Assembly: GCA_001704575.1 (NCBI GenBank)
Contig: MCAW01000010.1
Location: forward strand, 1-64,000
Origin: Methylophilales bacterium LSUCC0135
Lineage (GTDB): Bacteria; Pseudomonadota; Gammaproteobacteria; Burkholderiales; Methylophilaceae
Direction: 5' to 3'
DNA: 64,000 nt
Positions within the stretch are counted from its first letter, which is position 1. Each line of letters opens with the position of its first letter. The notes beneath the pieces were generated by a model. The model ran no database searches, was not told the origin of the DNA, and saw only the letters and a program-made list of their open reading frames with translations. Below, one piece after another: positions 1-64,000 of the stretch. Both the position numbers and the translations under genes were made by a program.

Positions 1-1
1 G

Positions 2-574
2 CTCAGTGGCTTGAACCGCAATACCGTGAACCGATACCTCAAAGCGATTCGAGCGCGCATTGCCGAGCATTGCGAACTCGAATCTCCGTTATCCGGCGAG
101 ATCGAAGTGGATGAATCCTTCTTCGGCGCACGCCGGGTTAAAGGCAAACGTGGCAGGGGCGCTTATGGTAAGACCATTGTATTCGGTCTCATCAAACGGC
201 ATGGCCGGGTCTATACCCAGATTGTGCCGGACTGCGCCAAAGCCACGCTTCAGGCCATTATCAGGGGCAAGGTGACCTATGACAGCATCATCTACTCCGA
301 TTTGCTTAAAAGCTACGATGGTCTCGTCGATGTGGGATACGACAAGCACTTCCGTATCGACCATGGCAATAATGAATTCGTCAGAGGTCACAACCACATC
401 AACGGCATCGAAGGCTTCTGGGGCGTTGCCCAAACCAGGCTCGCCAAGTTCAGAGGCATGAGCAAGAACAAGTTATATCTGCACCTCAAGGAGTGTGAAT
501 TCCGGTATAACTATCGGAACCAGAACTTGTACTTGAACATCCTCAAAATCGTCAGAACTAGACCTCTGTTCTAG
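2..574 (+). mobile_element. IS1595-family (ISXO2-like) transposase, 5' end cut by window edge
   Basis: DDE-type transposase of an insertion sequence. The frame stays open to base 2, so the N-terminus lies outside the window; a TTG at 11 could be misread as a start. The visible part holds the ISXO2-like catalytic domain: a first Asp in VDESFFG, a second in IIYSDLLKSYDG and the HINGIEGFW motif with Asn and Glu. About 190 residues are seen, so only the N-terminal zinc-ribbon part is missing. The C-terminus looks intact, with the stop inside the presumed right terminal repeat. The element borders AT-rich accessory DNA, which fits a role in rearranging this locus. Family assignment is from the motifs; the subgroup is uncertain. 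Confidence 0.85.
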
Positions 575-583
575 TAATGACCC
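567..583. repeat. candidate right terminal repeat of the IS
   Basis: The sequence TGTTCTAGTAATGACCC ends about 9 bases past the transposase stop. Its reverse complement starts GGGTCATTA, resembling ends of IS1595-group elements, where the IR lies next to or overlaps the stop codon. The left end is outside the window, so neither the pairing nor a target duplication can be seen. Confidence 0.45.
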
Positions 584-616
584 ACTTGATATGATCACAT
601 TAGAAATTACTGAAAA

Positions 617-1285
617 ATGAAAATATTTAATTTTTTAAAAAAATATTCAAAATCTAATAGAAATAAAGTTTTTATTATTGGATTTAACAAATGTGGAACA
701 AAAACGATACATCATTTTTTTAGAAAAAATGGATATAAATCTGCCCATCATTTAACTAAAAAAACTATTTTTAGTAGAAATCGTATAAATATTGCAAAAA
801 AAATCCAAGAAAATATAGATTCTAATAAGAACATTTTAGACGGATTAGAAAGTTATGAAATTTTCTCAGATATGATTTATATCAGCGAAAATGAATTAAT
901 AGAGGGAAATAAATATTTTAGACAATTTCATGAAGCTTATCAGAATGCTTATTTCGTATTCAATGATAGGCCATTGGATAAATGGATAAACTCACGATTC
1001 CAGCACATATCAGATAGAACAGAAAATATTTTATTTCATGAGAGATATGCATCAGCAATTAATTTAAAAAATGAATGCATAGAAGAATACTGGAGAAAAT
1101 TGTATTTATCACACAAATATAACGTTTTAAATTACTTTAGAAATAATGAAAAATTTATCGTATTTAATATAGAATCAGATAGTCCAGTGAAATTAATAAA
1201 ATTCTTTGAAAAAGATTTCAAATTAGATCCTTCGAAATGGATACACCGAGGATCTACAGAAAAACGACAAAGAAAAATAGCCTAA
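617..1285 (+). CDS. sulfotransferase-like protein, AT-rich
   Basis: A 222-residue protein that looks like a small PAPS-dependent sulfotransferase. Residues about 17-30 (KVFIIGFNKCGTKTIHHFF) match the 5'-phosphosulfate-binding loop of the family, and NDRPLDKWINSRF near residue 117 sits where the 3'-phosphate-binding R and S occur. The rest is not recognisable. Base composition is far more AT-rich than the later genes (poly-A/T runs throughout), and codon use differs sharply, a sign of horizontal acquisition. It follows the IS end by 34 bases and is convergent with the FkbM gene. The acceptor is unknown; a cell-surface glycan is plausible from context. Confidence 0.6.
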   Translation: MKIFNFLKKYSKSNRNKVFIIGFNKCGTKTIHHFFRKNGYKSAHHLTKKTIFSRNRINIAKKIQENIDSNKNILDGLESYEIFSDMIYISENELIEGNKYFRQFHEAYQNAYFVFNDRPLDKWINSRFQHISDRTENILFHERYASAINLKNECIEEYWRKLYLSHKYNVLNYFRNNEKFIVFNIESDSPVKLIKFFEKDFKLDPSKWIHRGSTEKRQRKIA

Positions 1286-1334
1286 ATGTAACCAGTAAAA
1301 TGTCCCGATCTTCCGGGTATGAATGTATTAATCT

Positions 1335-2174
1335 TTAGTCTCGCGCGATCAATATTGATCTAACTATATTTCGTGTTACTTTTTCTGATTTATTAATATT
1401 AATCAAATGCTCTTTGCATGCAGCCATCAAAACAAATTCATTTGTAGGGCTTTGATAAAGTGCACGCTTGCCAACTATTTTTACAGGAACCATGCCCATT
1501 TCACTAAACTTAACTGAAATAGGAGCTTTAGCTGACTCTATATATTTAGCTTTAAATCCCACATCAAAATATTTTTTAAGAATTTTCTCCAATGAATGTG
1601 TATCCGAATACTTCTTTGGATGCAATTCCATTAATATCTTTATATTTCTTCTTGTCGCTGCATAATTCCAAAATCCCTCAAGGACCTCTACTTCATGCCC
1701 TTCAATATCCATTTTAATTAACAACGGAGTAGGAATTGCATGATCATTTAAAAACACGTCAAGTGTTTGATATTTTACAGGAATAGGAATAACTGCATCT
1801 TCGTTCAATGTTGCAGAATTTAAATGTGGTGCTTTTGGATTACAAAAAAATTCGTCCTCGACTGTTTTGTTAGAAATAGCCAATTGATGAAATTGAACAT
1901 TTCCTAGACCCTTGCAAGCAAAACGAATATTTTTAATGCTTTTATTTAGGTTTTTTGGATCAGGTTCTAACAAGTGCACCTTAATTTTATTACGCTTTAG
2001 GTTAAGCGCGAAAATCGATTCCACGCCATCATTAGATCCTATATCCACCATTGTAATAAAATTATCTCCTAGCCCTTGTGCAAGCATTTCAAGAAACAGT
2101 GGTTCTCTTGTAAAGCTTTTTGAAATACCACGTCTCCTTATAAAACTGGAAAATAGTTGTTTGATTATTTTCAT
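1335..2174 (-). CDS. FkbM family methyltransferase
   Basis: SAM-dependent methyltransferase of the FkbM family, 279 residues. Residues 44-50 (DIGSNDG) form the SAM-binding glycine loop, LLEPDP near 68 is the acidic end of the second strand, and LLIKMDIEGHEVEVLEGF near 150 is the FkbM signature. Such enzymes O-methylate sugars or other hydroxyls and are common in polysaccharide clusters. The start (ATG at 2174) is preceded by an A/T-rich leader without a clear ribosome site. The gene is AT-rich like its neighbours and is followed downstream by the convergent sulfotransferase-like gene. The substrate cannot be told from sequence. Confidence 0.82.
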   Translation of the reverse strand: MKIIKQLFSSFIRRRGISKSFTREPLFLEMLAQGLGDNFITMVDIGSNDGVESIFALNLKRNKIKVHLLEPDPKNLNKSIKNIRFACKGLGNVQFHQLAISNKTVEDEFFCNPKAPHLNSATLNEDAVIPIPVKYQTLDVFLNDHAIPTPLLIKMDIEGHEVEVLEGFWNYAATRRNIKILMELHPKKYSDTHSLEKILKKYFDVGFKAKYIESAKAPISVKFSEMGMVPVKIVGKRALYQSPTNEFVLMAACKEHLININKSEKVTRNIVRSILIARD

Positions 2175-2203
2175 TTTATTATAAGTTAAGTAAACAATAG
2201 AAT

Positions 2204-2974
2204 TCAGAATTTATAATTAAAATTATCGATTTCTTTTACATATAAATCATTAACAATCTGAGCAGTTTCATTAGTATAAAAATCGCGGTAATTTTTAGAA
2301 ATCTCATTTTTTTCCTGCAATGGATTTCTTTTTTTCATGTGTGGTAACCAACCATCCCAGTTCAGAGATGTATTTGCAATAGCTTCAGAAAGACCATTTT
2401 CCAAGTCTTCAAATCTAACTATATAGTCAACAGCAATTTTGTCGTCAATTGTATACATAAGCCAATTGTTATGGTTGGTTGGCTTAATTTCAATTAAAGA
2501 TAGGTCATCAACTCGTAATGATTTAACAAAATCTTCGAAACTAGGTGGATTTTTCATCCCTTTTGTTTTCCAAAAATAATCTGAAAGCGTTTTATCCCAT
2601 GGATTTCTTACAACACAAAATTTAAAGTAGCTAGCCCACTCTTTGGGAAAGGTTTTGGCAACATTTGATGCAGGTGCATGAGCCACATTAGGACCTAACT
2701 TACCAGCATACTTTCTTTTAAATGATTTCGATATCAAACCCCAAAGTGATCTCCTGCCAGTTAATATACTTAGATAATCCTTGTAAGACATGAATGCTAA
2801 CGATTCAATAACTACTCTTCTGGGAGGATACAAATTTAACTTTCTACAGTCAGTAATTCCACTAAATTGCAAATCCTCGTTCCCAAGATATCTTGATAAT
2901 GAGGTAATGATTGAGCTGCCCGCAGCTTTTCGGCAATGTACAAAAATAAATTTATATTTATGACTAATAATCAT
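2204..2974 (-). CDS. sulfotransferase family protein
   Basis: A 256-residue protein of the carbohydrate sulfotransferase (sulfotransferase family 2) type. The N-terminus KFIFVHCRKAAGSSI is the 5'-PSB loop that binds PAPS, and FCVVRNPWDKTLSDYFW near residue 120-135 is the 3'-PB motif with its conserved Arg, Pro and Ser. Product: sulfate ester on an unknown glycan or lipid acceptor. It lies 29 bases upstream of the FkbM gene on the same strand, so the two are probably co-transcribed. AT-rich composition matches the island. cysC at 9636-10250 could help supply PAPS. Confidence 0.78.
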   Translation of the reverse strand: MIISHKYKFIFVHCRKAAGSSIITSLSRYLGNEDLQFSGITDCRKLNLYPPRRVVIESLAFMSYKDYLSILTGRRSLWGLISKSFKRKYAGKLGPNVAHAPASNVAKTFPKEWASYFKFCVVRNPWDKTLSDYFWKTKGMKNPPSFEDFVKSLRVDDLSLIEIKPTNHNNWLMYTIDDKIAVDYIVRFEDLENGLSEAIANTSLNWDGWLPHMKKRNPLQEKNEISKNYRDFYTNETAQIVNDLYVKEIDNFNYKF

Positions 2975-3288
2975 GTTACCACTCTGAGAGAAACGCCCCT
3001 AGTTCGGTGAAGACAGTTCTGTTTAAAGTTAATGCGGCCATTGTTTGTTTGTTTTTCTCAGCCGCTTTCTGATTGCAATTTGCCTCAAATTCTGGCAGCT
3101 GTAAGTAGTCAATACATTCCATCTACTAGTGATGCTTGAAGCACAACGCACATATCACTTTTAAATCGCCCCCCGAACACGCACATAAGCTCGGGTCCAC
3201 GGCACTAAGAACAAAGTCGACCTACATGCTTGTGCTTAAGCTCCAAGCAAGAGATTGCTGAACATAGAGATTATCACAAAGGACACCT
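2975..3288. other. intergenic gap at island boundary, nothing recognised
   Basis: A 314-base stretch between the AT-rich sulfotransferase gene and the epimerase gene. No open frame with a ribosome site, no tRNA and no strong terminator is visible. Base composition changes here from the AT-rich island to the more GC-rich polysaccharide genes, so an acquisition boundary may lie within it, but I see no att-like direct repeat. Confidence 0.5.
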
Positions 3289-4386
3289 TTAGCTCCCCTT
3301 GCAAAATAACTTAAGGTAATCACAATACCACTCGACCCACCTACCTATCCCCGTTTCCAATGAAGTCTTCGGCGCGAAGCATGTATCGCGCTCAAGATCT
3401 TTCACATCTGCGAATGTTGCGATGACATCGCCATCCTGCATAGGCAGGAAGTTTTTGATAGCTTCCATGCCGAGCTCATTCTCTATGGTCTGTATGAACT
3501 TCATCAACTCGACCGGCCGGTTATTGCCTATGTTATAGACACGATATGGCGCTCTGCTTGAGCCAGGGTGTGGATGCATCGCTGCAAATGAAGGGTCTGG
3601 AGTTGCTACGTGATCGAGCACGCACACAGTGCCTTCGGCGATATCATCTATATAGGTAAAATCCCTCCGCATCTTTCCATGGTTGTATACGTCAATCTGC
3701 CTGCCTTCCATAATGGCAGAAGTAAAAAGCCATGGCGACATATCGGGACGCCCCCATGGACCGTATACGGTGAAGTAACGCAACCCTGTGGTGGGCAATC
3801 CATAAAGATGACTGTAGCTATGTGCCATCAACTCATTGGCTTTTTTGGTAGCGGCATAAAGACTGACCGGATGATCGACGCTGTCTTGCACGGAAAACGG
3901 CATTTTTTCATTTGCACCGTAAACGCTGGATGAGCTGGCGTAGACGAGATGTTCGATCTGATGATTGCGACATTCCTCGAGAATATTACCGAAGCCGACC
4001 AGATTGCTTTGAATATATGCGTGCGGGTTTTTAATTGAGTATCTTACGCCTGCTTGTGCGGCAAGATGGACAACGCGCTGCGGTTTCTCATCAGCAAACA
4101 AACGCTTAATGGCATCTTGATCCGCCACATCCGCTTTCACAAAGCGAAAGTTGGAATACTGCTGGAGTACCCCCAGTCGGGCCATTTTTAGAGCAGGATC
4201 GTAATAATCATTGAGGTTATCAATCCCAAGCACTTGATCGCCACGCTCTAGTAGTTGACGAGCTACATGCATGCCAATAAAACCAGCCGCTCCGGTGAGG
4301 AGAATTTTTGCACCGGTTGTTTTATCGGCACTTCGGTTCGCAGCGCGGTCAACATTTTCATCTACGGCTTCGATCTTTGCGGTCAT
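3289..4386 (-). CDS. NAD-dependent epimerase, probably UDP-glucuronate 4-epimerase
   Basis: Extended short-chain dehydrogenase of 365 residues. It probably interconverts UDP-glucuronate and UDP-galacturonate for surface polysaccharide. Visible motifs are the NAD loop GAAGFIGMH near residue 32, the Ser of YASSSSVYG, and the catalytic pair in SLYAATKKANE (YxxxK). The long form with NDYYDPALKMARL after the nucleotide loop is typical of UDP-glucuronate epimerases. The first 25 residues (hydrophilic, before AKILLTGAAG) extend beyond the usual start; translation may begin downstream. It starts 2 bases after the ugd stop, so both are in one operon and the dehydrogenase would supply its substrate. 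Exact sugar specificity is inferred. Confidence 0.85.
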   Translation of the reverse strand: MTAKIEAVDENVDRAANRSADKTTGAKILLTGAAGFIGMHVARQLLERGDQVLGIDNLNDYYDPALKMARLGVLQQYSNFRFVKADVADQDAIKRLFADEKPQRVVHLAAQAGVRYSIKNPHAYIQSNLVGFGNILEECRNHQIEHLVYASSSSVYGANEKMPFSVQDSVDHPVSLYAATKKANELMAHSYSHLYGLPTTGLRYFTVYGPWGRPDMSPWLFTSAIMEGRQIDVYNHGKMRRDFTYIDDIAEGTVCVLDHVATPDPSFAAMHPHPGSSRAPYRVYNIGNNRPVELMKFIQTIENELGMEAIKNFLPMQDGDVIATFADVKDLERDTCFAPKTSLETGIGRWVEWYCDYLKLFCKGS

Positions 4387-4388
4387 GA

Positions 4389-5555
4389 TTAATCGCTCCC
4401 GAACAAATCACGGCTGTAAACTTTGCCGGCCACGTCACGAATATCGTGAGAAATCCGGTTCGCGACAATCACATCAGCTTCTTGTTTGAATTGTTCAAGC
4501 TCTGCAATCACGCGGGAATTGTAAAAATGTGACTCATGCAATACCGGCTCGTAAACAATTACATCAATCCCCTTGGCCTTGATGCGCTTCATAATGCCTT
4601 GTATGGACGATGCACGGAAGTTATCCGAGCCAGCCTTCATGATCAGTCGATAGATACCAACGACCTTGGGTTTACGCCGAATGATTTCATCTGCAATGAA
4701 ATCTTTGCGCGTATTGTTGGCTTCTACAATCGCATGGATCAGGTTTTGCGGGACATTGTTGTAATTCGCCAGTAGCTGCTTGGTGTCCTTGGGCAGGCAA
4801 TAGCCGCCATAGCCGAATGAGGGGTTGTTGTAGTGGTTGCCGATACGTGGGTCGAGGCAAACACCTTCGATGATCTGGCGGGTATCCAGCCCGTGACTCG
4901 CTGCGTAAGTGTCGAGTTCGTTGAAATAGGCAACTCGCATGGCAAGGTAGGTATTGGCAAAAAGCTTGATGGCCTCGGCTTCGGTCGCATCGGTAAACAA
5001 TACCGGTATATCCTGCTTGACAGCACCCTGCTGCAACAACCTCGCAAAAACCTCAGCACGGGCAGATTTTTCTCCGACGACGATACGTGATGGATGGAGG
5101 TTGTCATGCAGCGCTCTGCCCTCACGCAGAAACTCTGGTGAGAAGATGATGTTCTCGCTGCCTAATTCGAGCTTGACCTTGTTGGTAAAGCCGACTGGCA
5201 CAGTTGATTTGATCACCATGACCGCCTGCGGGTTGATGGTCATGACATCGCGGATGACGTTCTCGACCGAGCGTGTGTTGAAATAATTGGTTTCCGGGTC
5301 ATAGTCAGTCGGCGTGGCAATAATGACAAACTCCGCGCCATCGTAGGCTTCATGCTTGTCCAGCGTAGCCCGGAAATTCAGGGGCTTGCTTTGTAGATAA
5401 TCTTCGACCTCGGCATCTTCAATCGGCGATTGACGATGATTCAACAAAGAGACTTTCTCAGGGTCTATGTCGAGCGCTACGACCTCATTATGTTGTGCCA
5501 GAAGAATGGCATTGGAAAGGCCAACGTAGCCTGTGCCTGCGATAGCGATTTTCAT
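4389..5555 (-). CDS. ugd: UDP-glucose 6-dehydrogenase
   Basis: Oxidises UDP-glucose to UDP-glucuronate with two NAD+ in the cytoplasm. At 388 residues it matches the short enterobacterial Ugd form. It begins [20 protein letters not shown], the Rossmann loop; SPEFLREG, the central helix and the catalytic-cysteine motif [14 protein letters not shown] near residue 250 are all present. The adjacent epimerase gene downstream would use its product. The glycosyltransferase gene at 5615-6589 lies 59 bases upstream on the same strand and may share the transcript. The function is well supported by motifs and length. Confidence 0.95.
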
Positions 5556-5614
5556 TTAGCGTTTAGTACGAAAATTAAAGTTTAAGGATTCTTGAATTAT
5601 GGAAACTATCGAGT

Positions 5615-6589
5615 TTATGTACCAGTAACAAAATGATAGGCAGCAAGTCTGAAAAGGTCGTAACGGTCACGTAGATTAATGGCTGGAGGCGCTTGCAGCG
5701 GCTCAGCAATCATCCGCTCCATCTCCGCAGCCCTGTGTTGATCCTGATGCCGCATCTCGGCCAACTTCCTGCCAGCCAGTGCGATAGCGTCAGCCTTGTC
5801 GGGATTGGTTTTAAGAAAGTTGATTTTCGTCATCAGCTCTTGTTCGGAGCTATAAAAAACGACATTCACCATGTCCTCGAATCCAAGAACACGCGTCTCT
5901 TCATCAATTGTTGGCATAGCACAGAGAATGCAGCCGGCAGCAAGCGCCTCAAAATTTTTTGCCATATATTCATTAAGACCATGATCGGCGCTCAGAAAAA
6001 ACCGTACTCTGTTCAGTGTCTTGTTGTAATCATCGTCCTCTGATGTCCTGATAATTCGAACATCCAGTTTTTTCTGCAAGCCCTCAAGAAACTTCTTTCT
6101 TTGAATATAGATTTTGTTGCTGGTGCGGCCGACAAATGCCACTTCAATATCTCTGGGGATATCAAGAAAATGCACATAGCCAGGATCATAGGACTTCGGC
6201 AGATAGGAGACGTTAAGCCCCTCTTTTTGAAAGCTTCTAACGGTGTAGAGGCCTGTGCTTATGATGCGATGCGGCAATAAGGTCTTGAATAATGCAACAA
6301 ACATCCCGAAATAGGCACTCATGGGATGAAAATGGTGATACAAGTCATTATCGTAGATGATAAGATTGCGTACATCTTTGAGCAGCTTGTAATCCCTCCC
6401 GAGGCTTCGGACATTGCAATCAAAAATCACTCGATCGTAGTCATGATCCCTGAGACTCGCGATCAAATCCCTAAAATTTTCGGGACATCTGTAATCGACA
6501 ATTTTTACCTCAAAAGGAATTTTTTGGCTTAGTGTCTCCCAAATCGCATTGGTTCGCTTGTGCTTTTGCCTAATTAACAAATATTTCAT
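5615..6589 (-). CDS. glycosyltransferase family 1-like protein
   Basis: About 324 residues from the ATG at 6589 (MKYLLIRQKHK). An in-frame GTG at 6631 would add 14 residues but lacks homologous character. The C-terminal half has the nucleotide-sugar-binding pattern of CgeB/Glyco_trans_1-type enzymes: DHGLNEYMAKNFEALAAGCILC followed by an acidic patch and a helical tail. The N-terminal half is a Rossmann-like domain without a recognised acceptor motif. It is the first gene of the minus-strand ugd-epimerase group and divergent from msbA. It probably adds a sugar during surface glycan assembly; donor and acceptor are unknown. Confidence 0.72.
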   Translation of the reverse strand: MKYLLIRQKHKRTNAIWETLSQKIPFEVKIVDYRCPENFRDLIASLRDHDYDRVIFDCNVRSLGRDYKLLKDVRNLIIYDNDLYHHFHPMSAYFGMFVALFKTLLPHRIISTGLYTVRSFQKEGLNVSYLPKSYDPGYVHFLDIPRDIEVAFVGRTSNKIYIQRKKFLEGLQKKLDVRIIRTSEDDDYNKTLNRVRFFLSADHGLNEYMAKNFEALAAGCILCAMPTIDEETRVLGFEDMVNVVFYSSEQELMTKINFLKTNPDKADAIALAGRKLAEMRHQDQHRAAEMERMIAEPLQAPPAINLRDRYDLFRLAAYHFVTGT

Positions 6590-6733
6590 GGGTTTTATTG
6601 AGGGCCGGACTGATGACTGGTGTAGAAACACTCCAGTAGGCAGATTTAATTATCAAAGACGTTTATTACTTTAATAATACCGTAATTTATTTATACACAG
6701 AGACAATTAATCGCAACAGCAAGTACAAAGTAT

Positions 6734-8596
6734 ATGTCGAAACGCAAATTGCCCCGTAAAGCCGTTATACAAAGCGAAAGCTTCTACCGCTCCAGCCTGC
6801 GCATCTATTTGCGTTTGCTGACTTACGTCAAACCCTATTGGCTGATTTTCGGCGTCAGCATACTGGGTTTCATGATCTTTGCTTCCGGGCAGCCGGCCAC
6901 CGCGTGGGTGTTCAAATATTTCATCGACGGCCTCGTCGAGGGCGAAGGGGCAAAATTCTTCGGGGTTCCGCTGTTGTGGAGTTTTCCGCTGTTTATTATC
7001 GGGATTGCGGTTTATCAGGGCATCGGCTCATTCCTCGGCAGTTATTTTCTCGCCAAAGTGTCATTGAATCTGGTACACGATCTGCGTACGGTGCTTTTCA
7101 ACCGCCTGCTCGTACTGCCCAATTTGTATTTCGATCGCAATAATTCAGGGCATCTGCTTTCGCGCATCACTTTCAATGTTGGTATGGTCACCGGGGCAGC
7201 GACCGATGGCATCAAGGTCATCTTCCGCGAAGGCATGACGGTGATTTTTCTGTTTGGTTATCTGCTCTGGATGAACTGGAAATTGACCACTGTCTTGCTG
7301 GCCGTCCTACCTGTGGTCGGCTTTCTGGCTAACAAGGCCAGCCACAAATTCCGCAAGCAAAGTAAAAAGATACAAAGCGCCATGGGCGATGTGACTCATG
7401 TGGCTTCTGAAACCATTACCGGTTACCGCGTGGTGCGCAGTTATGGTGGTGAGAGCTATGAAATCGAGCGCTTCAGACGCGCCAGTGAAAACAGCAGCCA
7501 GCGCAACCTGAAAATGACCAGAACCAGCGCGATCTTCACGCCTTCGCTGCAGCTCGTCACCTACAGCGTGCTCGCGCTGGTGATGTACCTGGTGCTGTTT
7601 CTGCGCGGCGATGCTTCGCCCGGCGAACTGGTGTCATATGTGACGGCGGCCTGCCTGCTGCCGAAGCCGATCCGGCAGATATCAGAAGTGAGCGCAACCA
7701 TGCAGAAGGGGATCGCTGCCGCCGAAAGCGTGTTCGAGCTGCTGGATGAAACCCCGGAAGAAGATAACGGCACGGTAGAGCAAAATCGGGTCAAAGGTCG
7801 CATCGAAGTCAAGGATCTCAGCTTCACTTATCCGGGCTCTTTACAGCCTGTTCTGCATGATATCAATTTCACTGTAGAACCAGGCCAGATGGTTGCGCTG
7901 GTAGGCAGATCGGGCAGTGGTAAATCCACGTTGGCCAGCCTTATTCCACGTTTCTATTCGCACGCCGAGGGTGAAATTGCGCTGGATGGCGTGGGTATCG
8001 AGCAATACAAATTAAAAAACCTCCGAAGTCATATCGCGCTGGTTACGCAACAGGTGACGCTGTTCAACGACACCGTAGCCAACAATATCGCTTATGGCGA
8101 TCTCGCAGATGCCCCGCGCGAAGCTGTCATCAATGCAGCTAAAGCGGCCAATGCAAAAGAATTCATCGAGAAGTTACCGGGTGGTTTTGATGCCCTGATC
8201 GGCGAAAACGGTATCCTGCTTTCAGGTGGACAGCGCCAGCGCATTGCCATCGCCCGTGCCTTGCTGAAAGATGCCCCGGTGCTGATTCTGGACGAAGCGA
8301 CATCGGCACTGGATACCGAATCTGAACGCTACATTCAGGCCGCGCTCGATCATGTCATGCAGGGCCGCACAACGCTGGTAATTGCGCATAGATTATCAAC
8401 CATTGAAAAAGCCGATCTGATTCTGGTACTTGATCAGGGCAGAATCGTCGAACGCGGCACCCATGCCGAGCTACTGGCGCAGAATGGCTATTACGCGCGT
8501 TTGCATGCTATGGGTTTTGATGAGCCTCAGGGTTTTGAAGAGCCTCAGCAAATAGCCGTTGAGGCTGATGCGAACGCAATTCAGAAAGAATTCTGA
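6734..8596 (+). CDS. msbA: lipid A/LPS flippase ABC transporter MsbA
   Basis: A 620-residue half-transporter with a six-helix membrane domain (residues about 30-340) fused to an ATPase domain. The homodimer flips core-lipid A across the inner membrane. Walker A GRSGSGKST is near residue 391, the signature LSGGQRQR near 496 and Walker B VLILDEATSALD near 517, with the switch His in VIAHRLS. It is slightly longer than the usual 580-600 residues because of a short C-terminal tail with a repeated GFDEPQ/GFEEPQ sequence. It sits alone on the plus strand between minus-strand polysaccharide genes and overlaps the 3' end of galE by 16 bases. Confidence 0.93.
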   Translation: MSKRKLPRKAVIQSESFYRSSLRIYLRLLTYVKPYWLIFGVSILGFMIFASGQPATAWVFKYFIDGLVEGEGAKFFGVPLLWSFPLFIIGIAVYQGIGSFLGSYFLAKVSLNLVHDLRTVLFNRLLVLPNLYFDRNNSGHLLSRITFNVGMVTGAATDGIKVIFREGMTVIFLFGYLLWMNWKLTTVLLAVLPVVGFLANKASHKFRKQSKKIQSAMGDVTHVASETITGYRVVRSYGGESYEIERFRRASENSSQRNLKMTRTSAIFTPSLQLVTYSVLALVMYLVLFLRGDASPGELVSYVTAACLLPKPIRQISEVSATMQKGIAAAESVFELLDETPEEDNGTVEQNRVKGRIEVKDLSFTYPGSLQPVLHDINFTVEPGQMVALVGRSGSGKSTLASLIPRFYSHAEGEIALDGVGIEQYKLKNLRSHIALVTQQVTLFNDTVANNIAYGDLADAPREAVINAAKAANAKEFIEKLPGGFDALIGENGILLSGGQRQRIAIARALLKDAPVLILDEATSALDTESERYIQAALDHVMQGRTTLVIAHRLSTIEKADLILVLDQGRIVERGTHAELLAQNGYYARLHAMGFDEPQGFEEPQQIAVEADANAIQKEF

Positions 8597-9576
8597 GCCC
8601 AACGCCAGCTGTCTTCGCACATAGCAGTCAGTCCTCTGAGCGTCGTCCAGTGCAGCATGATTGCCGCTTTTGAAGGGTCTGCATAACAGCTGGCGACATC
8701 GCCGGGGCGTCTCGGCGCGATGCGGTAATCGACCTTGCTACCGCTGGCGCGCTCAAAAGCGGCCACCATTTCCAGCACGCTATAACCCCTGCCCGTACCC
8801 AGATTGAATATCTCCGCGCCAGCGTAGCTGGCGAGATAATCGAGTGCTTTCAAATGACCCTGCGCAAGATCAACGACATGAATGTAATCACGCACGCCGG
8901 TGCCGTCCGGTGTTGAATAATCGTTGCCGAACACCGACAGACAAGCAGCTTCTCCACGCGCCACGCGCGTAATGTATGGCATCAGGTTATTGGGAATACC
9001 GTTCGGCGCCTCGCCAATCAAGCCGCTTTCATGCGCGCCCACCGGGTTGAAGTAACGCAGAATGCCGATGCGCCAATGCGGGTCAGAAGCACTCAAATCG
9101 AGCAATATCTGCTCAATCATCAGCTTGCTGTGGCCGTAAGGATTGGTCGGCTGCAAGCGTGCAGTTTCTTTCAGTGGCAAGTGTTCAGGTTCGCCATAGA
9201 CCGTGGCAGATGAGCTGAACACCAAGGTCTTGACGCCATGCCGTGCCATCACCTGCAGCAGGGTCAGGGTACCACTGACGTTGTTATCGTAATAGCGCAA
9301 GGGCTCGCTGACAGACTCGCCGACCGCTTTAAGGCCAGCGAAATGCATCACCGATTTGATTGGGTATTGTGAAAAGAGGCGCTCAAGCAAAACTGCATCA
9401 CGGATATCGCCGGTTTCGAACAGCGGCTGTTTACCGGTAATCTGATGAAGCCGCGCAACCACGTCAGACCGGCTGTTGCAAAGGTTATCCAGCACCAGCA
9501 CTTCCTCGCCCGCATTCAAGAGTTCAACACAGGTGTGGGAGCCGATATAGCCGGTACCGCCAGTGACCAGGATCAT
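8581..9576 (-). CDS. galE: UDP-glucose 4-epimerase
   Basis: Interconverts UDP-glucose and UDP-galactose. The 331-residue protein begins MILVTGGTGYIGSH, with the NAD-binding loop at the very N-terminus; SSSATVYG gives the catalytic Ser and NPYGHSKLMIE the Tyr-Lys pair. GVRDYIHVVDLAQGH and NLGTGRGYSVLEM are classic GalE motifs. Length agrees with the family (about 335). The gene converges on msbA, sharing 16 bases, and lies 59 bases downstream of cysC on the same strand. It supplies UDP-galactose for LPS or capsule assembly. Confidence 0.94.
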   Translation of the reverse strand: MILVTGGTGYIGSHTCVELLNAGEEVLVLDNLCNSRSDVVARLHQITGKQPLFETGDIRDAVLLERLFSQYPIKSVMHFAGLKAVGESVSEPLRYYDNNVSGTLTLLQVMARHGVKTLVFSSSATVYGEPEHLPLKETARLQPTNPYGHSKLMIEQILLDLSASDPHWRIGILRYFNPVGAHESGLIGEAPNGIPNNLMPYITRVARGEAACLSVFGNDYSTPDGTGVRDYIHVVDLAQGHLKALDYLASYAGAEIFNLGTGRGYSVLEMVAAFERASGSKVDYRIAPRRPGDVASCYADPSKAAIMLHWTTLRGLTAMCEDSWRWAQNSF

Positions 9577-9635
9577 GGTTTGCGCACCGAGGAGTTATCG
9601 TTGCATTTGGCGGTCATGTTCGCTTCAGCATCCGT

Positions 9636-10250
9636 TCAGGTTGCTTGTTTGACGATACCGCGCTCTGTCAATAACTGCATCACCTGAGCTACTGATTGTT
9701 GCAGGCTGACTTCTCCGGTGTCGACAATAAGCTCAGGATTTTCGGGAATTTCGTAGGGCGAATCGATGGCGGTGTAATTCTTGATTTCACCCGCGCGTGC
9801 GCGCTTGTACAAGCCTTTCACATCACGCTTTTCGCATATCTCCAGGCTGGCCCGGCAGTAGATTTCAATAAAATCGCCATGTGGCATCAGCTTGCGAGCG
9901 GCCTCGCGATCATCCCTGAACGGGCTGATGAAAGCTGCCATGGTAATGATGCCGGCTTCCATCATCAATTTGGCCGTTTCTGCGATACGGCGGATATTTT
10001 CCCGGCGGTCTGCATCGCCGAAACCAAGGTTAGAAGAAAGGCCGTGCCGGATATTGTCACCATCAAGTACAAAAGTACGGCAACCAAGCTTGTGCAGTTC
10101 TTCTTCCACTGCATGGGCAAGCGTCGATTTTCCCGCGCTCGACAGGCCGGTAAACCAGATCACCGCCGACTTGTGTCCGTTCTGTTTTTCGCGCCGCTCA
10201 CGCGTAACGCTGGCTTCATGCCAAACGATATTGCTACCGGACTCACTCAC
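9636..10250 (-). CDS. cysC: adenylyl-sulfate (APS) kinase
   Basis: Phosphorylates adenosine 5'-phosphosulfate to PAPS, the sulfate donor for sulfotransferases and for assimilation. The 204-residue protein shows the P-loop GLSSAGKST near residue 35, the substrate motif [23 protein letters not shown] and [13 protein letters not shown], all typical of CysC. It is stand-alone, with no cysD, cysN or cysH nearby, and sits inside a polysaccharide/LPS cluster. With two sulfotransferase-like genes at 617 and 2204, a role in sulfated glycan synthesis is a reasonable inference; ordinary sulfate assimilation remains the alternative. Confidence 0.93.
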
Positions 10251-10319
10251 TTGGGGTGCCTCTCAATTTAACTGTAATTGATAATCTGATAATATTTCCT
10301 AGCAACATAAATAGGATAC

Positions 10320-10979
10320 TCATCGAATGATTTCAGAAATTTTCCGTGCCAGAATACCGCTTTTTGCAAGCATGGCATATTCCAGATAGCAGGTCAGAAA
10401 AATCTGTTTTTGGTGTTCGGAAAAGGCCTTGATACCTTGATGCCTCTTGGCGAATAAGCGGAAATTTCTCAATCTTTGCCAATAATTGAGACGCCATGGA
10501 AAAATACTCATATCGGAAACATCGATCAAACCGAATTGGTTATTTTTTGTCAGCACGACATTGCCAAGATGCAGGGATCGAAAATAGACCCCCATGTCAT
10601 GTAACGATGCAACATATTCCGCTAGCTGCTTGACCAAATAATCATCCATTTTTCCAGCTTCCAACAGATCCCAAAGGGTTGGGCCGGCAAGCGGCCGGTA
10701 AAGGACTGCAGTGTTGCTGGAACCAGAAATATGCAGAAGCTTGTCTATCGAAACAGTCCTGATGCCGAGTTTTTGCAGCCGTTCTGCATTTCTGCAGAAA
10801 TAGCGCGCGTAAGAGTAAATGCGCGCACTGCTGAAAATTTGTTTGACGCGATAGATTTTGAGTACTTGGCCGCTTTGCAGCAAGCAGACCTTGATGCCAT
10901 GCTTGTCGCGCCCGAGCACTTGGGCGCCTGCCGTCATCGAGGCAAAGCTTTGCGGTGTCAGACGCTCGCTTTTAAGCAT
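10320..10979 (-). CDS. LPS kinase-like protein (RfaY/WaaP fold)
   Basis: A 219-residue protein with the small kinase fold of LPS core kinases. Recognisable are the ATP-site lysine in GQVLKIYRVK, the hinge region RPLAGPTLWDLLE, the catalytic loop FRSLHLGNVVL near residue 137 and the metal-binding segment FGLIDVSDM. The usual catalytic-loop Asp (H-x-D) is replaced: the loop reads RSLHLGN, so the mechanism may differ, or activity may be weak as in RfaY-type proteins. It is downstream of a HAD phosphatase gene and upstream of cysC on the same strand. Phosphorylation of heptose in the inner core is the likely role by family. Confidence 0.68.
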   Translation of the reverse strand: MLKSERLTPQSFASMTAGAQVLGRDKHGIKVCLLQSGQVLKIYRVKQIFSSARIYSYARYFCRNAERLQKLGIRTVSIDKLLHISGSSNTAVLYRPLAGPTLWDLLEAGKMDDYLVKQLAEYVASLHDMGVYFRSLHLGNVVLTKNNQFGLIDVSDMSIFPWRLNYWQRLRNFRLFAKRHQGIKAFSEHQKQIFLTCYLEYAMLAKSGILARKISEIIR

Positions 10980-11018
10980 GAGGACTCGCTGGAACTGTAA
11001 TCATGGTGCGGCCCGGCT

Positions 11019-11672
11019 TCATGACAAACTACCAAGATTGGTCAATATGCGAATGCCGTGCTGCTCGCAATAGCCCTGCCAGCCTTCGAACTCGGTCCAT
11101 TCGCTGAGAAACAGAAAATCCAGCCCGGCCCGGCTGGCGGCCTCATGGTCGTATTTGCTGTCGCCGAGGAACAAGGCCGGCTTCGCCAGGTGCCCGCTGG
11201 CGATTTCGCGCGCCAGCACCTGATCCTTGTTGTCAGGACTGCCATAGATGCCGCCGTCGAACATGCCATCCAGTCCGCGCTGCTTGAACAATCCGCGCAA
11301 TTCCGCCTGGTCGCCACCGGACAGCACCATCCAGCGCTGTTGCGGATAGCGCTCGCGCAACTCGATCAGGCCATCGGCCAGTTTGCAATGCAGCAGTCCA
11401 TGATGAATCTCGCTGGCAAAGCGGTCGAGCAGAAACTTCATGCGCTCATCCGTCACCGGTTGATGGAGGATTTCCTGCAGAAAGTATTCGAATTTCGGAT
11501 AGCGGGAGATACCGCCCAAGCGCACATGGTAATCAACGATAGCCTGCGCTTGCTCGTTGCTGGCGCCAAAGGCAATCGCGGTGTCGTAATAGGCCTGGGT
11601 CTTGAGCAGATTGGAATCCAGAATGACTCCGTCGCAATCGAATACCAGGGTCTTGTATTGAGCTAAATTCAC
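11019..11672 (-). CDS. HAD-superfamily hydrolase
   Basis: A 217-residue phosphatase-like protein. Motif I is LVFDCDGVILDSN (nucleophile and acid Asp), motif II is MVLSGGDQAE, the Lys of motif III lies in SPDNKDQVLA, and motif IV is LFLGDSKYDHEAA. The helical cap between residues 20 and 95 places it with phosphoglycolate phosphatase-like HADs. It lies among LPS genes, 39 bases upstream of the RfaY-like kinase, so a sugar phosphate substrate is plausible but unproven. Confidence 0.82.
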   Translation of the reverse strand: MNLAQYKTLVFDCDGVILDSNLLKTQAYYDTAIAFGASNEQAQAIVDYHVRLGGISRYPKFEYFLQEILHQPVTDERMKFLLDRFASEIHHGLLHCKLADGLIELRERYPQQRWMVLSGGDQAELRGLFKQRGLDGMFDGGIYGSPDNKDQVLAREIASGHLAKPALFLGDSKYDHEAASRAGLDFLFLSEWTEFEGWQGYCEQHGIRILTNLGSLS

Positions 11673-11746
11673 TGTAATTCTCGAAGCCCGGATTCTTGAA
11701 ACTTGAAGTTATGGAACAAGCGGGGCATGACGCGCCGGCTTATGGC

Positions 11747-12373
11747 TCAGGCTGCCTTGATGCTGCTGGCTTCTTTGGCAAGCTGGGTGATGTGCTTCCA
11801 GTTCTTTGCTGCCACCGCATCTGCCGGCGTCAGCCAGGTGCCACCGCAAACCACGACATTGGGCAGCTCCAGGAATTGCGGCGCGGATTCAACAGTCACG
11901 CCGCCGGTCGGGCAGAACTTGACGTCGCCGAACGGGCCGGCGAAACCCTTCAACAGATTGATGCCGCCGACGGCAACCGCCGGGAACAACTTGAGAAAGT
12001 AATAATCATCTGCGTTGGCCATCATGATTTCGCTCCCGGTCGAAACACCGGGTAACAGCGGCAGGCCGATCTTGCGAGAGAACTGACCGAGCTCGCTGGT
12101 GTAACCTGGGCTGACGGCAAACTGGCAACCGGCATCCTTGGAGGCTTGCGCGTCCTTCAGACTGCGTACGGTACCGGAACCCAGAATCGCATCCGGCACG
12201 GACTTGGCAATCGCCTCAATGCCTGCCAGCGCACAGGATGTGCGCAATGTCACTTCCAGCACCCTGATACCACCTTCAAGCAATGCCTCGGCCATGGGCA
12301 CGGCGTCTTCCACCTTGTTGATGACAATCACCGGGATTACCGGGCCGTGGTTAGCCAAATCTAATGTATTCAT
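11747..12373 (-). CDS. eda: KDPG aldolase (Entner-Doudoroff)
   Basis: Cleaves 2-keto-3-deoxy-6-phosphogluconate to pyruvate and glyceraldehyde 3-phosphate. The 208-residue length is typical. The Schiff-base lysine sits in YYFLKLFPA near residue 133, the catalytic Glu in LEVTLRT near residue 42-45, and FCPTGGV and VVCGGTWL are family motifs. It follows edd on the same strand after about 180 bases that contain a palindromic element, so operon transcription must pass through that element. In RuMP-cycle methylotrophs this pair cleaves the hexose phosphate made from fixed formaldehyde. Confidence 0.95.
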   Translation of the reverse strand: MNTLDLANHGPVIPVIVINKVEDAVPMAEALLEGGIRVLEVTLRTSCALAGIEAIAKSVPDAILGSGTVRSLKDAQASKDAGCQFAVSPGYTSELGQFSRKIGLPLLPGVSTGSEIMMANADDYYFLKLFPAVAVGGINLLKGFAGPFGDVKFCPTGGVTVESAPQFLELPNVVVCGGTWLTPADAVAAKNWKHITQLAKEASSIKAA

Positions 12374-12462
12374 ACTAGCTACTCTCTCTGAATTGAATTC
12401 TTGATGACTTCAAGGGAAGTGATGATGCGCATTTAATCAGTGACTCCGAAACCTACGAATTT

Positions 12463-12548
12463 CAGAATCAGGCAAGAACAAGGCGCCCGAGCGCAGACAG
12501 TACATCAAGTACGGCAAGCGAGGGAAACGCAGTTATTGCCTGATTCTG
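12463..12548. repeat. palindromic intergenic element, family B copy 1
   Basis: An 86-base element between edd and eda, bounded by perfect 13-base inverted repeats: CAGAATCAGGCAA at 12463-12475 and its complement at 12536-12548. With one base gap the arms extend to about 20. The interior contains AAGGCGCCCG, AGACAGTA, GTACGGCAAG and AACGCAG, all of which recur, in opposite orientation, in the element at 37485-37607. It has no coding capacity. Either a REP/MITE-like mobile palindrome or an mRNA structure that modulates edd-eda expression would fit. Confidence 0.75.
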
Positions 12549-12554
12549 GATTCG

Positions 12555-14372
12555 TTAAAGCCAGGTGACGGCGCCTTCCTCGGCCGTCTTAACATTCTTC
12601 CGCATGCCGCCGAACAGTTCGCGGCCCATGCCGTGCGAATTGATGATCTCCTGCTCTTCGGTCAGGGTGGCGCATGGACGGGCTGCCCAGAGTTCTTCTT
12701 CGACCAGAACATTGAGCGTGCCTTCAATGGCGTCGAGGCGGATCATGTCGCCGGTCTTGACCTTGGCAATCGGGCCGCCGGTCAGGGCTTCCGGACTCAA
12801 GTGAATGGCGGCGGGTACCTTGCCGGAAGCACCACTCATGCGGCCATCGGTCACAATCGCAACCTTGAAACCCTTGCCTTGCAGCACGGCAAGCGGCGGG
12901 GTCAGCTTGTGCAGTTCCGGCATGCCGTTGGAAGCCGGGCCCTGGAAACGGACAACCGCGACGAAATCCCGTTCCAGCTTGCCGGCCTTGAAGGCGTTGA
13001 GCAGCTCTTCCTGCGTCGTGAACACAATCGCCGGTGCTTCGATGATATGACGATCAATCGGCACAGCAGAAACCTTGATGACGGAACGACCGAGATTACC
13101 GGTGAGCAATTTGAGGCCACCAGTTTCGCTGAACGGAGAATCGGGGTTGCGTACGATTTTTTCGTCCATGGATTTCTTCGGCAGGTCACGCCAGACCAGA
13201 CGCTCACGCACCAGTTCAGGCACCTTGCCGTATTGTTTCAAGCCCTCTTCCGCAACCGTGGCGACATTGTCATGCATGTAACCGCCTTCGATCAGCTCGC
13301 GGATGATGAATGATGTGCCGCCCACAGCCTGGAACTGGTTCACATCAGCAGTACCGTTGGGGTATACGCGCGAAAGCAGCGGCGTGGTTTGCGACAGTTC
13401 TGAGCAATCGGTCCAGTCGATGATGATGCCTGCGGCACGTGCGACGGCAACCCAGTGAATGAGGTGATTGGTCGAACCGCCGGTGGCGATCAGCGCGACC
13501 ATGGCGTTGACGATGACACGCGGATCAACCAGACGGCCGATCGGTGTAAAACGATGGCCGGCAGTAATCGATAGCACGGTGCGTACAGCTTCGCGCGTCA
13601 GCTCTTCGCGCAAACCTGAAGCAGGATGCACGAAGGCAGCGCCAGGCACATGCAGACCCATGGCTTCCAGCAGCATCTGGTTGCTGTTGGCAGTGCCGTA
13701 AAAAGTGCAGGTGCCGATGCCGTGATAGGCAGCGGATTCGGCAGCCAGCAGCTCGCCGCGGCCAACGATGCCGCGCGCGAAATGCTCGCGCACGGTCGAT
13801 TTTTCACTGTGGCTCATGTTGCTGCTGGCCATCGGGCCGGCCGGTACGAACACGCAGGGCAAGTGACCGAAATGCAGAGCGCCAATCAGCAGACCTGGGA
13901 CGATCTTGTCACAGACGCCGAGCAGCAGGGCAGCATCGAACACGTCATGAGAAAGGGCGATGGCAGTGCCCATCGCGATGTTGTCGCGCGAGAACAGACT
14001 CAGCTCCATGCCGGGTTCGCCTTGCGTGACACCATCGCACATGGCGGGCACACCGCCGGCGACCTGCACGGTAGCGCCGTGCTTGGCTGCCTCGTCGCGG
14101 ATGATGCCGGGGAATGCTTCATAGGGTTGATGTGCGGACAGCATGTCGTTGTAGGCTGTCACAACACCGATATGCGGGGCACGTTCGGCCACTACGCGCA
14201 GTTTGTCGTTGGAAGGTAGTGCAGCAAACGCGTGCGCCACGTTGGCGCAGCCCATACGGTCTGCACCACGAGGGCGCGCAATGGCGGCTTCCATGCGTTG
14301 CAGGTAAGCCTGACGGGTCGGCGCGCTGCGCTCTCTAATGCGCTGGGTAATTTCAATTAAGGACTGTTTCAT
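12555..14372 (-). CDS. edd: 6-phosphogluconate dehydratase
   Basis: Dehydrates 6-phosphogluconate to KDPG using an iron-sulfur cluster. The 605-residue protein matches Edd/IlvD-family length. Motifs visible include the cluster Cys in [13 protein letters not shown] near 155, [11 protein letters not shown] near 225, [14 protein letters not shown] and the C-terminal [18 protein letters not shown]. The start at 14372 (MKQSLIEIT) is preceded at about 30 bases by a good sigma-70 promoter at 14409-14437, so the message would have a short leader. Eda is encoded downstream. The pair interrupts the LPS gene block, which is otherwise continuous to waaG. Confidence 0.95.
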
Positions 14373-14408
14373 GACAACCGCCGAAAAAAAACTATTGATT
14401 AGAGTCTG

Positions 14409-14437
14409 ATTATGCAGATATGACGGTGCACGGTCAA
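14409..14437 (-). promoter_or_regulatory. sigma-70 promoter for edd-eda
   Basis: On the minus strand, -35 TTGACC (14432-14437) and -10 CATAAT (14409-14414) are separated by 17 bases, each matching consensus at 5 of 6 positions. The predicted start near 14402 gives a leader of about 30 bases before the edd ATG. Confidence 0.6.
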
Positions 14438-14560
14438 ATCAGGCCAGAACCGCAAAAACGGCCTTGATTGTCAAGCAGAATTTGTAGGTACCGCGCAAAC
14501 ACTTTTGCAAAAAAACAGCGGAACAACAAGGATCAGGCAAGGCTAAATATACGAAGGGGT

Positions 14561-16279
14561 TCAGGCTTTGGTCACCAGCACATCTTCCATCATCAGGTAT
14601 TCGAGATCGCAACCGTAGAACATGTTGAGCGCATCCGTCGGGCTGCAGATCATCGGCTCTCCGCGGCGGTTGAGTGAGGTATTGAGCACCACCGGCACGT
14701 TGCGCAACCGCTCGAGTTCTTCGATCAGTGCGTAATAGCGCGGGTTGGTTGCCTTCGTAACCACTTGCGCTCGCGCCGTGCCATCCTCATGCACCACTTC
14801 GGGGATACGCGACTTCCAGTGTTCGGCCACATCAAAGGTAAACGTCATGTAAGGCGCCGGATGATCGGTCTGCAGAATGTCGGCCGCCGCCCGGTCCAGC
14901 ATGCTCGGACAGAAGGGGCGCCAACGCTCGCGGTATTTGATCTGGGCATTGATGCGATCGGCCACGCCGGGGTGGCTTGGGTCACCCAGAATGCTGCGGC
15001 AACCGAGCGCACGCGGGCCGAATTCCATGCGCCCCTGGAACCAGGCCAGCGGATTGCCTGCCGCCAGCAATTCTGCCGCCTTTTGCGGCGCATTCTCGAC
15101 CCTGGTGAATTTCGGCTTGGCAGGATGTATTTCGCAGGCCGCCAGACATTCCTCGGTCGTATAGGCCGGACCCAGATAGGCATGCTGCATAGGGGCCACT
15201 TTTTCGCCCAACTCCGAGGCAGCAAAGGTCGCTGCGCCGAGCGAAGTCCCGGCATCGCCGGAGGCAGGCTGCACGAACAGCTCCTTGACGCCCGGCATGT
15301 TGATGATGCGCTGGTTGAGCTTGACGTTGAGCGCGACGCCACCGGCCATGGCGATACGCCCGGTCTCGCGAATGATGTCGCCGACATAATAGTCGATCAT
15401 CTCCAGCGCAATATCCTCCAGCAACTGCTGCACCGATGCGGCGTAATGGATGTAGGGGTCGTCGATCTCGTCGCCCTGACGCTTGGGGCCGAGCCATTCG
15501 ATCAGTTCCGGCGTGAAGTAGTAGCCCTTGCCGTTTTCCTTGTAGCGGCGCAGGCCGACGACATTGACCAGTTTGGTGTTGACGCGCAGATCGCCGTTTT
15601 CGAATTTCACCAGCCGCGACAAATCGTATTTCTTCGGGTCGCCGTAGGGCGCCATGCCCATCACCTTGAATTCGCCGTCCAGCATCTCGAAACCGAGATA
15701 CTCGGTAATCGCGCCGTACATGCCACCGAGTGAATCCGGATCGTAGAACTCCTTGATCTTGTGAATCTTGCCGTTCTCGCCATAGCCGAAGAAAGTCGTG
15801 GCGTACTCGCCCTTGCCGTCGATGCCGACAATCGCTGTTTTTTCCTTGAACCCGCTCAGGTGGTAGGCGCTGCTGGCATGGGCCATATGATGCTCGACCG
15901 GCACATACTTCGCCCGGGTCAAGCCCATATCGGCCATCAGGGCCAGCGCCTTGTCGCGATTGCGGCGGAAACGGCGGTTGCCGTTGAGAATCGCATCAAG
16001 CGCGCGATCCGGCGCATACCAGTGACGCTTGGCGTAATGCCAGCGCGCAGCGGAACTGAGCGGAATCTCGCCGTAGGGAAAGGCGACGATATCAACCTGC
16101 TCCGGGCGCACGCCCGCCTCCTTCATGCAGTATTTGGCGGCTTCGTAAGGGAAAAGATTCTTGGCGTGCTTGTCGCGGATGAAGCGTTCCTCTTCTGCCG
16201 CGGCGATGATGTTGCCATCGACCAGAATCGCGGCAGAAGCGTCATGCCCGAGCGCACCGGAAAGACCTAGAATGATCAT
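14561..16279 (-). CDS. NodU/CmcH-type carbamoyltransferase
   Basis: Transfers a carbamoyl group from carbamoyl phosphate to a hydroxyl, here probably on LPS core sugar. The 572-residue protein begins MIILGLSGALGHDASAAIL, with GEEERFxRxKH-like sequence EEERFIRDKHAKN next. VEHHMAHASSAYHLSGF near 116-130 provides the metal-binding histidines of the Kae1/TsaD-like domain. The C-terminal domain has QGRMEFGPRALGCRSILGDP and NTSLNRRGEPM. It lies 31 bases downstream of the double-kinase gene. A carbamoyltransferase occupies the corresponding place in the P. aeruginosa core locus, where it O-carbamoylates heptose, so that role is inferred here. Confidence 0.88.
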   Translation of the reverse strand: MIILGLSGALGHDASAAILVDGNIIAAAEEERFIRDKHAKNLFPYEAAKYCMKEAGVRPEQVDIVAFPYGEIPLSSAARWHYAKRHWYAPDRALDAILNGNRRFRRNRDKALALMADMGLTRAKYVPVEHHMAHASSAYHLSGFKEKTAIVGIDGKGEYATTFFGYGENGKIHKIKEFYDPDSLGGMYGAITEYLGFEMLDGEFKVMGMAPYGDPKKYDLSRLVKFENGDLRVNTKLVNVVGLRRYKENGKGYYFTPELIEWLGPKRQGDEIDDPYIHYAASVQQLLEDIALEMIDYYVGDIIRETGRIAMAGGVALNVKLNQRIINMPGVKELFVQPASGDAGTSLGAATFAASELGEKVAPMQHAYLGPAYTTEECLAACEIHPAKPKFTRVENAPQKAAELLAAGNPLAWFQGRMEFGPRALGCRSILGDPSHPGVADRINAQIKYRERWRPFCPSMLDRAAADILQTDHPAPYMTFTFDVAEHWKSRIPEVVHEDGTARAQVVTKATNPRYYALIEELERLRNVPVVLNTSLNRRGEPMICSPTDALNMFYGCDLEYLMMEDVLVTKA

Positions 16280-16310
16280 GCTTTAAGACTCACAGAGATT
16301 TTCGATAAAT

Positions 16311-17783
16311 TCAATTTGCTGCTGCACGCGCCACCAGCGGATCAGCGCCGTAGACTTCCTGCAAGGCATGCACCAGCATTTGTTGGAAACGCGGCCTGTC
16401 ATGCCAGTTTTTCAACAGCCGCTTGAGATCGCGCACATGCGCTGCTTCGAAGCGGCGTTTGCAGCGGATTTCGCGCAGGCTGTCGAGGTCGATCAGCAAG
16501 GGCTGACCGGCTTCGACCAGAATGTTGCTGGCCTTGAGGTCGCCATGCGCAATCTGCAGCAACATCAGCTTGTACATCATGCGGGCCACTTCCAGCATGA
16601 CACGCTTCTGCTCCGCCATGCCGACGGCCTCATCATCCAGATGCTGTGCCAGATCGGGAGCCTCGACATATTCGGCGAGAAAAAACGCCCGGCCGCGCAA
16701 CGGGCCGAAACGGCTTTCAAGTAAGGCGACCGGCGTCGGCGAGGCAATACCGTACATTGCAAGTCTGTGCGCGTTGGCCCAGGTATCCGCCGCGCGCGAC
16801 GGACGCCAGAAGCGGCCCAAGCGGTGCTGGAAACTTTTGATATTGTAACGTTTTACGACCAGCTTTCGGCCATTGATTGTGCAAAACCCGACCGTGCAGG
16901 TATGACCGGTTTTCAGCCTCGCATCCGGAGAGTTGCTCAACAGCGTATCTGGAGCATCCAGCAATGCGGATTTCAGGGCAGCATCACTGTACGGCCTGGC
17001 CACCGCCAGAACATGCCGCCAGGCAGCAAGAACCTCAATATCGGTGCAGTTTCTGAATACTTTCCTGTTTGCATAAGCATCCACCGATTTGCGCCTTTGT
17101 GCCGCAATGCGTCGTGTCATTCTGACGGCATCCAGCGGTGGCAAAGCACGTATCGAGCAATAAGTCTGCAACAAACCATCAAGCCAGCGCTGCGTTTCCA
17201 GCACGTCAAACTTGGATAGCAGCAGCACCAGATTGGCGAGTGCGGCATCTTGTGCAAACAGTCGAGGCAGCGGTTTTATGCCATCGCCATCAAGGGTGTG
17301 GATGCAGTCGCCGGCAACCAGAAAATTTTTCAGATATAAATCGGTCTGCTGCAATCCCGCATTATGATGGCTGGCCACCGCAGCAACCAGTCGGGTTGCC
17401 AGTTGGCGGCGGCCGTCATCATCAAGAGCCTGCCAGCAGTCTTCTGCGTTTTCACCGTCAATCGCATCAAATATAAGCACGTTGGCAGATGTTGTGCCAT
17501 CTTCATTACCGGCCACTCCCGTATACAACAGCGTCGGCGTCACAATTCCGGCATCCATCAAAAGCTGCACACCGGCAACATCGCGATCCGCATGGCGCCG
17601 GGCTTCTGAGCCGATGAAGAGTTTTGCGTAAACCTGCCGGCCATTCCACAGCGCCCGGCACACCAGACGACTGCCAGGCACGCGGCGGACAATCTTCTCG
17701 ACATTGAGGATAGTGGCATCGGGCAGCAACAGTTGAAATTGTACGTTGCCCCCCTCGCGCGATAGCCGCAAAAGATCAATCAT
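16311..17783 (-). CDS. two-module LPS kinase-like protein
   Basis: About 490 residues from the ATG at 17783 (an upstream TTG at 17810, 4 bases after the preceding stop, is an alternative). Two kinase-like halves are visible. The N-terminal half has LYAKLFIG-type sequence VYAKLFIGSEA and a degenerate catalytic loop LQQTDLYLKNFLV followed by TLDGDGIKPL. The C-terminal half has a regular loop IAHGDLKASNILV and metal motif LLIDLDSLRE. So the second module is probably the active one and the first may be regulatory or bind sugar. It is co-directional and tightly spaced with two other LPS kinase genes, suggesting inner-core phosphorylation. Specific acceptor unknown. Confidence 0.75.
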   Translation of the reverse strand: MIDLLRLSREGGNVQFQLLLPDATILNVEKIVRRVPGSRLVCRALWNGRQVYAKLFIGSEARRHADRDVAGVQLLMDAGIVTPTLLYTGVAGNEDGTTSANVLIFDAIDGENAEDCWQALDDDGRRQLATRLVAAVASHHNAGLQQTDLYLKNFLVAGDCIHTLDGDGIKPLPRLFAQDAALANLVLLLSKFDVLETQRWLDGLLQTYCSIRALPPLDAVRMTRRIAAQRRKSVDAYANRKVFRNCTDIEVLAAWRHVLAVARPYSDAALKSALLDAPDTLLSNSPDARLKTGHTCTVGFCTINGRKLVVKRYNIKSFQHRLGRFWRPSRAADTWANAHRLAMYGIASPTPVALLESRFGPLRGRAFFLAEYVEAPDLAQHLDDEAVGMAEQKRVMLEVARMMYKLMLLQIAHGDLKASNILVEAGQPLLIDLDSLREIRCKRRFEAAHVRDLKRLLKNWHDRPRFQQMLVHALQEVYGADPLVARAAAN

Positions 17784-17813
17784 GCGCCGGTTCGATATAA
17801 TTGCAGGCAAACC

Positions 17814-18617
17814 TCAAACCATAACTTCCAGTGCAGATTTGCGCATGCGCTTGCGACTGCGGCGCATAATCAGCCGGCAAAGCATTTTCTGGCCGAAACT
17901 GAGTGTGCTGACGCCAAGATAATGTTTGAAGAAACAGAGCCGGGCTTTGCCACCAACGAAAGGCAGATCGCGGTTGAGCGTAGCGAGATCGCGCAATGCA
18001 CGCCTGATGGCGAAAAACTTGGTGCGCGCTTTCTCAAAATCGATCACCACGCTCTTTGGTGCATCAGGATCATCCATGTTGACCATAAGGTGTTTGGGGT
18101 GCAAAGCGCGATGCTGCACACCGGCATCGTGCAGCTTGCGTACCGTCACAGCGGCGCTTTTGATCAAGGCATTCTTCTGCGCTCTTGTTCTTGCCGGATC
18201 GAACAGGACTTCGCGCGCAACTTCGTCAAGGGCGCGATAGCCGTGCAACTCTTCGGTGACCAGAATGGCCTGTATCCCGTCATCCGAGGGCTTTTCACTG
18301 AAAAACACCAGCTTGGGAACGCCGACGCCGCTCTCGAACAGGTGGCGTATGGTTTTGAACTCACAGGAGAACGTGCTGACGCCGCTGAACGGATGCAGAA
18401 ACGTTCGGCGGATGTAGTTCTGCTGACGTTTGAGAAAAAGGCCCAGTTCGTTGCCCTGCAGCGACATCAGCGCCAGCCGGTTGACGCCGCTCCAGCCGCC
18501 GCGGCCATGGTTGGGCGATTCAAACCATTCGCCGCGATAATTCCAGAAATGTTCGAAATCATGCAGCTGGTTGGCCTCCAGCAGGTTTTTCACATCAGGC
18601 GAAATATAGGTTTGCAA
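17814..18617 (-). CDS. InaA-type lipopolysaccharide kinase family protein
   Basis: A 267-residue member of the Kdo/WaaP kinase superfamily, closest in motif style to InaA proteins. The loop HRALHPKHLMV near residue 168 carries the PKH signature of that subgroup instead of HRD, and SVVIDFEKAR supplies the metal-binding Asp. FLKRQQNYIRR and GVGVPKLVFF in the N-lobe are typical. It lies 26 bases downstream of waaP and just upstream of the double-kinase gene, paralleling the accessory kinases that follow waaP in P. aeruginosa. It likely phosphorylates or helps phosphorylate inner-core heptose. Confidence 0.8.
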   Translation of the reverse strand: MQTYISPDVKNLLEANQLHDFEHFWNYRGEWFESPNHGRGGWSGVNRLALMSLQGNELGLFLKRQQNYIRRTFLHPFSGVSTFSCEFKTIRHLFESGVGVPKLVFFSEKPSDDGIQAILVTEELHGYRALDEVAREVLFDPARTRAQKNALIKSAAVTVRKLHDAGVQHRALHPKHLMVNMDDPDAPKSVVIDFEKARTKFFAIRRALRDLATLNRDLPFVGGKARLCFFKHYLGVSTLSFGQKMLCRLIMRRSRKRMRKSALEVMV

Positions 18618-18643
18618 ATCAGCCTCTTGTTATGTGGTTGTTA

Positions 18644-19462
18644 TTACATGGTGATTGCAGGCATTTTGCCATGAAATTTCAGATAGAGCTTGCCGGCACG
18701 ACGCGAGACGCGTTGCCAGAAGTCCTGCTCATGCGCCAGGCGCCGCAATGGCCGCTGGCGGTAGTGCCGAAGGAATCGCAGATAGTCGCGTTTGCTCAAG
18801 CCTGCCTCCATTGCCGAAAAATAGAGCGCGGCAAGGTCTTTCATGCGGTCCGACGGACGTATCTGCGGACGTATGCCGACACGGTGCAAATCAATCAGGT
18901 ACAACAGCATCTCACCGCGCAACAAAGCCGGCTTGTCCAGACAGATATGGCAGAGGTAGAAATCGCGGTGATTCATGCCGCCTTCGTGCAGTTTGCGCGC
19001 GAGTAAAGCCACTTCAATCAGTAGCTTGCGCTTGAACCCGGCTGACGGCGGATTGCTTTTCCAGTCTGCGGTGAGCGTCTCAAGCGAGACGATATCGCCG
19101 AGGTCCTGCGTGATGAGAAAGGATTGCAATGCAGCCGGATTGCAGCCACGCACCCCGTAACCCAACGCTGGCGTGGTGGCGATACCGAGTTCGCCCAGCT
19201 TGCGGATCGCATCCCACTCGGTTTTGGCGGTCAGCACCGGCCATTTGCCGCTCGAAAGGTTCTTGAAGATTTCCGTCCAGCCGACGCCGAAGTGCTGCTT
19301 GACGAAACATGAGCGGCCGTCCAGGGTGACGCGCAAGGTTTTTCTGCCCGGCACATCGCGGAACACTTCGCCCTGCAATTGCATGATGTGGTCAAAGCGG
19401 CCGTCATCAGGCAGGGCCTGCTCCAGCCAGTCTGCCAGTTCAAGATGAGACTTGCACGGCAC
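18644..19462 (-). CDS. waaP: LPS core heptose(I) kinase
   Basis: Phosphorylates heptose I of the LPS inner core using ATP at the cytoplasmic face. The 272-residue protein shows the WaaP-specific N-lobe CFVKQHFGVGWTEIFKNL with the ATP-site Lys, the catalytic loop MNHRDFYLCHICL with Asp167, and LYLIDLHRVG for metal binding. It overlaps waaG by 23 bases, the usual waaG-waaP arrangement, so the two are translationally linked. All expected catalytic residues are present. In Pseudomonas this kinase is essential; that is family knowledge, not shown here. Confidence 0.93.
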   Translation of the reverse strand: MPCKSHLELADWLEQALPDDGRFDHIMQLQGEVFRDVPGRKTLRVTLDGRSCFVKQHFGVGWTEIFKNLSSGKWPVLTAKTEWDAIRKLGELGIATTPALGYGVRGCNPAALQSFLITQDLGDIVSLETLTADWKSNPPSAGFKRKLLIEVALLARKLHEGGMNHRDFYLCHICLDKPALLRGEMLLYLIDLHRVGIRPQIRPSDRMKDLAALYFSAMEAGLSKRDYLRFLRHYRQRPLRRLAHEQDFWQRVSRRAGKLYLKFHGKMPAITM

Positions 19463-20648
19463 GATTTGCCACTCCGGATTTCTTGCGCGCCATCCCGATC
19501 AGCACGCGCGCCTCTGCACTGCCGTCGTTGGCCTGCATGAGCTGTTGCGCATAACGCCGCCCGTTGGCGCGCCAGACTTCAGTTTGCGGGTCGGTCATCA
19601 TGCGCTGGAACAGCTGATTGAATGCGGCTTGATCGAAAGGTGCAGCCGATACCAGCCCCACATCTGCCGCAGCGACATGAAAGGCGTAACCGCACACATC
19701 CGTCACCAGCACCGGCAGACCGCAGGCCATGGCTTCCAGCAGCACCAAACCGGTATTCTCGCGATAGGCCGGATGCACGTAGGCATCAGCGCCCTGCATC
19801 AATTGCGGAATATCCGGACGGCCTTTTGAAATGATCACGCGTTCTGCCACGCCGAGCTTTTTCGCCATCTGCATGAACGGCTTGGGATTATCCTGCCCTA
19901 CAGCCACAAGTCGCGTTTGTGCCAATTGATCTGCAGGCATATTGGCGAGGGCAATAATGGCGCGATCAAGTCCTTTCACGGAAAAACCCGAGCCGACCAG
20001 CAGGTAAACAAAATCGTCTGCACCAAAACCGAATTCGCCTCTCAGGTAACGACGCATCTCGGCTTTATTTTGCTGAACCAGCCGTTCAGATGAGAGAAAA
20101 GGCGGAATGAAATGAAAGCGTTCATCGGGGGTGTGATACCACTTTTGAAAGTGGCGTTTCTCCACATCGGAAAGCAGCAGAAATTCGGTTTTCGCCTGGG
20201 CTGAAAATATCGCTTTTTCGCAGCGGGCAAACCAGCGGTAACGAGGCGTCAGTCGATAGAAAAACCCGCGCATGACGTGCGCACGCTCGACAAAACAAGG
20301 GTCGGCGACGAAATAGGCATCCAGACCTGCCATACGGTTAAAGCCGACCAACAGATCAAACGGACTGCCGCTCTCGGCATCGCGCCGGATTTGTGCATAG
20401 GCCGCATCGATAAAACGCTGATAGCGCGTGTAATTAAAAATACCCGACACGGGAATCACATGCACGGCAATATCGCCATCCGGCAGATCGCCGTTCCAGG
20501 AAATCGTGAAGATTTCGACCTGATGGCCCTGCTTGTTCAATTCCCGCGCGATGCGCAGCATGTCGCGTTGTACGCCGCCGAAAGGGAAATACTTAAAAAT
20601 CAGGAACGCAAACTTCAATCTGCCGACTCGCTCAATATAACGCCTCAT
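19440..20648 (-). CDS. waaG: LPS core glucosyltransferase (GT4)
   Basis: Adds the first outer-core hexose to heptose II from a UDP-sugar. The protein is 402 residues from the ATG at 20648; homologues begin at the equivalent of LKFAFLIFKYFPFGGVQRD, so an internal TTG at 20618 could be the true start. The nucleotide-binding C-domain contains VGSGFSVKGLDRAI and HPAYRENTGLVLLEAMACGLPVL (ExxxxxE). It is the first gene of the minus-strand run waaG-waaP-kinases-carbamoyltransferase. Only 11 bases separate its ATG from the divergent waaC start, so its promoter must overlap coding or control sequence of waaC. Confidence 0.9.
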   Translation of the reverse strand: MRRYIERVGRLKFAFLIFKYFPFGGVQRDMLRIARELNKQGHQVEIFTISWNGDLPDGDIAVHVIPVSGIFNYTRYQRFIDAAYAQIRRDAESGSPFDLLVGFNRMAGLDAYFVADPCFVERAHVMRGFFYRLTPRYRWFARCEKAIFSAQAKTEFLLLSDVEKRHFQKWYHTPDERFHFIPPFLSSERLVQQNKAEMRRYLRGEFGFGADDFVYLLVGSGFSVKGLDRAIIALANMPADQLAQTRLVAVGQDNPKPFMQMAKKLGVAERVIISKGRPDIPQLMQGADAYVHPAYRENTGLVLLEAMACGLPVLVTDVCGYAFHVAAADVGLVSAAPFDQAAFNQLFQRMMTDPQTEVWRANGRRYAQQLMQANDGSAEARVLIGMARKKSGVANRAVQVSS

Positions 20649-20652
20649 TATA
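20647..20652 (-). promoter_or_regulatory. possible -10 box (TATAAT) for waaG
   Basis: A perfect TATAAT on the minus strand overlaps the annotated waaG ATG; no good -35 is seen 16-18 bases upstream. If used, transcription would begin after the ATG and translation would have to start at the TTG at 20618. Confidence 0.3.
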
Positions 20653-20659
20653 TGCGAAA

Positions 20660-21637
20660 ATGTCGCCCATGCCTCGAATGCTCATCGTCAAGACCAGCTC
20701 AATGGGTGATGTGATCCATAATCTGCCCATCATCCATGATATCCGTCAACACCTGCCGGACATGCAAATCGACTGGCTGGTTGAAGAGACCTTCGCCGAC
20801 ATCCCGCACATGCATCCGGACGTGAAAAACGTCATTCCCATCGCCATACGACGCTGGCGTAAAAATTTGCTGTCGTTGCAGACCTGGCACGAAATAGCCG
20901 ACCTGCGCAGACAACTCAAACAAACCCGTTATGATCTGGTACTCGATACACAAGGTCTGATCAAAAGTGCGCTGGTGGCCAGGCTCGCCAACCCGCCATG
21001 GCATGGTTATGTTAGAAGCAGTATTCGCGAGCCGATCGCTGCGTATTTTTACACCCACAGTCACACGGTTTCAAAAAAACTGCATGCAGTTGACAGAAAC
21101 CGGCAACTTGCCGCAAAAGCGCTTGGTTATCCGGTGCCGCAAAGCGCGCCTGAATATGGCTTGAATGCCGGCGCTCCGGTCACCGGCATCAACCTGCCTG
21201 ATCGATACGTCGTAGGACTGCATGCCACCAGTCGCGACAGCAAGCTCTGGCAGGAATCGCATTGGGTATCATTGGGGGAACAGCTGATTACCCGAGGTCT
21301 CTGCCTCCTGCTGCCCTGGGGAACGCCGCCGGAGCATGCGCGCGCGCAGCGACTGGCCATGCAAATTCCCGGTGCGATCGTACTACCGAAACTCCGCATT
21401 GCCACCCTCAGCCATATCATGCAGGGTGCAAAAGCCGCGGTTGGTGTCGACACCGGACTGGTTCATCTTGCCGTGGCACTTGGCACTCCGACTGTTGCGA
21501 TCTATACCGACACCGACCCTGGCTTGACCGGCACCCAGGCCGGTGCCGGCCGGATCGCGATCAACCTTGGCGGTATTGACCACCCCCCCACCGCTGCCGC
21601 CGTCATCAATTGTCTGCGCGATCAGCATATTTTCTGA
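20660..21637 (+). CDS. waaC: LPS heptosyltransferase I
   Basis: Adds the first L-glycero-D-manno-heptose to Kdo2-lipid A (GT9 family). The 325-residue protein starts near MLIVKTSSMGDVIHNLPII, the ADP-heptose transferase N-terminal signature; in-frame ATGs at 20660, 20669 and 20678 are all possible starts. C-terminal motifs include VGLHATSRDSKLW and GAKAAVGVDTGLVHLAVALGTPTVAIYTDTDP, the nucleotide-sugar site with the conserved Asp and His. It is divergent from waaG and followed by grpE, whose heat-shock promoter begins 17 bases after its stop. Function is secure. Confidence 0.93.
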   Translation: MSPMPRMLIVKTSSMGDVIHNLPIIHDIRQHLPDMQIDWLVEETFADIPHMHPDVKNVIPIAIRRWRKNLLSLQTWHEIADLRRQLKQTRYDLVLDTQGLIKSALVARLANPPWHGYVRSSIREPIAAYFYTHSHTVSKKLHAVDRNRQLAAKALGYPVPQSAPEYGLNAGAPVTGINLPDRYVVGLHATSRDSKLWQESHWVSLGEQLITRGLCLLLPWGTPPEHARAQRLAMQIPGAIVLPKLRIATLSHIMQGAKAAVGVDTGLVHLAVALGTPTVAIYTDTDPGLTGTQAGAGRIAINLGGIDHPPTAAAVINCLRDQHIF

Positions 21638-21654
21638 AAATCTGCATCAATGCC

Positions 21655-21682
21655 CTTGAAATCCGGATGGCGATCCCCATTT
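21655..21682 (+). promoter_or_regulatory. sigma-32 heat-shock promoter of grpE
   Basis: CTTGAAA (21655-21661), a 13-base spacer and CCCCATTT (21675-21682) match the sigma-32 consensus CTTGAAA-N13-CCCCATnT completely. The start of transcription would fall near 21690, which rules out an upstream in-frame start for grpE at 21650. Confidence 0.88.
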
Positions 21683-21718
21683 GCCAGATTATTCCGTTCA
21701 ATCAACAGAGGTCAATTC

Positions 21719-22240
21719 ATGCAGGAAGAACAACAGAGCCAGGAACAGGAAACCACGGCAGACCAACAACAACCCGTCGAAATGACAGCCGAAGAAAAAA
21801 TCGCCGAACTGGAAGCACAAATTGCTGAGCAACAGGCAGCCGTACTCTACGCCAAGGCCGAGGGCGAAAATATCCGCCGCCGCGCAATGGAAGATATCGA
21901 CAAGGCACGCAAGTTCGCGCTGGAAAAATTCGCCGGGGAATTGCTGGCCGTCAAGGACAGCATGGATGCCGCGCTCAACGTCGACAACGCCTCTGTTGAG
22001 AACTACAAGAACGGGGTTGAACTCACCGCCAAGCAATTATTGAGCGTGTTCGAGAAATTCAACATCGCCGAAATCAACCCTGCCGGGGAGAAATTCGACC
22101 CCAACAAGCACCAGGCCATCAGCGCCGTCGAAGCTGATGCCGAACCCAACACTGTCGTCCAGGTACTGCAGAAAGGTTACACGCTGAATGAGCGTGTGTT
22201 GCGCCCGGCATTGGTGATGGTGGCAAAGGCAAAAAACTAA
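21719..22240 (+). CDS. grpE: nucleotide exchange factor GrpE
   Basis: Releases ADP from DnaK in the Hsp70 cycle. From the ATG at 21719 it has 173 residues, starting [12 protein letters not shown] with an acidic Gln/Glu-rich head, then a long coiled-coil helix (about 25-85) and the beta domain ending [28 protein letters not shown], the GrpE signature. The start is fixed by the ribosome site AGAGGT 7-8 bases upstream and by the sigma-32 promoter that lies inside the longer open frame. dnaK follows after 176 bases that hold a palindromic repeat and a second heat-shock promoter. Confidence 0.95.
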
Positions 22241-22248
22241 AGTCTTTT

Positions 22249-22320
22249 GCCACAGAGCACACAGAGGGCACAGAGAAAATCACTGATCAAAATCTCTGTG
22301 TTCTCCGTGTTCTCTGTGGC
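22249..22320. repeat. palindromic CACAGAG element, family A copy 1
   Basis: Two 27-base arms, 22249-22275 and 22294-22320, pair at 23 of 27 positions around an 18-base loop. Each arm is built from 8-9-base units of the kind CACAGAG/CACGGAG. It lies immediately after the grpE stop, before the dnaK promoter, and is related to the element between dnaK and dnaJ. There is no T-tract, so it is not a typical terminator. Confidence 0.85.
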
Positions 22321-22335
22321 TAAAAAATATCCGGG

Positions 22336-22363
22336 GTTGAAATCAAAACGAGCATCCCCACAT
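22336..22363 (+). promoter_or_regulatory. sigma-32-type promoter of dnaK
   Basis: GTTGAAA (22336-22342), a 13-base spacer and CCCCACAT (22356-22363) match the heat-shock consensus with one mismatch in each box. It lies 53 bases upstream of the dnaK start, after the palindrome, so dnaK can be transcribed independently of grpE. Confidence 0.72.
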
Positions 22364-22416
22364 CCGAAACATCAGATTATTGAATTTTTAAAAGATATTT
22401 TTAAAGGAAAATCACA

Positions 22417-24342
22417 ATGGGCAAAATCATCGGTATTGACCTCGGCACCACCAATTCCTGCGTTGCCGTCATGGAAGGCGGCAAGCCGCGCGTGATTGAA
22501 AACGCGGAAGGCACCCGAACCACACCTTCCATCATCGCTTATCAGGATGACGGCGAGATTCTCGCTGGCGCACCCGCCAAGCGCCAGGCAGTTACCAACC
22601 CGAAAAACACGCTGTACGCAGTCAAGCGCCTGATCGGCCGCCGCTTCGAAGAAAAGGAAGTGCAGAAGGACATCGGTCTGATGCCTTATGCCATTGTCAA
22701 AGCAGACAACGGCGACGCTTGGGTGGAAGTGCGCGACCAAAAGATGGCACCGCCGCAGATTTCCGCTGAAGTGCTGCGCAAGATGAAGAAGACAGCAGAA
22801 GACTATCTTGGCGAAGAAGTGACCGAAGCGGTCATCACCGTACCGGCCTACTTCAACGACTCGCAACGTCAAGCCACCAAGGATGCCGGCCGTATCGCCG
22901 GCCTGGAAGTGAAACGCATCATCAACGAGCCGACTGCGGCTGCGCTGGCCTTCGGTCTCGACAAGCAGGAAGGCGACCGCAAGATCGCTGTCTATGACCT
23001 CGGTGGCGGTACGTTCGACGTCTCCATCATTGAAATTGCCGAGATCGACGGCGAACACCAGTTTGAAGTGCTCTCCACCAACGGCGACACCTTCCTCGGC
23101 GGCGAAGACTTCGACAACCGTCTGATCGATTTTCTCGCCGACGAGTTCAAGAAGGACAACGGCGGTCTCGACCTGCGCAACGACCTGCTGGCCAAACAGC
23201 GCCTGAAGGAAGCGGCAGAAAAAGCCAAGATCGAGCTGTCTTCGGCACAGCAGACCGAAGTCAACCTGCCTTACATCACGGCAGATGCTACCGGTCCGAA
23301 ACACTTGGTGGTCAAGATCACCCGCGCCAAGTTCGAATCGCTGGTCGAAGACCTGATCGAGCGCACCATCGCCCCTTGCCGCACCGCATTGAAGGATGCC
23401 GGCGTCAAGGTTGAAGACATCACCGACGTCATTCTGGTCGGCGGTCAGACCCGCATGCCCAAGGTGCAGGACAAGGTGAAGGAATTCTTCGGTAAGGAAC
23501 CGCGCAAGGACGTCAACCCGGACGAAGCCGTCGCTGTCGGCGCTGCCATTCAGGGCGGCGTTCTGCAGGGCGACGTCAAGGACGTTCTGCTGCTCGACGT
23601 GACTCCGTTGTCTCTTGGTATCGAAACTCTGGGCGGCGTCATGACCAAGCTGATCAAGAAGAATACCACGATCCCGACCAAGGCATCGCAAGTGTTCTCC
23701 ACCGCTGACGACAACCAGTCTGCCGTGACCATTCACGTGTTGCAGGGTGAGCGCGAAGTGGCTGCCGGCAACAAGAGCCTGGGCCAGTTCAACCTGTCCG
23801 ACATCCCGCCCGCACCGCGCGGCATGCCGCAGATCGAAGTTACCTTCGATATCGATGCCAACGGCATTCTGCACGTGTCAGCCAAGGACAAGGCCACCGG
23901 CAAGGAAAACAAGATCACCATCAAGGCCAACTCCGGCTTGAGCGAAGAAGAAATCAAGCGCATGGAGGAAGAAGCTGCCCAGTACGCAGACGAAGACCGC
24001 AAGCTGCGCGAACTGGTCGATGCCCGCAACAGCGCGGACGGCATGATCCACAGCGTGAAGAAATCGCTGACCGAACATGGCGACAAGCTGGAAGCTGAGG
24101 AAAAGGAAAAGATCGAAGCCGCCCTCAAGGAGGTGGAAGAAGCCATCAAGGGTGACGACAAGGCCGAGATCGAAGTCAAGACCAACGCGCTGATGGAAGC
24201 TTCACAAAAACTCGGTGAAAAAGTCTACGCCGAGCAGCAGGCGCAGCAAGGCGGCGCAGAAGCGCAACCACAAGGCGAGAAGACGGTAGATGCCGAAGTC
24301 GTCGATGCTGAGTTTGAAGAAGTCAAAGACGACAAGAAATAA
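22417..24342 (+). CDS. dnaK: Hsp70 chaperone DnaK
   Basis: ATP-dependent chaperone that binds exposed hydrophobic segments of client proteins with DnaJ and GrpE. The 641-residue length is standard. [19 protein letters not shown] at the N-terminus, [18 protein letters not shown] near residue 190 and [14 protein letters not shown] near 335 are the three Hsp70 signatures; [15 protein letters not shown] begins the substrate domain and the tail ends in an acidic EEVKDDKK. The ribosome site AAAGGA is well placed before ATG 22417. It has its own heat-shock promoter. Palindromic elements flank it on both sides. Confidence 0.98.
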
Positions 24343-24351
24343 AACCCATTA

Positions 24352-24417
24352 ACCACCGAGGACACAGAGACCACGGAGTAATCCGTTCACCTCTGTGTCC
24401 TCCGTGTTCTCCGTGGT
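24352..24417. repeat. palindromic CACAGAG element, family A copy 2
   Basis: Arms of 27 bases at 24352-24378 and 24391-24417 pair at 21 of 27 positions around a 12-base loop. The units (CACCGAG, CACAGAG, CACGGAG) are those of the element at 22249-22320. It begins 10 bases after the dnaK stop. The end of the right arm contains the GGT of the likely dnaJ ribosome site GGTGA (24415-24419). Confidence 0.85.
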
Positions 24418-24428
24418 GAAAGCTTTAA

Positions 24429-25544
24429 ATGGCAAAAAAAGACTATTACGAAATCCTCGGCGTCAATCGCGACGCCTCCGATGACGAGATCAAAAAGGCT
24501 TACCGCAAGCTGGCGATGAAGTACCACCCGGACCGCAATCCGGATAACCCGAAGGCGGAGGAAAACTTCAAGGAGGCGAAAGAGGCCTACGAGATTCTGT
24601 CGGATGACCAGAAGCGTGCCGCTTACGACCAGTACGGCCATGCCGGGGTTGATCCGAGCATGGGCGGCGCAGGCGGCGGTCAGGGCTTCGGCAATTTCTC
24701 CGACGCTTTCGGCGATATCTTTGGCGATATCTTCGGTGGCGGGCGCCAGCGTTCCAATGTCTATCGCGGCGCGGATTTGCGTTACAACATGGAAATCTCG
24801 CTGGAAGATGCTGCACGCGGCACCGAGACCAAGATCCGCATCCCGGTCATGGCCGAATGTGAAACCTGCCACGGCTCCGGCGCACGTCCCGGCACCAGTC
24901 CGGTGACTTGTACCACTTGCGGCGGGCATGGCCAGGTACGCATGCAGCAAGGCTTTTTCTCGGTACAGCAGACCTGCCCCAAGTGCCACGGCACCGGCAA
25001 GATGGTGAAAGAGCCATGTCCGACCTGCCACGGCGGCGGCCGTGTCAAGGAGCACAAGACGCTTTCGGTGAAAATTCCCGCAGGGGTCGATGAGGGTGAT
25101 CGCATCCGCCTTTCCGGCGAAGGTGAAGCCGGCGTCAACGGCGGTCCGTCGGGCGATCTTTACGTCGTCGTGCATTTGAAGAAGCACGATATTTTTGAAC
25201 GCGACGGCGCCAACCTGCACTGTGAAATGCCGATCAGCTTTACCACGGCAGCATTAGGCGGCGAGATCGAGATTCCGACACTGGACGGTCATGCCAAGAT
25301 GAAAATTCCGGCCGAAACGCAGACCGGCGCAGTGTTCCGTTTGCGTGGCAAAGGCATCAAACCGTTGCGCAGCAATCAGCCCGGGGACCTGATGTGTCAT
25401 GTCGTGGTGGAAACACCAGTCAAGCTGACCGAACGGCAGAAGGAACTGCTGCGCGAACTGGAAGAAATCAATCAGCAGGATTCGGACAAGCACAGCCCAC
25501 GTGCCAAGGGCTGGCTCGACAAGGTGAAGGATTTCTTCGAGTAG
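24429..25544 (+). CDS. dnaJ: co-chaperone DnaJ (Hsp40)
   Basis: Stimulates DnaK ATPase and delivers clients. The 371-residue protein has all type I parts: J domain with HPD in KYHPDRNP, a Gly/Phe-rich linker (about 75-110), four zinc-binding CxxCxGxG-type repeats ([32 protein letters not shown]) and the C-terminal substrate domains. No separate heat-shock promoter is seen in the 86-base gap after dnaK, so it probably depends on read-through from dnaK across the palindrome. A strong terminator follows at 25567. Confidence 0.97.
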
Positions 25545-25566
25545 TTCCGGGGATCGTCAAGCCATT

Positions 25567-25596
25567 AAAAAGGGAGCCATCCGGCTCCCTTTTTTA
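25567..25596 (+). terminator. rho-independent terminator of the dnaK-dnaJ unit
   Basis: AAAGGGAGCC, a four-base ATCC loop and the complementary GGCTCCCTTT form a perfect GC-rich hairpin followed by a T-tract, 23 bases after the dnaJ stop. It also lies just beyond the end of the convergent lipoprotein gene, and the A-run on its left side could allow bidirectional use. Confidence 0.92.
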
Positions 25597-25624
25597 CTGT
25601 TTTACCTTCCTGCTCAACTTTAGC

Positions 25625-25798
25625 TCAGCGGCAAGGCCCCGGATAATCGCCATGTTTCAGATGCGCATCGACTGCCTCATCCGCCACTTCCAAGGTTTTG
25701 CCCTTGTGGCAAACGGTCGACTTGTGATCCATGGCGGAGCGAACAGCACAGCCTGAAACCAGAATGGCGGCAAGCATTGCAATCAAGCATGTTTTCAT
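25625..25798 (-). CDS. small lipoprotein with CHKGKTL...HGDxxGPC motif
   Basis: A 57-residue protein from the ATG at 25798, chosen because AAGGA lies 8 bases upstream. Residues 1-17 (MKTCLIAMLAAILVSGC) are a lipoprotein signal with lipobox VSGC, so the mature form is a lipid-anchored peptide of about 41 residues. It contains VCHKGKTLEVADEAVDAHLKHGD and then a final Pro-Gly-Pro-Cys. This Cys-His...His-Cys pattern recurs in small exported proteins of many bacteria, but no function is known to me. The two Cys could form a disulfide or a metal site. It follows gloA on the same strand. Confidence 0.7.
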   Translation of the reverse strand: MKTCLIAMLAAILVSGCAVRSAMDHKSTVCHKGKTLEVADEAVDAHLKHGDYPGPCR

Positions 25799-25833
25799 GA
25801 TCATTCCTTTCAGCCAAAGGCAGTCAAAAGAAC

Positions 25834-26229
25834 TCAATAACCGGCAGTGCCCTTCTGAATGAACTCGATTTTATAACCATCCGGGTCTTCGACAAATGCG
25901 ATCACCGTGGTGCCGTGCATCATCGGCCCGGCCTCACGCACGACCTTGCCACCCGCCTGTTTGACTTGTTCACACGCGGCATAGGCATCATCCACCTCGA
26001 TGGCGACATGGCCGAAGGCGTTGCCCTTGTCATAGCTTTCCACACCCCAGTTGTAGGTGAGCTCCAGCACGGTATGGTCTTTTTCATCGCCATAGCCGAC
26101 AAAGGCCAGCGAAAACTTGCCGTCCGGATAGTCGTCACGGCGCAACACTTTCATCTTCAGCACATCCTGATAGAAGCGGATGGAACGTTCAAGATCGCCC
26201 ACTCGGAGCATGGTGTGGAGGATACGCAT
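25834..26229 (-). CDS. gloA: lactoylglutathione lyase (glyoxalase I)
   Basis: Isomerises the methylglyoxal-glutathione hemithioacetal to lactoylglutathione. The 131-residue protein keeps the metal ligands at His5, Glu56, His74 and Glu122, the same numbering as the nickel-type E. coli enzyme. The beta-alpha-beta-beta-beta modules (vicinal oxygen chelate fold) are evident, and the length is that of the short bacterial, Ni/Co-dependent class. It is 9 bases downstream of the ferredoxin gene and may be co-transcribed with coaD and fdx. Confidence 0.95.
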
Positions 26230-26238
26230 GTTTCTCTT

Positions 26239-27554
<1,316 letters not shown>

Positions 27555-27571
<17 letters not shown>

Positions 27572-28871
27572 CGATCACCGTCACCATGTTGTCCTGCTTG
27601 ATGCGCCGATTGAATGCATCCTTGATCTGCGCCGCCGTCACCTTGTCGACTTCTTTGTTGAAGTCGTCGATATAGGTCAATGGTAACTTGTAAAAGCCGA
27701 TCACGGCGAGGTAATCGAGTATCTTCGAATTGCTGTCCAACCGGAGCGGAAAACCGCCGATGATGTTCTGCTTGGCAGCTTTCAGTTCTGCTTCGCTGAC
27801 CCCACCCTCAATAAACTTTGCCAATGTCTCACGTACCAGCTTCAAGGCCTCCTCGCCCTGCTCCTTCTTGGTTTGCAAACCAATCTGGAACGGCCCCGGC
27901 ACCGACATCGGCATGAAATAGCTGTAGACGCTGTAAACCAGCCCGCGCTTTTCGCGCACTTCTTCGGTCAGGCGGGAGACAAAACCGCCGCCGCCGAGAA
28001 TGTAATTGCCTACGTAAAGCGGGAAATAATCGGCATCGCCACGGCTGACGCCGGGATAGCCCAGCACGATGTGAGATTGCGAGGCAGGGTGCTCGATACG
28101 CTGTTCATTGGCAGCCAGTGGCAAACTCACGGCAGGCAGCGCGCTTGCGCGGGCGGATTTCGGTAACCCCGCAGTAAGGCGCTCCGCAATCGCACTAGCC
28201 TCTTCACGGCTCATGTCGCCGATCAGCGCAATCACTGCATTGTTGGCGCCATAGTAAGTCTGATAGAAACGCAGCAGGTCGGCGCGCGCTATCGCCGCCA
28301 CGGTTTCCGGCTCTGCGTCCAGCGCATATGGGTGATTACCGTAAAGCGCCTTCATGAAGGTCTTGCTGGAAATGGTTTCCGGCTTGGTGGCGGACTCTTT
28401 CAGACCGGCGATGATGCGCGTCTTTTCGCGTTGCAGCACGGCTTCCGGAAAGTCCGGCTGCTGCATGATCTTGCCGTAGATATCGAGTGCCTGCTCGCGC
28501 TCTGCCGCGCTGCTCAGCGTGCGCAGCTTGAAAGCTGCACGGTCGAGATCAAGATCGTTGCCGAGGATGGCGCCGATATCGGCCATGCGCCTGGAGATTT
28601 CCTCCTCGCTCATGCCGGTGGCACCGGCCGTCATCATGTGATTGGTGATTTCGGCGAGGCCTGCCTTGGCCGCTTCGTCGCGCGCGCTGCCGGCGGCGAA
28701 ACTGACGCTGATATCGATGATGGGCAGATCGCGATTTTCGACGAAATAGACCTCGGCACCGCTAGAGGTCTGCCACTGTTCGATCTTGACGGCGGCAAGC
28801 GCCTGCAGGCTGAACAGCAGGCCCAGCGCCAGCAGCGCGACGGATTGGAAAAGATGCTTGTTAACGTGCAT
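27555..28871 (-). CDS. M16-family peptidase-like protein, catalytic motif absent
   Basis: A 438-residue insulinase/processing-peptidase fold protein with an N-terminal signal (residues 1-27, LFQSVALLALGLLFSLQALA), so probably periplasmic. The segment where active members have HxxEH reads GLAEITNHMMTAGATG, so zinc ligands are missing. The C-terminal RxxxY-type region GFVSRLTEEVREKRGLVYSVYSYF is kept, as needed for substrate binding. It starts 11 bases inside the upstream active M16 gene. Pairs of one active and one inactive M16 protein form heterodimers in known systems, so it is probably the partner subunit. Confidence 0.88.
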
Positions 28872-30222
28872 GTGGGTTCACCTGCGACTTGTTGGTGTTG
28901 TTCGGATCGATCGGTTGCGGGTCCAGCGTGGCCACGGTCAGGCCGTCCCGCACCAGGTATTTGACGGCGACAGCCTGCACCTGCTCCGGCGTCACGGCGC
29001 TGAGTCTGGCCGGGTAGTCCTTGAGTATCTTCCAGGAAAAACCGGTGGTTTCCAGCTGACCGATCTGCATGGCCTGGTAGAACATCGAATCGCGTTTGTA
29101 GACATCGGCCGCAATGACCTGCGCCTTTACCCGTTGCAGCTCTTCGGCGGTGACGCCGGATTGCTGGATTTTCTCCACCTGCGACATCAGCGCGGCTTCC
29201 AGTTCGGCAACGGTTTTGCCCTGGCTAGGCGTGCCCTCAAGCAGGAACAGGCTCTGGCGGCCGCGTTGGGTCATGCCATAACCGGCGCCGACACTGACAG
29301 CGATCTGGCTGTCGCGCACCAACTGCTGGTTGAGGCGGGCAGATGCGTTACCGTCGAGCACGCCGGCGAGAATCTCCAGCGCATAGGGCTCCCAGTCGTT
29401 TTCCGGGTCATTCAATGCCGGAGCGCGAAAGCCCATCAGCACATAGGGCAGCTCGGCCTGTGCCTTGACGACGATGCGGCGCTCGCCCTTCTGCTCGGGT
29501 TCGTTTTGCGGTTTTCTGTCGGGCAGGGCGCGCGCCTTGAGCGGGCCGAAATGCTTCTTTGCCAGTTTGTAGACTTCCTGCGGATCGACATCGCCCACCA
29601 CCACCAGGGTGGCGTTGTTGGGTGCATACCACTGTTTGTACCAATCGCGCGCATCCTGCGCTGTCATGTTTTCCAGATCATTCATCCAGCCGACAATCGG
29701 GCGGCCGTAAGGGTGTGCCTGATAGACCGCGGCGTTGAATTGCTCGTATACCTGCGAATGTGCCTTGTCGTCGGTGCGCCAGCGGCGCTCCTCCATCACC
29801 ACGCGGATCTCCTTGGCGAACTCCTCTTCAGTCAGCACCAGATTGTTCATGCGGTCGGCTTCGAGCCTGATTGAAAGTGGCAGTTGCGATTTCTCCAGCT
29901 GCTGGAAATAGGCCGTGTAGTCGCGACCGGTAAACGCATTCTCGCGCCCGCCTGCAGCAGCGATGATGCGCGAGAACTGGCCCGGCTTGATGTCTTTGGT
30001 GCCCTTGAACATCATGTGCTCCAGCACGTGGGCTACGCCGGTCTTGCCGTTCACTTCATCAATACTGCCGGCGCGGTACCAGACCTGCGACACCACCACC
30101 GGCGAGCGGTGGTCTTCCTGCACGATAATGCGCATGCCGTTGTCCAGCTTGAATTCGTGCGTATTGGCCAGGGCCAGTGCTGGCAGCATGGCCATCAGCG
30201 CGATCAGACTTCGAAATATCAC
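28861..30222 (-). CDS. M16-family zinc peptidase
   Basis: About 453 residues from the GTG at 30222, chosen because AAGGAG lies 9 bases before it and the N-terminus is then a clean signal peptide (VIFRSLIALMAMLPALALA). The zinc-binding HVLEHMMFKGT (HxxEH) is near residue 52, with the distal Glu further on in the helix TEEEFAKEIRVVMEERRWR. Downstream RxxxY-like LNQQLVRDSQIAVSVGAGY is present. Predicted periplasmic peptidase acting with the downstream inactive paralogue. It is divergent from ftsY, an arrangement widely conserved in Proteobacteria. Confidence 0.9.
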   Translation of the reverse strand: MIFRSLIALMAMLPALALANTHEFKLDNGMRIIVQEDHRSPVVVSQVWYRAGSIDEVNGKTGVAHVLEHMMFKGTKDIKPGQFSRIIAAAGGRENAFTGRDYTAYFQQLEKSQLPLSIRLEADRMNNLVLTEEEFAKEIRVVMEERRWRTDDKAHSQVYEQFNAAVYQAHPYGRPIVGWMNDLENMTAQDARDWYKQWYAPNNATLVVVGDVDPQEVYKLAKKHFGPLKARALPDRKPQNEPEQKGERRIVVKAQAELPYVLMGFRAPALNDPENDWEPYALEILAGVLDGNASARLNQQLVRDSQIAVSVGAGYGMTQRGRQSLFLLEGTPSQGKTVAELEAALMSQVEKIQQSGVTAEELQRVKAQVIAADVYKRDSMFYQAMQIGQLETTGFSWKILKDYPARLSAVTPEQVQAVAVKYLVRDGLTVATLDPQPIDPNNTNKSQVNPHAR

Positions 30223-30377
30223 CTTGTTGTTCTCCTTGATTGCAATTCGCGGGCTTTGTTGAATTTTCCGGACTGTCGGTCTGACAGGGATCGCCGGGGG
30301 CAAGTTCAAAGATGGTTTCAAGCACGCTGAATTGTAGCCATTTAACCAAACGCCGATTACGACTAAAATGTCTGCTT

Positions 30378-31361
30378 ATGTTTAATCTGTTCAAAAAAGA
30401 CAAGACCGACCCAGCCGATGCGCCGGCAGCGATAACGTCGCAAGAAACGTCCTCCCCCAGCTGGACAGAGCGCCTCAAACGGAGTCTGAGCAAGACCAGA
30501 AATCAGCTCGGCAACCAGCTGGCCGGCCTGTTCGGCGGCGGCAAGATCGATGAAGACGTCTACGAGGAACTGGAAACCATCCTGCTGACCTCCGATGTCG
30601 GTGTCAACGCCACACAGACCCTGCTGGAAGATATCCGCGGGCGCGTCAAACGCCAGAGCCTGAACGACACCACGCAACTGAAGCAGGCACTGAAGGAGGC
30701 CATGCTCGACTTGCTGCAACCCCTGCAGCAACCGCTGTCAACTTCGACACACCAACCCTTCATCATCATGCTGGTCGGCGTCAACGGCGCCGGCAAGACC
30801 ACCACCATCGGCAAACTCGCCAACCTGTTTCAGGCTGAAGGCAAATCCGTGCTGATCGCCGCCGGCGATACCTTCCGCGCTGCTGCGCGCGAGCAACTGC
30901 AAGCCTGGGGCGAACGCAACCGGGTGCATGTAGTGAGCAACCAGAGCGGTGATGCGGCAGCGGTAATCTTCGATGCCGTCAATTCCGCCCGAGCGAAGAA
31001 TATCGACATCGTGCTGGCCGACACTGCCGGCCGCCTGCCGACCCAGCTCAACCTGATGGAAGAAATCGCCAAGGTCAAACGTGTGATCGGCAAGGCCATG
31101 CCGGAGGCGCCGCACGAGATCCTGCTGGTGCTGGACGCCAACACCGGCCAGAATGCCGTCATGCAGGTCATGGCGTTCGACGATGCGCTCAAGGTTAGCG
31201 GCCTGGTGCTGACCAAGCTCGACGGCACCGCCAAGGGCGGCGTCATTGCCGCCATCGCGCAGGCGAGACCGATACCCATCCGCTATATAGGGCTCGGAGA
31301 GAGTATTGACGACCTGCGCACGTTTGATGCCGCCGAATTTGTCGAGGCCCTGCTATCTTGA
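30378..31361 (+). CDS. ftsY: signal recognition particle receptor FtsY
   Basis: Membrane-associated SRP GTPase that docks ribosome-nascent chain complexes to the translocon. From the ATG at 30378 (MFNLFKKDK) it has 327 residues: a short acidic/variable N-region, the four-helix N domain (about 35-110), and the G domain with GVNGAGKTTTIGKLA, DTAGRLPTQ and LTKLDGTAKGG. The longer frame from 30312 lacks homologous sequence and a ribosome site. ftsE starts 40 bases downstream, forming the conserved ftsYEX unit. Confidence 0.96.
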   Translation: MFNLFKKDKTDPADAPAAITSQETSSPSWTERLKRSLSKTRNQLGNQLAGLFGGGKIDEDVYEELETILLTSDVGVNATQTLLEDIRGRVKRQSLNDTTQLKQALKEAMLDLLQPLQQPLSTSTHQPFIIMLVGVNGAGKTTTIGKLANLFQAEGKSVLIAAGDTFRAAAREQLQAWGERNRVHVVSNQSGDAAAVIFDAVNSARAKNIDIVLADTAGRLPTQLNLMEEIAKVKRVIGKAMPEAPHEILLVLDANTGQNAVMQVMAFDDALKVSGLVLTKLDGTAKGGVIAAIAQARPIPIRYIGLGESIDDLRTFDAAEFVEALLS

Positions 31362-31401
31362 GCGCGCAGCCTTCATACATGGCAAGGCAAGGAACGGCTG
31401 C

Positions 31402-32088
31402 ATGATCAAGTTCGATCAGGTCAACAAGCGTTACCCCGGCAGCCATCAGGCGCTGCAAAATATCTCGTTCGAGATCGAGGCGGGCGAACTGGTCTACGTC
31501 ACCGGCCACTCCGGCGCCGGCAAAAGCACGCTGCTAAAGCTGATCGCCGCACTGGAAAGGCCCACCAGTGGCACCGTGCTGATCAACAACCAGAACATCA
31601 GCCATCTGCGCAGCGCATTGGTGCCTTACCTGCGGCGCAAGTTCGGCCTGGTGTTTCAGGATCACAAACTGCTTTACGACCGCAACTGTTTCGATAATGT
31701 CGCCCTGCCACTGCATATCAACGGCATCACCGGCAGTGAGGCGGGCAAACGCGTGCGCGCGGCGCTGGACAAGGTCGGGCTGCTGGACAAGGAAAAAGCC
31801 ATGCCGATCACCCTGTCCGGCGGCGAACAGCAACGACTGGCCATCGCACGCGCGGTCGTCAGCCGCCCTGCCATCCTGATCGCCGACGAACCGACCGGCA
31901 ATCTGGACGCCACCTATGCCGCCGAGATCATGCAGCTGTTCCACGCCTTCCAGCAGGTTGGCGTCACCGTCATCATCGCCACCCACGATGTGCGCGAAAT
32001 CAAGCCGCATGCCAAGGTGCTGAAGCTCGACCACGGCCATCTGACCACCCTGCGCGGCGATCAGCGGACACAGGAGACTGCGGCATGA
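31402..32088 (+). CDS. ftsE: cell division ATP-binding protein FtsE
   Basis: ATPase of the FtsEX complex that, by driving FtsX, controls septal peptidoglycan hydrolases. The start at 31402 ([13 protein letters not shown]) is set by AAGGAA about 8 bases upstream; 228 residues. Walker [10 protein letters not shown], the signature [14 protein letters not shown] and Walker [13 protein letters not shown] are present. Its stop overlaps the ftsX start (ATGA), so translation is coupled. Confidence 0.96.
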
Positions 32089-32993
32089 AGCACTGGCTCA
32101 ACCAGCATACGCAGGCACTCGGCCTTGTGCTCAAGCGCATGCGTAAAAACTTGCTCGCTACCCTGCTCATGTTCATCGTCATGGGCGTGACATTGAGCCT
32201 GCCGGGCACGCTGTATGTCATCGTCGAAAACCTCAACCGGCTCGCAGGCAGCATGCAGACCGACCCACAGATCAGCCTCTTCCTCAAGCTCGATGCCGAC
32301 AGAAGCACTGCCGCCGCCATCGGCAAGAAACTGGATGCGCACCCCTCCGTACGCGCGCACCGCTTTATCAGCAAGGATACCGCCTGGGAACAGATACAGC
32401 AGGATGCGGAAACCGCCGCTGTCTCAGCCAGTCTGGAAAGGAACCCGCTGCCGGACGCCTACTTCGTCACGCCCGAGATCTTGCAGCCGGATGAGATCGA
32501 AGCCCTGCAGGCGGAACTGCAACAATGGGAAGGCGTCGAACTGGCGCAGCTCGATACCAGCTGGATCAAGCGCCTGAACGCGCTGCTGCAACTGGGCAAG
32601 AAAGGTATTCTGGTTCTGGTCGCGCTGCTCGGTATTGCGCTGATTGTCATCATCGGCAACACCATACGCCTGCAGATCCTCACCCAGCGCGAAGAAATCG
32701 AAGTCAGCAAGCTGATTGGCGCCACTGACAGTTTCATCCGCCGGCCGTTTCTCTATGCCGGCACCATTTACGGCCTCGGCGGCGGACTGGTCGCCTGGTT
32801 GCTGTTGATCGGCATCATCCGCCTGTTCAATCTCTCCATCGCCGATCTGGCCGAGCTCTATGCCAGCGGCTACCGTCTTGACCTGCCTGCGCTGGAAACC
32901 GGCATTGGCATTGTCGCCGGCACCGTTCTCCTGAGCTGGCTCGGCTCCTACATCGCCGTCAACCGTTCGCTCTCCCAGCTCAACTACAAATAG
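32085..32993 (+). CDS. ftsX: cell division membrane protein FtsX
   Basis: Permease-like partner of FtsE, 302 residues. A first membrane helix lies at about 24-46, a periplasmic domain at about 50-165, and three further helices at about 170-190, 222-246 and 270-292, the usual FtsX topology. The periplasmic part contains the segment for contact with septal hydrolase activators such as EnvC in other bacteria. It is the last gene of ftsYEX and ends 44 bases before the convergent trans-sulfuration gene. Confidence 0.94.
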   Translation: MKHWLNQHTQALGLVLKRMRKNLLATLLMFIVMGVTLSLPGTLYVIVENLNRLAGSMQTDPQISLFLKLDADRSTAAAIGKKLDAHPSVRAHRFISKDTAWEQIQQDAETAAVSASLERNPLPDAYFVTPEILQPDEIEALQAELQQWEGVELAQLDTSWIKRLNALLQLGKKGILVLVALLGIALIVIIGNTIRLQILTQREEIEVSKLIGATDSFIRRPFLYAGTIYGLGGGLVAWLLLIGIIRLFNLSIADLAELYASGYRLDLPALETGIGIVAGTVLLSWLGSYIAVNRSLSQLNYK

Positions 32994-33037
32994 CTAGAAC
33001 TTATTTAGATTTTCATTTGAGCAACTTTTCTGGATCC

Positions 33038-34204
33038 TTACGCCAGTGCCTGCGCCAGATCCTGTTCGAGGTCCTCCGCGTCTTCCAGACCGATCGAAAC
33101 GCGGATGAGCTGGTCGGTGATACCTTTCTTTGCTTTCAGCGCCGGCGACAAGCCGCGATGCGATGTGCGGCAGGGCTGGCAAACGAGACTTTCAATGCCG
33201 CCCAGACTGACCGCCAGAGAAAACAGCTGCAGGCGGTCGAAAAAGGCCGCAGCATCGACGTGCGCTTTCAAGGCCACCGACAGCATGCCGCCAAAACCGC
33301 TCATCTGTTTTTTTGCGATTTCATGGCCGCCATGCGCCGGCAGGCCGGGATAATACAAGCGCTCAACCGCCGCATGCCCCTGCAGAAAGGCAGCGATACG
33401 CGCTGCACTGGCGTTCTGCCGGTGTACCCGCAGTTCCAGCGTCGCCAGGCTGCGCGCCAGCAGATGCGCTGTTTCCGGCGCCATGCACTGACCGAGGTTC
33501 TTGCGCCAAGCGTTGATCGCCGGCAACAGGTCTGCGTTTGCCGCGACCACACCGCCGGTGAGATCACTGTGGCCGCCCAGGTATTTGGTTGCGCTGTGAA
33601 TGACGATATCGGCGCCCAGCGTCAGCGTCTGCTGGTTCACCGGCGTGCCGAAAGTGCTGTCCACCGCCAGTAGCGCGCCATAAGCATGGGCGATGTCTGC
33701 CACGGCGGCGATGTCGATGATCTGCAGCAAGGGGTTGGATGGCGTTTCAAAATAGACCAGCCCATAGCCCTGCTGCAGGTATCGACGCAAACCCTCCATA
33801 TCACCTGCATCAATGAAGGCCACCCGGCGCCCGAGGCTGCCAAGCTGAGCAGTCATCAGTTCCCAGCTGCCGCCATAGAGCTCGCCCATGCAGACGATGC
33901 CGCGCTCGCCGTGGGCGATCAACGTAGCGCTGATCGCCGCCATACCGGAGGCAAAGGCCAGTGCACCGCCCGCCTGCTCCAGGCTGGCGAGCTTGTATTC
34001 GACGTTGACGATGCCGGGATTGGAGCCGTAGCGCGTATAGAAATAACCGCTGTCGCGGCCATCAATCACGCGCTCCATCTGCTCCATAGTGGCATATTTG
34101 AAGGTGGTAGTGTCGTACAGCGGTATATGCGGCGAACCGAAAGCATCGCTGTTGAGGCCCGCGTGGATGGCACGGGTAGAGAATTTGAGTGCGGGTTTGT
34201 GCAT
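33038..34204 (-). CDS. PLP-dependent trans-sulfuration enzyme (cystathionine synthase/lyase family)
   Basis: About 388 residues from the ATG at 34204 (MHKPALKFSTRAIHAG), with GAAGGT before it; the longer frame from 34315 has no family sequence. Motifs: TRAIHAGLNSDAFGS, RYGSNPG, the PLP segment DIVIHSATKYLGGHSD with the Schiff-base Lys, and the C-terminal SLGGIESLVCQP. These define the Cys/Met-metabolism family. Whether it makes cystathionine, homocysteine or methanethiol products cannot be decided from sequence. It is convergent with ftsX. Upstream lies a 9-9-9 inverted repeat at 34284-34310 that could be an operator. Confidence 0.88.
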   Translation of the reverse strand: MHKPALKFSTRAIHAGLNSDAFGSPHIPLYDTTTFKYATMEQMERVIDGRDSGYFYTRYGSNPGIVNVEYKLASLEQAGGALAFASGMAAISATLIAHGERGIVCMGELYGGSWELMTAQLGSLGRRVAFIDAGDMEGLRRYLQQGYGLVYFETPSNPLLQIIDIAAVADIAHAYGALLAVDSTFGTPVNQQTLTLGADIVIHSATKYLGGHSDLTGGVVAANADLLPAINAWRKNLGQCMAPETAHLLARSLATLELRVHRQNASAARIAAFLQGHAAVERLYYPGLPAHGGHEIAKKQMSGFGGMLSVALKAHVDAAAFFDRLQLFSLAVSLGGIESLVCQPCRTSHRGLSPALKAKKGITDQLIRVSIGLEDAEDLEQDLAQALA

Positions 34205-34283
34205 GCGGTTACCTTCATTGATGAATACCTTAGACTGGCTAAAACAATATATTGAACGTAGGCCTTGAGAAAAATTCGACTGC

Positions 34284-34310
34284 ATCGATATTTCATCAGG
34301 CAATATCGAT
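34284..34310. promoter_or_regulatory. perfect 9-9-9 dyad upstream of the trans-sulfuration gene
   Basis: ATCGATATT (34284-34292), nine bases, then its exact complement AATATCGAT (34302-34310). It lies 80-106 bases upstream of the ATG at 34204. The size suits a dimeric repressor or activator, but no regulator is known; the sequence is not CIRCE. Confidence 0.45.
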
Positions 34311-34478
34311 TGCAAGTAACCAGGGGTGATACTTTTTAAACACCTCCTTTATGCATTACAGCTAGGGATTTTTTCATTACCAGCCAGTTAAAATGTGTCC
34401 AATCTGCTTACAGAGATATGTCTGAGTAAAGATTTACTGAGCATTTTACTCACCCAGCTGCTCAGGTTTGGAAAAGAC

Positions 34479-34512
34479 AAAAATGCGCGTCAGCGTATTA
34501 GGCTGCGCGCGT
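34479..34512 (-). terminator. terminator of the N-methylglutamate operon
   Basis: Read on the minus strand, ACGCGCGCAGC pairs with GCTGACGCGC (one bulged A) around a seven-base loop and runs into a T5 tract, about 14 bases after the mgsC stop. Confidence 0.75.
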
Positions 34513-34525
34513 AAATAACTCGGTA

Positions 34526-35863
34526 TCAGTACTTTGTTACTCCCGGAATCCATGTCGTACCTGCCAGCGGTACCTTGGCCATGGCGGAGGCTTCAACGGT
34601 CAGCGCCACCAGATCTTCCGGCTCCAGGTTATGCAGATGCGATTTGCCGCAAGCACGCGCGATGACTTGCGCTTCCATCGTCATGACCGAGAGGTAGTTG
34701 GCGAGGCGGCGGCCGGCCTGAACCGGATCAACACGCTTCATCAGTTCCGGATCCTGCGTGGTGATACCGGCAGGGTCACGTCCTTCGTGCCAATCGTCGT
34801 AGGCGCCGGCAGTAGTGCCGAGCTTCTTGTACTCCTCTTCCAGATGCGGGTCATTGTCGCCCAGCGCCACCAATGCGGCAGTACCGATGGCAACGGCGTC
34901 AGCGCCCAGCGCCAGGGCTTTCGCCACGTCTGCGCCGTTACGGATACCGCCGGAAACGATGAGCTGAACCTTGCGGTGCATGCCCATATCCTGCAGCGCC
35001 TGCACGGCCGGACGGATCGCCGCCAGAATTGGGATACCGACGTGTTCGATAAAGACTTCCTGCGTTGCCGCAGTACCGCCCTGCATACCGTCCAGCACGA
35101 CGACATCGGCACCGGCCTTGACTGCCAGCGCGACGTCGAAGTAAGGACGGGTCGCGCCAACCTTGACGTAGATGGGTTTTTCCCAATCGGTGATCTCACG
35201 CAGCTCGGCGATCTTGATCTCCAGATCGTCCGGGCCGGTCCAGTCAGGGTGACGGCAGGAAGAACGCTGGTCGATGCCTTCCGGCAGGCAACGCATCTTG
35301 GCGACGCGCTTGGTGATCTTCTGGCCCAGCAGCATGCCGCCGCCGCCAGGTTTTGCGCCTTGACCGACGACAACTTCAATCGCATCGGCCTTGCGCAAGT
35401 CGTCCGGGTTCATGCCGTAACGCGATGGCAGATACTGGTAAACCAGCGTGGTCGAATGACCGCGCTCTTCCGGGGTCATGCCGCCGTCACCGGTGGTGGT
35501 GCTGGTACCTACCGCAGATGCGCCACGACCGAGAGATTCCTTGGCCGGGCCGGACAGCGCGCCGAAACTCATGCCGGCGATGGTCACCGGAGTTTTCAGG
35601 TGAATCGGCTTCTTGGCGAAACGGGTGCCGAGTACGACATCGGTACCACATTTTTCACGATAGCCTTCCAGCGGATAACGGCTGACCGAAGCGCCGAGGA
35701 AAAGCAGATCGTCGAAATGCGGCAGCTTGCGCTTGGCACCGCCACCACGGATGTCGTAAATACCGGTCGCGGCTGCGCGGCGGATTTCGGACATGGTGGA
35801 TGTATCGAAAGTAGCGGAGAAACGTGGCTCCGTCTGCGGAATTTTATGTGACTGGTCGCTCAT
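34526..35863 (-). CDS. mgsC: N-methylglutamate synthase subunit C (FMN glutamate-synthase domain)
   Basis: Subunit that carries out the reductive transfer of the methylamine group to 2-oxoglutarate. It is 445 residues from the ATG at 35863 (MSDQSHKIPQ), with AGGAG 9-10 bases upstream; the frame extending to 36100 is an overcall inside mgsB. It matches the FMN-binding central part of glutamate synthase: PVTIAGMSFGALSG, GTSTTTGDGGMTPEER, GQGAKPGGGGMLLG, VVVLDGMQGGTAATQE and LIVSGGIRNGADVAKALALGADAV. It is the last gene of the operon and lies one base after mgsB. A strong terminator follows. Confidence 0.93.
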   Translation of the reverse strand: MSDQSHKIPQTEPRFSATFDTSTMSEIRRAAATGIYDIRGGGAKRKLPHFDDLLFLGASVSRYPLEGYREKCGTDVVLGTRFAKKPIHLKTPVTIAGMSFGALSGPAKESLGRGASAVGTSTTTGDGGMTPEERGHSTTLVYQYLPSRYGMNPDDLRKADAIEVVVGQGAKPGGGGMLLGQKITKRVAKMRCLPEGIDQRSSCRHPDWTGPDDLEIKIAELREITDWEKPIYVKVGATRPYFDVALAVKAGADVVVLDGMQGGTAATQEVFIEHVGIPILAAIRPAVQALQDMGMHRKVQLIVSGGIRNGADVAKALALGADAVAIGTAALVALGDNDPHLEEEYKKLGTTAGAYDDWHEGRDPAGITTQDPELMKRVDPVQAGRRLANYLSVMTMEAQVIARACGKSHLHNLEPEDLVALTVEASAMAKVPLAGTTWIPGVTKY

Positions 35864-35864
35864 T

Positions 35865-36557
35865 TTAGTAGGCTCCTGCATTGTCGACGTGGAAGTGATA
35901 GAGGGTACGGGCAGAGCCATAGAGCTTAAAGCTGTCTGGATCGACATCGCCGTGACCGGATCTAGACAGCAGATCGACCAGAATCTTGCGTTCCTCCGGA
36001 CCCATGACCTTTTCTTCGCAGTCCGCGCCCAGGCTCTTGACCTTGCCGCGAACGAACAGGCGGGCTTCGTAAATGGAGTCGCCCAGACCTTCGCCGGCAT
36101 CGCCTAGAATGACCAGATTGCCGGCTTGTGCCATGAAGGCAGAGAAGCTGCCGACCGAGCCGCCGACCACGATGTCGGCACCCTTGAGCGCAATCGCGCA
36201 GCGCAGACCGGCGTCACCGTCGATCACCAGCAGACCGCCGTTGGCAGTCGCACCGGCAGCATTGGAGGCAAAGCCCTTGACGTGCACGTGGCCGGACATC
36301 ATGTTTTCAGCGACACCGCTGCCGACACTGCCTTCCACCACGACCTTGGCCAACTGGTTCATGCCTGCGGCGTAGTAACCGGCATGGCCCTTGATGGTGA
36401 CCTCGACATCGGCCTTGAGACCGACGGCGATGTTGTGCGCGCCATTCGGATTTTCAATGACGATGGACTTGCCGTTCAGCGTGCTGGCATCGCCATGCAG
36501 GAACTGGTTGATTTCGCGCAGCGGCTTCTTGTCCAGATCGAATGTTAGAGTTTCCAT
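35865..36557 (-). CDS. mgsB: N-methylglutamate synthase subunit B (GXGXG domain)
   Basis: A 230-residue protein made almost only of the right-handed beta-helix (GXGXG) domain found at the C-terminus of glutamate synthase large subunits; repeats such as GHAGYYAAGMNQ, GSVGSGVAENMMSG and GGSVGSFSAFMAQAG are visible. In the synthase it is thought to have a structural role between amidotransferase and FMN parts. The start at 36557 is preceded by AAGGAG and overlaps mgsA by 13 bases; mgsC follows after one base. The split of glutamate synthase into three small proteins is characteristic of the N-methylglutamate pathway. Confidence 0.92.
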   Translation of the reverse strand: METLTFDLDKKPLREINQFLHGDASTLNGKSIVIENPNGAHNIAVGLKADVEVTIKGHAGYYAAGMNQLAKVVVEGSVGSGVAENMMSGHVHVKGFASNAAGATANGGLLVIDGDAGLRCAIALKGADIVVGGSVGSFSAFMAQAGNLVILGDAGEGLGDSIYEARLFVRGKVKSLGADCEEKVMGPEERKILVDLLSRSGHGDVDPDSFKLYGSARTLYHFHVDNAGAY

Positions 36558-37441
36558 ACATACATCTCCTTAGGGGAAGGTTCGAATACCTTCGCGTTTT
36601 TGATATCGGGCAGATGCGCCAGCGAACGGAATTCCGAAGCGATGGCGACATAATCGTCATGCTCGGCAATGATGGCGGGCTTGCAAGCGAACGGGTCGCG
36701 TACCAGCGCCAGCTGGTCACGGGTACCCATCAGCAGGGTGTAGAAGCCATCCAGCTCATCGAAGCCGTGGTTCAGCGCAGTTTCCAGATCGTCGCCTTCA
36801 CGCATGCGCCATTGCAGGAAACGGCAGGCTGCTTCGGTATCGTTGTCGGTTTCGAACGCGATGCCTTCGTGTTGCAGCTTGCGGCGAATGCTGCTGGCGT
36901 TGGACAGTGAGCCGTTGTGCACCAGGCACCAGTCTTCGCCGGCGGTGAACGGGTGGGCGTGTGCCGGAGTAATCGCGGACTCGGTCGCCATGCGGGTGTG
37001 GCCTACCAGGTGAGTGCCGCTGAAATTCTTGAAGTCGTAGCGCGCAGCAACTTCAGCCGGGGTGCCGACATCCTTGTAGATGTCCATCAGCTGGCCGACG
37101 GAAAGCAGGTGCAGCTTGGGATAGTTTTCCAGCAGCCAGACCTTGACTGTCGCTGGCTCCAGCGTTGTGGTCAGCACGGCATGGTTGGCCTTGGGCTCGA
37201 TCTGTGCCTTGGTACCGAGATGTTTCTCGAACTCGTGGCCGAGTTTGACCCAGTTGAAATCTTCTTCACCGGAGTAAAGGCTTAATTTTCTTGCGTCGTC
37301 CGCAACCGGAGCGCTGAACATCGCGAGGCCGGCAGAATCCGGGCCGCGTTCAGTCATGCCGATCAGCATCGGCAGCATGAGTTCGCCGATATTGGCGCGC
37401 ATTTTCTGGTTCTTCACCAGCAGTCCAACAATTCCACACAT
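36545..37441 (-). CDS. mgsA: N-methylglutamate synthase subunit A (class II amidotransferase)
   Basis: A 298-residue Ntn-type glutaminase domain with the catalytic Cys2 at the N-terminus (MCGIVGLLVKNQ). MTERGPDSAGLAMFS, GHTRMATESAITPAHAHPF and CLVHNGSLSNASSIRRKL are class II amidotransferase motifs. In this pathway it probably hydrolyses gamma-glutamylmethylamide and channels methylamine to MgsC. It is separated from gmaS by 176 bases that contain a palindromic element, the one large gap in the operon apart from the promoter region. It overlaps mgsB. Confidence 0.93.
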   Translation of the reverse strand: MCGIVGLLVKNQKMRANIGELMLPMLIGMTERGPDSAGLAMFSAPVADDARKLSLYSGEEDFNWVKLGHEFEKHLGTKAQIEPKANHAVLTTTLEPATVKVWLLENYPKLHLLSVGQLMDIYKDVGTPAEVAARYDFKNFSGTHLVGHTRMATESAITPAHAHPFTAGEDWCLVHNGSLSNASSIRRKLQHEGIAFETDNDTEAACRFLQWRMREGDDLETALNHGFDELDGFYTLLMGTRDQLALVRDPFACKPAIIAEHDDYVAIASEFRSLAHLPDIKNAKVFEPSPKEMYVWKL

Positions 37442-37484
37442 AATGATCTCCTGATAAGTACTGCTAAATTTTTAGTAAACGCTT

Positions 37485-37607
37485 ATTAAATGGTTACGCG
37501 AACGAATTGCTGCGTTGCGCGGTACTCACAACCTCGCCGTATAACGCATACTGTCTCGGCTGCTGCGTTCCGGGCGCCTTGCACTTCATCCCGCTCACTC
37601 ATTTAAT
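37485..37607. repeat. palindromic intergenic element, family B copy 2
   Basis: About 123 bases between gmaS and mgsA, bounded by ATTAAATG (37485-37492) and CATTTAAT (37600-37607). On the minus strand the inside contains AAGGCGCCCGGAACGCAG, AGACAGTA, ATACGGCGAG and AACGCAG in the same order as the element at 12463-12548. The terminal repeats differ between the two copies while the core is shared. The element interrupts an operon that otherwise has very short gaps. Confidence 0.7.
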
Positions 37608-37617
37608 CAGTGCTTCC

Positions 37618-38955
37618 TTAGAAAAACTCGGCGTAACGTTCGATTTCCCACTCGGAAACGTGACGCTGGTATTCCACCCATTCCATCGATTTGAGGTTGA
37701 TAAACTCTTCCGAGAGCCCGTTGCCCAGCGCGTCGCGCAGGACCTTGTCTTCTTCGAAAGCACGGATCGCTTCGTTCAGGTTCTGCGGCAGGATGCCGAT
37801 GCCGTGTTCCTTCAGCTGCGCAGGCGAGTAGTCGTAGAGGTTGTCTGCGTTGCCCTTGCCCGGATCGAGTTCGCGCTCGACACCATCCATGCCGGCAGCG
37901 ATCAGTGCTGCAGTAGCAAGATAGGGGTTGCAGCCGCCGTCCGGCAGACGCAACTCAAGGCGGCCATAAGGAATGCGCACCATGGTCGAACGGTTGTTGA
38001 TGCCGTAGGAAATATAGGCCGGTGCCCAGGTGGCGCCGGTGAGGGAGCGGCCGACGACCAGTCGCTTGTAAGAGTTGACGGTCGGTGCTGCCAGTGCAGT
38101 CAGTGCAGGCGCGTGCGCCAGAATGCCGCCGAGGAAGTGATAGGCCAGTTTGGACAAGCCGTGGCCAGATTTGTCGCTGTCGTCATGGAACAGGCTCTTC
38201 TTGCCATCGCCAATCGACATGTGGATGTGCATGCCGTTGCCGGGGCGATTGCTGAATGGCTTGGGCATCAGCGAGCAGATCATGCCCATCTGATTGGCGA
38301 TTTCACTCGCCGCCATCTTGAACATGATGAAATCATCGGCGCTCTTGAGGCAGTCGGCATAGGTGTAGTTGATTTCGAACTGTGCGTTCGCATCTTCATG
38401 GTCGATCTGGTAGACATCCAGACCGGCAGCGATTAGCGCTTCCGTCAGTTTCTCCAGATACGCCGACTGGCGCGTAATGCCCTTGTAGTCGTAGCAAGGC
38501 TTTTGCAGCGTGTCGGTCGGGTCGACCGGATGAATCCTGCCCTGTTCGTCTTTCTTCAGCAGGGAGAACTCGGGCTCAAGACCGGTGTAGAGGGTCCAGC
38601 CACGCTTGCTCAGACGCTCGACCTGACGCTTCAGGACGACGCGGGAGTCGAATTCATACGGCTTGCCATCGACATGACCGTCACAGATCAAACGGGCATA
38701 GCCGGGCTGCCAGGGAATCAGCGAAAGCGTTGAAAGATCGCCGACCGCCATGTAATCGTGGCCGCCGTTTGGAGAAATCCCCATACCGCAAATTGCACCG
38801 CCTGCAAAACCTGCACCGGCGGTCAGAATGTCCTCAACATGTGCGGCCGGAACCGACTTGACCTTGGCCACACCGTGGATATCGACAAATTGCGCCAAAA
38901 CGTACTTGACGTTGTTGTCCTTCAAGAACTTCTTTGCTTCTGCCAACGATTTCAT
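37618..38955 (-). CDS. gmaS: gamma-glutamylmethylamide synthetase
   Basis: Glutamine-synthetase family ligase joining methylamine to glutamate with ATP; first step of methylamine use by this pathway. At 445 residues it is near the type III glutamine-synthetase-like length used by GmaS. Motifs: EPEFSLL with metal-binding Glu, [26 protein letters not shown] with catalytic His, and [28 protein letters not shown]. The placement between the dehydrogenase and synthase genes is what separates it from ordinary glutamine synthetase. It lies 21 bases after mgdD. Confidence 0.93.
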
Positions 38956-38976
38956 GCGTATCTCCCTGAAAATGTC

Positions 38977-39660
38977 TTATTTCTTGAAATGGCAGGAGAG
39001 GCCGACTGCACCACCCCCGAGTTCTTTGGCGACTTCCATCAACATGTCCCACATATAGGGACCATAGGTTCCATCGCACCAAATCCGGTACACCTGCTGT
39101 CCGTTCAGCGTCTGACGTAGCAGCGTGGCCGAGATACCGGCGACTTGCGTCATCACCACCGCGTTGGCGCCGAGCGCGCTGTCGCGCAGGTCCAGCATGC
39201 AAAGTTCGGAGAGCAGGTCGAGCGCTTCGCTACCGCTCAGGATAAAAGCGGCATCCGCACGCTGCACCTTGTATACGCCGGCAACCTCGGCCTGCTTGAA
39301 GCCCTTTGCAAGTAGCGCGCAGGTGTCGCCGCTGTGCTGGTCTTCGAGCAGGAATTCGCTGCCGCCGAGTCTGAGAATCATGGTGCCGGGCGCAGCATCA
39401 TCCCAGCTGTTGATCGCAGCCGGTGTGTTCATACCCTTGGCTGCCAGCCATGCGGCGGCTTGCGGCCCTTTGACCGAGAAGCGCTGGAAGCAGCTCACAT
39501 CGGTGACGCCGAGCAGCTGCTTGCGGGCGTTTTCGACGCTGGCGCCCTCGAATTCAAGCGCGACTTCCATGCCGTTCAACTCGCCCATCTTCGGCTTCAA
39601 GGCCTGCTGGGCATACGCCACCGGCGTTTTTCTGATCATTACTGTCTGAGGTGTAGTCAT
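38977..39660 (-). CDS. mgdD: N-methylglutamate dehydrogenase subunit D (SoxG-like)
   Basis: A 227-residue homologue of the gamma subunit of heterotetrameric sarcosine oxidase. It shows the short GcvT-like fold: TDVSCFQRFSVKGPQAAAWLAAKGM, FILSGSEALDLLSELCMLDLR and VMTQVAGISATLLRQTL. It belongs to the complex that oxidises N-methylglutamate to glutamate plus a C1 unit. It starts 12 bases after mgdC and ends 21 before gmaS, so all are co-transcribed. Confidence 0.92.
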   Translation of the reverse strand: MTTPQTVMIRKTPVAYAQQALKPKMGELNGMEVALEFEGASVENARKQLLGVTDVSCFQRFSVKGPQAAAWLAAKGMNTPAAINSWDDAAPGTMILRLGGSEFLLEDQHSGDTCALLAKGFKQAEVAGVYKVQRADAAFILSGSEALDLLSELCMLDLRDSALGANAVVMTQVAGISATLLRQTLNGQQVYRIWCDGTYGPYMWDMLMEVAKELGGGAVGLSCHFKK

Positions 39661-39672
39661 GTCCTGATTCCT

Positions 39673-42561
39673 TTAATCCGCATTGAAGAACGGCGTTTCA
39701 ACGACAGTCGCCTTGACGATGGAACCGTTGTCGGTGCGGATATCGAACACCATGCCGGGCTGATTCCTGGCCGGGTCGACATACGCCAGACCGATGATGC
39801 GTTTCGCTGCCGGACTGTAGGCAACGCTGGTGACACGGCCCTTGATGGCGGCGCCGTCAATCACGAGGTTACAGTCCTGCGGCATTTCACCGGAATACTC
39901 CTGAGGGAGTACAAACGGCACCAGCAGCTTGGCGACTTTTTTCTTGCCGATGATCTTGAGGCTGCGCTGGCCGATGAAGAATGGCTTGTCCATGGCCAGC
40001 GCTGATTCGGCGCCGATTTCATATGGATTGGTGAGGCCGTCGGTGTCGTATCCTGCCAGGTGATGGCCCAGTTCCAGACGCAGCAGACGCTGCGCATCGG
40101 TACCGAATGGACGAATACCATAGCCGGCACCGGCCTCCATCAAGGCCAGCCAGAAGTTGAGGCCGTGCGCACTCGGCATGTGGATTTCGTAGGCGAGGTG
40201 AGCGACAAAGCCAACCCGCACGAGCCGTACCGGCACACCCAGCACTTCAGTCTCGCAGGCGGCGCCCATCGGGAAAGCCGCATCGGACAGGTCGATACTG
40301 ACCAGCTTGCCGACGATATCGCGTGCAGCCGGGCCGGCGACATTGATCAGGCCGTAGGCGCCGGTGACGTTGACCAGCCCGACATTGAGCTGCCATATCT
40401 GCAGCCAGCGCTGCATTTCGCGGTACACCGCAGCGGCGTTGGAGGTGCTGATGGTGAGATAGAACAGTTCGTCGGCCAGGCGGCTGGCGATGCCGTCGTC
40501 AACAACCACACCGGCTTCATCCAGCAACAGCGCGTAACGTGTAGTGCCCACTTTCTGGTCGGCAAACTTGCCGGTATAGAAACGCTCGAGGAACAGCGCC
40601 GCATCGGGGCCGCACACTTCGATCTTGCCCAGCGTGCCGCTATCGATGATGCCTGCCGTCTGCCGCACGGCCTGCGCTTCTTCCTGCACCAGCTGCTGCT
40701 TGCTCTTGCCGGCCTGCTGGTAATAGGCGGGACGCGACCAGGCACCGACATCGACGAAGAACGCCCCGGCGGACTCATGCCAGGCATGGATCGAGGTCAG
40801 GCGGTGCGAATGGAAACTGCGGCCGCCGAGATGACCGAACGGTGTCGGGTGGAAGAACGGACGAGCGGTGGTAGTGCCGATTTTCTCGACCGGCAGGTTG
40901 CGGATCTTCGCCAAAATGCGGATGGCATTCATGTTGGAGTGCTTGCCCTGGCTCGGCCCCATGCCGACCGTGGTGAAACGCTTCATCAGCTCGATATTGT
41001 CGAAGCCTTCCTTGGCGGCGTTGACGAAGTCCTTGATCTGGATGTCTTCATCGAAGTCGACGAAATTCTTGCCCTTTGGATGTTCGACGAACGGATAAGG
41101 ATGGCTGGGTGACGGACCCTGATGCTTGTCGACCGTCACTTCTGGAGGCCGCTTGCCGAGATAGCGCAGCACTTCGGCGGCTGCACGCATGCCATCATTG
41201 GCACGTTGCTGCAGGCAATAAACTCCGTTGACGCGGCCGGCGGCAAACACGCCCGCGGGCAGACAGTTGGGCACGAATTGCTGGATGTCGTTGCTGTAGC
41301 CCATGCCGGTACCGGCTTGATAGAGCAGCGCAGCAGCCGGTGCCCAGCCCGCACTCATGGCAATGCCGTCGCAATCGATATTCACCGATTTGCCGGGGTT
41401 GGCCTGACCGGTGGCTTCATCGAACGGGAAGATCACCGCACCCTGTACGCCCAGCTTGTCGCTGGTAGCTACCGCTTCGTAGACGCAGCTGGCCGGATAA
41501 ATCTTGACGCCCTTGCGCACCAGTTCGCCGACCAGATCATCACGTTGGCCTTCGGCACGCATATCGACCAATGCTGCCACCTTGGCGCCGGCGTTGAGCA
41601 GGTCGAGCGCGACACGGTAGCCGTGCGCATTGGCGGTAACAACCACGCCCTTGTTGAAAGGCTTGACCGCATAACGGTTGATCAGGCGCTGCGCTGCCGA
41701 GCCGAGCATGACGCCGGGCAGATCGTTGTTGTGGAATACCGGCGGCTGTTCGAACACGCCGGTGGCGACGATCACGGCCTTGGCACGCACGCGGGTGATG
41801 CCCTTGGCAGTTACTACCGGCACCATGTGATCGGCGTAATAACCGGCTGCATAGGCACCGGTATAAACATGAATATTGGCGGTTTCCGCGACCTTGGCTT
41901 GCAGTTCCTCCAGTATCTTTCTGGAAGATTCACTGCCGGCGTAGTCATAGGTTAGACTGCCGCCCAGACTTTGATTCTCGTCCACCAGCACCACTTCCAG
42001 ACCTTCGGAAGCCGCTGCCAGCGCAGCAGAAAGTCCGGAAGGACCGGCGCCGATCACCAGCAGATCACAGTGCTTGTTGAGCTTGCGCTTGGTGATGCGG
42101 GGATAGTTGAAATTGACCACGCCCAGACCTGCCGCCTTGCGGATGATCTTTTCCCAGAACGGGAACAGCCTGGCCGGTTTGTGGAATGCCTTGTAATAGA
42201 AGCCCACCGGCAACAGCGGGGAGAGAGAATCGATGTACTTGTTCTTGTCCTTGAGCACGCCGCCGTCGGTATTGACCGCATCGAGCTGCATGCCGTTGCC
42301 CAAGGCAACGACGTCGCCACGGATATTGGTATCGTTGCCGTCGGTCACCATGACGTTGACGTCATGGTTGGCAAAACTCAGCACACCGCGTGCGCGGTGA
42401 TACTTGAAGCTGCGGCCCAGCACCTTGACACCGGCAGCCCACAGCGCGCTGGTGATGGTGTCGCCCTCGTAACCGCTGTATTCCTGGCCTTCGAAAGTGA
42501 ACCGCACGGTCTTGTCGCGGCTGATCCACTCACCTGCCTGTTTCGGCAATCTCATGCTCAT
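39673..42561 (-). CDS. mgdC: N-methylglutamate dehydrogenase subunit C (SoxA-like, large)
   Basis: A 962-residue fusion like the alpha subunit of sarcosine oxidase. Residues 1-100 resemble a hydrogen-cyanide-synthase-A/2Fe-2S-type entry domain (FTFEGQEYSGYEGDTITSALWAAGV). Residues about 160-500 are a NAD/FAD disulfide-reductase fold with CDLLVIGAGPSGLSAALAAASEG, and residues about 590-960 are a GcvT-type folate-binding domain that can accept the C1 unit as methylenetetrahydrofolate. It overlaps mgdB by 4 bases. This subunit explains how methylamine carbon may enter tetrahydrofolate directly, besides release as formaldehyde. Confidence 0.93.
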   Translation of the reverse strand: MSMRLPKQAGEWISRDKTVRFTFEGQEYSGYEGDTITSALWAAGVKVLGRSFKYHRARGVLSFANHDVNVMVTDGNDTNIRGDVVALGNGMQLDAVNTDGGVLKDKNKYIDSLSPLLPVGFYYKAFHKPARLFPFWEKIIRKAAGLGVVNFNYPRITKRKLNKHCDLLVIGAGPSGLSAALAAASEGLEVVLVDENQSLGGSLTYDYAGSESSRKILEELQAKVAETANIHVYTGAYAAGYYADHMVPVVTAKGITRVRAKAVIVATGVFEQPPVFHNNDLPGVMLGSAAQRLINRYAVKPFNKGVVVTANAHGYRVALDLLNAGAKVAALVDMRAEGQRDDLVGELVRKGVKIYPASCVYEAVATSDKLGVQGAVIFPFDEATGQANPGKSVNIDCDGIAMSAGWAPAAALLYQAGTGMGYSNDIQQFVPNCLPAGVFAAGRVNGVYCLQQRANDGMRAAAEVLRYLGKRPPEVTVDKHQGPSPSHPYPFVEHPKGKNFVDFDEDIQIKDFVNAAKEGFDNIELMKRFTTVGMGPSQGKHSNMNAIRILAKIRNLPVEKIGTTTARPFFHPTPFGHLGGRSFHSHRLTSIHAWHESAGAFFVDVGAWSRPAYYQQAGKSKQQLVQEEAQAVRQTAGIIDSGTLGKIEVCGPDAALFLERFYTGKFADQKVGTTRYALLLDEAGVVVDDGIASRLADELFYLTISTSNAAAVYREMQRWLQIWQLNVGLVNVTGAYGLINVAGPAARDIVGKLVSIDLSDAAFPMGAACETEVLGVPVRLVRVGFVAHLAYEIHMPSAHGLNFWLALMEAGAGYGIRPFGTDAQRLLRLELGHHLAGYDTDGLTNPYEIGAESALAMDKPFFIGQRSLKIIGKKKVAKLLVPFVLPQEYSGEMPQDCNLVIDGAAIKGRVTSVAYSPAAKRIIGLAYVDPARNQPGMVFDIRTDNGSIVKATVVETPFFNAD

Positions 42562-42881
42562 ATTGATTGCTCCGTACCTGTAGTCTGATTTTTATTGGGC
42601 TTGCTGCCAGTCTGATCCTTACCGCTCGGGTCCTTGCCGAACAAGTAGGTCTTCAACACTTCATCGGTCAGCGTGTTGCGTTCGGCGATGAACCAGGTGC
42701 CGCTCGGCCCGTGGTACCACCACTCTTTTTTCACGCCGGGGGCGTTATCGCGGTAGTGCACGTAACCGGCCCACTCGTAGTCATCGCTGCCATCGGGGTC
42801 CGGCATCTCGCGATACTCGCCGCCGAAGAGGAATTCGCTTAATGGCCTGACGCCATTCATCGGACATTCAAGAAGTTTCAT
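42558..42881 (-). CDS. mgdB: N-methylglutamate dehydrogenase subunit B (SoxD-like)
   Basis: A 107-residue delta-type subunit from the ATG at 42881 (MKLLECPMNGVRPLSEF); the 22 residues upstream in frame are highly basic and not family-like. SEFLFGGEYREMPDP, YVHYRDNAPGVKKEWWYHGPSGTWFIAERNT are the conserved SoxD features. Sarcosine-oxidase SoxD has a CxxC-type zinc site, but here only one Cys remains (ECPMNG), as seen in the N-methylglutamate version. It lies 34 bases after the mgdA stop. Confidence 0.88.
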   Translation of the reverse strand: MKLLECPMNGVRPLSEFLFGGEYREMPDPDGSDDYEWAGYVHYRDNAPGVKKEWWYHGPSGTWFIAERNTLTDEVLKTYLFGKDPSGKDQTGSKPNKNQTTGTEQSI

Positions 42882-42915
42882 TTCGTTTCGCCTCTGCTTT
42901 CGACGCTTCTTCGGC

Positions 42916-44157
42916 CTAGTGACCGACCGAAGCAGCGCCCTTTTCACCTGTTAATTCATATTCTTCAAAACGCGACATGCGGAATGAATGAATCAATTCA
43001 TGCGGCCTGTCGTTGGCCATGGTGTACGCCATGGTCTTGCCGCTGATCGGCGTCGCCTTGAAGCCCCAGGTTCCCCAGCCGGCGTCGAGGTAGAAGCCCC
43101 TGACCGGCGTGTTGCCCATGATCGGCGCGAAGTCCGGCGTGATGTCGGCCATGCCAGCCCACTGACGGACGATCTTGACGTTGGAGAGGAAGGGGAACAT
43201 GTCGACGATGTGCGAAGTGAGCCCTTCGACAAAATCGAAGGTCGAGCGGGTCGAATGCACTTCGTAAGGATCGAGCGAAGAACCCATGACCAGCTCGCCG
43301 CGCGAAGACTGGCTGACGTAAACATGCAGGCTGCCGGAAACGAGGATCGTATCGAGCCAGGGCTTCATCGGTTCGCTGACGCAAGCCTGTAGCGGGTGGA
43401 TGACGATAGGCGTTTGCAGGTTGACCATCTTGCACACGCGCGGCGTGAAACCGGCGACGGCAGACAGCACCTTGCCGGTAGCAATATAGCCGCGGCTGGT
43501 ATGCACGCCCTGCACCCTGCCGTCCTTGACGTCGATGCCCTGCACTTCAGTGTTCTGGAAGATTTCAACGCCCATGCTGTCGGCGCCACGTGCATAACCC
43601 CAGGCGACCGCATCGTGACGGGCAATGGAACCGGGTTCGTGATAGAGCGCGCCCTGAATCGGCGCCTTGCCGCTGCAGGAAATATCGAGCTGCGGGCAGG
43701 CACGCGAGATTTCATCGGTACCGACGACGCGGCTCTTGACACCGACATGCTTGTTCACCTCGGCGCGCCAGCGCATGGTACGCATCGCAGATTCCGAGTG
43801 TGCCAGCGTGAAGTGACCGCGATTTGAGTAGAACAGATTGATGTCGAGCTCGGTGGAAAGCCCTTCGAACAATTTGACGCTGGCATCGTAGAAGCTGACG
43901 CCGTCTGGCGTCAGGTAGTTGGAGCGCACGATGGTGGTGTTGCGGCCGGTATTGCCGCCGCCGATATACCCACGCTCCAGCACCGCGACGTTGGTAATGC
44001 CATGATCCTTGGCGAGGTAATAGGCCGCAGCAAGGCCATGGCCGCCACCGCCGATAATGACCGCGTCATAGGACTTTTTGGGTGTCTGACAATCCCTGAA
44101 AAAACGTGGTTCTTTATACTCACGTCCCAGAGCAAACTTAAGTAGCTGATAAGCCAT
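42916..44157 (-). CDS. mgdA: N-methylglutamate dehydrogenase subunit A (SoxB-like)
   Basis: A 413-residue flavoprotein like the beta subunit of sarcosine oxidase, which holds the catalytic FAD. AVIIGGGGHGLAAAYYLAKDHG (residues about 33-53) is the dinucleotide loop; GYIGGGNTGRNTTIVRSNYL, WAGMADITPDFAPIMGNTPV and LDAGWGTWGFKATPISGKTMA are typical of the family. First gene of the operon; GGGGA lies about 7-8 bases before the ATG. A sigma-70 promoter sits at 44279-44307, leaving a leader of roughly 115 bases. Confidence 0.94.
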   Translation of the reverse strand: MAYQLLKFALGREYKEPRFFRDCQTPKKSYDAVIIGGGGHGLAAAYYLAKDHGITNVAVLERGYIGGGNTGRNTTIVRSNYLTPDGVSFYDASVKLFEGLSTELDINLFYSNRGHFTLAHSESAMRTMRWRAEVNKHVGVKSRVVGTDEISRACPQLDISCSGKAPIQGALYHEPGSIARHDAVAWGYARGADSMGVEIFQNTEVQGIDVKDGRVQGVHTSRGYIATGKVLSAVAGFTPRVCKMVNLQTPIVIHPLQACVSEPMKPWLDTILVSGSLHVYVSQSSRGELVMGSSLDPYEVHSTRSTFDFVEGLTSHIVDMFPFLSNVKIVRQWAGMADITPDFAPIMGNTPVRGFYLDAGWGTWGFKATPISGKTMAYTMANDRPHELIHSFRMSRFEEYELTGEKGAASVGH

Positions 44158-44260
44158 TCAAAATCCCCACAATTAGATATATTCACCCGGTCATCAAAGC
44201 CAATAATGCGGTTTGCGATAGCACTGCCAACCAGAAAAATTATTAACTTTTTTTACCCAC

Positions 44261-44341
44261 ATGAAACTTGTTGGAGTCATTACATCAAAGCCAAAAATCC
44301 TTGTCAAGAGATATATGAAACATTTTTTCTCTAAATGAAAC
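44261..44341. promoter_or_regulatory. three ATGAAAC direct repeats around the mgd promoter
   Basis: ATGAAAC occurs at 44261-44267, 44315-44321 and 44335-44341, in the same orientation, spaced 54 and 20 bases start to start, close to whole turns of the helix. Relative to the predicted mgdA start near 44272 they are centred at about +8, -46 and -66. They are candidate operator sites, perhaps for the XRE-cupin regulator encoded at 44495. Confidence 0.5.
44279..44307 (-). promoter_or_regulatory. sigma-70 promoter of the N-methylglutamate operon
   Basis: On the minus strand, a perfect TTGACA (44302-44307), 17 bases, and TGTAAT (44279-44284, 5 of 6). It lies 122 bases upstream of the mgdA ATG. Surrounding DNA is AT-rich and holds the ATGAAAC repeats. 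Confidence 0.75.
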
Positions 44342-44494
44342 TTTTAATGGAGCAATGCAAATTTTTCAATTAAACTTAATGGGTTAGCGCATCATGGATT
44401 TCGCAAATTTATGATGTTTACAAGCTATGGCGCCTTCAGCCATACTGCTTTTCAAGCAAAAAACATTCACAAAATGCAACAGCACACATAAGGA

Positions 44495-45160
44495 ATGGAT
44501 GGGGAGATGAGTTCTAGCGACAACAGCGCGGTGACAGCTACCGTTTATCAGGATACTCAAGGCAAGGCGCTCGACCGTTTTCTGGGCAACACCATGCACC
44601 AGTTGCGCATACAACACGGCCTCACGTTGGCGGAAGTTTCACAACGGGCGGGCATCAGCCGCGGCATGCTGAGCAAGATCGAGAACGGGCTGTCATCGAC
44701 CAGTCTGGATACGCTGGAGCAGCTCGCCAATGCGCTAGGCGTCACCCTCTCCCGTCTGTTCCAGGGCTACAACCTGCCGAGCAGTGCTGTCCAGTTCGTC
44801 AAGAGCGGCGAAGGCATGGAAGTGGTGCGGCGCGGTACGCGCAGCGGACACACCTATCATCTGCTGGCATACGATCAGGGACCGCAGAAGCTGTTCGAGC
44901 CTTTCCTGATCAGTCTGGAAGACCCGAGCGAGGAGTTCCCCAGTTTCGAGCATCCGGGTACCGAATTCATTTACATGCTGGAAGGCGAAGTCGAATACCG
45001 CGTCGGCGATGAGGTATTCCTGCTGCAACCGGGCGATTCCCTCACCTTCCGCGGCGAAATTCCGCACCGTCCGGAAAAGCACAATATCCTGCCGATACGC
45101 TTTCTCGCCATCATCCACTACGATATGCCGGGCGGCGAAGCGGATAACGAAACAGCATGA
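44495..45160 (+). CDS. XRE-family regulator with C-terminal cupin domain
   Basis: A 221-residue transcription factor. Residues about 25-90 form a helix-turn-helix of the XRE type (LRIQHGLTLAEVSQRAGISRGMLSKIENGLSSTSLDTL), and residues about 130-215 form a cupin barrel (HPGTEFIYMLEGEVEYRVGDEVFLLQPGDSLTFRGEIPH) that could bind a small ligand. Start 44495 or the ATG at 44507 are both possible; AAGGA precedes the first too closely. It is divergent from mgdA across 337 bases that hold the operon promoter, so it is the natural candidate to regulate methylamine oxidation. The GNAT gene overlaps its stop by 4 bases. Confidence 0.88.
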   Translation: MDGEMSSSDNSAVTATVYQDTQGKALDRFLGNTMHQLRIQHGLTLAEVSQRAGISRGMLSKIENGLSSTSLDTLEQLANALGVTLSRLFQGYNLPSSAVQFVKSGEGMEVVRRGTRSGHTYHLLAYDQGPQKLFEPFLISLEDPSEEFPSFEHPGTEFIYMLEGEVEYRVGDEVFLLQPGDSLTFRGEIPHRPEKHNILPIRFLAIIHYDMPGGEADNETA

Positions 45161-45612
45161 GCCAGCCCCGTATCGACGACGCCACTGAAGCCGACATTCC
45201 GGCACTGGTCGGCTTGCTGGCCGAGTTGTTCAGTATCGAGAAGGATTTCCGCCCCGATACCGAAAAACAGATCCGTGGACTCGACATGCTGATCGGCTGC
45301 CCGCAACAGGGCGTGATCAAAGTCGCCAGGGATGAAAACGGCCAGGTCATCGGCATGGTCAGCGCGCAACTGGTGATTTCTACCGCACAGGGCGCACCGT
45401 CGGCCTGGGTCGAAGATATGGTCGTCAGCCCAGCGTGGCGTACGCAGGGATTGGGCAGGACACTACTCGATTCTGCCCTGCAATGGGCCAGTGATAAAGG
45501 CGCAACCCGCGCCCAGCTACTGGTGGATATCGAGAATATTCCGGCTGTCGGCTACTACCGCCATCTGGGCTGGGAATCTACTCAGCTGCAGGCACGGCGC
45601 ATCTTTCTTTAA
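45157..45612 (+). CDS. GNAT family N-acetyltransferase
   Basis: A 151-residue acetyl-CoA-dependent acetyltransferase. VEDMVVSPAWRTQGLGRTLLDSALQWA is motif A with the Q/RxxGxG/A acetyl-CoA loop, and NIPAVGYYRHLGWESTQLQARR is motif B. It overlaps the regulator stop (ATGA), so it is co-expressed with it. Such GNAT proteins occur beside methylamine-pathway genes in some methylotrophs, but the substrate is unknown. Confidence 0.88.
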   Translation: MSQPRIDDATEADIPALVGLLAELFSIEKDFRPDTEKQIRGLDMLIGCPQQGVIKVARDENGQVIGMVSAQLVISTAQGAPSAWVEDMVVSPAWRTQGLGRTLLDSALQWASDKGATRAQLLVDIENIPAVGYYRHLGWESTQLQARRIFL

Positions 45613-45648
45613 GACAAAGAAGGGTGAAGGGTGATGAGAGAACTCCGC

Positions 45649-46230
45649 TCAAGCCACCCAATGGATAGCTGCCTGCATCATTTGCCGAAGGACCGGCCGC
45701 AATGCTGCCGCCCTGGTTTCATCCAGCAAAAATGGCGCTGATTCTTTCATATAGCTGCGCATCGCGGTTTCGAGCTGGACCGCATGCACGCCCTGCCCTG
45801 GAGCACCATAGCGGCGGGTGATATAGCCGCCCTTGAAGCGGCCGTTGGCAACACTGGAATACGGGCTGGCGGCAGCAACCTACGCCAGCACCGCCGTCAG
45901 CGCAGGGTCGCAGGATTGATCATCGGCGCTGCCGATATTCAAGTGCGGCAACTCCCCCTCGAAAAACCTCGGCACCACTGAGCGGATGGAATGCGCATCC
46001 CACAAGACCAAACGTTCGTTGTTTAGCACGGTTTCAGCGTCGGGGCCACTGACATTGACGATATTCAGCGCCGTGACGTCATAAAGGCCGGCGCGGGTTC
46101 TGACCGCAACAACTTCGTCATGCGGATCGGTATGATAGCTCCATGGAATCGGCATACAGTTCCATGTATCGCCATCGAGCTTCGAACCCAGCGCGCGATG
46201 TCTGTCATTAAGTACTGAATTTCTGTTCAT
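45649..46230 (-). pseudogene. chimeric remnant: GcvT-like N-terminus fused to HutG-like C-terminus
   Basis: Reading from 46230, about 71 codons (MNRNSVLNDRHRALGSKL... to NVSGPDAETVLN) match the N-terminus of a GcvT-type aminomethyltransferase. At about 46020 the frame passes directly into NERLVLWDAHSIRSVVPRFF, which is the middle of N-formylglutamate amidohydrolase (HutG). A TAG at 45880-45882 then stops the frame, but HutG-like sequence continues in the same frame (SPYSSVANGRFKGGYITRR, GVHAVQLE) to a TGA at 45649. So two genes were joined by a deletion removing roughly 300 GcvT codons and the first half of hutG, and a nonsense mutation followed. A functional fusion is very unlikely. Confidence 0.85.
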
Positions 46231-46383
46231 GCTCACACCCCCTAACGATCTTGCGGTCAACTTTATCCAAACAGTGGCGCAATCAAAATTCTCTCAAAGT
46301 TGTACTACCTAAGAAGTAAGGGGCAATGTGTGGCGAGAGCGTGCAGCAAGCTTTGATTTCAGTTGCGCGAAACTTTTCGGCCA

Positions 46384-46410
46384 CTAGCACTCTCTTACAG
46401 TGAGTGCTAA
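46384..46410. promoter_or_regulatory. CIRCE operator (HrcA site) upstream of rpoH
   Basis: CTAGCACTC (46384-46392), nine bases, then GAGTGCTAA (46402-46410): 17 of 18 positions of the CIRCE consensus TTAGCACTC-N9-GAGTGCTAA. It lies 28 bases before the rpoH start, so bound HrcA would block initiation or early elongation. hrcA itself is not in the window. Confidence 0.93.
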
Positions 46411-46438
46411 AATTCATTTAAAGGAGAGCTATCAGACC

Positions 46439-47302
<864 letters not shown>

Positions 47303-47308
47303 AGGCTT

Positions 47309-47368
47309 GCAAAAAAACAGTTTGTAAAAAAACAGGCTGTGAAAAAACCGGTCGTAAAAAAGAAAGGC
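47309..47368 (+). repeat. four in-frame 15-base repeats after the rpoH stop
   Basis: Starting two codons after the rpoH TGA and in the same frame, four 15-base units encode AKKQF, VKKQA, VKKPV and VKKKG. Differences lie partly in third codon positions. The frame then runs through the terminator to a TGA at 47405. This looks like a former Lys-rich C-terminal tail of RpoH cut off by the stop, or a tail reached by stop-codon read-through. Confidence 0.6.
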
Positions 47369-47392
47369 TGCCAATCGGCAGCCTTTCTTTTT
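47359..47392 (+). terminator. rho-independent terminator after rpoH
   Basis: AAAGAAAGGCTGCC and GGCAGCCTTTCTTT form a perfect 14-base stem with an AATC loop, followed by TT. The A-run on the left and T-run on the right allow use in both directions, serving rpoH and the convergent small membrane protein gene. Confidence 0.9.
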
Positions 47393-47480
47393 GATGATTG
47401 CTTTTGATGATTTTCAGACTTATCGCAGATCATCTGCGAGTCATCTTATGCGTTGGTTAGCAGATATAGTCTTTTGACCG

Positions 47481-47582
47481 TTAGCCGAAGAAAATCACCG
47501 AAAGCGCACTCAACCATGACATCACGATCAGCGCTACGATGATGGTCATCGGCAGGTTATCAAACGTAAAGTATTCCTTCAT
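47481..47582 (-). CDS. 33-residue predicted membrane protein downstream of ccoS
   Basis: A short open frame, MKEYFTFDNLPMTIIVALIVMSWLSALSVIFFG split as a polar head and one hydrophobic helix (about residues 12-31). It starts 28 bases after the ccoS stop on the same strand, before a terminator. The ribosome site AAGGA lies only one base before the ATG, which weakens the call; the ATG at codon 12 is an alternative. Not recognised; by position it could be a small oxidase-related subunit or assembly factor. Confidence 0.45.
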   Translation of the reverse strand: MKEYFTFDNLPMTIIVALIVMSWLSALSVIFFG

Positions 47583-47610
47583 TTCCTTGGTCTCTCGATT
47601 CGTTGGCAGT

Positions 47611-47823
47611 TTATTCACTGGGCTCGATTTTATTAGGATCGGCTTTGGCTTTCAAGCGATTAAACGGGATCATGGGATCATCATCGTCCATCAGGATTCT
47701 TTGCGCTGGGCCCTCCATGTCATCGTACTGGCCATTTCTGATGGCCCACAGAATGCCGAAGGCAGCAAGTCCGACAAAAACTATGGTCAAACCGAGCAAA
47801 AACAGTACCGAGCTCAAACTCAT
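47611..47823 (-). CDS. ccoS: cbb3 oxidase assembly protein CcoS
   Basis: A 70-residue single-span protein: hydrophobic helix at 4-27 (VLFLLGLTIVFVGLAAFGIL), then WAIRNGQYDDMEGPAQRILMDDD, the CcoS signature. CcoS is needed to insert heme and copper into the catalytic subunit of cbb3 cytochrome oxidase. It usually sits in ccoGHIS; here none of those genes is adjacent, so it has been separated from the oxidase locus. It follows the dynamin-like gene by 11 bases. Confidence 0.9.
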   Translation of the reverse strand: MSLSSVLFLLGLTIVFVGLAAFGILWAIRNGQYDDMEGPAQRILMDDDDPMIPFNRLKAKADPNKIEPSE

Positions 47824-47834
47824 TTCGTCACTCC

Positions 47835-49802
47835 TCAGGCCACCATGGCCCGGCCCTGGCTGACACCGGCATCGGCATTGAGGGCGTTGCGGATATGTTG
47901 CAGCATGGTCTCGACCTCGTGCTCCTGCGCCTGTATGCTTCTTTCCATTTCTTCCAGCTCGTCGATACGGTCTTCCAGCGTACCGGTGGCCTTGTAAATG
48001 CGTTTGATGCTTTCCAGACGACGACGCAATTGCAGCTGATGCTCGCGCACCTGCGATTCCATCGGCGCAATCACTGCCTTCAGCCAGCTCTCGACATCGT
48101 GATTGGCTGTTTCATAAACATGAATCACACGGCTTGCCAGGGTTTCAAAGAATCGCGAAGTCAGTGTCATCTTTTCATAGGCGATCATGTTGAGCGTAGT
48201 GTTGAACTGCTCCTTGTAAGCGCGCTCGAGCTTGGCGACCTCCGCCTGATAGCGCATGGTCGAGAACGAAGGCGCATCGTTCTTGCGCAGCCCGTGCTCT
48301 TTCGCCAGCTTTTCGTACATGGCATCCATCATGGTCTTTATTTCTTCGATCTGCTTGTCGGACTTGACCAGCTTGTCCTTGATATCGGCAAAGAATCCAT
48401 CCATGGCGCTACGGATACCCTTGGTGAAATTGGCCGCGATCATCGTTTCGCGTGTCGTCACCACCAGTTCGCGTAGCGCCTGCATGCCGAGCAGGGTAAA
48501 CAGCTGGTTGGTCTGGCGCGAGAAGATGCTGCGCAGTGCCTGAAAACGCTGCAGACCCTTCTCGAAATTTTCCTTGTCCACCTTGACCTTGGTCATCATG
48601 TGATCGACCACATCCTCATTCTTGCCGCGCAAACCTTTCAGCTCATCGAGCTGTTCTGCCAGCCCCTGCAATCGGGCCTGCAGAATCATCCGCGCCGAAG
48701 CGACCAGATCTTCCACCTCATGCAGGGTGTTATCCCGCACGATTTCCTTCTTGGAGGGAATCAGCTCCTCGGTCAGTGCCTTTTCCAGCTCGGGCAAGCG
48801 GCTCCTTGCCAGCAACGCATCGTCTCCATTCACTTTGGCAAGCAGGGCCTTCTGCGCAGAAATCGGCAAAATCTGCGCCGCATCCAACCCCAGAAGCTCT
48901 GCACTGGTGTTGACCTGCTTCAGCAGCTCCTTGCGGATTTCGTCCTCGTCCTTGAGTTCGTCCCAGAGACCATCAATTTTATTCAGTATCGCCAGCCGTC
49001 CTTTCTGGTTCCAGCGCGTACCGCTGATGTACTGGCGCCAGACGTCAATCTCGGATTTGGTCACGCCGGTATCAGCTGCCAGTATGAAGAGCACGGCATG
49101 CGCGTTGGGCAACATGTTCAGCGTCAGTTCGGGTTCGGTACCAATCGCGTTGAGGCCCGGCGTATCGAGAATCACCAGGCCCTGCTCCAGCAGCGGGTGG
49201 GGGAAATTGATCATGGCATAACGCCAGCAAGGCACGTCTATCGTGCCGTCGCTGTTGAGCCCGATGGAATGATCGGCATTGGCAGGATCATAGAGGCCAT
49301 AGCGCTCGGCCTCCTCGAGACTCACCCTTCTGGTGGCACTGACTTCCTTGAACACCTCGGCCAGGCTGTCGCCGGAATTGACATCGAACTCCAGCACCTT
49401 CCATTCATCCGGGTAGCGCTTGTATTCGCTGGTAGTGGCAGCGGTCGCGCGCGTTTCGATCGGCAGCAATTGCAGACAGGCAGGACGGGAAGAGTCATAC
49501 AGCAACTCGGTCGGGCACATCGTCGTGCGGCCGGCACTGGATGGCAGCACGCGCTGGCCGTAGTCGGCAAAAAATATCGCGTTGATCAGCTCGGACTTGC
49601 CACGGGAAAATTCGGCTATAAAGGCGACATTGAGTTTGTCTTCGCGCAAACGCTCCAGCAGGTGATTGATACGCTGCCTGGTTTGACTGTCGTTCAGTTC
49701 CTGCGCGTCGAGCCAGTGACGGAAATCGCCGATGGCGTCACCCAGCGTTTTCCGCCAGCCTGCATAGGCTGCGAATTCGTGGGCAAGTCTGTTATCCGCC
49801 AT
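47835..49802 (-). CDS. dynamin-family GTPase
   Basis: A 655-residue large GTPase from the ATG at 49802 (MADNRLAHEF), with AAGAGA upstream. G1 is AEFSRGKSEL near residue 63-72, the threonine switch is GRTTMCPTELLY, G3 is ILDTPGLNAIG and G4 is LAILNKIDGLW. The C-terminal half is helical with coiled-coil stretches (about 350-430 and 560-650), as in bacterial dynamin-like proteins that remodel or guard membranes. It lies 11 bases upstream of ccoS. No second dynamin gene is adjacent, so it is not the paired type. Biological role unknown. Confidence 0.87.
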   Translation of the reverse strand: MADNRLAHEFAAYAGWRKTLGDAIGDFRHWLDAQELNDSQTRQRINHLLERLREDKLNVAFIAEFSRGKSELINAIFFADYGQRVLPSSAGRTTMCPTELLYDSSRPACLQLLPIETRATAATTSEYKRYPDEWKVLEFDVNSGDSLAEVFKEVSATRRVSLEEAERYGLYDPANADHSIGLNSDGTIDVPCWRYAMINFPHPLLEQGLVILDTPGLNAIGTEPELTLNMLPNAHAVLFILAADTGVTKSEIDVWRQYISGTRWNQKGRLAILNKIDGLWDELKDEDEIRKELLKQVNTSAELLGLDAAQILPISAQKALLAKVNGDDALLARSRLPELEKALTEELIPSKKEIVRDNTLHEVEDLVASARMILQARLQGLAEQLDELKGLRGKNEDVVDHMMTKVKVDKENFEKGLQRFQALRSIFSRQTNQLFTLLGMQALRELVVTTRETMIAANFTKGIRSAMDGFFADIKDKLVKSDKQIEEIKTMMDAMYEKLAKEHGLRKNDAPSFSTMRYQAEVAKLERAYKEQFNTTLNMIAYEKMTLTSRFFETLASRVIHVYETANHDVESWLKAVIAPMESQVREHQLQLRRRLESIKRIYKATGTLEDRIDELEEMERSIQAQEHEVETMLQHIRNALNADAGVSQGRAMVA

Positions 49803-50003
49803 AACGATCTCTTGTTTCGTTTTTATTGATATCACTTTAGCATGTGATAGAAAATAGTCAAATTAATCAGCATGCTATTGCAAGAATTTGAGGACATTCC
49901 CATCCGTTTTTCCAGCCCTGCCGGTGCGCTCGGCGAGCACGGTATTTTGAAGCGGAGAATCACATTCTGCTATCATCCCCAATTTAAGCCTTCAACACCT
50001 GCA

Positions 50004-50384
50004 ATGACCGGATTGACACCGAACTCCCCGCGCCCGACCGACATCCGGTTACACCAGACATCGCGTTTGCTGGAGATCAGCTTCGATGATGGTAAAAGTG
50101 CCCGCCTCTCGTGCGAGTTCCTGCGCGTCTATTCCCCCTCCGCTGAAGTACGCGGCCACGGAATCGGTCAGGAAGTCCTGCAGACCGGCAAGGAAGACAT
50201 CAACATCAGCGCCATCGAGCCGGTCGGCAACTACGCCGTCAGGCTGGTATTCACCGACGGCCACAACACCGGCCTTTACTCCTGGGACTATCTCTACGAG
50301 CTGGCGCAGAACTACGAGGCCATGTGGCTGGATTATCTTGGCAGGCTGGCGGCGACAGGCATCACGCGCAAGGAAATTTCATGA
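50004..50384 (+). CDS. DUF971 (GBBH-like N-terminal domain) protein
   Basis: A 126-residue protein from the ATG at 50004 ([25 protein letters not shown]). The core [27 protein letters not shown] and [22 protein letters not shown] is the DUF971 domain, related to the N-domain of gamma-butyrobetaine hydroxylase and iron-sulfur-linked proteins. Upstream frame to 49872 has no family sequence. Its stop overlaps the ubiE ATG, as in many Betaproteobacteria, which suggests a link with ubiquinone synthesis or iron-sulfur handling; that link is inference. Confidence 0.88.
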
Positions 50385-51121
50385 GCGACAAAAAAACCAC
50401 GCACTTCGGCTACAAAACCGTTGAAGAATCGGAAAAGGCCCGCAAGGTCGGCGAGGTGTTTCACTCCGTTGCCCGCAAATACGATCTGATGAACGACGTC
50501 ATGTCGTTCGGCATGCATCGTGGCTGGAAACGCTTTGCAGTCGAAGTGAGCGGGGTCGGCGCCGGTGACCGCGTACTCGATATTGCCGGCGGCAGCGGCG
50601 ATCTGTCACGCCTGTTTGCCAGAAAAACCGGCCCCGGCGGCGAAGTCATCCTGACCGACATCAACGCTTCCATGCTGGCGGTCGGTCGAGACCGGCTCAT
50701 CGACGATGGTGTTGCCGTTCCGGCATTGCAGTGTGATGCCGAAGAGCTGCCCTTCCAGGATAACCATTTTGATTGCGTCATCGTCGCCTTCGGCCTGCGC
50801 AACATGACACACAAGGACAAGGCGCTGGCGGAAATGCAGCGCGTGCTTAAAACCGGCGGGCGATTGCTGGTGCTGGAGTTTTCGCAGATATGGAAACCGC
50901 TGGCGCCGGTGTATGACGCCTATTCTTTTAAGCTGTTGCCGCTGATGGGCAGAATATTCGCCAAGGATGCCGACAGTTACCAGTACCTGGCGGAATCGAT
51001 CCGCATGCATCCTGATCAGGAAACACTGAAACAGATGATGCAGGATGCCGGCTTTGCCAGGGTCGATTATTACAATCTCGCAGCCGGCGCGGTGGCCCTG
51101 CACAAGAGTTGGAAGCTCTGA
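50381..51121 (+). CDS. ubiE: ubiquinone/menaquinone C-methyltransferase
   Basis: SAM-dependent C-methylation of 2-polyprenyl-6-methoxybenzoquinol in ubiquinone synthesis. The start at 50381 ([16 protein letters not shown]) overlaps the DUF971 stop; AAGGAA lies 5-6 bases upstream. 246 residues. [18 protein letters not shown], the SAM loop [16 protein letters not shown] and [32 protein letters not shown] are UbiE signatures. It is followed by ubiJ and ubiB. Confidence 0.96.
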
Positions 51122-51123
51122 CC

Positions 51124-51717
51124 ATGCTGAAGCCGCTGTTGACTCGCCTACTCAATCATCTGGTCAACCAGAACAGCTGGGCAAAAACGCAACTGCAAGG
51201 CTATGGTGGCAAGACCGTCCGCTTCGACATGCCGCCGCTCGGCGCCACACTGACGGTGCTGGAAGACGGCGGCCTGGCAATCGCAGGCGAATCTGCAACA
51301 GCAGATGCCCGCATCATCATGCCGGTACCAGCCGCGCTGAGGTTGCTGACCGGAGATGAGGGCGCCTCCGCGCTGGCGACGATCGAGGGCGATACCGAGC
51401 TGGCTGCGGCGCTGGCAAGAATCATGCGCGGCATGTCGTGGGAGTTCGAGGAAGATTTAAGCAAGGTGGTCGGCGACATTCCGGCACATCAGCTGGCAGA
51501 AACCGCCCGCAAGTTGAAAGGCGAGATACTCTCGCAAAGCCTCAATCTCGCGCAGATGCTGAGCGAATACTGGCAGGAAGAACAACCGATGATCGCAAAA
51601 AAACGTCATATTGATGTTTTCAACCGCGAAGTCGACGACCTGCGTGAAGATACAGAACGACTGCAGAAACGCATCGAAAAGCTATACGAAAAACTTGGCC
51701 AGGACCGTGGAGAATAA
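51124..51717 (+). CDS. ubiJ: ubiquinone biosynthesis accessory factor UbiJ (SCP2 domain)
   Basis: A 197-residue protein starting MLKPLLTRLLNHLVNQNSWAK, 2 bases after ubiE. An SCP2 lipid-binding domain spans about residues 20-115 (ADARIIMPVPAALRLLTGDEG), followed by a helical tail with a coiled coil (DVFNREVDDLREDTERLQKRIEKLYEKL). UbiJ holds hydrophobic ubiquinone intermediates in the soluble Ubi complex. The position between ubiE and ubiB is the diagnostic feature. Confidence 0.92.
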   Translation: MLKPLLTRLLNHLVNQNSWAKTQLQGYGGKTVRFDMPPLGATLTVLEDGGLAIAGESATADARIIMPVPAALRLLTGDEGASALATIEGDTELAAALARIMRGMSWEFEEDLSKVVGDIPAHQLAETARKLKGEILSQSLNLAQMLSEYWQEEQPMIAKKRHIDVFNREVDDLREDTERLQKRIEKLYEKLGQDRGE

Positions 51718-51723
51718 AGCGCC

Positions 51724-53250
51724 ATGCGTCTGTTTCGCTTGATCAAGATTATTGCCGTTACCCTGCGTTTCGGGCTTGATGAACTCATCCTCGGCCACTC
51801 CAGACTACGGCCGCTGCAAAAAATCCTTAACGGCCTGCTGTTCTGGCGCAAGCTGACGCTGTCACGCGGCGAGCGTCTGCGGCTGGCACTGGAAGCGCTC
51901 GGCCCGATATTCGTCAAATTCGGCCAGATGCTCTCTACCCGGCGCGACCTCATACCACCTGACATCGCGGAAGAACTCTCCCTGCTGCAGGACAAAGTGC
52001 CGCCCTTCGCCTTTACCGAGGTCCAGCAAATCATCGAAACGTCGTTTGAAAAACCTTTGCAGGAGATTTTCAGAGACTTCGATACCGTGCCGGTCGCCAG
52101 CGCATCCGTCGCGCAAGTGCATTTCGCCCATTTGCCGGACGGTCACCCGGTCGCAGTCAAGATTCTGCGGCCGAACATCGGCAGCGTCATCGAAAAAGAC
52201 CTGACCCTGCTCGACACGGCAGCCTGGTTGATGCAAAGCTTGTGGAACGAAGGTAAACGGCTGAAACCGCGCGAACTGGTGGCGGAATTCGCCCGCCATA
52301 CCCACGCGGAGCTCGACCTCATGCTGGAAGCGGCGAACTGCAGCCAGCTCAAGCGCAACTTCGCCAATAGCCGCTTGCTGCTGGTTCCCGAGGTCTATTG
52401 GGACTGGTGCCGCCAGCAGGTCATGGTAATGGAGCGCATGCAAGGCACGCCGGTAAGCCGGGTGGAGCACCTGCGCAGAATCGGCGTCGACATCCCGAAA
52501 CTCGCCAGCGACGGCGTCGAAATCTTTTTCACCCAGGTTTTCCGCGATGGCTTTTTCCACGCCGACATGCACCCCGGCAACATTCTGGTGGCCGACGACG
52601 GGCGCTACATCGCACTGGATTTCGGCATCATGGGCACGCTCAACGATACCGACAAGGAGTATCTGGCGCGCAATTTTCTCGCCTTCTTCAGGCGCGATTA
52701 CCGTGAAGTCGCCAGGGCGCACGTCGAGTCCGGCTGGGTGCCGAAAGATACGCCCATCGATGAATTTGAAACAGCGATCCGCGCCGTCTGCGAACCGATT
52801 TTCGACCGCCCGCTCAAGGATATATCATTCGGCCGCACGCTCCTGAGCCTGTTCCAGATGGCGCGCCGCTTTGGCGTCATCATCCAGCCACAGCTCATCA
52901 TGCTGCAAAAAACCCTCCTCAACATTGAAGGCCTCGGCCGCCAGCTCGACCCCGAACTCGACCTGTGGAAGACCGCCCGCCCCTTCCTCGAACGCTGGAT
53001 GTCGGAGCAGGTCGGCTGGCGCAGTGTCGTCAAAAATGTGCGGGCAGAGCTGCCGTACTGGGGCAAGATGCTGCCGCAAATGCCGCGCCTGTTGCAGCAA
53101 CAATTACAGAAAAACCACGATTTTCCGCTCAACGACGAACTGCAACTTCTGATTCGCGAGCAACGCAAACAGCGCGGATGGCTACGCGTCATCGCGATTG
53201 CACTGGTCGTGCTGATCCTGATGCAGATTTCGCCTTACATCACAGGCTGA
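51724..53250 (+). CDS. ubiB: ubiquinone biosynthesis kinase-like protein UbiB
   Basis: A 508-residue atypical ADCK/UbiB kinase required for ubiquinone synthesis. The KxGQ motif is [16 protein letters not shown] near residue 65, the Ala-rich loop and VAVKILRP follow, the catalytic segment is [15 protein letters not shown] and the metal motif [10 protein letters not shown]. Two hydrophobic helices at the C-terminus ([15 protein letters not shown]) anchor it in the membrane. It lies 6 bases after ubiJ. Confidence 0.96.
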
Positions 53251-53439
53251 TGTTGCAGCGGGCCTGCGATTTGCTAGAATCCACCGCTGGGCTTGCTCTA
53301 TGACAGTCTCTTTCCATGACGCTCCCGGGCTATGACGCAGGCTGTCCGAGACGCACAGGGTATGAGACAAAGCGCCCGCAACCGCCGGGATGTTGTCTGT
53401 CCTGAATGCTGATCATGCACCCTTCATAAAGGATTCATC

Positions 53440-54867
53440 GTGCTATTAGGCTTTGTCATTTTCTATCTGGTGCTTTCCATCGGAATCGGCGTCTACGCCG
53501 CCACCAAGGTCCATAATTCCCGCGATTACGTCACCGCCGGCCGCAGCCTGCCCCTGCCGATGGTGATCGCCATGGTATTCGCCACCTGGTTCGGCGCGGA
53601 AACCGTACTCGGTATCCCGGCCACGTTTATCGACGAAGACATGGGTGGTCTCATTTCCGACCCGTTTGGCGCCTCACTTTGCCTGATCCTGTTCGGCCTC
53701 TTCTTCGCCCGCCCGCTGTACCGCATGAACCTGTTGACCATCGGTGATTTCTACCGGCAGAAATACAACCGCTTCGTCGAAGTAATGGTGGCGATTGCCA
53801 TCGCGCTTTCGTACCTCGGCTGGGTCGCCGCGCAAGTCACTGCGCTGGGCTTGGTCTTCAACGTGCTCTCCGACGGTATGATCACGCAGGCGCAGGGCGT
53901 CATGATCGGCGCTGCAGTCGTGCTGATCTACACACTCTATGGCGGCATGTGGTCGGTTGCGCTCACCACTTTCGTACAGATGATCGTCATCGTCCTTGGT
54001 CTCCTGTGGATTACCTGGCTGGTTGCTGACATGACCGGCGGCGTGGCACCGGTCGTGGAACATGCCTATGCCGCAGGAAAATTCAATTTCTGGCCGGAAT
54101 TGAAAAGCATCGCCATGCTGGCATTCATTGCCGGACTCTTGACCATGGGCTTCGGCTCCATTCCGCAACAGGATGTATTCCAGCGTGCCAACGCCTCGAA
54201 AAACGAAAATGTGGCAGCCTGGGGTTCGATTGCAGGTGGTATCGCCTATTTCCTGTTCGCCGCCATTCCACTCTTTCTGGCGTATTCAGCCACATTGATC
54301 GACCCACAGAAAGTTGCCTCACTGCTGTCGAGCGGCGGTGCCGAATACATATTGCCGAATCTGGTGGTCGATCACATGCCCATGTACGCCCAGGTCATTT
54401 TCTATGGTGCTCTGCTGTCAGTCATCATGAGTACCGCTTCAGGCACCTTGCTGGCACCCTCGGTGACGATTTCCGAGAACATCCTGAAAGGCATGTTTGG
54501 CCACATGAGCGATGCGCATTTTCTGCGCATGATGCGTATCGTGGTGGTCGTGTTTGCCGTGGGTGTCACCCTCTATGCGCTTTGGGCCGTAGGCAAGGAA
54601 ACCGGCATTCACCAGATGGTCGAAAATGCCTACAAGGTGACGCTGGTGATGGCCTTCACACCGCTGGTCGCGGGCATTTACTGGAAACGCGCAAACGGCC
54701 AGGGCGCCGTATTTGCCATCATCCTTGGCCTGCTGACCTGGATACCGATGGAAATTCTGGCGCCGGAGGGTGATATCCCGCCGCAGTTCGCCGGCTTCAT
54801 CATGAGTGTTGCAGGCATGATCGCCGGCTCGCTGCTGCCGACCCTGAGCTGGCTCAAAAAGAAATAA
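53440..54867 (+). CDS. sodium:solute symporter (SSS) family protein
   Basis: A 475-residue membrane transporter with about 12-13 helices. The start is the GTG at 53440, with AAAGGA 6-7 bases upstream. SRDYVTAGRSLPLPMVIAMVFATWFGAETVLG is the entry motif of the family, and SVIMSTASGTLLAPSVTISENIL near residue 330 corresponds to the conserved helix with the sodium-binding Ser/Thr. Substrate cannot be assigned; proline, pantothenate, acetate and other small solutes are possible. It stands alone between ubiB (189 bases upstream) and the convergent mutM. Confidence 0.88.
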   Translation: MLLGFVIFYLVLSIGIGVYAATKVHNSRDYVTAGRSLPLPMVIAMVFATWFGAETVLGIPATFIDEDMGGLISDPFGASLCLILFGLFFARPLYRMNLLTIGDFYRQKYNRFVEVMVAIAIALSYLGWVAAQVTALGLVFNVLSDGMITQAQGVMIGAAVVLIYTLYGGMWSVALTTFVQMIVIVLGLLWITWLVADMTGGVAPVVEHAYAAGKFNFWPELKSIAMLAFIAGLLTMGFGSIPQQDVFQRANASKNENVAAWGSIAGGIAYFLFAAIPLFLAYSATLIDPQKVASLLSSGGAEYILPNLVVDHMPMYAQVIFYGALLSVIMSTASGTLLAPSVTISENILKGMFGHMSDAHFLRMMRIVVVVFAVGVTLYALWAVGKETGIHQMVENAYKVTLVMAFTPLVAGIYWKRANGQGAVFAIILGLLTWIPMEILAPEGDIPPQFAGFIMSVAGMIAGSLLPTLSWLKKK

Positions 54868-54894
54868 TCACCCGGGCTAGAGATGGCAGCCTGG

Positions 54895-55707
54895 CTAGCG
54901 CTGGCAGCGCCGGCAGAAGAATGTCGAGCGCTGGCCCAGCCTGACCGACTGCACCGGTGCTCCGCAAACCTTGCACGGGGCACCCGTGCGACCATAGACA
55001 AAATATTCCTGCTGGAAATAACCGGGGTTGCCATCAGCCCCGAAAAAGTCGCGCAAACTGCTGCCGCCCGCTTTCAGCGCGTCACTCAGGGTTGCCTTGA
55101 TTTCAGCAACCAGTCTGCGGCAGCGCAGCCTGCTCAGTTTTCCTGCCGGCGTTTCGGGGTGTATGCCTGCGCGGAACAACGACTCGCTGGCGTAAATATT
55201 GCCCACGCCCACCACCAGATGGCTATCCATGATGACGTTCTTGACCGGTGCCGTTTTATTTCTCAGCTGCTTGTAGAGCCAGTCACCATCGAATGCATCA
55301 TCCAGCGGTTCCGGCCCTAGCACCTTGAGTAACATGTGATTTTCCGGCTCAAGCCCCGCCCACAGCACCGCTCCAAAACGGCGCGGGTCGCGCAGACGCA
55401 GCACTTGACCATCGGTGAAATGAATATCGAAGTGATCATGTTTGCCCGGCGGCTCATCCTGCGCCAGCAAACAGATGCGGCCCGACATGCCGAGATGCAG
55501 CAGCAGGCTGCCGGATTCAAAACGCGCGAGTATGTATTTTGCACGCCGGCTTAATTCCAGCAGCTTTTGATTGTTGAGCGTTTCCGGCAAATGCGCGGGA
55601 ACAGGCCAGCGCAAGGAGGGATTTCTGATGACGACGCGACTGACGGTCTGTTGCAGCAAAGGCAGGAGACCGCGCCGCGTCGTTTCGACCTCGGGTAATT
55701 CAGGCAT
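54895..55707 (-). CDS. mutM: formamidopyrimidine-DNA glycosylase
   Basis: Removes 8-oxoguanine and formamidopyrimidines from DNA with AP-lyase activity. The 270-residue protein starts MPELPEVETTRRGL, giving the catalytic Pro1 and Glu2; Lys in RRAKYILARF, SHLVVGVGNIYASESLFRAGI and the C-terminal zinc finger CKVCGAP...FFCRRCQ are all present. It converges with the symporter gene. In related bacteria mutM is often next to the TPR-lolB-ispE group; here the Gld-type ABC cluster lies between. Confidence 0.96.
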   Translation of the reverse strand: MPELPEVETTRRGLLPLLQQTVSRVVIRNPSLRWPVPAHLPETLNNQKLLELSRRAKYILARFESGSLLLHLGMSGRICLLAQDEPPGKHDHFDIHFTDGQVLRLRDPRRFGAVLWAGLEPENHMLLKVLGPEPLDDAFDGDWLYKQLRNKTAPVKNVIMDSHLVVGVGNIYASESLFRAGIHPETPAGKLSRLRCRRLVAEIKATLSDALKAGGSSLRDFFGADGNPGYFQQEYFVYGRTGAPCKVCGAPVQSVRLGQRSTFFCRRCQR

Positions 55708-55807
55708 GGCGCCGGATTATCCTGCAAACCGCATCGTCAAAAGTATGCATCCGGGTGTTTACGGGGCATTCAAGCACATGGCGAACGGTCAACTGCGATT
55801 CCCAGGA

Positions 55808-56692
55808 TTACTCTTCCCGCGGAATATGCAGCGGCGGGTTCAGCATGGCAAAGCCGATATCCGGCGCGAAATGATAAATCATCCCCTCGTCCGGACGGCC
55901 CAGCAACAGTTCGGGCGCTTCCTGCAACTTGTCGAAATGCACATGACCGCCGCCCTGCAGCTTGACCCTGAACGAAGGATAAGTGGCATTGCGGTCTGGC
56001 GTGTAAGGTTCTACCGACTTTGCTGCGGATTTGACCCATGTCGTATCCAGCCACTCATTCAGTTCATCCTGCACCGGCTTGGCCTTGTCAGTCGAAGGCA
56101 CCCATTTGCCGTCGATCAGATCCAGATTGAGGCGGATATCCTCCCACTGTTCCAGCCAGGAAAAATCAAAACCGGCGATTTTTTCCGTAGGTTTCAACGG
56201 CGACTTGTCCAGCATCTCCAGCAACTGGTAGCCGGCCGATTCGCTGTATGTGGGCGCAACCAGATAGACGGCATCCTTGTAGGCCATGTATTGCTCGCTG
56301 CTGACAGGGTTATAGGTGCCGAACAGAAACTCTTCCTGATCAAGCTTGAGTTTGAGCTTGGGCTGATCGAGACCGAACTTCTCAAGATTTGCAGTCGAGA
56401 ATTTCTCCATGCTGGTGGCAGCGACAATCGAAATGATGCGCTGCACCGACATCTGGTCGGCACGCGCATTCAAGGGCTGCGTCACGCGCCAGTAACCATC
56501 GATTTTCTCGAACACCACAGGCGCCTTGGCCGGAAATTCAATACTCACCCGGCTGAAATCGCCGAGCTTGAGACTGGAAATCTCGTGCGCTTGCTGCCCT
56601 TCACGCTCAGGCTGGGGGCGCAGATAAAGAAAGGCAACGATACCTGCAATCAGCAGCAGTAACCCCAGATTGACTAACCAGCGCTTGATCAT
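55808..56692 (-). CDS. DUF4340-containing protein, Gld-type ABC cluster
   Basis: A 294-residue protein with one N-terminal membrane helix (WLVNLGLLLLIAGIVAFLYL) and a large extracytoplasmic part. The region SSLKLGDFSRVSIEFPAKAPVVFEKIDGYWRVTQPLNARADQMS is the DUF4340 motif. It overlaps the GldG-like gene by 4 bases and ends an operon ATPase-permease-GldG-DUF4340. Such sets occur in many bacteria beyond gliding species; the cargo or role is unknown. Confidence 0.85.
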   Translation of the reverse strand: MIKRWLVNLGLLLLIAGIVAFLYLRPQPEREGQQAHEISSLKLGDFSRVSIEFPAKAPVVFEKIDGYWRVTQPLNARADQMSVQRIISIVAATSMEKFSTANLEKFGLDQPKLKLKLDQEEFLFGTYNPVSSEQYMAYKDAVYLVAPTYSESAGYQLLEMLDKSPLKPTEKIAGFDFSWLEQWEDIRLNLDLIDGKWVPSTDKAKPVQDELNEWLDTTWVKSAAKSVEPYTPDRNATYPSFRVKLQGGGHVHFDKLQEAPELLLGRPDEGMIYHFAPDIGFAMLNPPLHIPREE

Positions 56693-58059
56693 GCTTTACG
56701 TCTCTTCCACCAGATGACAATGCCTGCGACCAGCAGCAGAATCGGCAGCACCAGACGGAAGCCGAAGAAGATCAGCATGGTCAGGAACTTGTTCCAGGGA
56801 TCGCTCGGAATCACCACATTTACGTCTTTCAGCGGCTTCGGCAGAATCGTGATCAGATCGTCGTCGCCAGCCAGCCAGTTGACGATATTGATGCCGAGAT
56901 CAAGGTTGCCGCCATTGCCGATAAAGGTATTGGCGAGGAAGTTACCGTTGCCGATGACAACCACACGTTGGCCTTTCTTGCCATACTCCCGTTCCATCGC
57001 CACGGCAATATTGATCGGGCCGGGAATGTCCGTCTTGTTGTCGAACGCCACCTTGGTGTTGGCATCCACCTTCCCGGTTTCAAGCCAGCCGTTGGGAGCC
57101 ACTTCGACCAGACGACTTACCTTCCAGCCAAATTCAAACGAGTCCTTGGCGTCCAGCATGCGTGCCTCCGGGAACAGGGTACGTAGCATGAAGTTCTTGG
57201 TGATCGCATGCTCGCCGTAAGTATGAGCAAAAGCCACCTTGGGATCGGCGCCGTACTGCGAAGAGGAAAGGTCAATCACCACCCCGGGCGTGATCTGCAG
57301 CCCCAGATACTCTGCAATCGGCTCCAGTCCGCGCAGGTTCTCGTCATCCACCATCCAGAGCAGGTTGCCACCGCCCTCGATATACCGTTTGATTTTGGCA
57401 ACTTCGATCTCGCTGATATCCACCTGCGGGCTGGCAATCACCAGCATTGCACCGTTAGCCGGTACTTCCTGCACCAGCGTGAGGTCAGGATTGGCAAGTT
57501 TGAAACCCTTCTTCTCAAGCTGGGTGCCGAATTCGCCGATATCATGGTTCTTCAAACCGATCAGATTGCGCTCGCCATGGCCGTCGAGATACATCACGGC
57601 GCGTTCCTTGCTGCGCGAGAGCCGCACCAGCAGATTGGTCATGTCCTGCTCGACATACGGCGGCACCAGCCGGTCTTCCCGTTGCTGGTATTCGACAATC
57701 ATCTCGCCCTCGGCGCGGATACCGGCATCCTGTGCCAGCTTGGGCTCCTCGGCAGGGTTGATGAATTCCACTTTCATATCAGGCTTGGCACGCTGATAAC
57801 GGGAGATGAAGTCGTTGATCGTCTTGCGATACTGATCGTCCTGCGAGACAAACACTCGCACATTGACCGGCCCCTGCATTTGATTGACCACATTGATACT
57901 GCCTTCGGTCAGTGTATTGCGCGTGCTGTGCGTCACATCGCGCGAGACATGGTATTCGCGTGACAAAAAGCCGATCAGGAATATCAGCACCAGAAACAGC
58001 AACACGAAGAAGCTGTTCTGCATCATAAGTTGTAAACGTAATTTGCGGTTTGTTTTCAT
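56689..58059 (-). CDS. GldG-like ABC-associated protein
   Basis: About 456 residues from the ATG at 58059 (MKTNRKLRLQLMMQN); a TTG at 58074 is less likely. A membrane helix near residues 15-35 is followed by a large outer domain (SQDDQYRKTINDFISRYQRAKPDMKVEFINP, VMYLDGHGERNLIGLKNHDIGEF) of the GldG/IFT52-like family, and a C-terminal helix ends in basic residues. It is encoded between the permease and the DUF4340 protein, overlapping the latter. In Bacteroidetes gldG supports gliding; here it is probably a general envelope ABC system. Confidence 0.85.
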   Translation of the reverse strand: MKTNRKLRLQLMMQNSFFVLLFLVLIFLIGFLSREYHVSRDVTHSTRNTLTEGSINVVNQMQGPVNVRVFVSQDDQYRKTINDFISRYQRAKPDMKVEFINPAEEPKLAQDAGIRAEGEMIVEYQQREDRLVPPYVEQDMTNLLVRLSRSKERAVMYLDGHGERNLIGLKNHDIGEFGTQLEKKGFKLANPDLTLVQEVPANGAMLVIASPQVDISEIEVAKIKRYIEGGGNLLWMVDDENLRGLEPIAEYLGLQITPGVVIDLSSSQYGADPKVAFAHTYGEHAITKNFMLRTLFPEARMLDAKDSFEFGWKVSRLVEVAPNGWLETGKVDANTKVAFDNKTDIPGPINIAVAMEREYGKKGQRVVVIGNGNFLANTFIGNGGNLDLGINIVNWLAGDDDLITILPKPLKDVNVVIPSDPWNKFLTMLIFFGFRLVLPILLLVAGIVIWWKRRKA

Positions 58060-58074
58060 TTCAATCTGTTCCAA

Positions 58075-58821
58075 TCAGCCGCGCAGGCGATCTGCATCGA
58101 GACGACGGATCGTCAAAGTCAGGAAAGTGATAATAAAGAGGATGAAATATGCAAAATCCTTGGTATCGAGCAGACCGCGCGAGAAAGGCTCGAAATGGCG
58201 CATTAGCGAAAGATAAGCCATGGTACTGGTAGGATCGCCCGCCAGAAAATGATCAAGAATCAGCAGTGCAAACAGCGCGATAAAAGTAATGATCCCCGCA
58301 ACAACAGGCTGGCTGGTAAGACTGGACACGTAAATGCCCAGCGCCGAAAAGCTGGCGACCAGCAGCCAGAGGCCAAGTACATTGGAAAAGATGTAGCCGA
58401 AATCGACCTCGGTCCACAGGTTCATGGAAGAAATCATCGCAGCGATGAACACGATGACGATACTGAGAAAACTGACCAGACCGAGAAACTTGCCCAGTAC
58501 AACTTCAGTAATCGACAGCGGCGCACTGAACAGAAAGGTGAGGGTCTGCTGGCGCCGTTCTTCGCTGATGAGGCGCATGGAAAGCAACGGCACCGCAAAC
58601 AGCATGACAAAGGAAGCGATACCGAATACGTTCTGGCCGACAAAGGCAGTGATGCCGATACGCTGCTCGGGCCGCATGGCGCCGGACATGGTTTGAAAGT
58701 ACTGATCGACACCAATCAGAAAGAAGGTGCCGAAAACGAATTGGAGCAAAGCCAGCACCACCCAGCCCATTGGGGATGAGAACAGGCTTTTCAGCTCTTT
58801 TCTGACGATATTGAAAATCAT
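58075..58821 (-). CDS. ABC-2-type permease (GldF-like)
   Basis: A 248-residue integral membrane protein with six predicted helices (for example GWVVLALLQFVFGTFFLIG, FGIASFVMLFAVPLLSMRLI and GIITFIALFALLILDHFL). The start MIFNIVRKELKSLFSSPMGW and LISEERRQQTLTFLFSAPLS are typical of ABC-2 permeases of the Nos/Gld type. It lies 43 bases after the ATPase gene and 15 before the GldG-like ATG. Confidence 0.88.
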   Translation of the reverse strand: MIFNIVRKELKSLFSSPMGWVVLALLQFVFGTFFLIGVDQYFQTMSGAMRPEQRIGITAFVGQNVFGIASFVMLFAVPLLSMRLISEERRQQTLTFLFSAPLSITEVVLGKFLGLVSFLSIVIVFIAAMISSMNLWTEVDFGYIFSNVLGLWLLVASFSALGIYVSSLTSQPVVAGIITFIALFALLILDHFLAGDPTSTMAYLSLMRHFEPFSRGLLDTKDFAYFILFIITFLTLTIRRLDADRLRG

Positions 58822-58864
58822 GGGGATGAACCTCGGTTAACGCTCTGAATAATTGGCGGGCCGG

Positions 58865-59794
58865 TCAGGCCGCTTCCTGGTAGGTCAGCTGCACGAACAC
58901 ATCTTCGAGACTGGTCTGATCCGGATTGATCTGGCGCAGGCCCCAGCCATTGCTGACCGCCGCCTGCACAATGGCTTCGGCCGGTGACTGACCTTCGTTG
59001 AAACGAACACGCAGCAGCCCATCATGTGCAGCTTCTACGGCAACCACACCCTCGATCGCCAGCAGGGCTTCCTGCGCAGGCGGATGAGCAAGACCAAGCA
59101 GCAGCTTGTTGCCGGCGCGCTGCTGTTTCAGAACGTCGATGCCGCCGCTGAACACCAGCTTGCCCTTGTGAATGATCTGCACGAGATCGCAGACAATCTC
59201 GACTTCCGGCAAGATATGGGTGGAGAGAATGACGCTGTGCTCACCGCCCAATTCCTTGATCAGCGCACGGATGTCGCGAATCTGTATCGGGTCGAGGCCG
59301 ACGGTGGGCTCGTCCAGAATCACCACCATGGGATTGTGAATGATGGCCTGGGCGATGCCGACGCGTTGCTGATAACCCTTGGAAAGATTCTCGATCAGGC
59401 GCTTGCTCATCTCGGTGAGACCGCAGCGCTCCTTGGCGCGCTCGACCGCTTTCTTCACATGGGCGCCCTTGACGCCATGCAGCCGGGCGGCCACCGTCAG
59501 ATATTCATCCACCGTCAGTTCACGATAGAGTGGCGGCGATTCCGGCAGATAACCGATCAGCGCCTTGGCCTCCTTGGGATTTTCAATCATGTCGATGCCA
59601 CAGATCCTGACACCGCCTGCGCTGGGCGCAAGATTGCCGGTAATCATTTTCATGGTGGTCGATTTGCCGGCACCGTTCGGCCCGAGAAAGCCGAGAACTT
59701 CACCTTTGTTCAGATTGAAACTGACATCGCTGACAGCCTCACGCCCGCCGTAGACACGGGTCAGATTACTTGCCTCAACAGTTACTGTACTCAT
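58865..59794 (-). CDS. ABC transporter ATP-binding protein (GldA-like)
   Basis: A 309-residue ATPase. Walker A FLGPNGAGKSTTMKMI, signature ENLSKGYQQRVGIAQAI, Walker B MVVILDEPTVGLDP and the switch His in VILSTHILPEVE are present, plus a C-terminal extension of about 90 residues of the DUF4162 type. First gene of the four-gene minus-strand operon. A TTGACA on the minus strand at 59873-59878 lies 80 bases upstream within the dyad TGACA-AG-TGTCA, but the matching -10 (TAATTT) is weak, so the promoter is only tentative. Confidence 0.9.
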   Translation of the reverse strand: MSTVTVEASNLTRVYGGREAVSDVSFNLNKGEVLGFLGPNGAGKSTTMKMITGNLAPSAGGVRICGIDMIENPKEAKALIGYLPESPPLYRELTVDEYLTVAARLHGVKGAHVKKAVERAKERCGLTEMSKRLIENLSKGYQQRVGIAQAIIHNPMVVILDEPTVGLDPIQIRDIRALIKELGGEHSVILSTHILPEVEIVCDLVQIIHKGKLVFSGGIDVLKQQRAGNKLLLGLAHPPAQEALLAIEGVVAVEAAHDGLLRVRFNEGQSPAEAIVQAAVSNGWGLRQINPDQTSLEDVFVQLTYQEAA

Positions 59795-60079
59795 ATGCTT
59801 AAACTACATCCAGTTGGAGATTATTGTGGCTGAATTGATTGAGGCAGCTAAATTAAGAAAACGCCTGACAAGTGTCAAGCGTCTGCCGCCGCTTAGCCTA
59901 CTAGAGTTTATTTATTATTGGAAGTTCTAGCTGGAAAAGTTCCGTCCGAAAAGCTATAGTCAAACCTCGGAAAACCGCGACTTGCCGTCATCGGGTTTCC
60001 CGGATTATGGATGAACTTGCAACTGCTGTCACGGACTAACCAACACTCTCCCAACCCGGATCATTCACCGAGCATTTAC

Positions 60080-61804
60080 ATGACATTATCTATGCCCTTT
60101 CGTCAGATTACAGGTTTGGCCTTACTGACCTTGAGTCTGTCGCTGCCGCCCGCCCAAGCCCTTGCCGGAGCAGGCGAAGCTACTACAACATCACAAGCCG
60201 CGACGGCACCGGAAGCGGATACCGGGCTGACTGCAGACTTCATCTTCAAGTACCTGGCAGGCGAAGTGGCTGGTCAGCGCGGCGATCTCGGCCTGGCCAG
60301 CACGCTGTTCCTCGAACTGGCCAAAAGCAGCCGCGATGCCAGACTGGCCGAACGTGCCGCAAAAGCAGCCATCTTCGGCAACCAGCCTGCCGTTGCAGTG
60401 CAGGCCGTCAGCCTGTGGTCTGAACTCGATCCCGACTCGGTCGACGCCCAGCAGGCCACCGTGCAGATGTTGGTCAGCACCGGCCGGTTGGCAGAAGTCA
60501 AACCTTACCTGGAGAAGCTGCTGATCAAGGAAGACACCCGCGCCAACGGTTTTCTCTATCTGCACAGCCTGTTTTCCCGGCAATCCGACAAGACAGCCGT
60601 ACTGTCCATCGTTCAGGAACTGGCAGCGAAATACCCCGAGTTGCCCGAAGCACATTTCTCTGTCGCCCAAGCCGCCGCCGATGCCTCACAGCACCAACTG
60701 GCGCTGGACACTCTGACCACTGCTGAAAATTTGCGCCCGGGCTGGGAGCTTTCGGCCATGCTTCACGGACAGATTCTTTTCATGCAGTCGCCCGACGCTG
60801 CGATCGACTATTACCGCACTTTTCTGAAGAAAAACGCTGATGCGTACGAAATCCGGCTCTCACTGGCGAGACTGCTGGTGAACCAAAAACGCTTCGACGA
60901 AGCCAGGGTAGAGTTCGTCCGTCTTGCCAAGGTGGCCGAGGGCAACCCTGAGATTCTGGTGGTGATCGGCTTGCTGTCGTTCCAATCTGGCGCTTATGAA
61001 GAAGCCGGCAATTACTTCCAGCAGGCGCTGCAAACCGACTATCAGGACAAGGATCAGATTTACCTCTACCTCGGCCACAACGCAGAAAAGCAACAGAACG
61101 ATGCTCAGGCCATCGACTGGTATAACAGAGTACAGCCGGGTGAACGCTATCTGGATGCCAAGCTGAATATCGCTTACGTGTTATCGCGCACCGAAGGAAC
61201 CGACGCCGGTCTCGACATGCTGAAAAAGCTGGATGGCCTGCATGGTGAACAACAGGCAACGGTCAATCAGGCCATGGCCAGCCTGCTGACCCAGGCCAAA
61301 CGCAACACCGAGGCTTATGCGCTGCTGGAGAAAACCGTCAGCACACTGCCGAACACCCCGGAAATCATCTACGACTTCGCCATGGCAGCAGAACGCATGC
61401 AGAAACTTGACGTAATGGAACGCGAGCTGCGCAAGCTGATACAGATCAAACCCGATTACGCGCCCGCCTACAATGCGCTCGGCTATTCATTCGCTGACCG
61501 CAACATCAACCTGAAGGAAGCTTACAACCTGATCGAAAAAGCATTGTTGCTGAGCCCCAATGACCATTACATCATGGACAGCATGGGCTGGATTTACTAC
61601 CGCCTTGGCAGCATGGATAAAGCGCTGGATTACCTGCAACGGGCCTATAACAAGCAGACTGATCCTGAAATTGCCGCACACCTGGGTGAAGTGCTTTGGC
61701 AGACCGGCATGCGCGAAGAAGCGATCAAAACCTGGGAAGAAGCCCTGCAAACGCATCCGGAAAACGAAATTCTGGTGAACACCAGCAAACGGTTTCTTCA
61801 GTAA
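60080..61804 (+). CDS. TPR-repeat exported protein upstream of lolB
   Basis: About 574 residues from the ATG at 60080 (a further ATG at 60092 gives MPFRQITGLALLTLSLSLPP, a clean signal peptide). After a low-complexity Ala/Thr linker the protein is a row of tetratricopeptide repeats, for example LGLASTLFLELAKSSRDARLAERAAK, SGAYEEAGNYFQQAL and LGSMDKALDYLQRAY. It is probably periplasmic or outer-membrane associated and acts as a protein-binding scaffold. The gene directly precedes lolB (3 bases), a conserved order in Betaproteobacteria. Specific partners unknown. Confidence 0.88.
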   Translation: MTLSMPFRQITGLALLTLSLSLPPAQALAGAGEATTTSQAATAPEADTGLTADFIFKYLAGEVAGQRGDLGLASTLFLELAKSSRDARLAERAAKAAIFGNQPAVAVQAVSLWSELDPDSVDAQQATVQMLVSTGRLAEVKPYLEKLLIKEDTRANGFLYLHSLFSRQSDKTAVLSIVQELAAKYPELPEAHFSVAQAAADASQHQLALDTLTTAENLRPGWELSAMLHGQILFMQSPDAAIDYYRTFLKKNADAYEIRLSLARLLVNQKRFDEARVEFVRLAKVAEGNPEILVVIGLLSFQSGAYEEAGNYFQQALQTDYQDKDQIYLYLGHNAEKQQNDAQAIDWYNRVQPGERYLDAKLNIAYVLSRTEGTDAGLDMLKKLDGLHGEQQATVNQAMASLLTQAKRNTEAYALLEKTVSTLPNTPEIIYDFAMAAERMQKLDVMERELRKLIQIKPDYAPAYNALGYSFADRNINLKEAYNLIEKALLLSPNDHYIMDSMGWIYYRLGSMDKALDYLQRAYNKQTDPEIAAHLGEVLWQTGMREEAIKTWEEALQTHPENEILVNTSKRFLQ

Positions 61805-61807
61805 TTG

Positions 61808-62467
61808 ATGCCTACCAAGGTTTTCGGCTGGACTGGCCTGCTGACGCTGCTGCTGTTGAGCGGCTGCGCCACGGTCAAACCAGCTGCCGAGCCGCCTTTG
61901 CCCGTGCCTCAGGGAACGCCTGCTGAACTGCACCGCCAGCATCTTGAACACCTTGCACGCATCGAAGAGTTCTACCTGTACGCCCGCATCGGCATTCAGG
62001 CCAATGGCAAGGGCTCTTCCGGCAGCACCCGCTGGCGGCATAACCAGCAGGGCGACGATATTTCCATGCTGTCGCCGGTTGGCGGCACGGTGGCAAAAAT
62101 CATCACCGGCCCTGAAGGCGTTACGCTGACCACCAACGACGGCAAGTTATTGCGCGCCAATAACGCCGAAAGCCTGACACAAGAGCATCTGGGCTGGCGC
62201 CTGCCGCTCGACGGCCTGCCGGATTGGGCGCTTGGCAGACCGACCAAAAAACTGGCCGAAAAGGTGGAGTGGGACAGCATGGGCCGCATCACCAGACTGT
62301 CGCAAAGCGGCTGGGAAATCGCATATCCCGAATACATGGAAGCCTCAGGTTACCGGTTGCCGAAAAAAATCAACCTGCAAAGCAAAAATCTCACGCTCAA
62401 ACTCGTCATCGAGCGTTGGGAAGAGCTGAAACATACTGCCGTCCCGGCAGCCAGTGCGACAAAGTAA
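61808..62467 (+). CDS. lolB: outer-membrane lipoprotein insertase LolB
   Basis: Receives lipoproteins from LolA and inserts them in the outer membrane. The start at 61808 ([20 protein letters not shown]) gives a lipoprotein signal with Cys20 as the acylated residue. [32 protein letters not shown] and WELPLDGL-like [14 protein letters not shown] are LolB features. 219 residues. It sits between the TPR gene and ispE with a 4-base gap to ispE. Confidence 0.92.
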
Positions 62468-62471
62468 GCCC

Positions 62472-63362
62472 ATGCCAATCGACACAGAATTCCGCGCCTA
62501 TCCCGCACCGTCCAAAATCAACCTGTTCCTGCACGTGACCGGCCAGCGTGCCGATGGGTATCATGAACTGCAGAGCGTCTTCCGTTTGCTGGATTTTCAC
62601 GACACGCTTTATATACGTGTTACCGCCGATGGCACTATCTCGCGCAAATCAGGCAACCCGCTGGTGCCAGAGAACGACGACCTCACCATCAAAGCCGCGC
62701 GACTTTTGCAACAACACGCCAACTGCCCGCTCGGCGCCGAAATCAGCATCGAAAAACACATCCCGATGGGCGGCGGCCTCGGCGGCGGCAGCTCCGACGC
62801 GGCGACCGTCCTGCTCGCGCTCAACCATCTCTGGGGCCTGGGCCTCGACCGCATCACCCTGCAGAAACTCGGCGTACGGCTCGGCGCCGATGTTCCGGTT
62901 TTCGTATTCGGCAAAAATGCCTGGGCAGAGGGTATTGGCGATCAGCTCGAAGCCATCGAGCTGCCGCCCAAACACTATCTGGTCATCACGCCTGCCGTGC
63001 ATGTTTCCACCGCCGATATTTTTACCAGCAAGGAATTGACAAGAAACACGAATCCCACGACAATAGCGGCCTTTTCCAGAGAGGCAAATTCTGGTCAGCT
63101 TTATGTCGGCGCGTTTCACAATGATCTGGAACCCGTTGTCACCATGAAATATCCTGTAGTAGCGATGTGCATGGACTGGTTGAACCGATATGCATCTGCC
63201 CGTATGAGCGGTTCCGGCGCTTCCGTATTTGCCGAATTTTCTACTCTGGATGAAGCAAAAGCCGCATATAATGCGCTCCCGGAAATGATCGCCGGGATCA
63301 GGATTTCAGGTTTTACGGCATCAAGCCTTGCGCAGCATCCTTTATATGCGATGGCGTATTGA
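62472..63362 (+). CDS. ispE: 4-diphosphocytidyl-2-C-methyl-D-erythritol kinase
   Basis: GHMP kinase of the MEP isoprenoid pathway. From the ATG at 62472 ([22 protein letters not shown]) it has 296 residues; [22 protein letters not shown] is the IspE N-terminal signature, the ATP loop is [18 protein letters not shown], and [12 protein letters not shown] is the third GHMP motif. An upstream ATG at 62454 is not family-like. tRNA-Gln lies 38 bases downstream. Confidence 0.95.
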
Positions 63363-63400
63363 AACCTGCAATACCAACGATCAACGCAGTACCGATTAAT

Positions 63401-63477
63401 TGGGGAGTCGCCAAGCTGGTTAAGGCACCGGATTTTGATTCCGGCATGCGAAGGTTCGAATCCTTCCTCCCCAGCCA
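63401..63477 (+). tRNA. tRNA-Gln (anticodon TTG)
   Basis: The acceptor stem starts TGGGGAG and pairs with CTCCCCA near the end; the D-loop, the anticodon stem CCGGA/TCCGG with loop TTTTGAT, and the T-arm with GGTTCGAATCC are all present. Anticodon TTG is at 63435-63437. The encoded end is GCCA, so CCA is genomic. The lolB-ispE-tRNA-Gln-prs order is common in Betaproteobacteria. Confidence 0.96.
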
Positions 63478-63483
63478 TCACCT

Positions 63484-63513
63484 AAGCGTGTAAACTTTTT
63501 TACACGCTTTTAT
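63484..63513 (+). terminator. rho-independent terminator after tRNA-Gln
   Basis: AAGCGTGTAAA and TTTACACGCTT form an 11-base perfect stem with a short loop, followed by TTATTTTTT. It lies 7 bases after the tRNA and just before prs, so prs probably has its own promoter or relies on partial read-through. Confidence 0.85.
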
Positions 63514-63537
63514 TTTTTAATTTAAAGGGAATCCACT

Positions 63538-64000
63538 GTGGCCAATGGCGACATGATGGTGTTTACCGGCAACGCCAATCCCAAGCTTGCCGCAGAAGTT
63601 GTCAGCCACCTTGGCATCAGCCTCGGGCGTGCAACGGTCGATCGCTTCAGCGATGGTGAAGTCATGGTCGAACTGATGGACAATGTGCGCGGCAAGGATG
63701 TGTTCGTGCTGCAATCGACTTGCATGCCGACCAACGACAACCTGATGGAAGTCATGGTCATGGTCGATGCGCTGCGCCGTTCCTCTGCCGGACGCATCAC
63801 TGCCGCGATTCCCTATTTCGGTTACTCCCGTCAGGACAGACGCCCGCGCTCTGCCCGCGTTGCCATTACCGCCAAAGTGGTGGCCAACATGCTCACTATC
63901 GTCGGCGTCAACCGCGTAATGACGATGGATTTGCACTCAGACCAGATTCAGGGCTTCTTCGATATCCCGGTCGACAACATCTACGCCACACCGCTGTTGC
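63538..64000 (+). CDS. prs: ribose-phosphate pyrophosphokinase, cut by window end
   Basis: Makes PRPP from ribose 5-phosphate and ATP. The frame opens at the GTG at 63538, with AAAGGGA 7-8 bases before it, and is open to the end of the window (154 codons, about half of the usual 315). [15 protein letters not shown]-like [70 protein letters not shown] and [21 protein letters not shown] are classic PRPP synthase motifs. It follows tRNA-Gln in the conserved order ispE-tRNA-prs. Confidence 0.95.

Follow-up and report, generated by a model that had tools for sequence, protein, structure and literature searches.

The minus-strand interval 45649–46230 of the window—the whole 64,000-nucleotide stretch analysed, from Methylophilales bacterium LSUCC0135 (contig MCAW01000010.1)—joins the start of dmmD in frame to the C-terminal half of hutG and is, with a probability of about 93%, the dead relic of an in-place deletion of some 10.3 kb. 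It is an ordinary deletion-fusion pseudogene; the interpretation offered by a first-pass annotation, in which an aminomethyltransferase was fused to hutG through loss of genes next to the methylamine locus, is supported, and is sharpened by naming the function that was lost. Deletions in bacterial genomes leave gene-fusion pseudogenes, in which two truncated genes are joined after the intervening DNA has gone. The join described here is of the same kind, although an intact control box additionally remains in front of it.

The dmmD remnant (46021–46230, minus strand) comprises the start codon and codons 1–70 of a GcvT-domain parent of ~370 amino acids. In a Pfam search, its residues 1–70 match GCV_T (PF01571) at 2e-12 over profile positions 1–63 of 255. 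The hutG remnant (45652–46020, minus strand) contributes 123 codons, including an in-frame TAG, from the C-terminal half of a parent of ~271 amino acids; it matches FGase (PF05013, Pfam) at 3.7e-26 over profile positions 131–219 of 219 and hutG (TIGR02017, NCBIfam) at 2e-47 over positions 139–261 of 263. In a search of 61 genomes, the two remnants are 83% (dmmD) and 69% (hutG) identical to the intact genes of one relative, G003, which excludes a chance likeness of both halves. Translation places the TAG, the sole internal stop, at 45880–45882 and the TGA closing the hutG frame at 45649–45651, both on the minus strand. The deletion junction lies at approximately 46018–46024 (minus strand) by codon comparison with G003; at the DNA level, homology to G003 stops at 46025 on the dmmD side and starts at 46009 on the hutG side. 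The first-pass description therefore holds for the coordinates (the strand being minus), for the in-frame run of a GcvT-type start into the second half of HutG, which the three profile matches confirm, and for the TAG at 45880 with the hutG frame continuing beyond it. Its figure of ~71 aminomethyltransferase codons falls to ~69–70. The parent is identified as DmmD; the glycine-cleavage T protein was rejected because the G003 orthologue directly precedes DmmA, a reductase, and a DmmC-type protein.

Both halves have lost the core of their domain. Intact DmmD of G003 contains complete GCV_T and GCV_T_C domains, compared with 70 residues in the remnant. A functional HutG would carry a complete FGase domain, which the hutG remnant lacks: relative to the N-formylglutamate deformylase described by TIGR02017, profile positions 139–261 of 263 are kept, the N-terminal half is gone, and a stop codon lies inside what is left. 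The N-terminal motifs S-[MIL]-P-H and RYV[IV]DLNR are missing from it and are present in all eight intact HutG sequences aligned (these came from 10 intact hutG loci, of which those of G038 and G057 gave none). With the disabling TAG and the lost domain cores taken together, the stretch qualifies as a pseudogene. It is present once in its genome, on contig C10 of a draft assembly of 25 contigs and 2.1 Mb (99.82% complete), and the junction and TAG are known from this one assembly of one genome.

The genomes searched with each half comprised the window's own, five of the same genus (three of them only 74%–85% complete), 31 of the family, and 24 from other families of the order. In G003, a member of the same genus, dmmD (G003:C1:443481) and hutG (G003:C1:453954) are both intact and lie on one contig and one strand. 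The order there runs from rpoH through a LysR-like gene, an NAD formate dehydrogenase, a uroporphyrinogen-synthase-like gene, and a nitrate reductase–CysJ-like fusion to dmmD, and onwards through dmmA, dmmB, dmmC, a TorF-like porin, a PAS protein, narX-like, narL-like, and fae-like genes, and hutD to hutG. Beyond hutG stand a GNAT gene, the gene of an HTH-cupin regulator, and then the methylamine genes; the genes shared with the window are arranged and oriented relative to one another as they are there. The names LysR, uroporphyrinogen-synthase-like, dynamin-like, and electron-transfer-flavoprotein-like were assigned by eye. DmmA was named from PF22290/PF22289 and NF041259 (Pfam, NCBIfam), and DmmB is a Fer2/FAD/NAD reductase by the same libraries; the DmmC-type protein carries PF11927 and matches, at 1.6e-138, a heme-dependent oxidative N-demethylase of known structure (5lte), and further genes of the interval match PF08714 (Fae), PF05962 (HutD), TIGR02001 (porin), and NF007935 (NarL).

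The two break points correspond to G003 positions 10274 bases apart. The joined halves thus keep the parental order and orientation, and the DNA that would have stood between them is present in a relative, albeit in one relative. The expectation from the first-pass annotation that intact gcvT-like and hutG genes would be found between the GNAT gene and rpoH is borne out in G003, and this interval supports a deletion that removed genes beside the methylamine locus. The same short fusion in relatives would have spoken against that reading; it is absent from the 60 other genomes, including the five of the same genus, and a wider contig scan, which may omit records very near the window, showed none at three loci.

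Among the 61 genomes, the full intact interval occurs in this place in G003 only. The dmmD-to-hutG order recurs in G016 without hutD, with the HTH-cupin gene ~46 kb away. Elsewhere, hutG is found on the opposite side of dmmD (G022), on the other strand (G031), or far from dmmABC (G011); dmmD is present with no hutG match in G015, G021, and G034, and G005 has methylamine genes and neither dmmD nor hutG. At two loci, L127 (G012) and L128 (G011), dmmA, dmmB, and dmmC-type genes occur without dmmD directly ahead and are preceded by genes judged by eye to be electron-transfer-flavoprotein-like. A separate G011 locus (L129, 434–1656) shows gmaS as two overlapping frames, a possible frameshift. For Methylobacillus sp. 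MM3 (G016), the available part of the genome announcement mentions both the N-methylglutamate pathway and dehydrogenases for tri- and dimethylamine; the word dmm does not occur in that part (PMC6256518).

The ancestral arrangement would have been that of G003: dmmD-dmmA-dmmB-dmmC-porin-PAS-narX-narL-fae-hutD-hutG, then GNAT, HTH-cupin, and the methylamine genes. Breaks at about codon 70 of dmmD and about codon 144 of hutG would then have left ends that were joined in frame. A single deletion event, we infer, could have removed the dimethylamine monooxygenase along with the adjacent two-component system and a paralogue of Fae; the hutG part carries the TAG, which may have arisen before or after the deletion.

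On the left, the scar is flanked by the GNAT acetyltransferase gene (45157–45612, plus strand; 74% identical in G003), next to the HTH-cupin regulator gene (44495–45160, plus strand), which is 88%–89% identical in G003 and there adjoins the same methylamine genes. The retained methylamine locus (34526–44157, minus strand) contains glutamate-synthase-like, type III glutamine-synthetase (gmaS-like), and sarcosine-oxidase-like genes, and presumably encodes the N-methylglutamate pathway. On the right stands rpoH (46439–47302, plus strand; TIGR02392, 2e-122). The start codons of rpoH and dmmD are 209 bases apart in the window compared with 8281 in G003, where ~8 kb (L036, 3241–11390) holding the formate dehydrogenase, the nitrate reductase–CysJ-like fusion, and other genes is present that the window lacks. 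The fusion of nitrate reductase and CysJ-like flavoprotein totals 1399 amino acids, and no close relative of it was found in the window genome (best 34%). This missing block requires a further rearrangement beyond the dmmD–hutG deletion, which may equally be a loss in the window lineage or a gain in G003; the neighbourhood of rpoH also varies among G001, G002, and G005. A short stretch at 46319–46355, to which no strand is assigned, separates the dmmD-side homology (to G003) from the rpoH-side homology (to G001 and G003). Directly upstream of rpoH, at 46385–46409, lies an inverted repeat, TAGCACTC-N9-GAGTGCTA, which is exact in G001, G002, and G003 and not exact in G005; we take it to be CIRCE-like, which suggests HrcA control of rpoH.

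Where the deletion took place is a separate matter from whether it did. Between window positions 37618–45612 and the corresponding G003 locus (L037), the soxB-like protein is 96%, gmaS 91%, and the HTH-cupin regulator 89% identical, compared with 79% for rpoH and 81% for the adjoining dynamin-like protein. Judged by rpoH, G001 is the closest genome (96%), and its 78%-complete assembly shows no close HTH-cupin relative. Part of the methylamine locus may thus have been exchanged laterally between lineages, and the deletion could have occurred in another lineage, the already scarred locus arriving by recombination. We regard this as rather unlikely: the GNAT protein within the same locus is just 74% identical to that of G003, evolutionary rates differ among proteins, no donor bearing the scar was found in the 60 other genomes, and the proximity of the locus to rpoH is common to the window and G003. 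A deletion in place remains the preferred reading.

The genes of the interval that were looked for are missing from the rest of the genome. PF11927, the dmmC type, has no match there and exceeds its cut-off in 10 of the 61 genomes; no close relative of narL was found in the window genome (best NarL-like regulator 32%), and none of the G003 fae paralogue (Fae proteins 42% and 33%). Trimethylamine dehydrogenase (tmd) likewise has no close relative in this genome, the best stretches reaching 29%–34%, and a search with the remnants revealed no further copy of dmmD or hutG. The genome-wide search thus covered the dmmC type, narL, the fae paralogue, dmmD, and hutG, and placed none of these elsewhere in the genome. 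A draft of 25 contigs leaves some room for an artefact of assembly or sequencing, such as contigs wrongly joined or a misread base in the TAG. This is improbable: no other contig holds dmmC, narL, or the fae paralogue, the order and orientation of the halves are those expected after a deletion, and each protein would be short of most of its domain even if the TAG were an error. A functional short fusion protein, or a 116-amino-acid peptide expressed from the retained promoter, is scarcely credible even with start codon, frame as far as the TAG, and upstream box all intact, since neither half holds a complete domain and the frame is interrupted within hutG; a conserved functional fusion was rejected on finding the fusion, open frame or otherwise, in none of the 60 other genomes.

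Differences between a long-dead gene and its intact relatives tend towards equal numbers at the three codon positions. The dmmD remnant (69 codons compared) differs from G003 at 10, 4, and 28 first, second, and third positions, respectively; for the hutG remnant, the corresponding counts are 26, 25, and 60. Parsimony with five outgroups places the window-branch changes in dmmD mostly at position three. In the part of hutG after the TAG, 28 of the codon differences from G003 are nonsynonymous and 25 synonymous; constraint was weaker here, and the faint sign of it that is left counts slightly against a dead gene. The third-position bias and the intact upstream box point to a deletion that is probably recent relative to the split from G003, with the counts being small.

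As to the function lost, the sections available for Ruegeria pomeroyi state that dmmABC degrades dimethylamine to methylamine and that dmmD is needed for growth on methylated amines (PMC5520151); in Paracoccus aminophilus, according to the accessible part of the report, a mutant of each dmm gene does not grow on dimethylamine (PMC4543880). Like the dmmDABC operons as described in those parts, G003 has a GcvT-domain DmmD followed by DmmA, a reductase, and a heme N-demethylase-type DmmC, whereas the window keeps only ~70 codons of dmmD. The window organism would thus have lost the conversion of dimethylamine to methylamine via dimethylamine monooxygenase while keeping its methylamine genes.

What remains intact is a 32-nt box, TACTTCTTAGGTAGTACAACTTTGAGAGAATT, at 46287–46318 (minus strand), upstream of the dmmD start. 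It is the sole match of either box pattern in the window genome. Seven further genomes of this family also carry the box before dmmD, as does a Methylophaga MAG (L117); it is absent at the dmmD-like gene of G037, from another family. An exact pattern matches in 8 of the 61 genomes, once each and always before dmmD or the relic, with no control matches. A wider pattern finds 27 sites in 12 of the 61 genomes, against one match for the reversed control; 26 of the sites lie in 11 genomes other than the window's (L133–L138, L140, L147–L165). Behind 24 of the 27 stand dmmD (8, the scar included), dmmA (2), TMAO-permease-like genes (8), and trimethylamine dehydrogenase (6); the other three (L149, with a 28% permease-like protein, L154, and L165) do not precede the expected genes. 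One of these permeases was tested and exceeds the NF053774 cut-off, and one trimethylamine dehydrogenase was tested and matches 1djn over its full length, the rest of both groups being assigned by similarity. The trimethylamine dehydrogenase of G001 (L169, 7938–10031) aligns in two pieces—a possible frameshift, decay, or assembly error.

Because the wider pattern was drawn from known sites, its fixed positions are conserved by construction; the free positions 3, 6, 8, and 11 nevertheless show one base in 24, 24, 22, and 26 of the 27 sites, respectively. A position weight matrix built from nine dmmD-upstream sites was run on 22 chosen amine-gene-rich loci (406 kb) with a threshold of at least 14 bits. 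Its 18 hits comprised the nine training sites, two independent sites, and seven weaker ones (18–27 bits), compared with 0.05 hits on average in column-permuted and block-shuffled controls. The independent hits precede dmmA in G011 and G012 (46.2 and 41.9 bits), neither of which has a dmmD match. A shortened form of the box, 16 bases long, gave four matches over both strands against 0.02 expected; its match at 39896–39911, within the large sarcosine-oxidase-like gene, was missed by the longer patterns and was taken as chance.

A candidate for the protein that binds the box is encoded nearby. Of the 12 genomes with boxes, 9 (G003, G011, G015, G016, G021, G022, G031, G034, and G035) encode a NarX/NarL-type pair within or close to their amine genes; no narL was found in the parts read of G001 and G012, where boxes are present. 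G035 has no dmmC-type protein and carries the pair, trimethylamine dehydrogenase, and permeases on one contig with two boxes. The closest PDB match of the regulator is NarL (1a04, 6e-64), with a TVKVH.KH stretch shared (KN for KH in G016), and the G003 regulator passes the NarL cut-off of NF007935. For the G003 kinase fragment, the best NCBIfam models are NarQ and NarX, both below cut-off, and no Pfam sensor domain beyond the kinase parts was found in four full-length kinases.

NarL binding sites are inverted heptamers in a 7-2-7 arrangement. The box is likewise an inverted TAC...GTA repeat, which fits the NarL consensus, and such 7-2-7 heptamers occur in genomes with a NarL-type gene near the amine genes (the same 9 of 12), as a candidate operator should; unlike NarL sites, it has a GAGAATT-like element at a fixed distance, and most boxes precede methylated-amine genes. 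We think it somewhat probable, from gene neighbourhood and motif likeness, that a NarX/NarL-type system of the Methylophilaceae near the di- and trimethylamine genes would control the permease, trimethylamine dehydrogenase, and the dmm operon via the 32-nt box (TACYNCYTWRGNRGTA plus the GAGAATT-like element), and that the scar would then be an orphan operator from which regulator and tested targets (dmmC, tmd) have been lost. A plain nitrate response of the pair may hold instead, given that NarQ and NarX are the best models for the kinase and that the regulator exceeds the NarL cut-off. The methylated-amine regulator of R. pomeroyi, as far as the available part of the source describes it, is the AraC-type TmaR (PMC13390433); by comparison, a NarX/NarL-type pair adjoins the dmm operon in G003 and others. 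A search of the open-licence literature, as far as its texts were accessible, found no paper on a NarXL-type methylated-amine regulator in Methylophilaceae.

The scar marks the place where a methylotroph that retained its methylamine genes lost dimethylamine monooxygenase. Tracing its upstream box leads to a likely methylated-amine regulon and a candidate regulator, which would be a more interesting lead than the ordinary scar itself.
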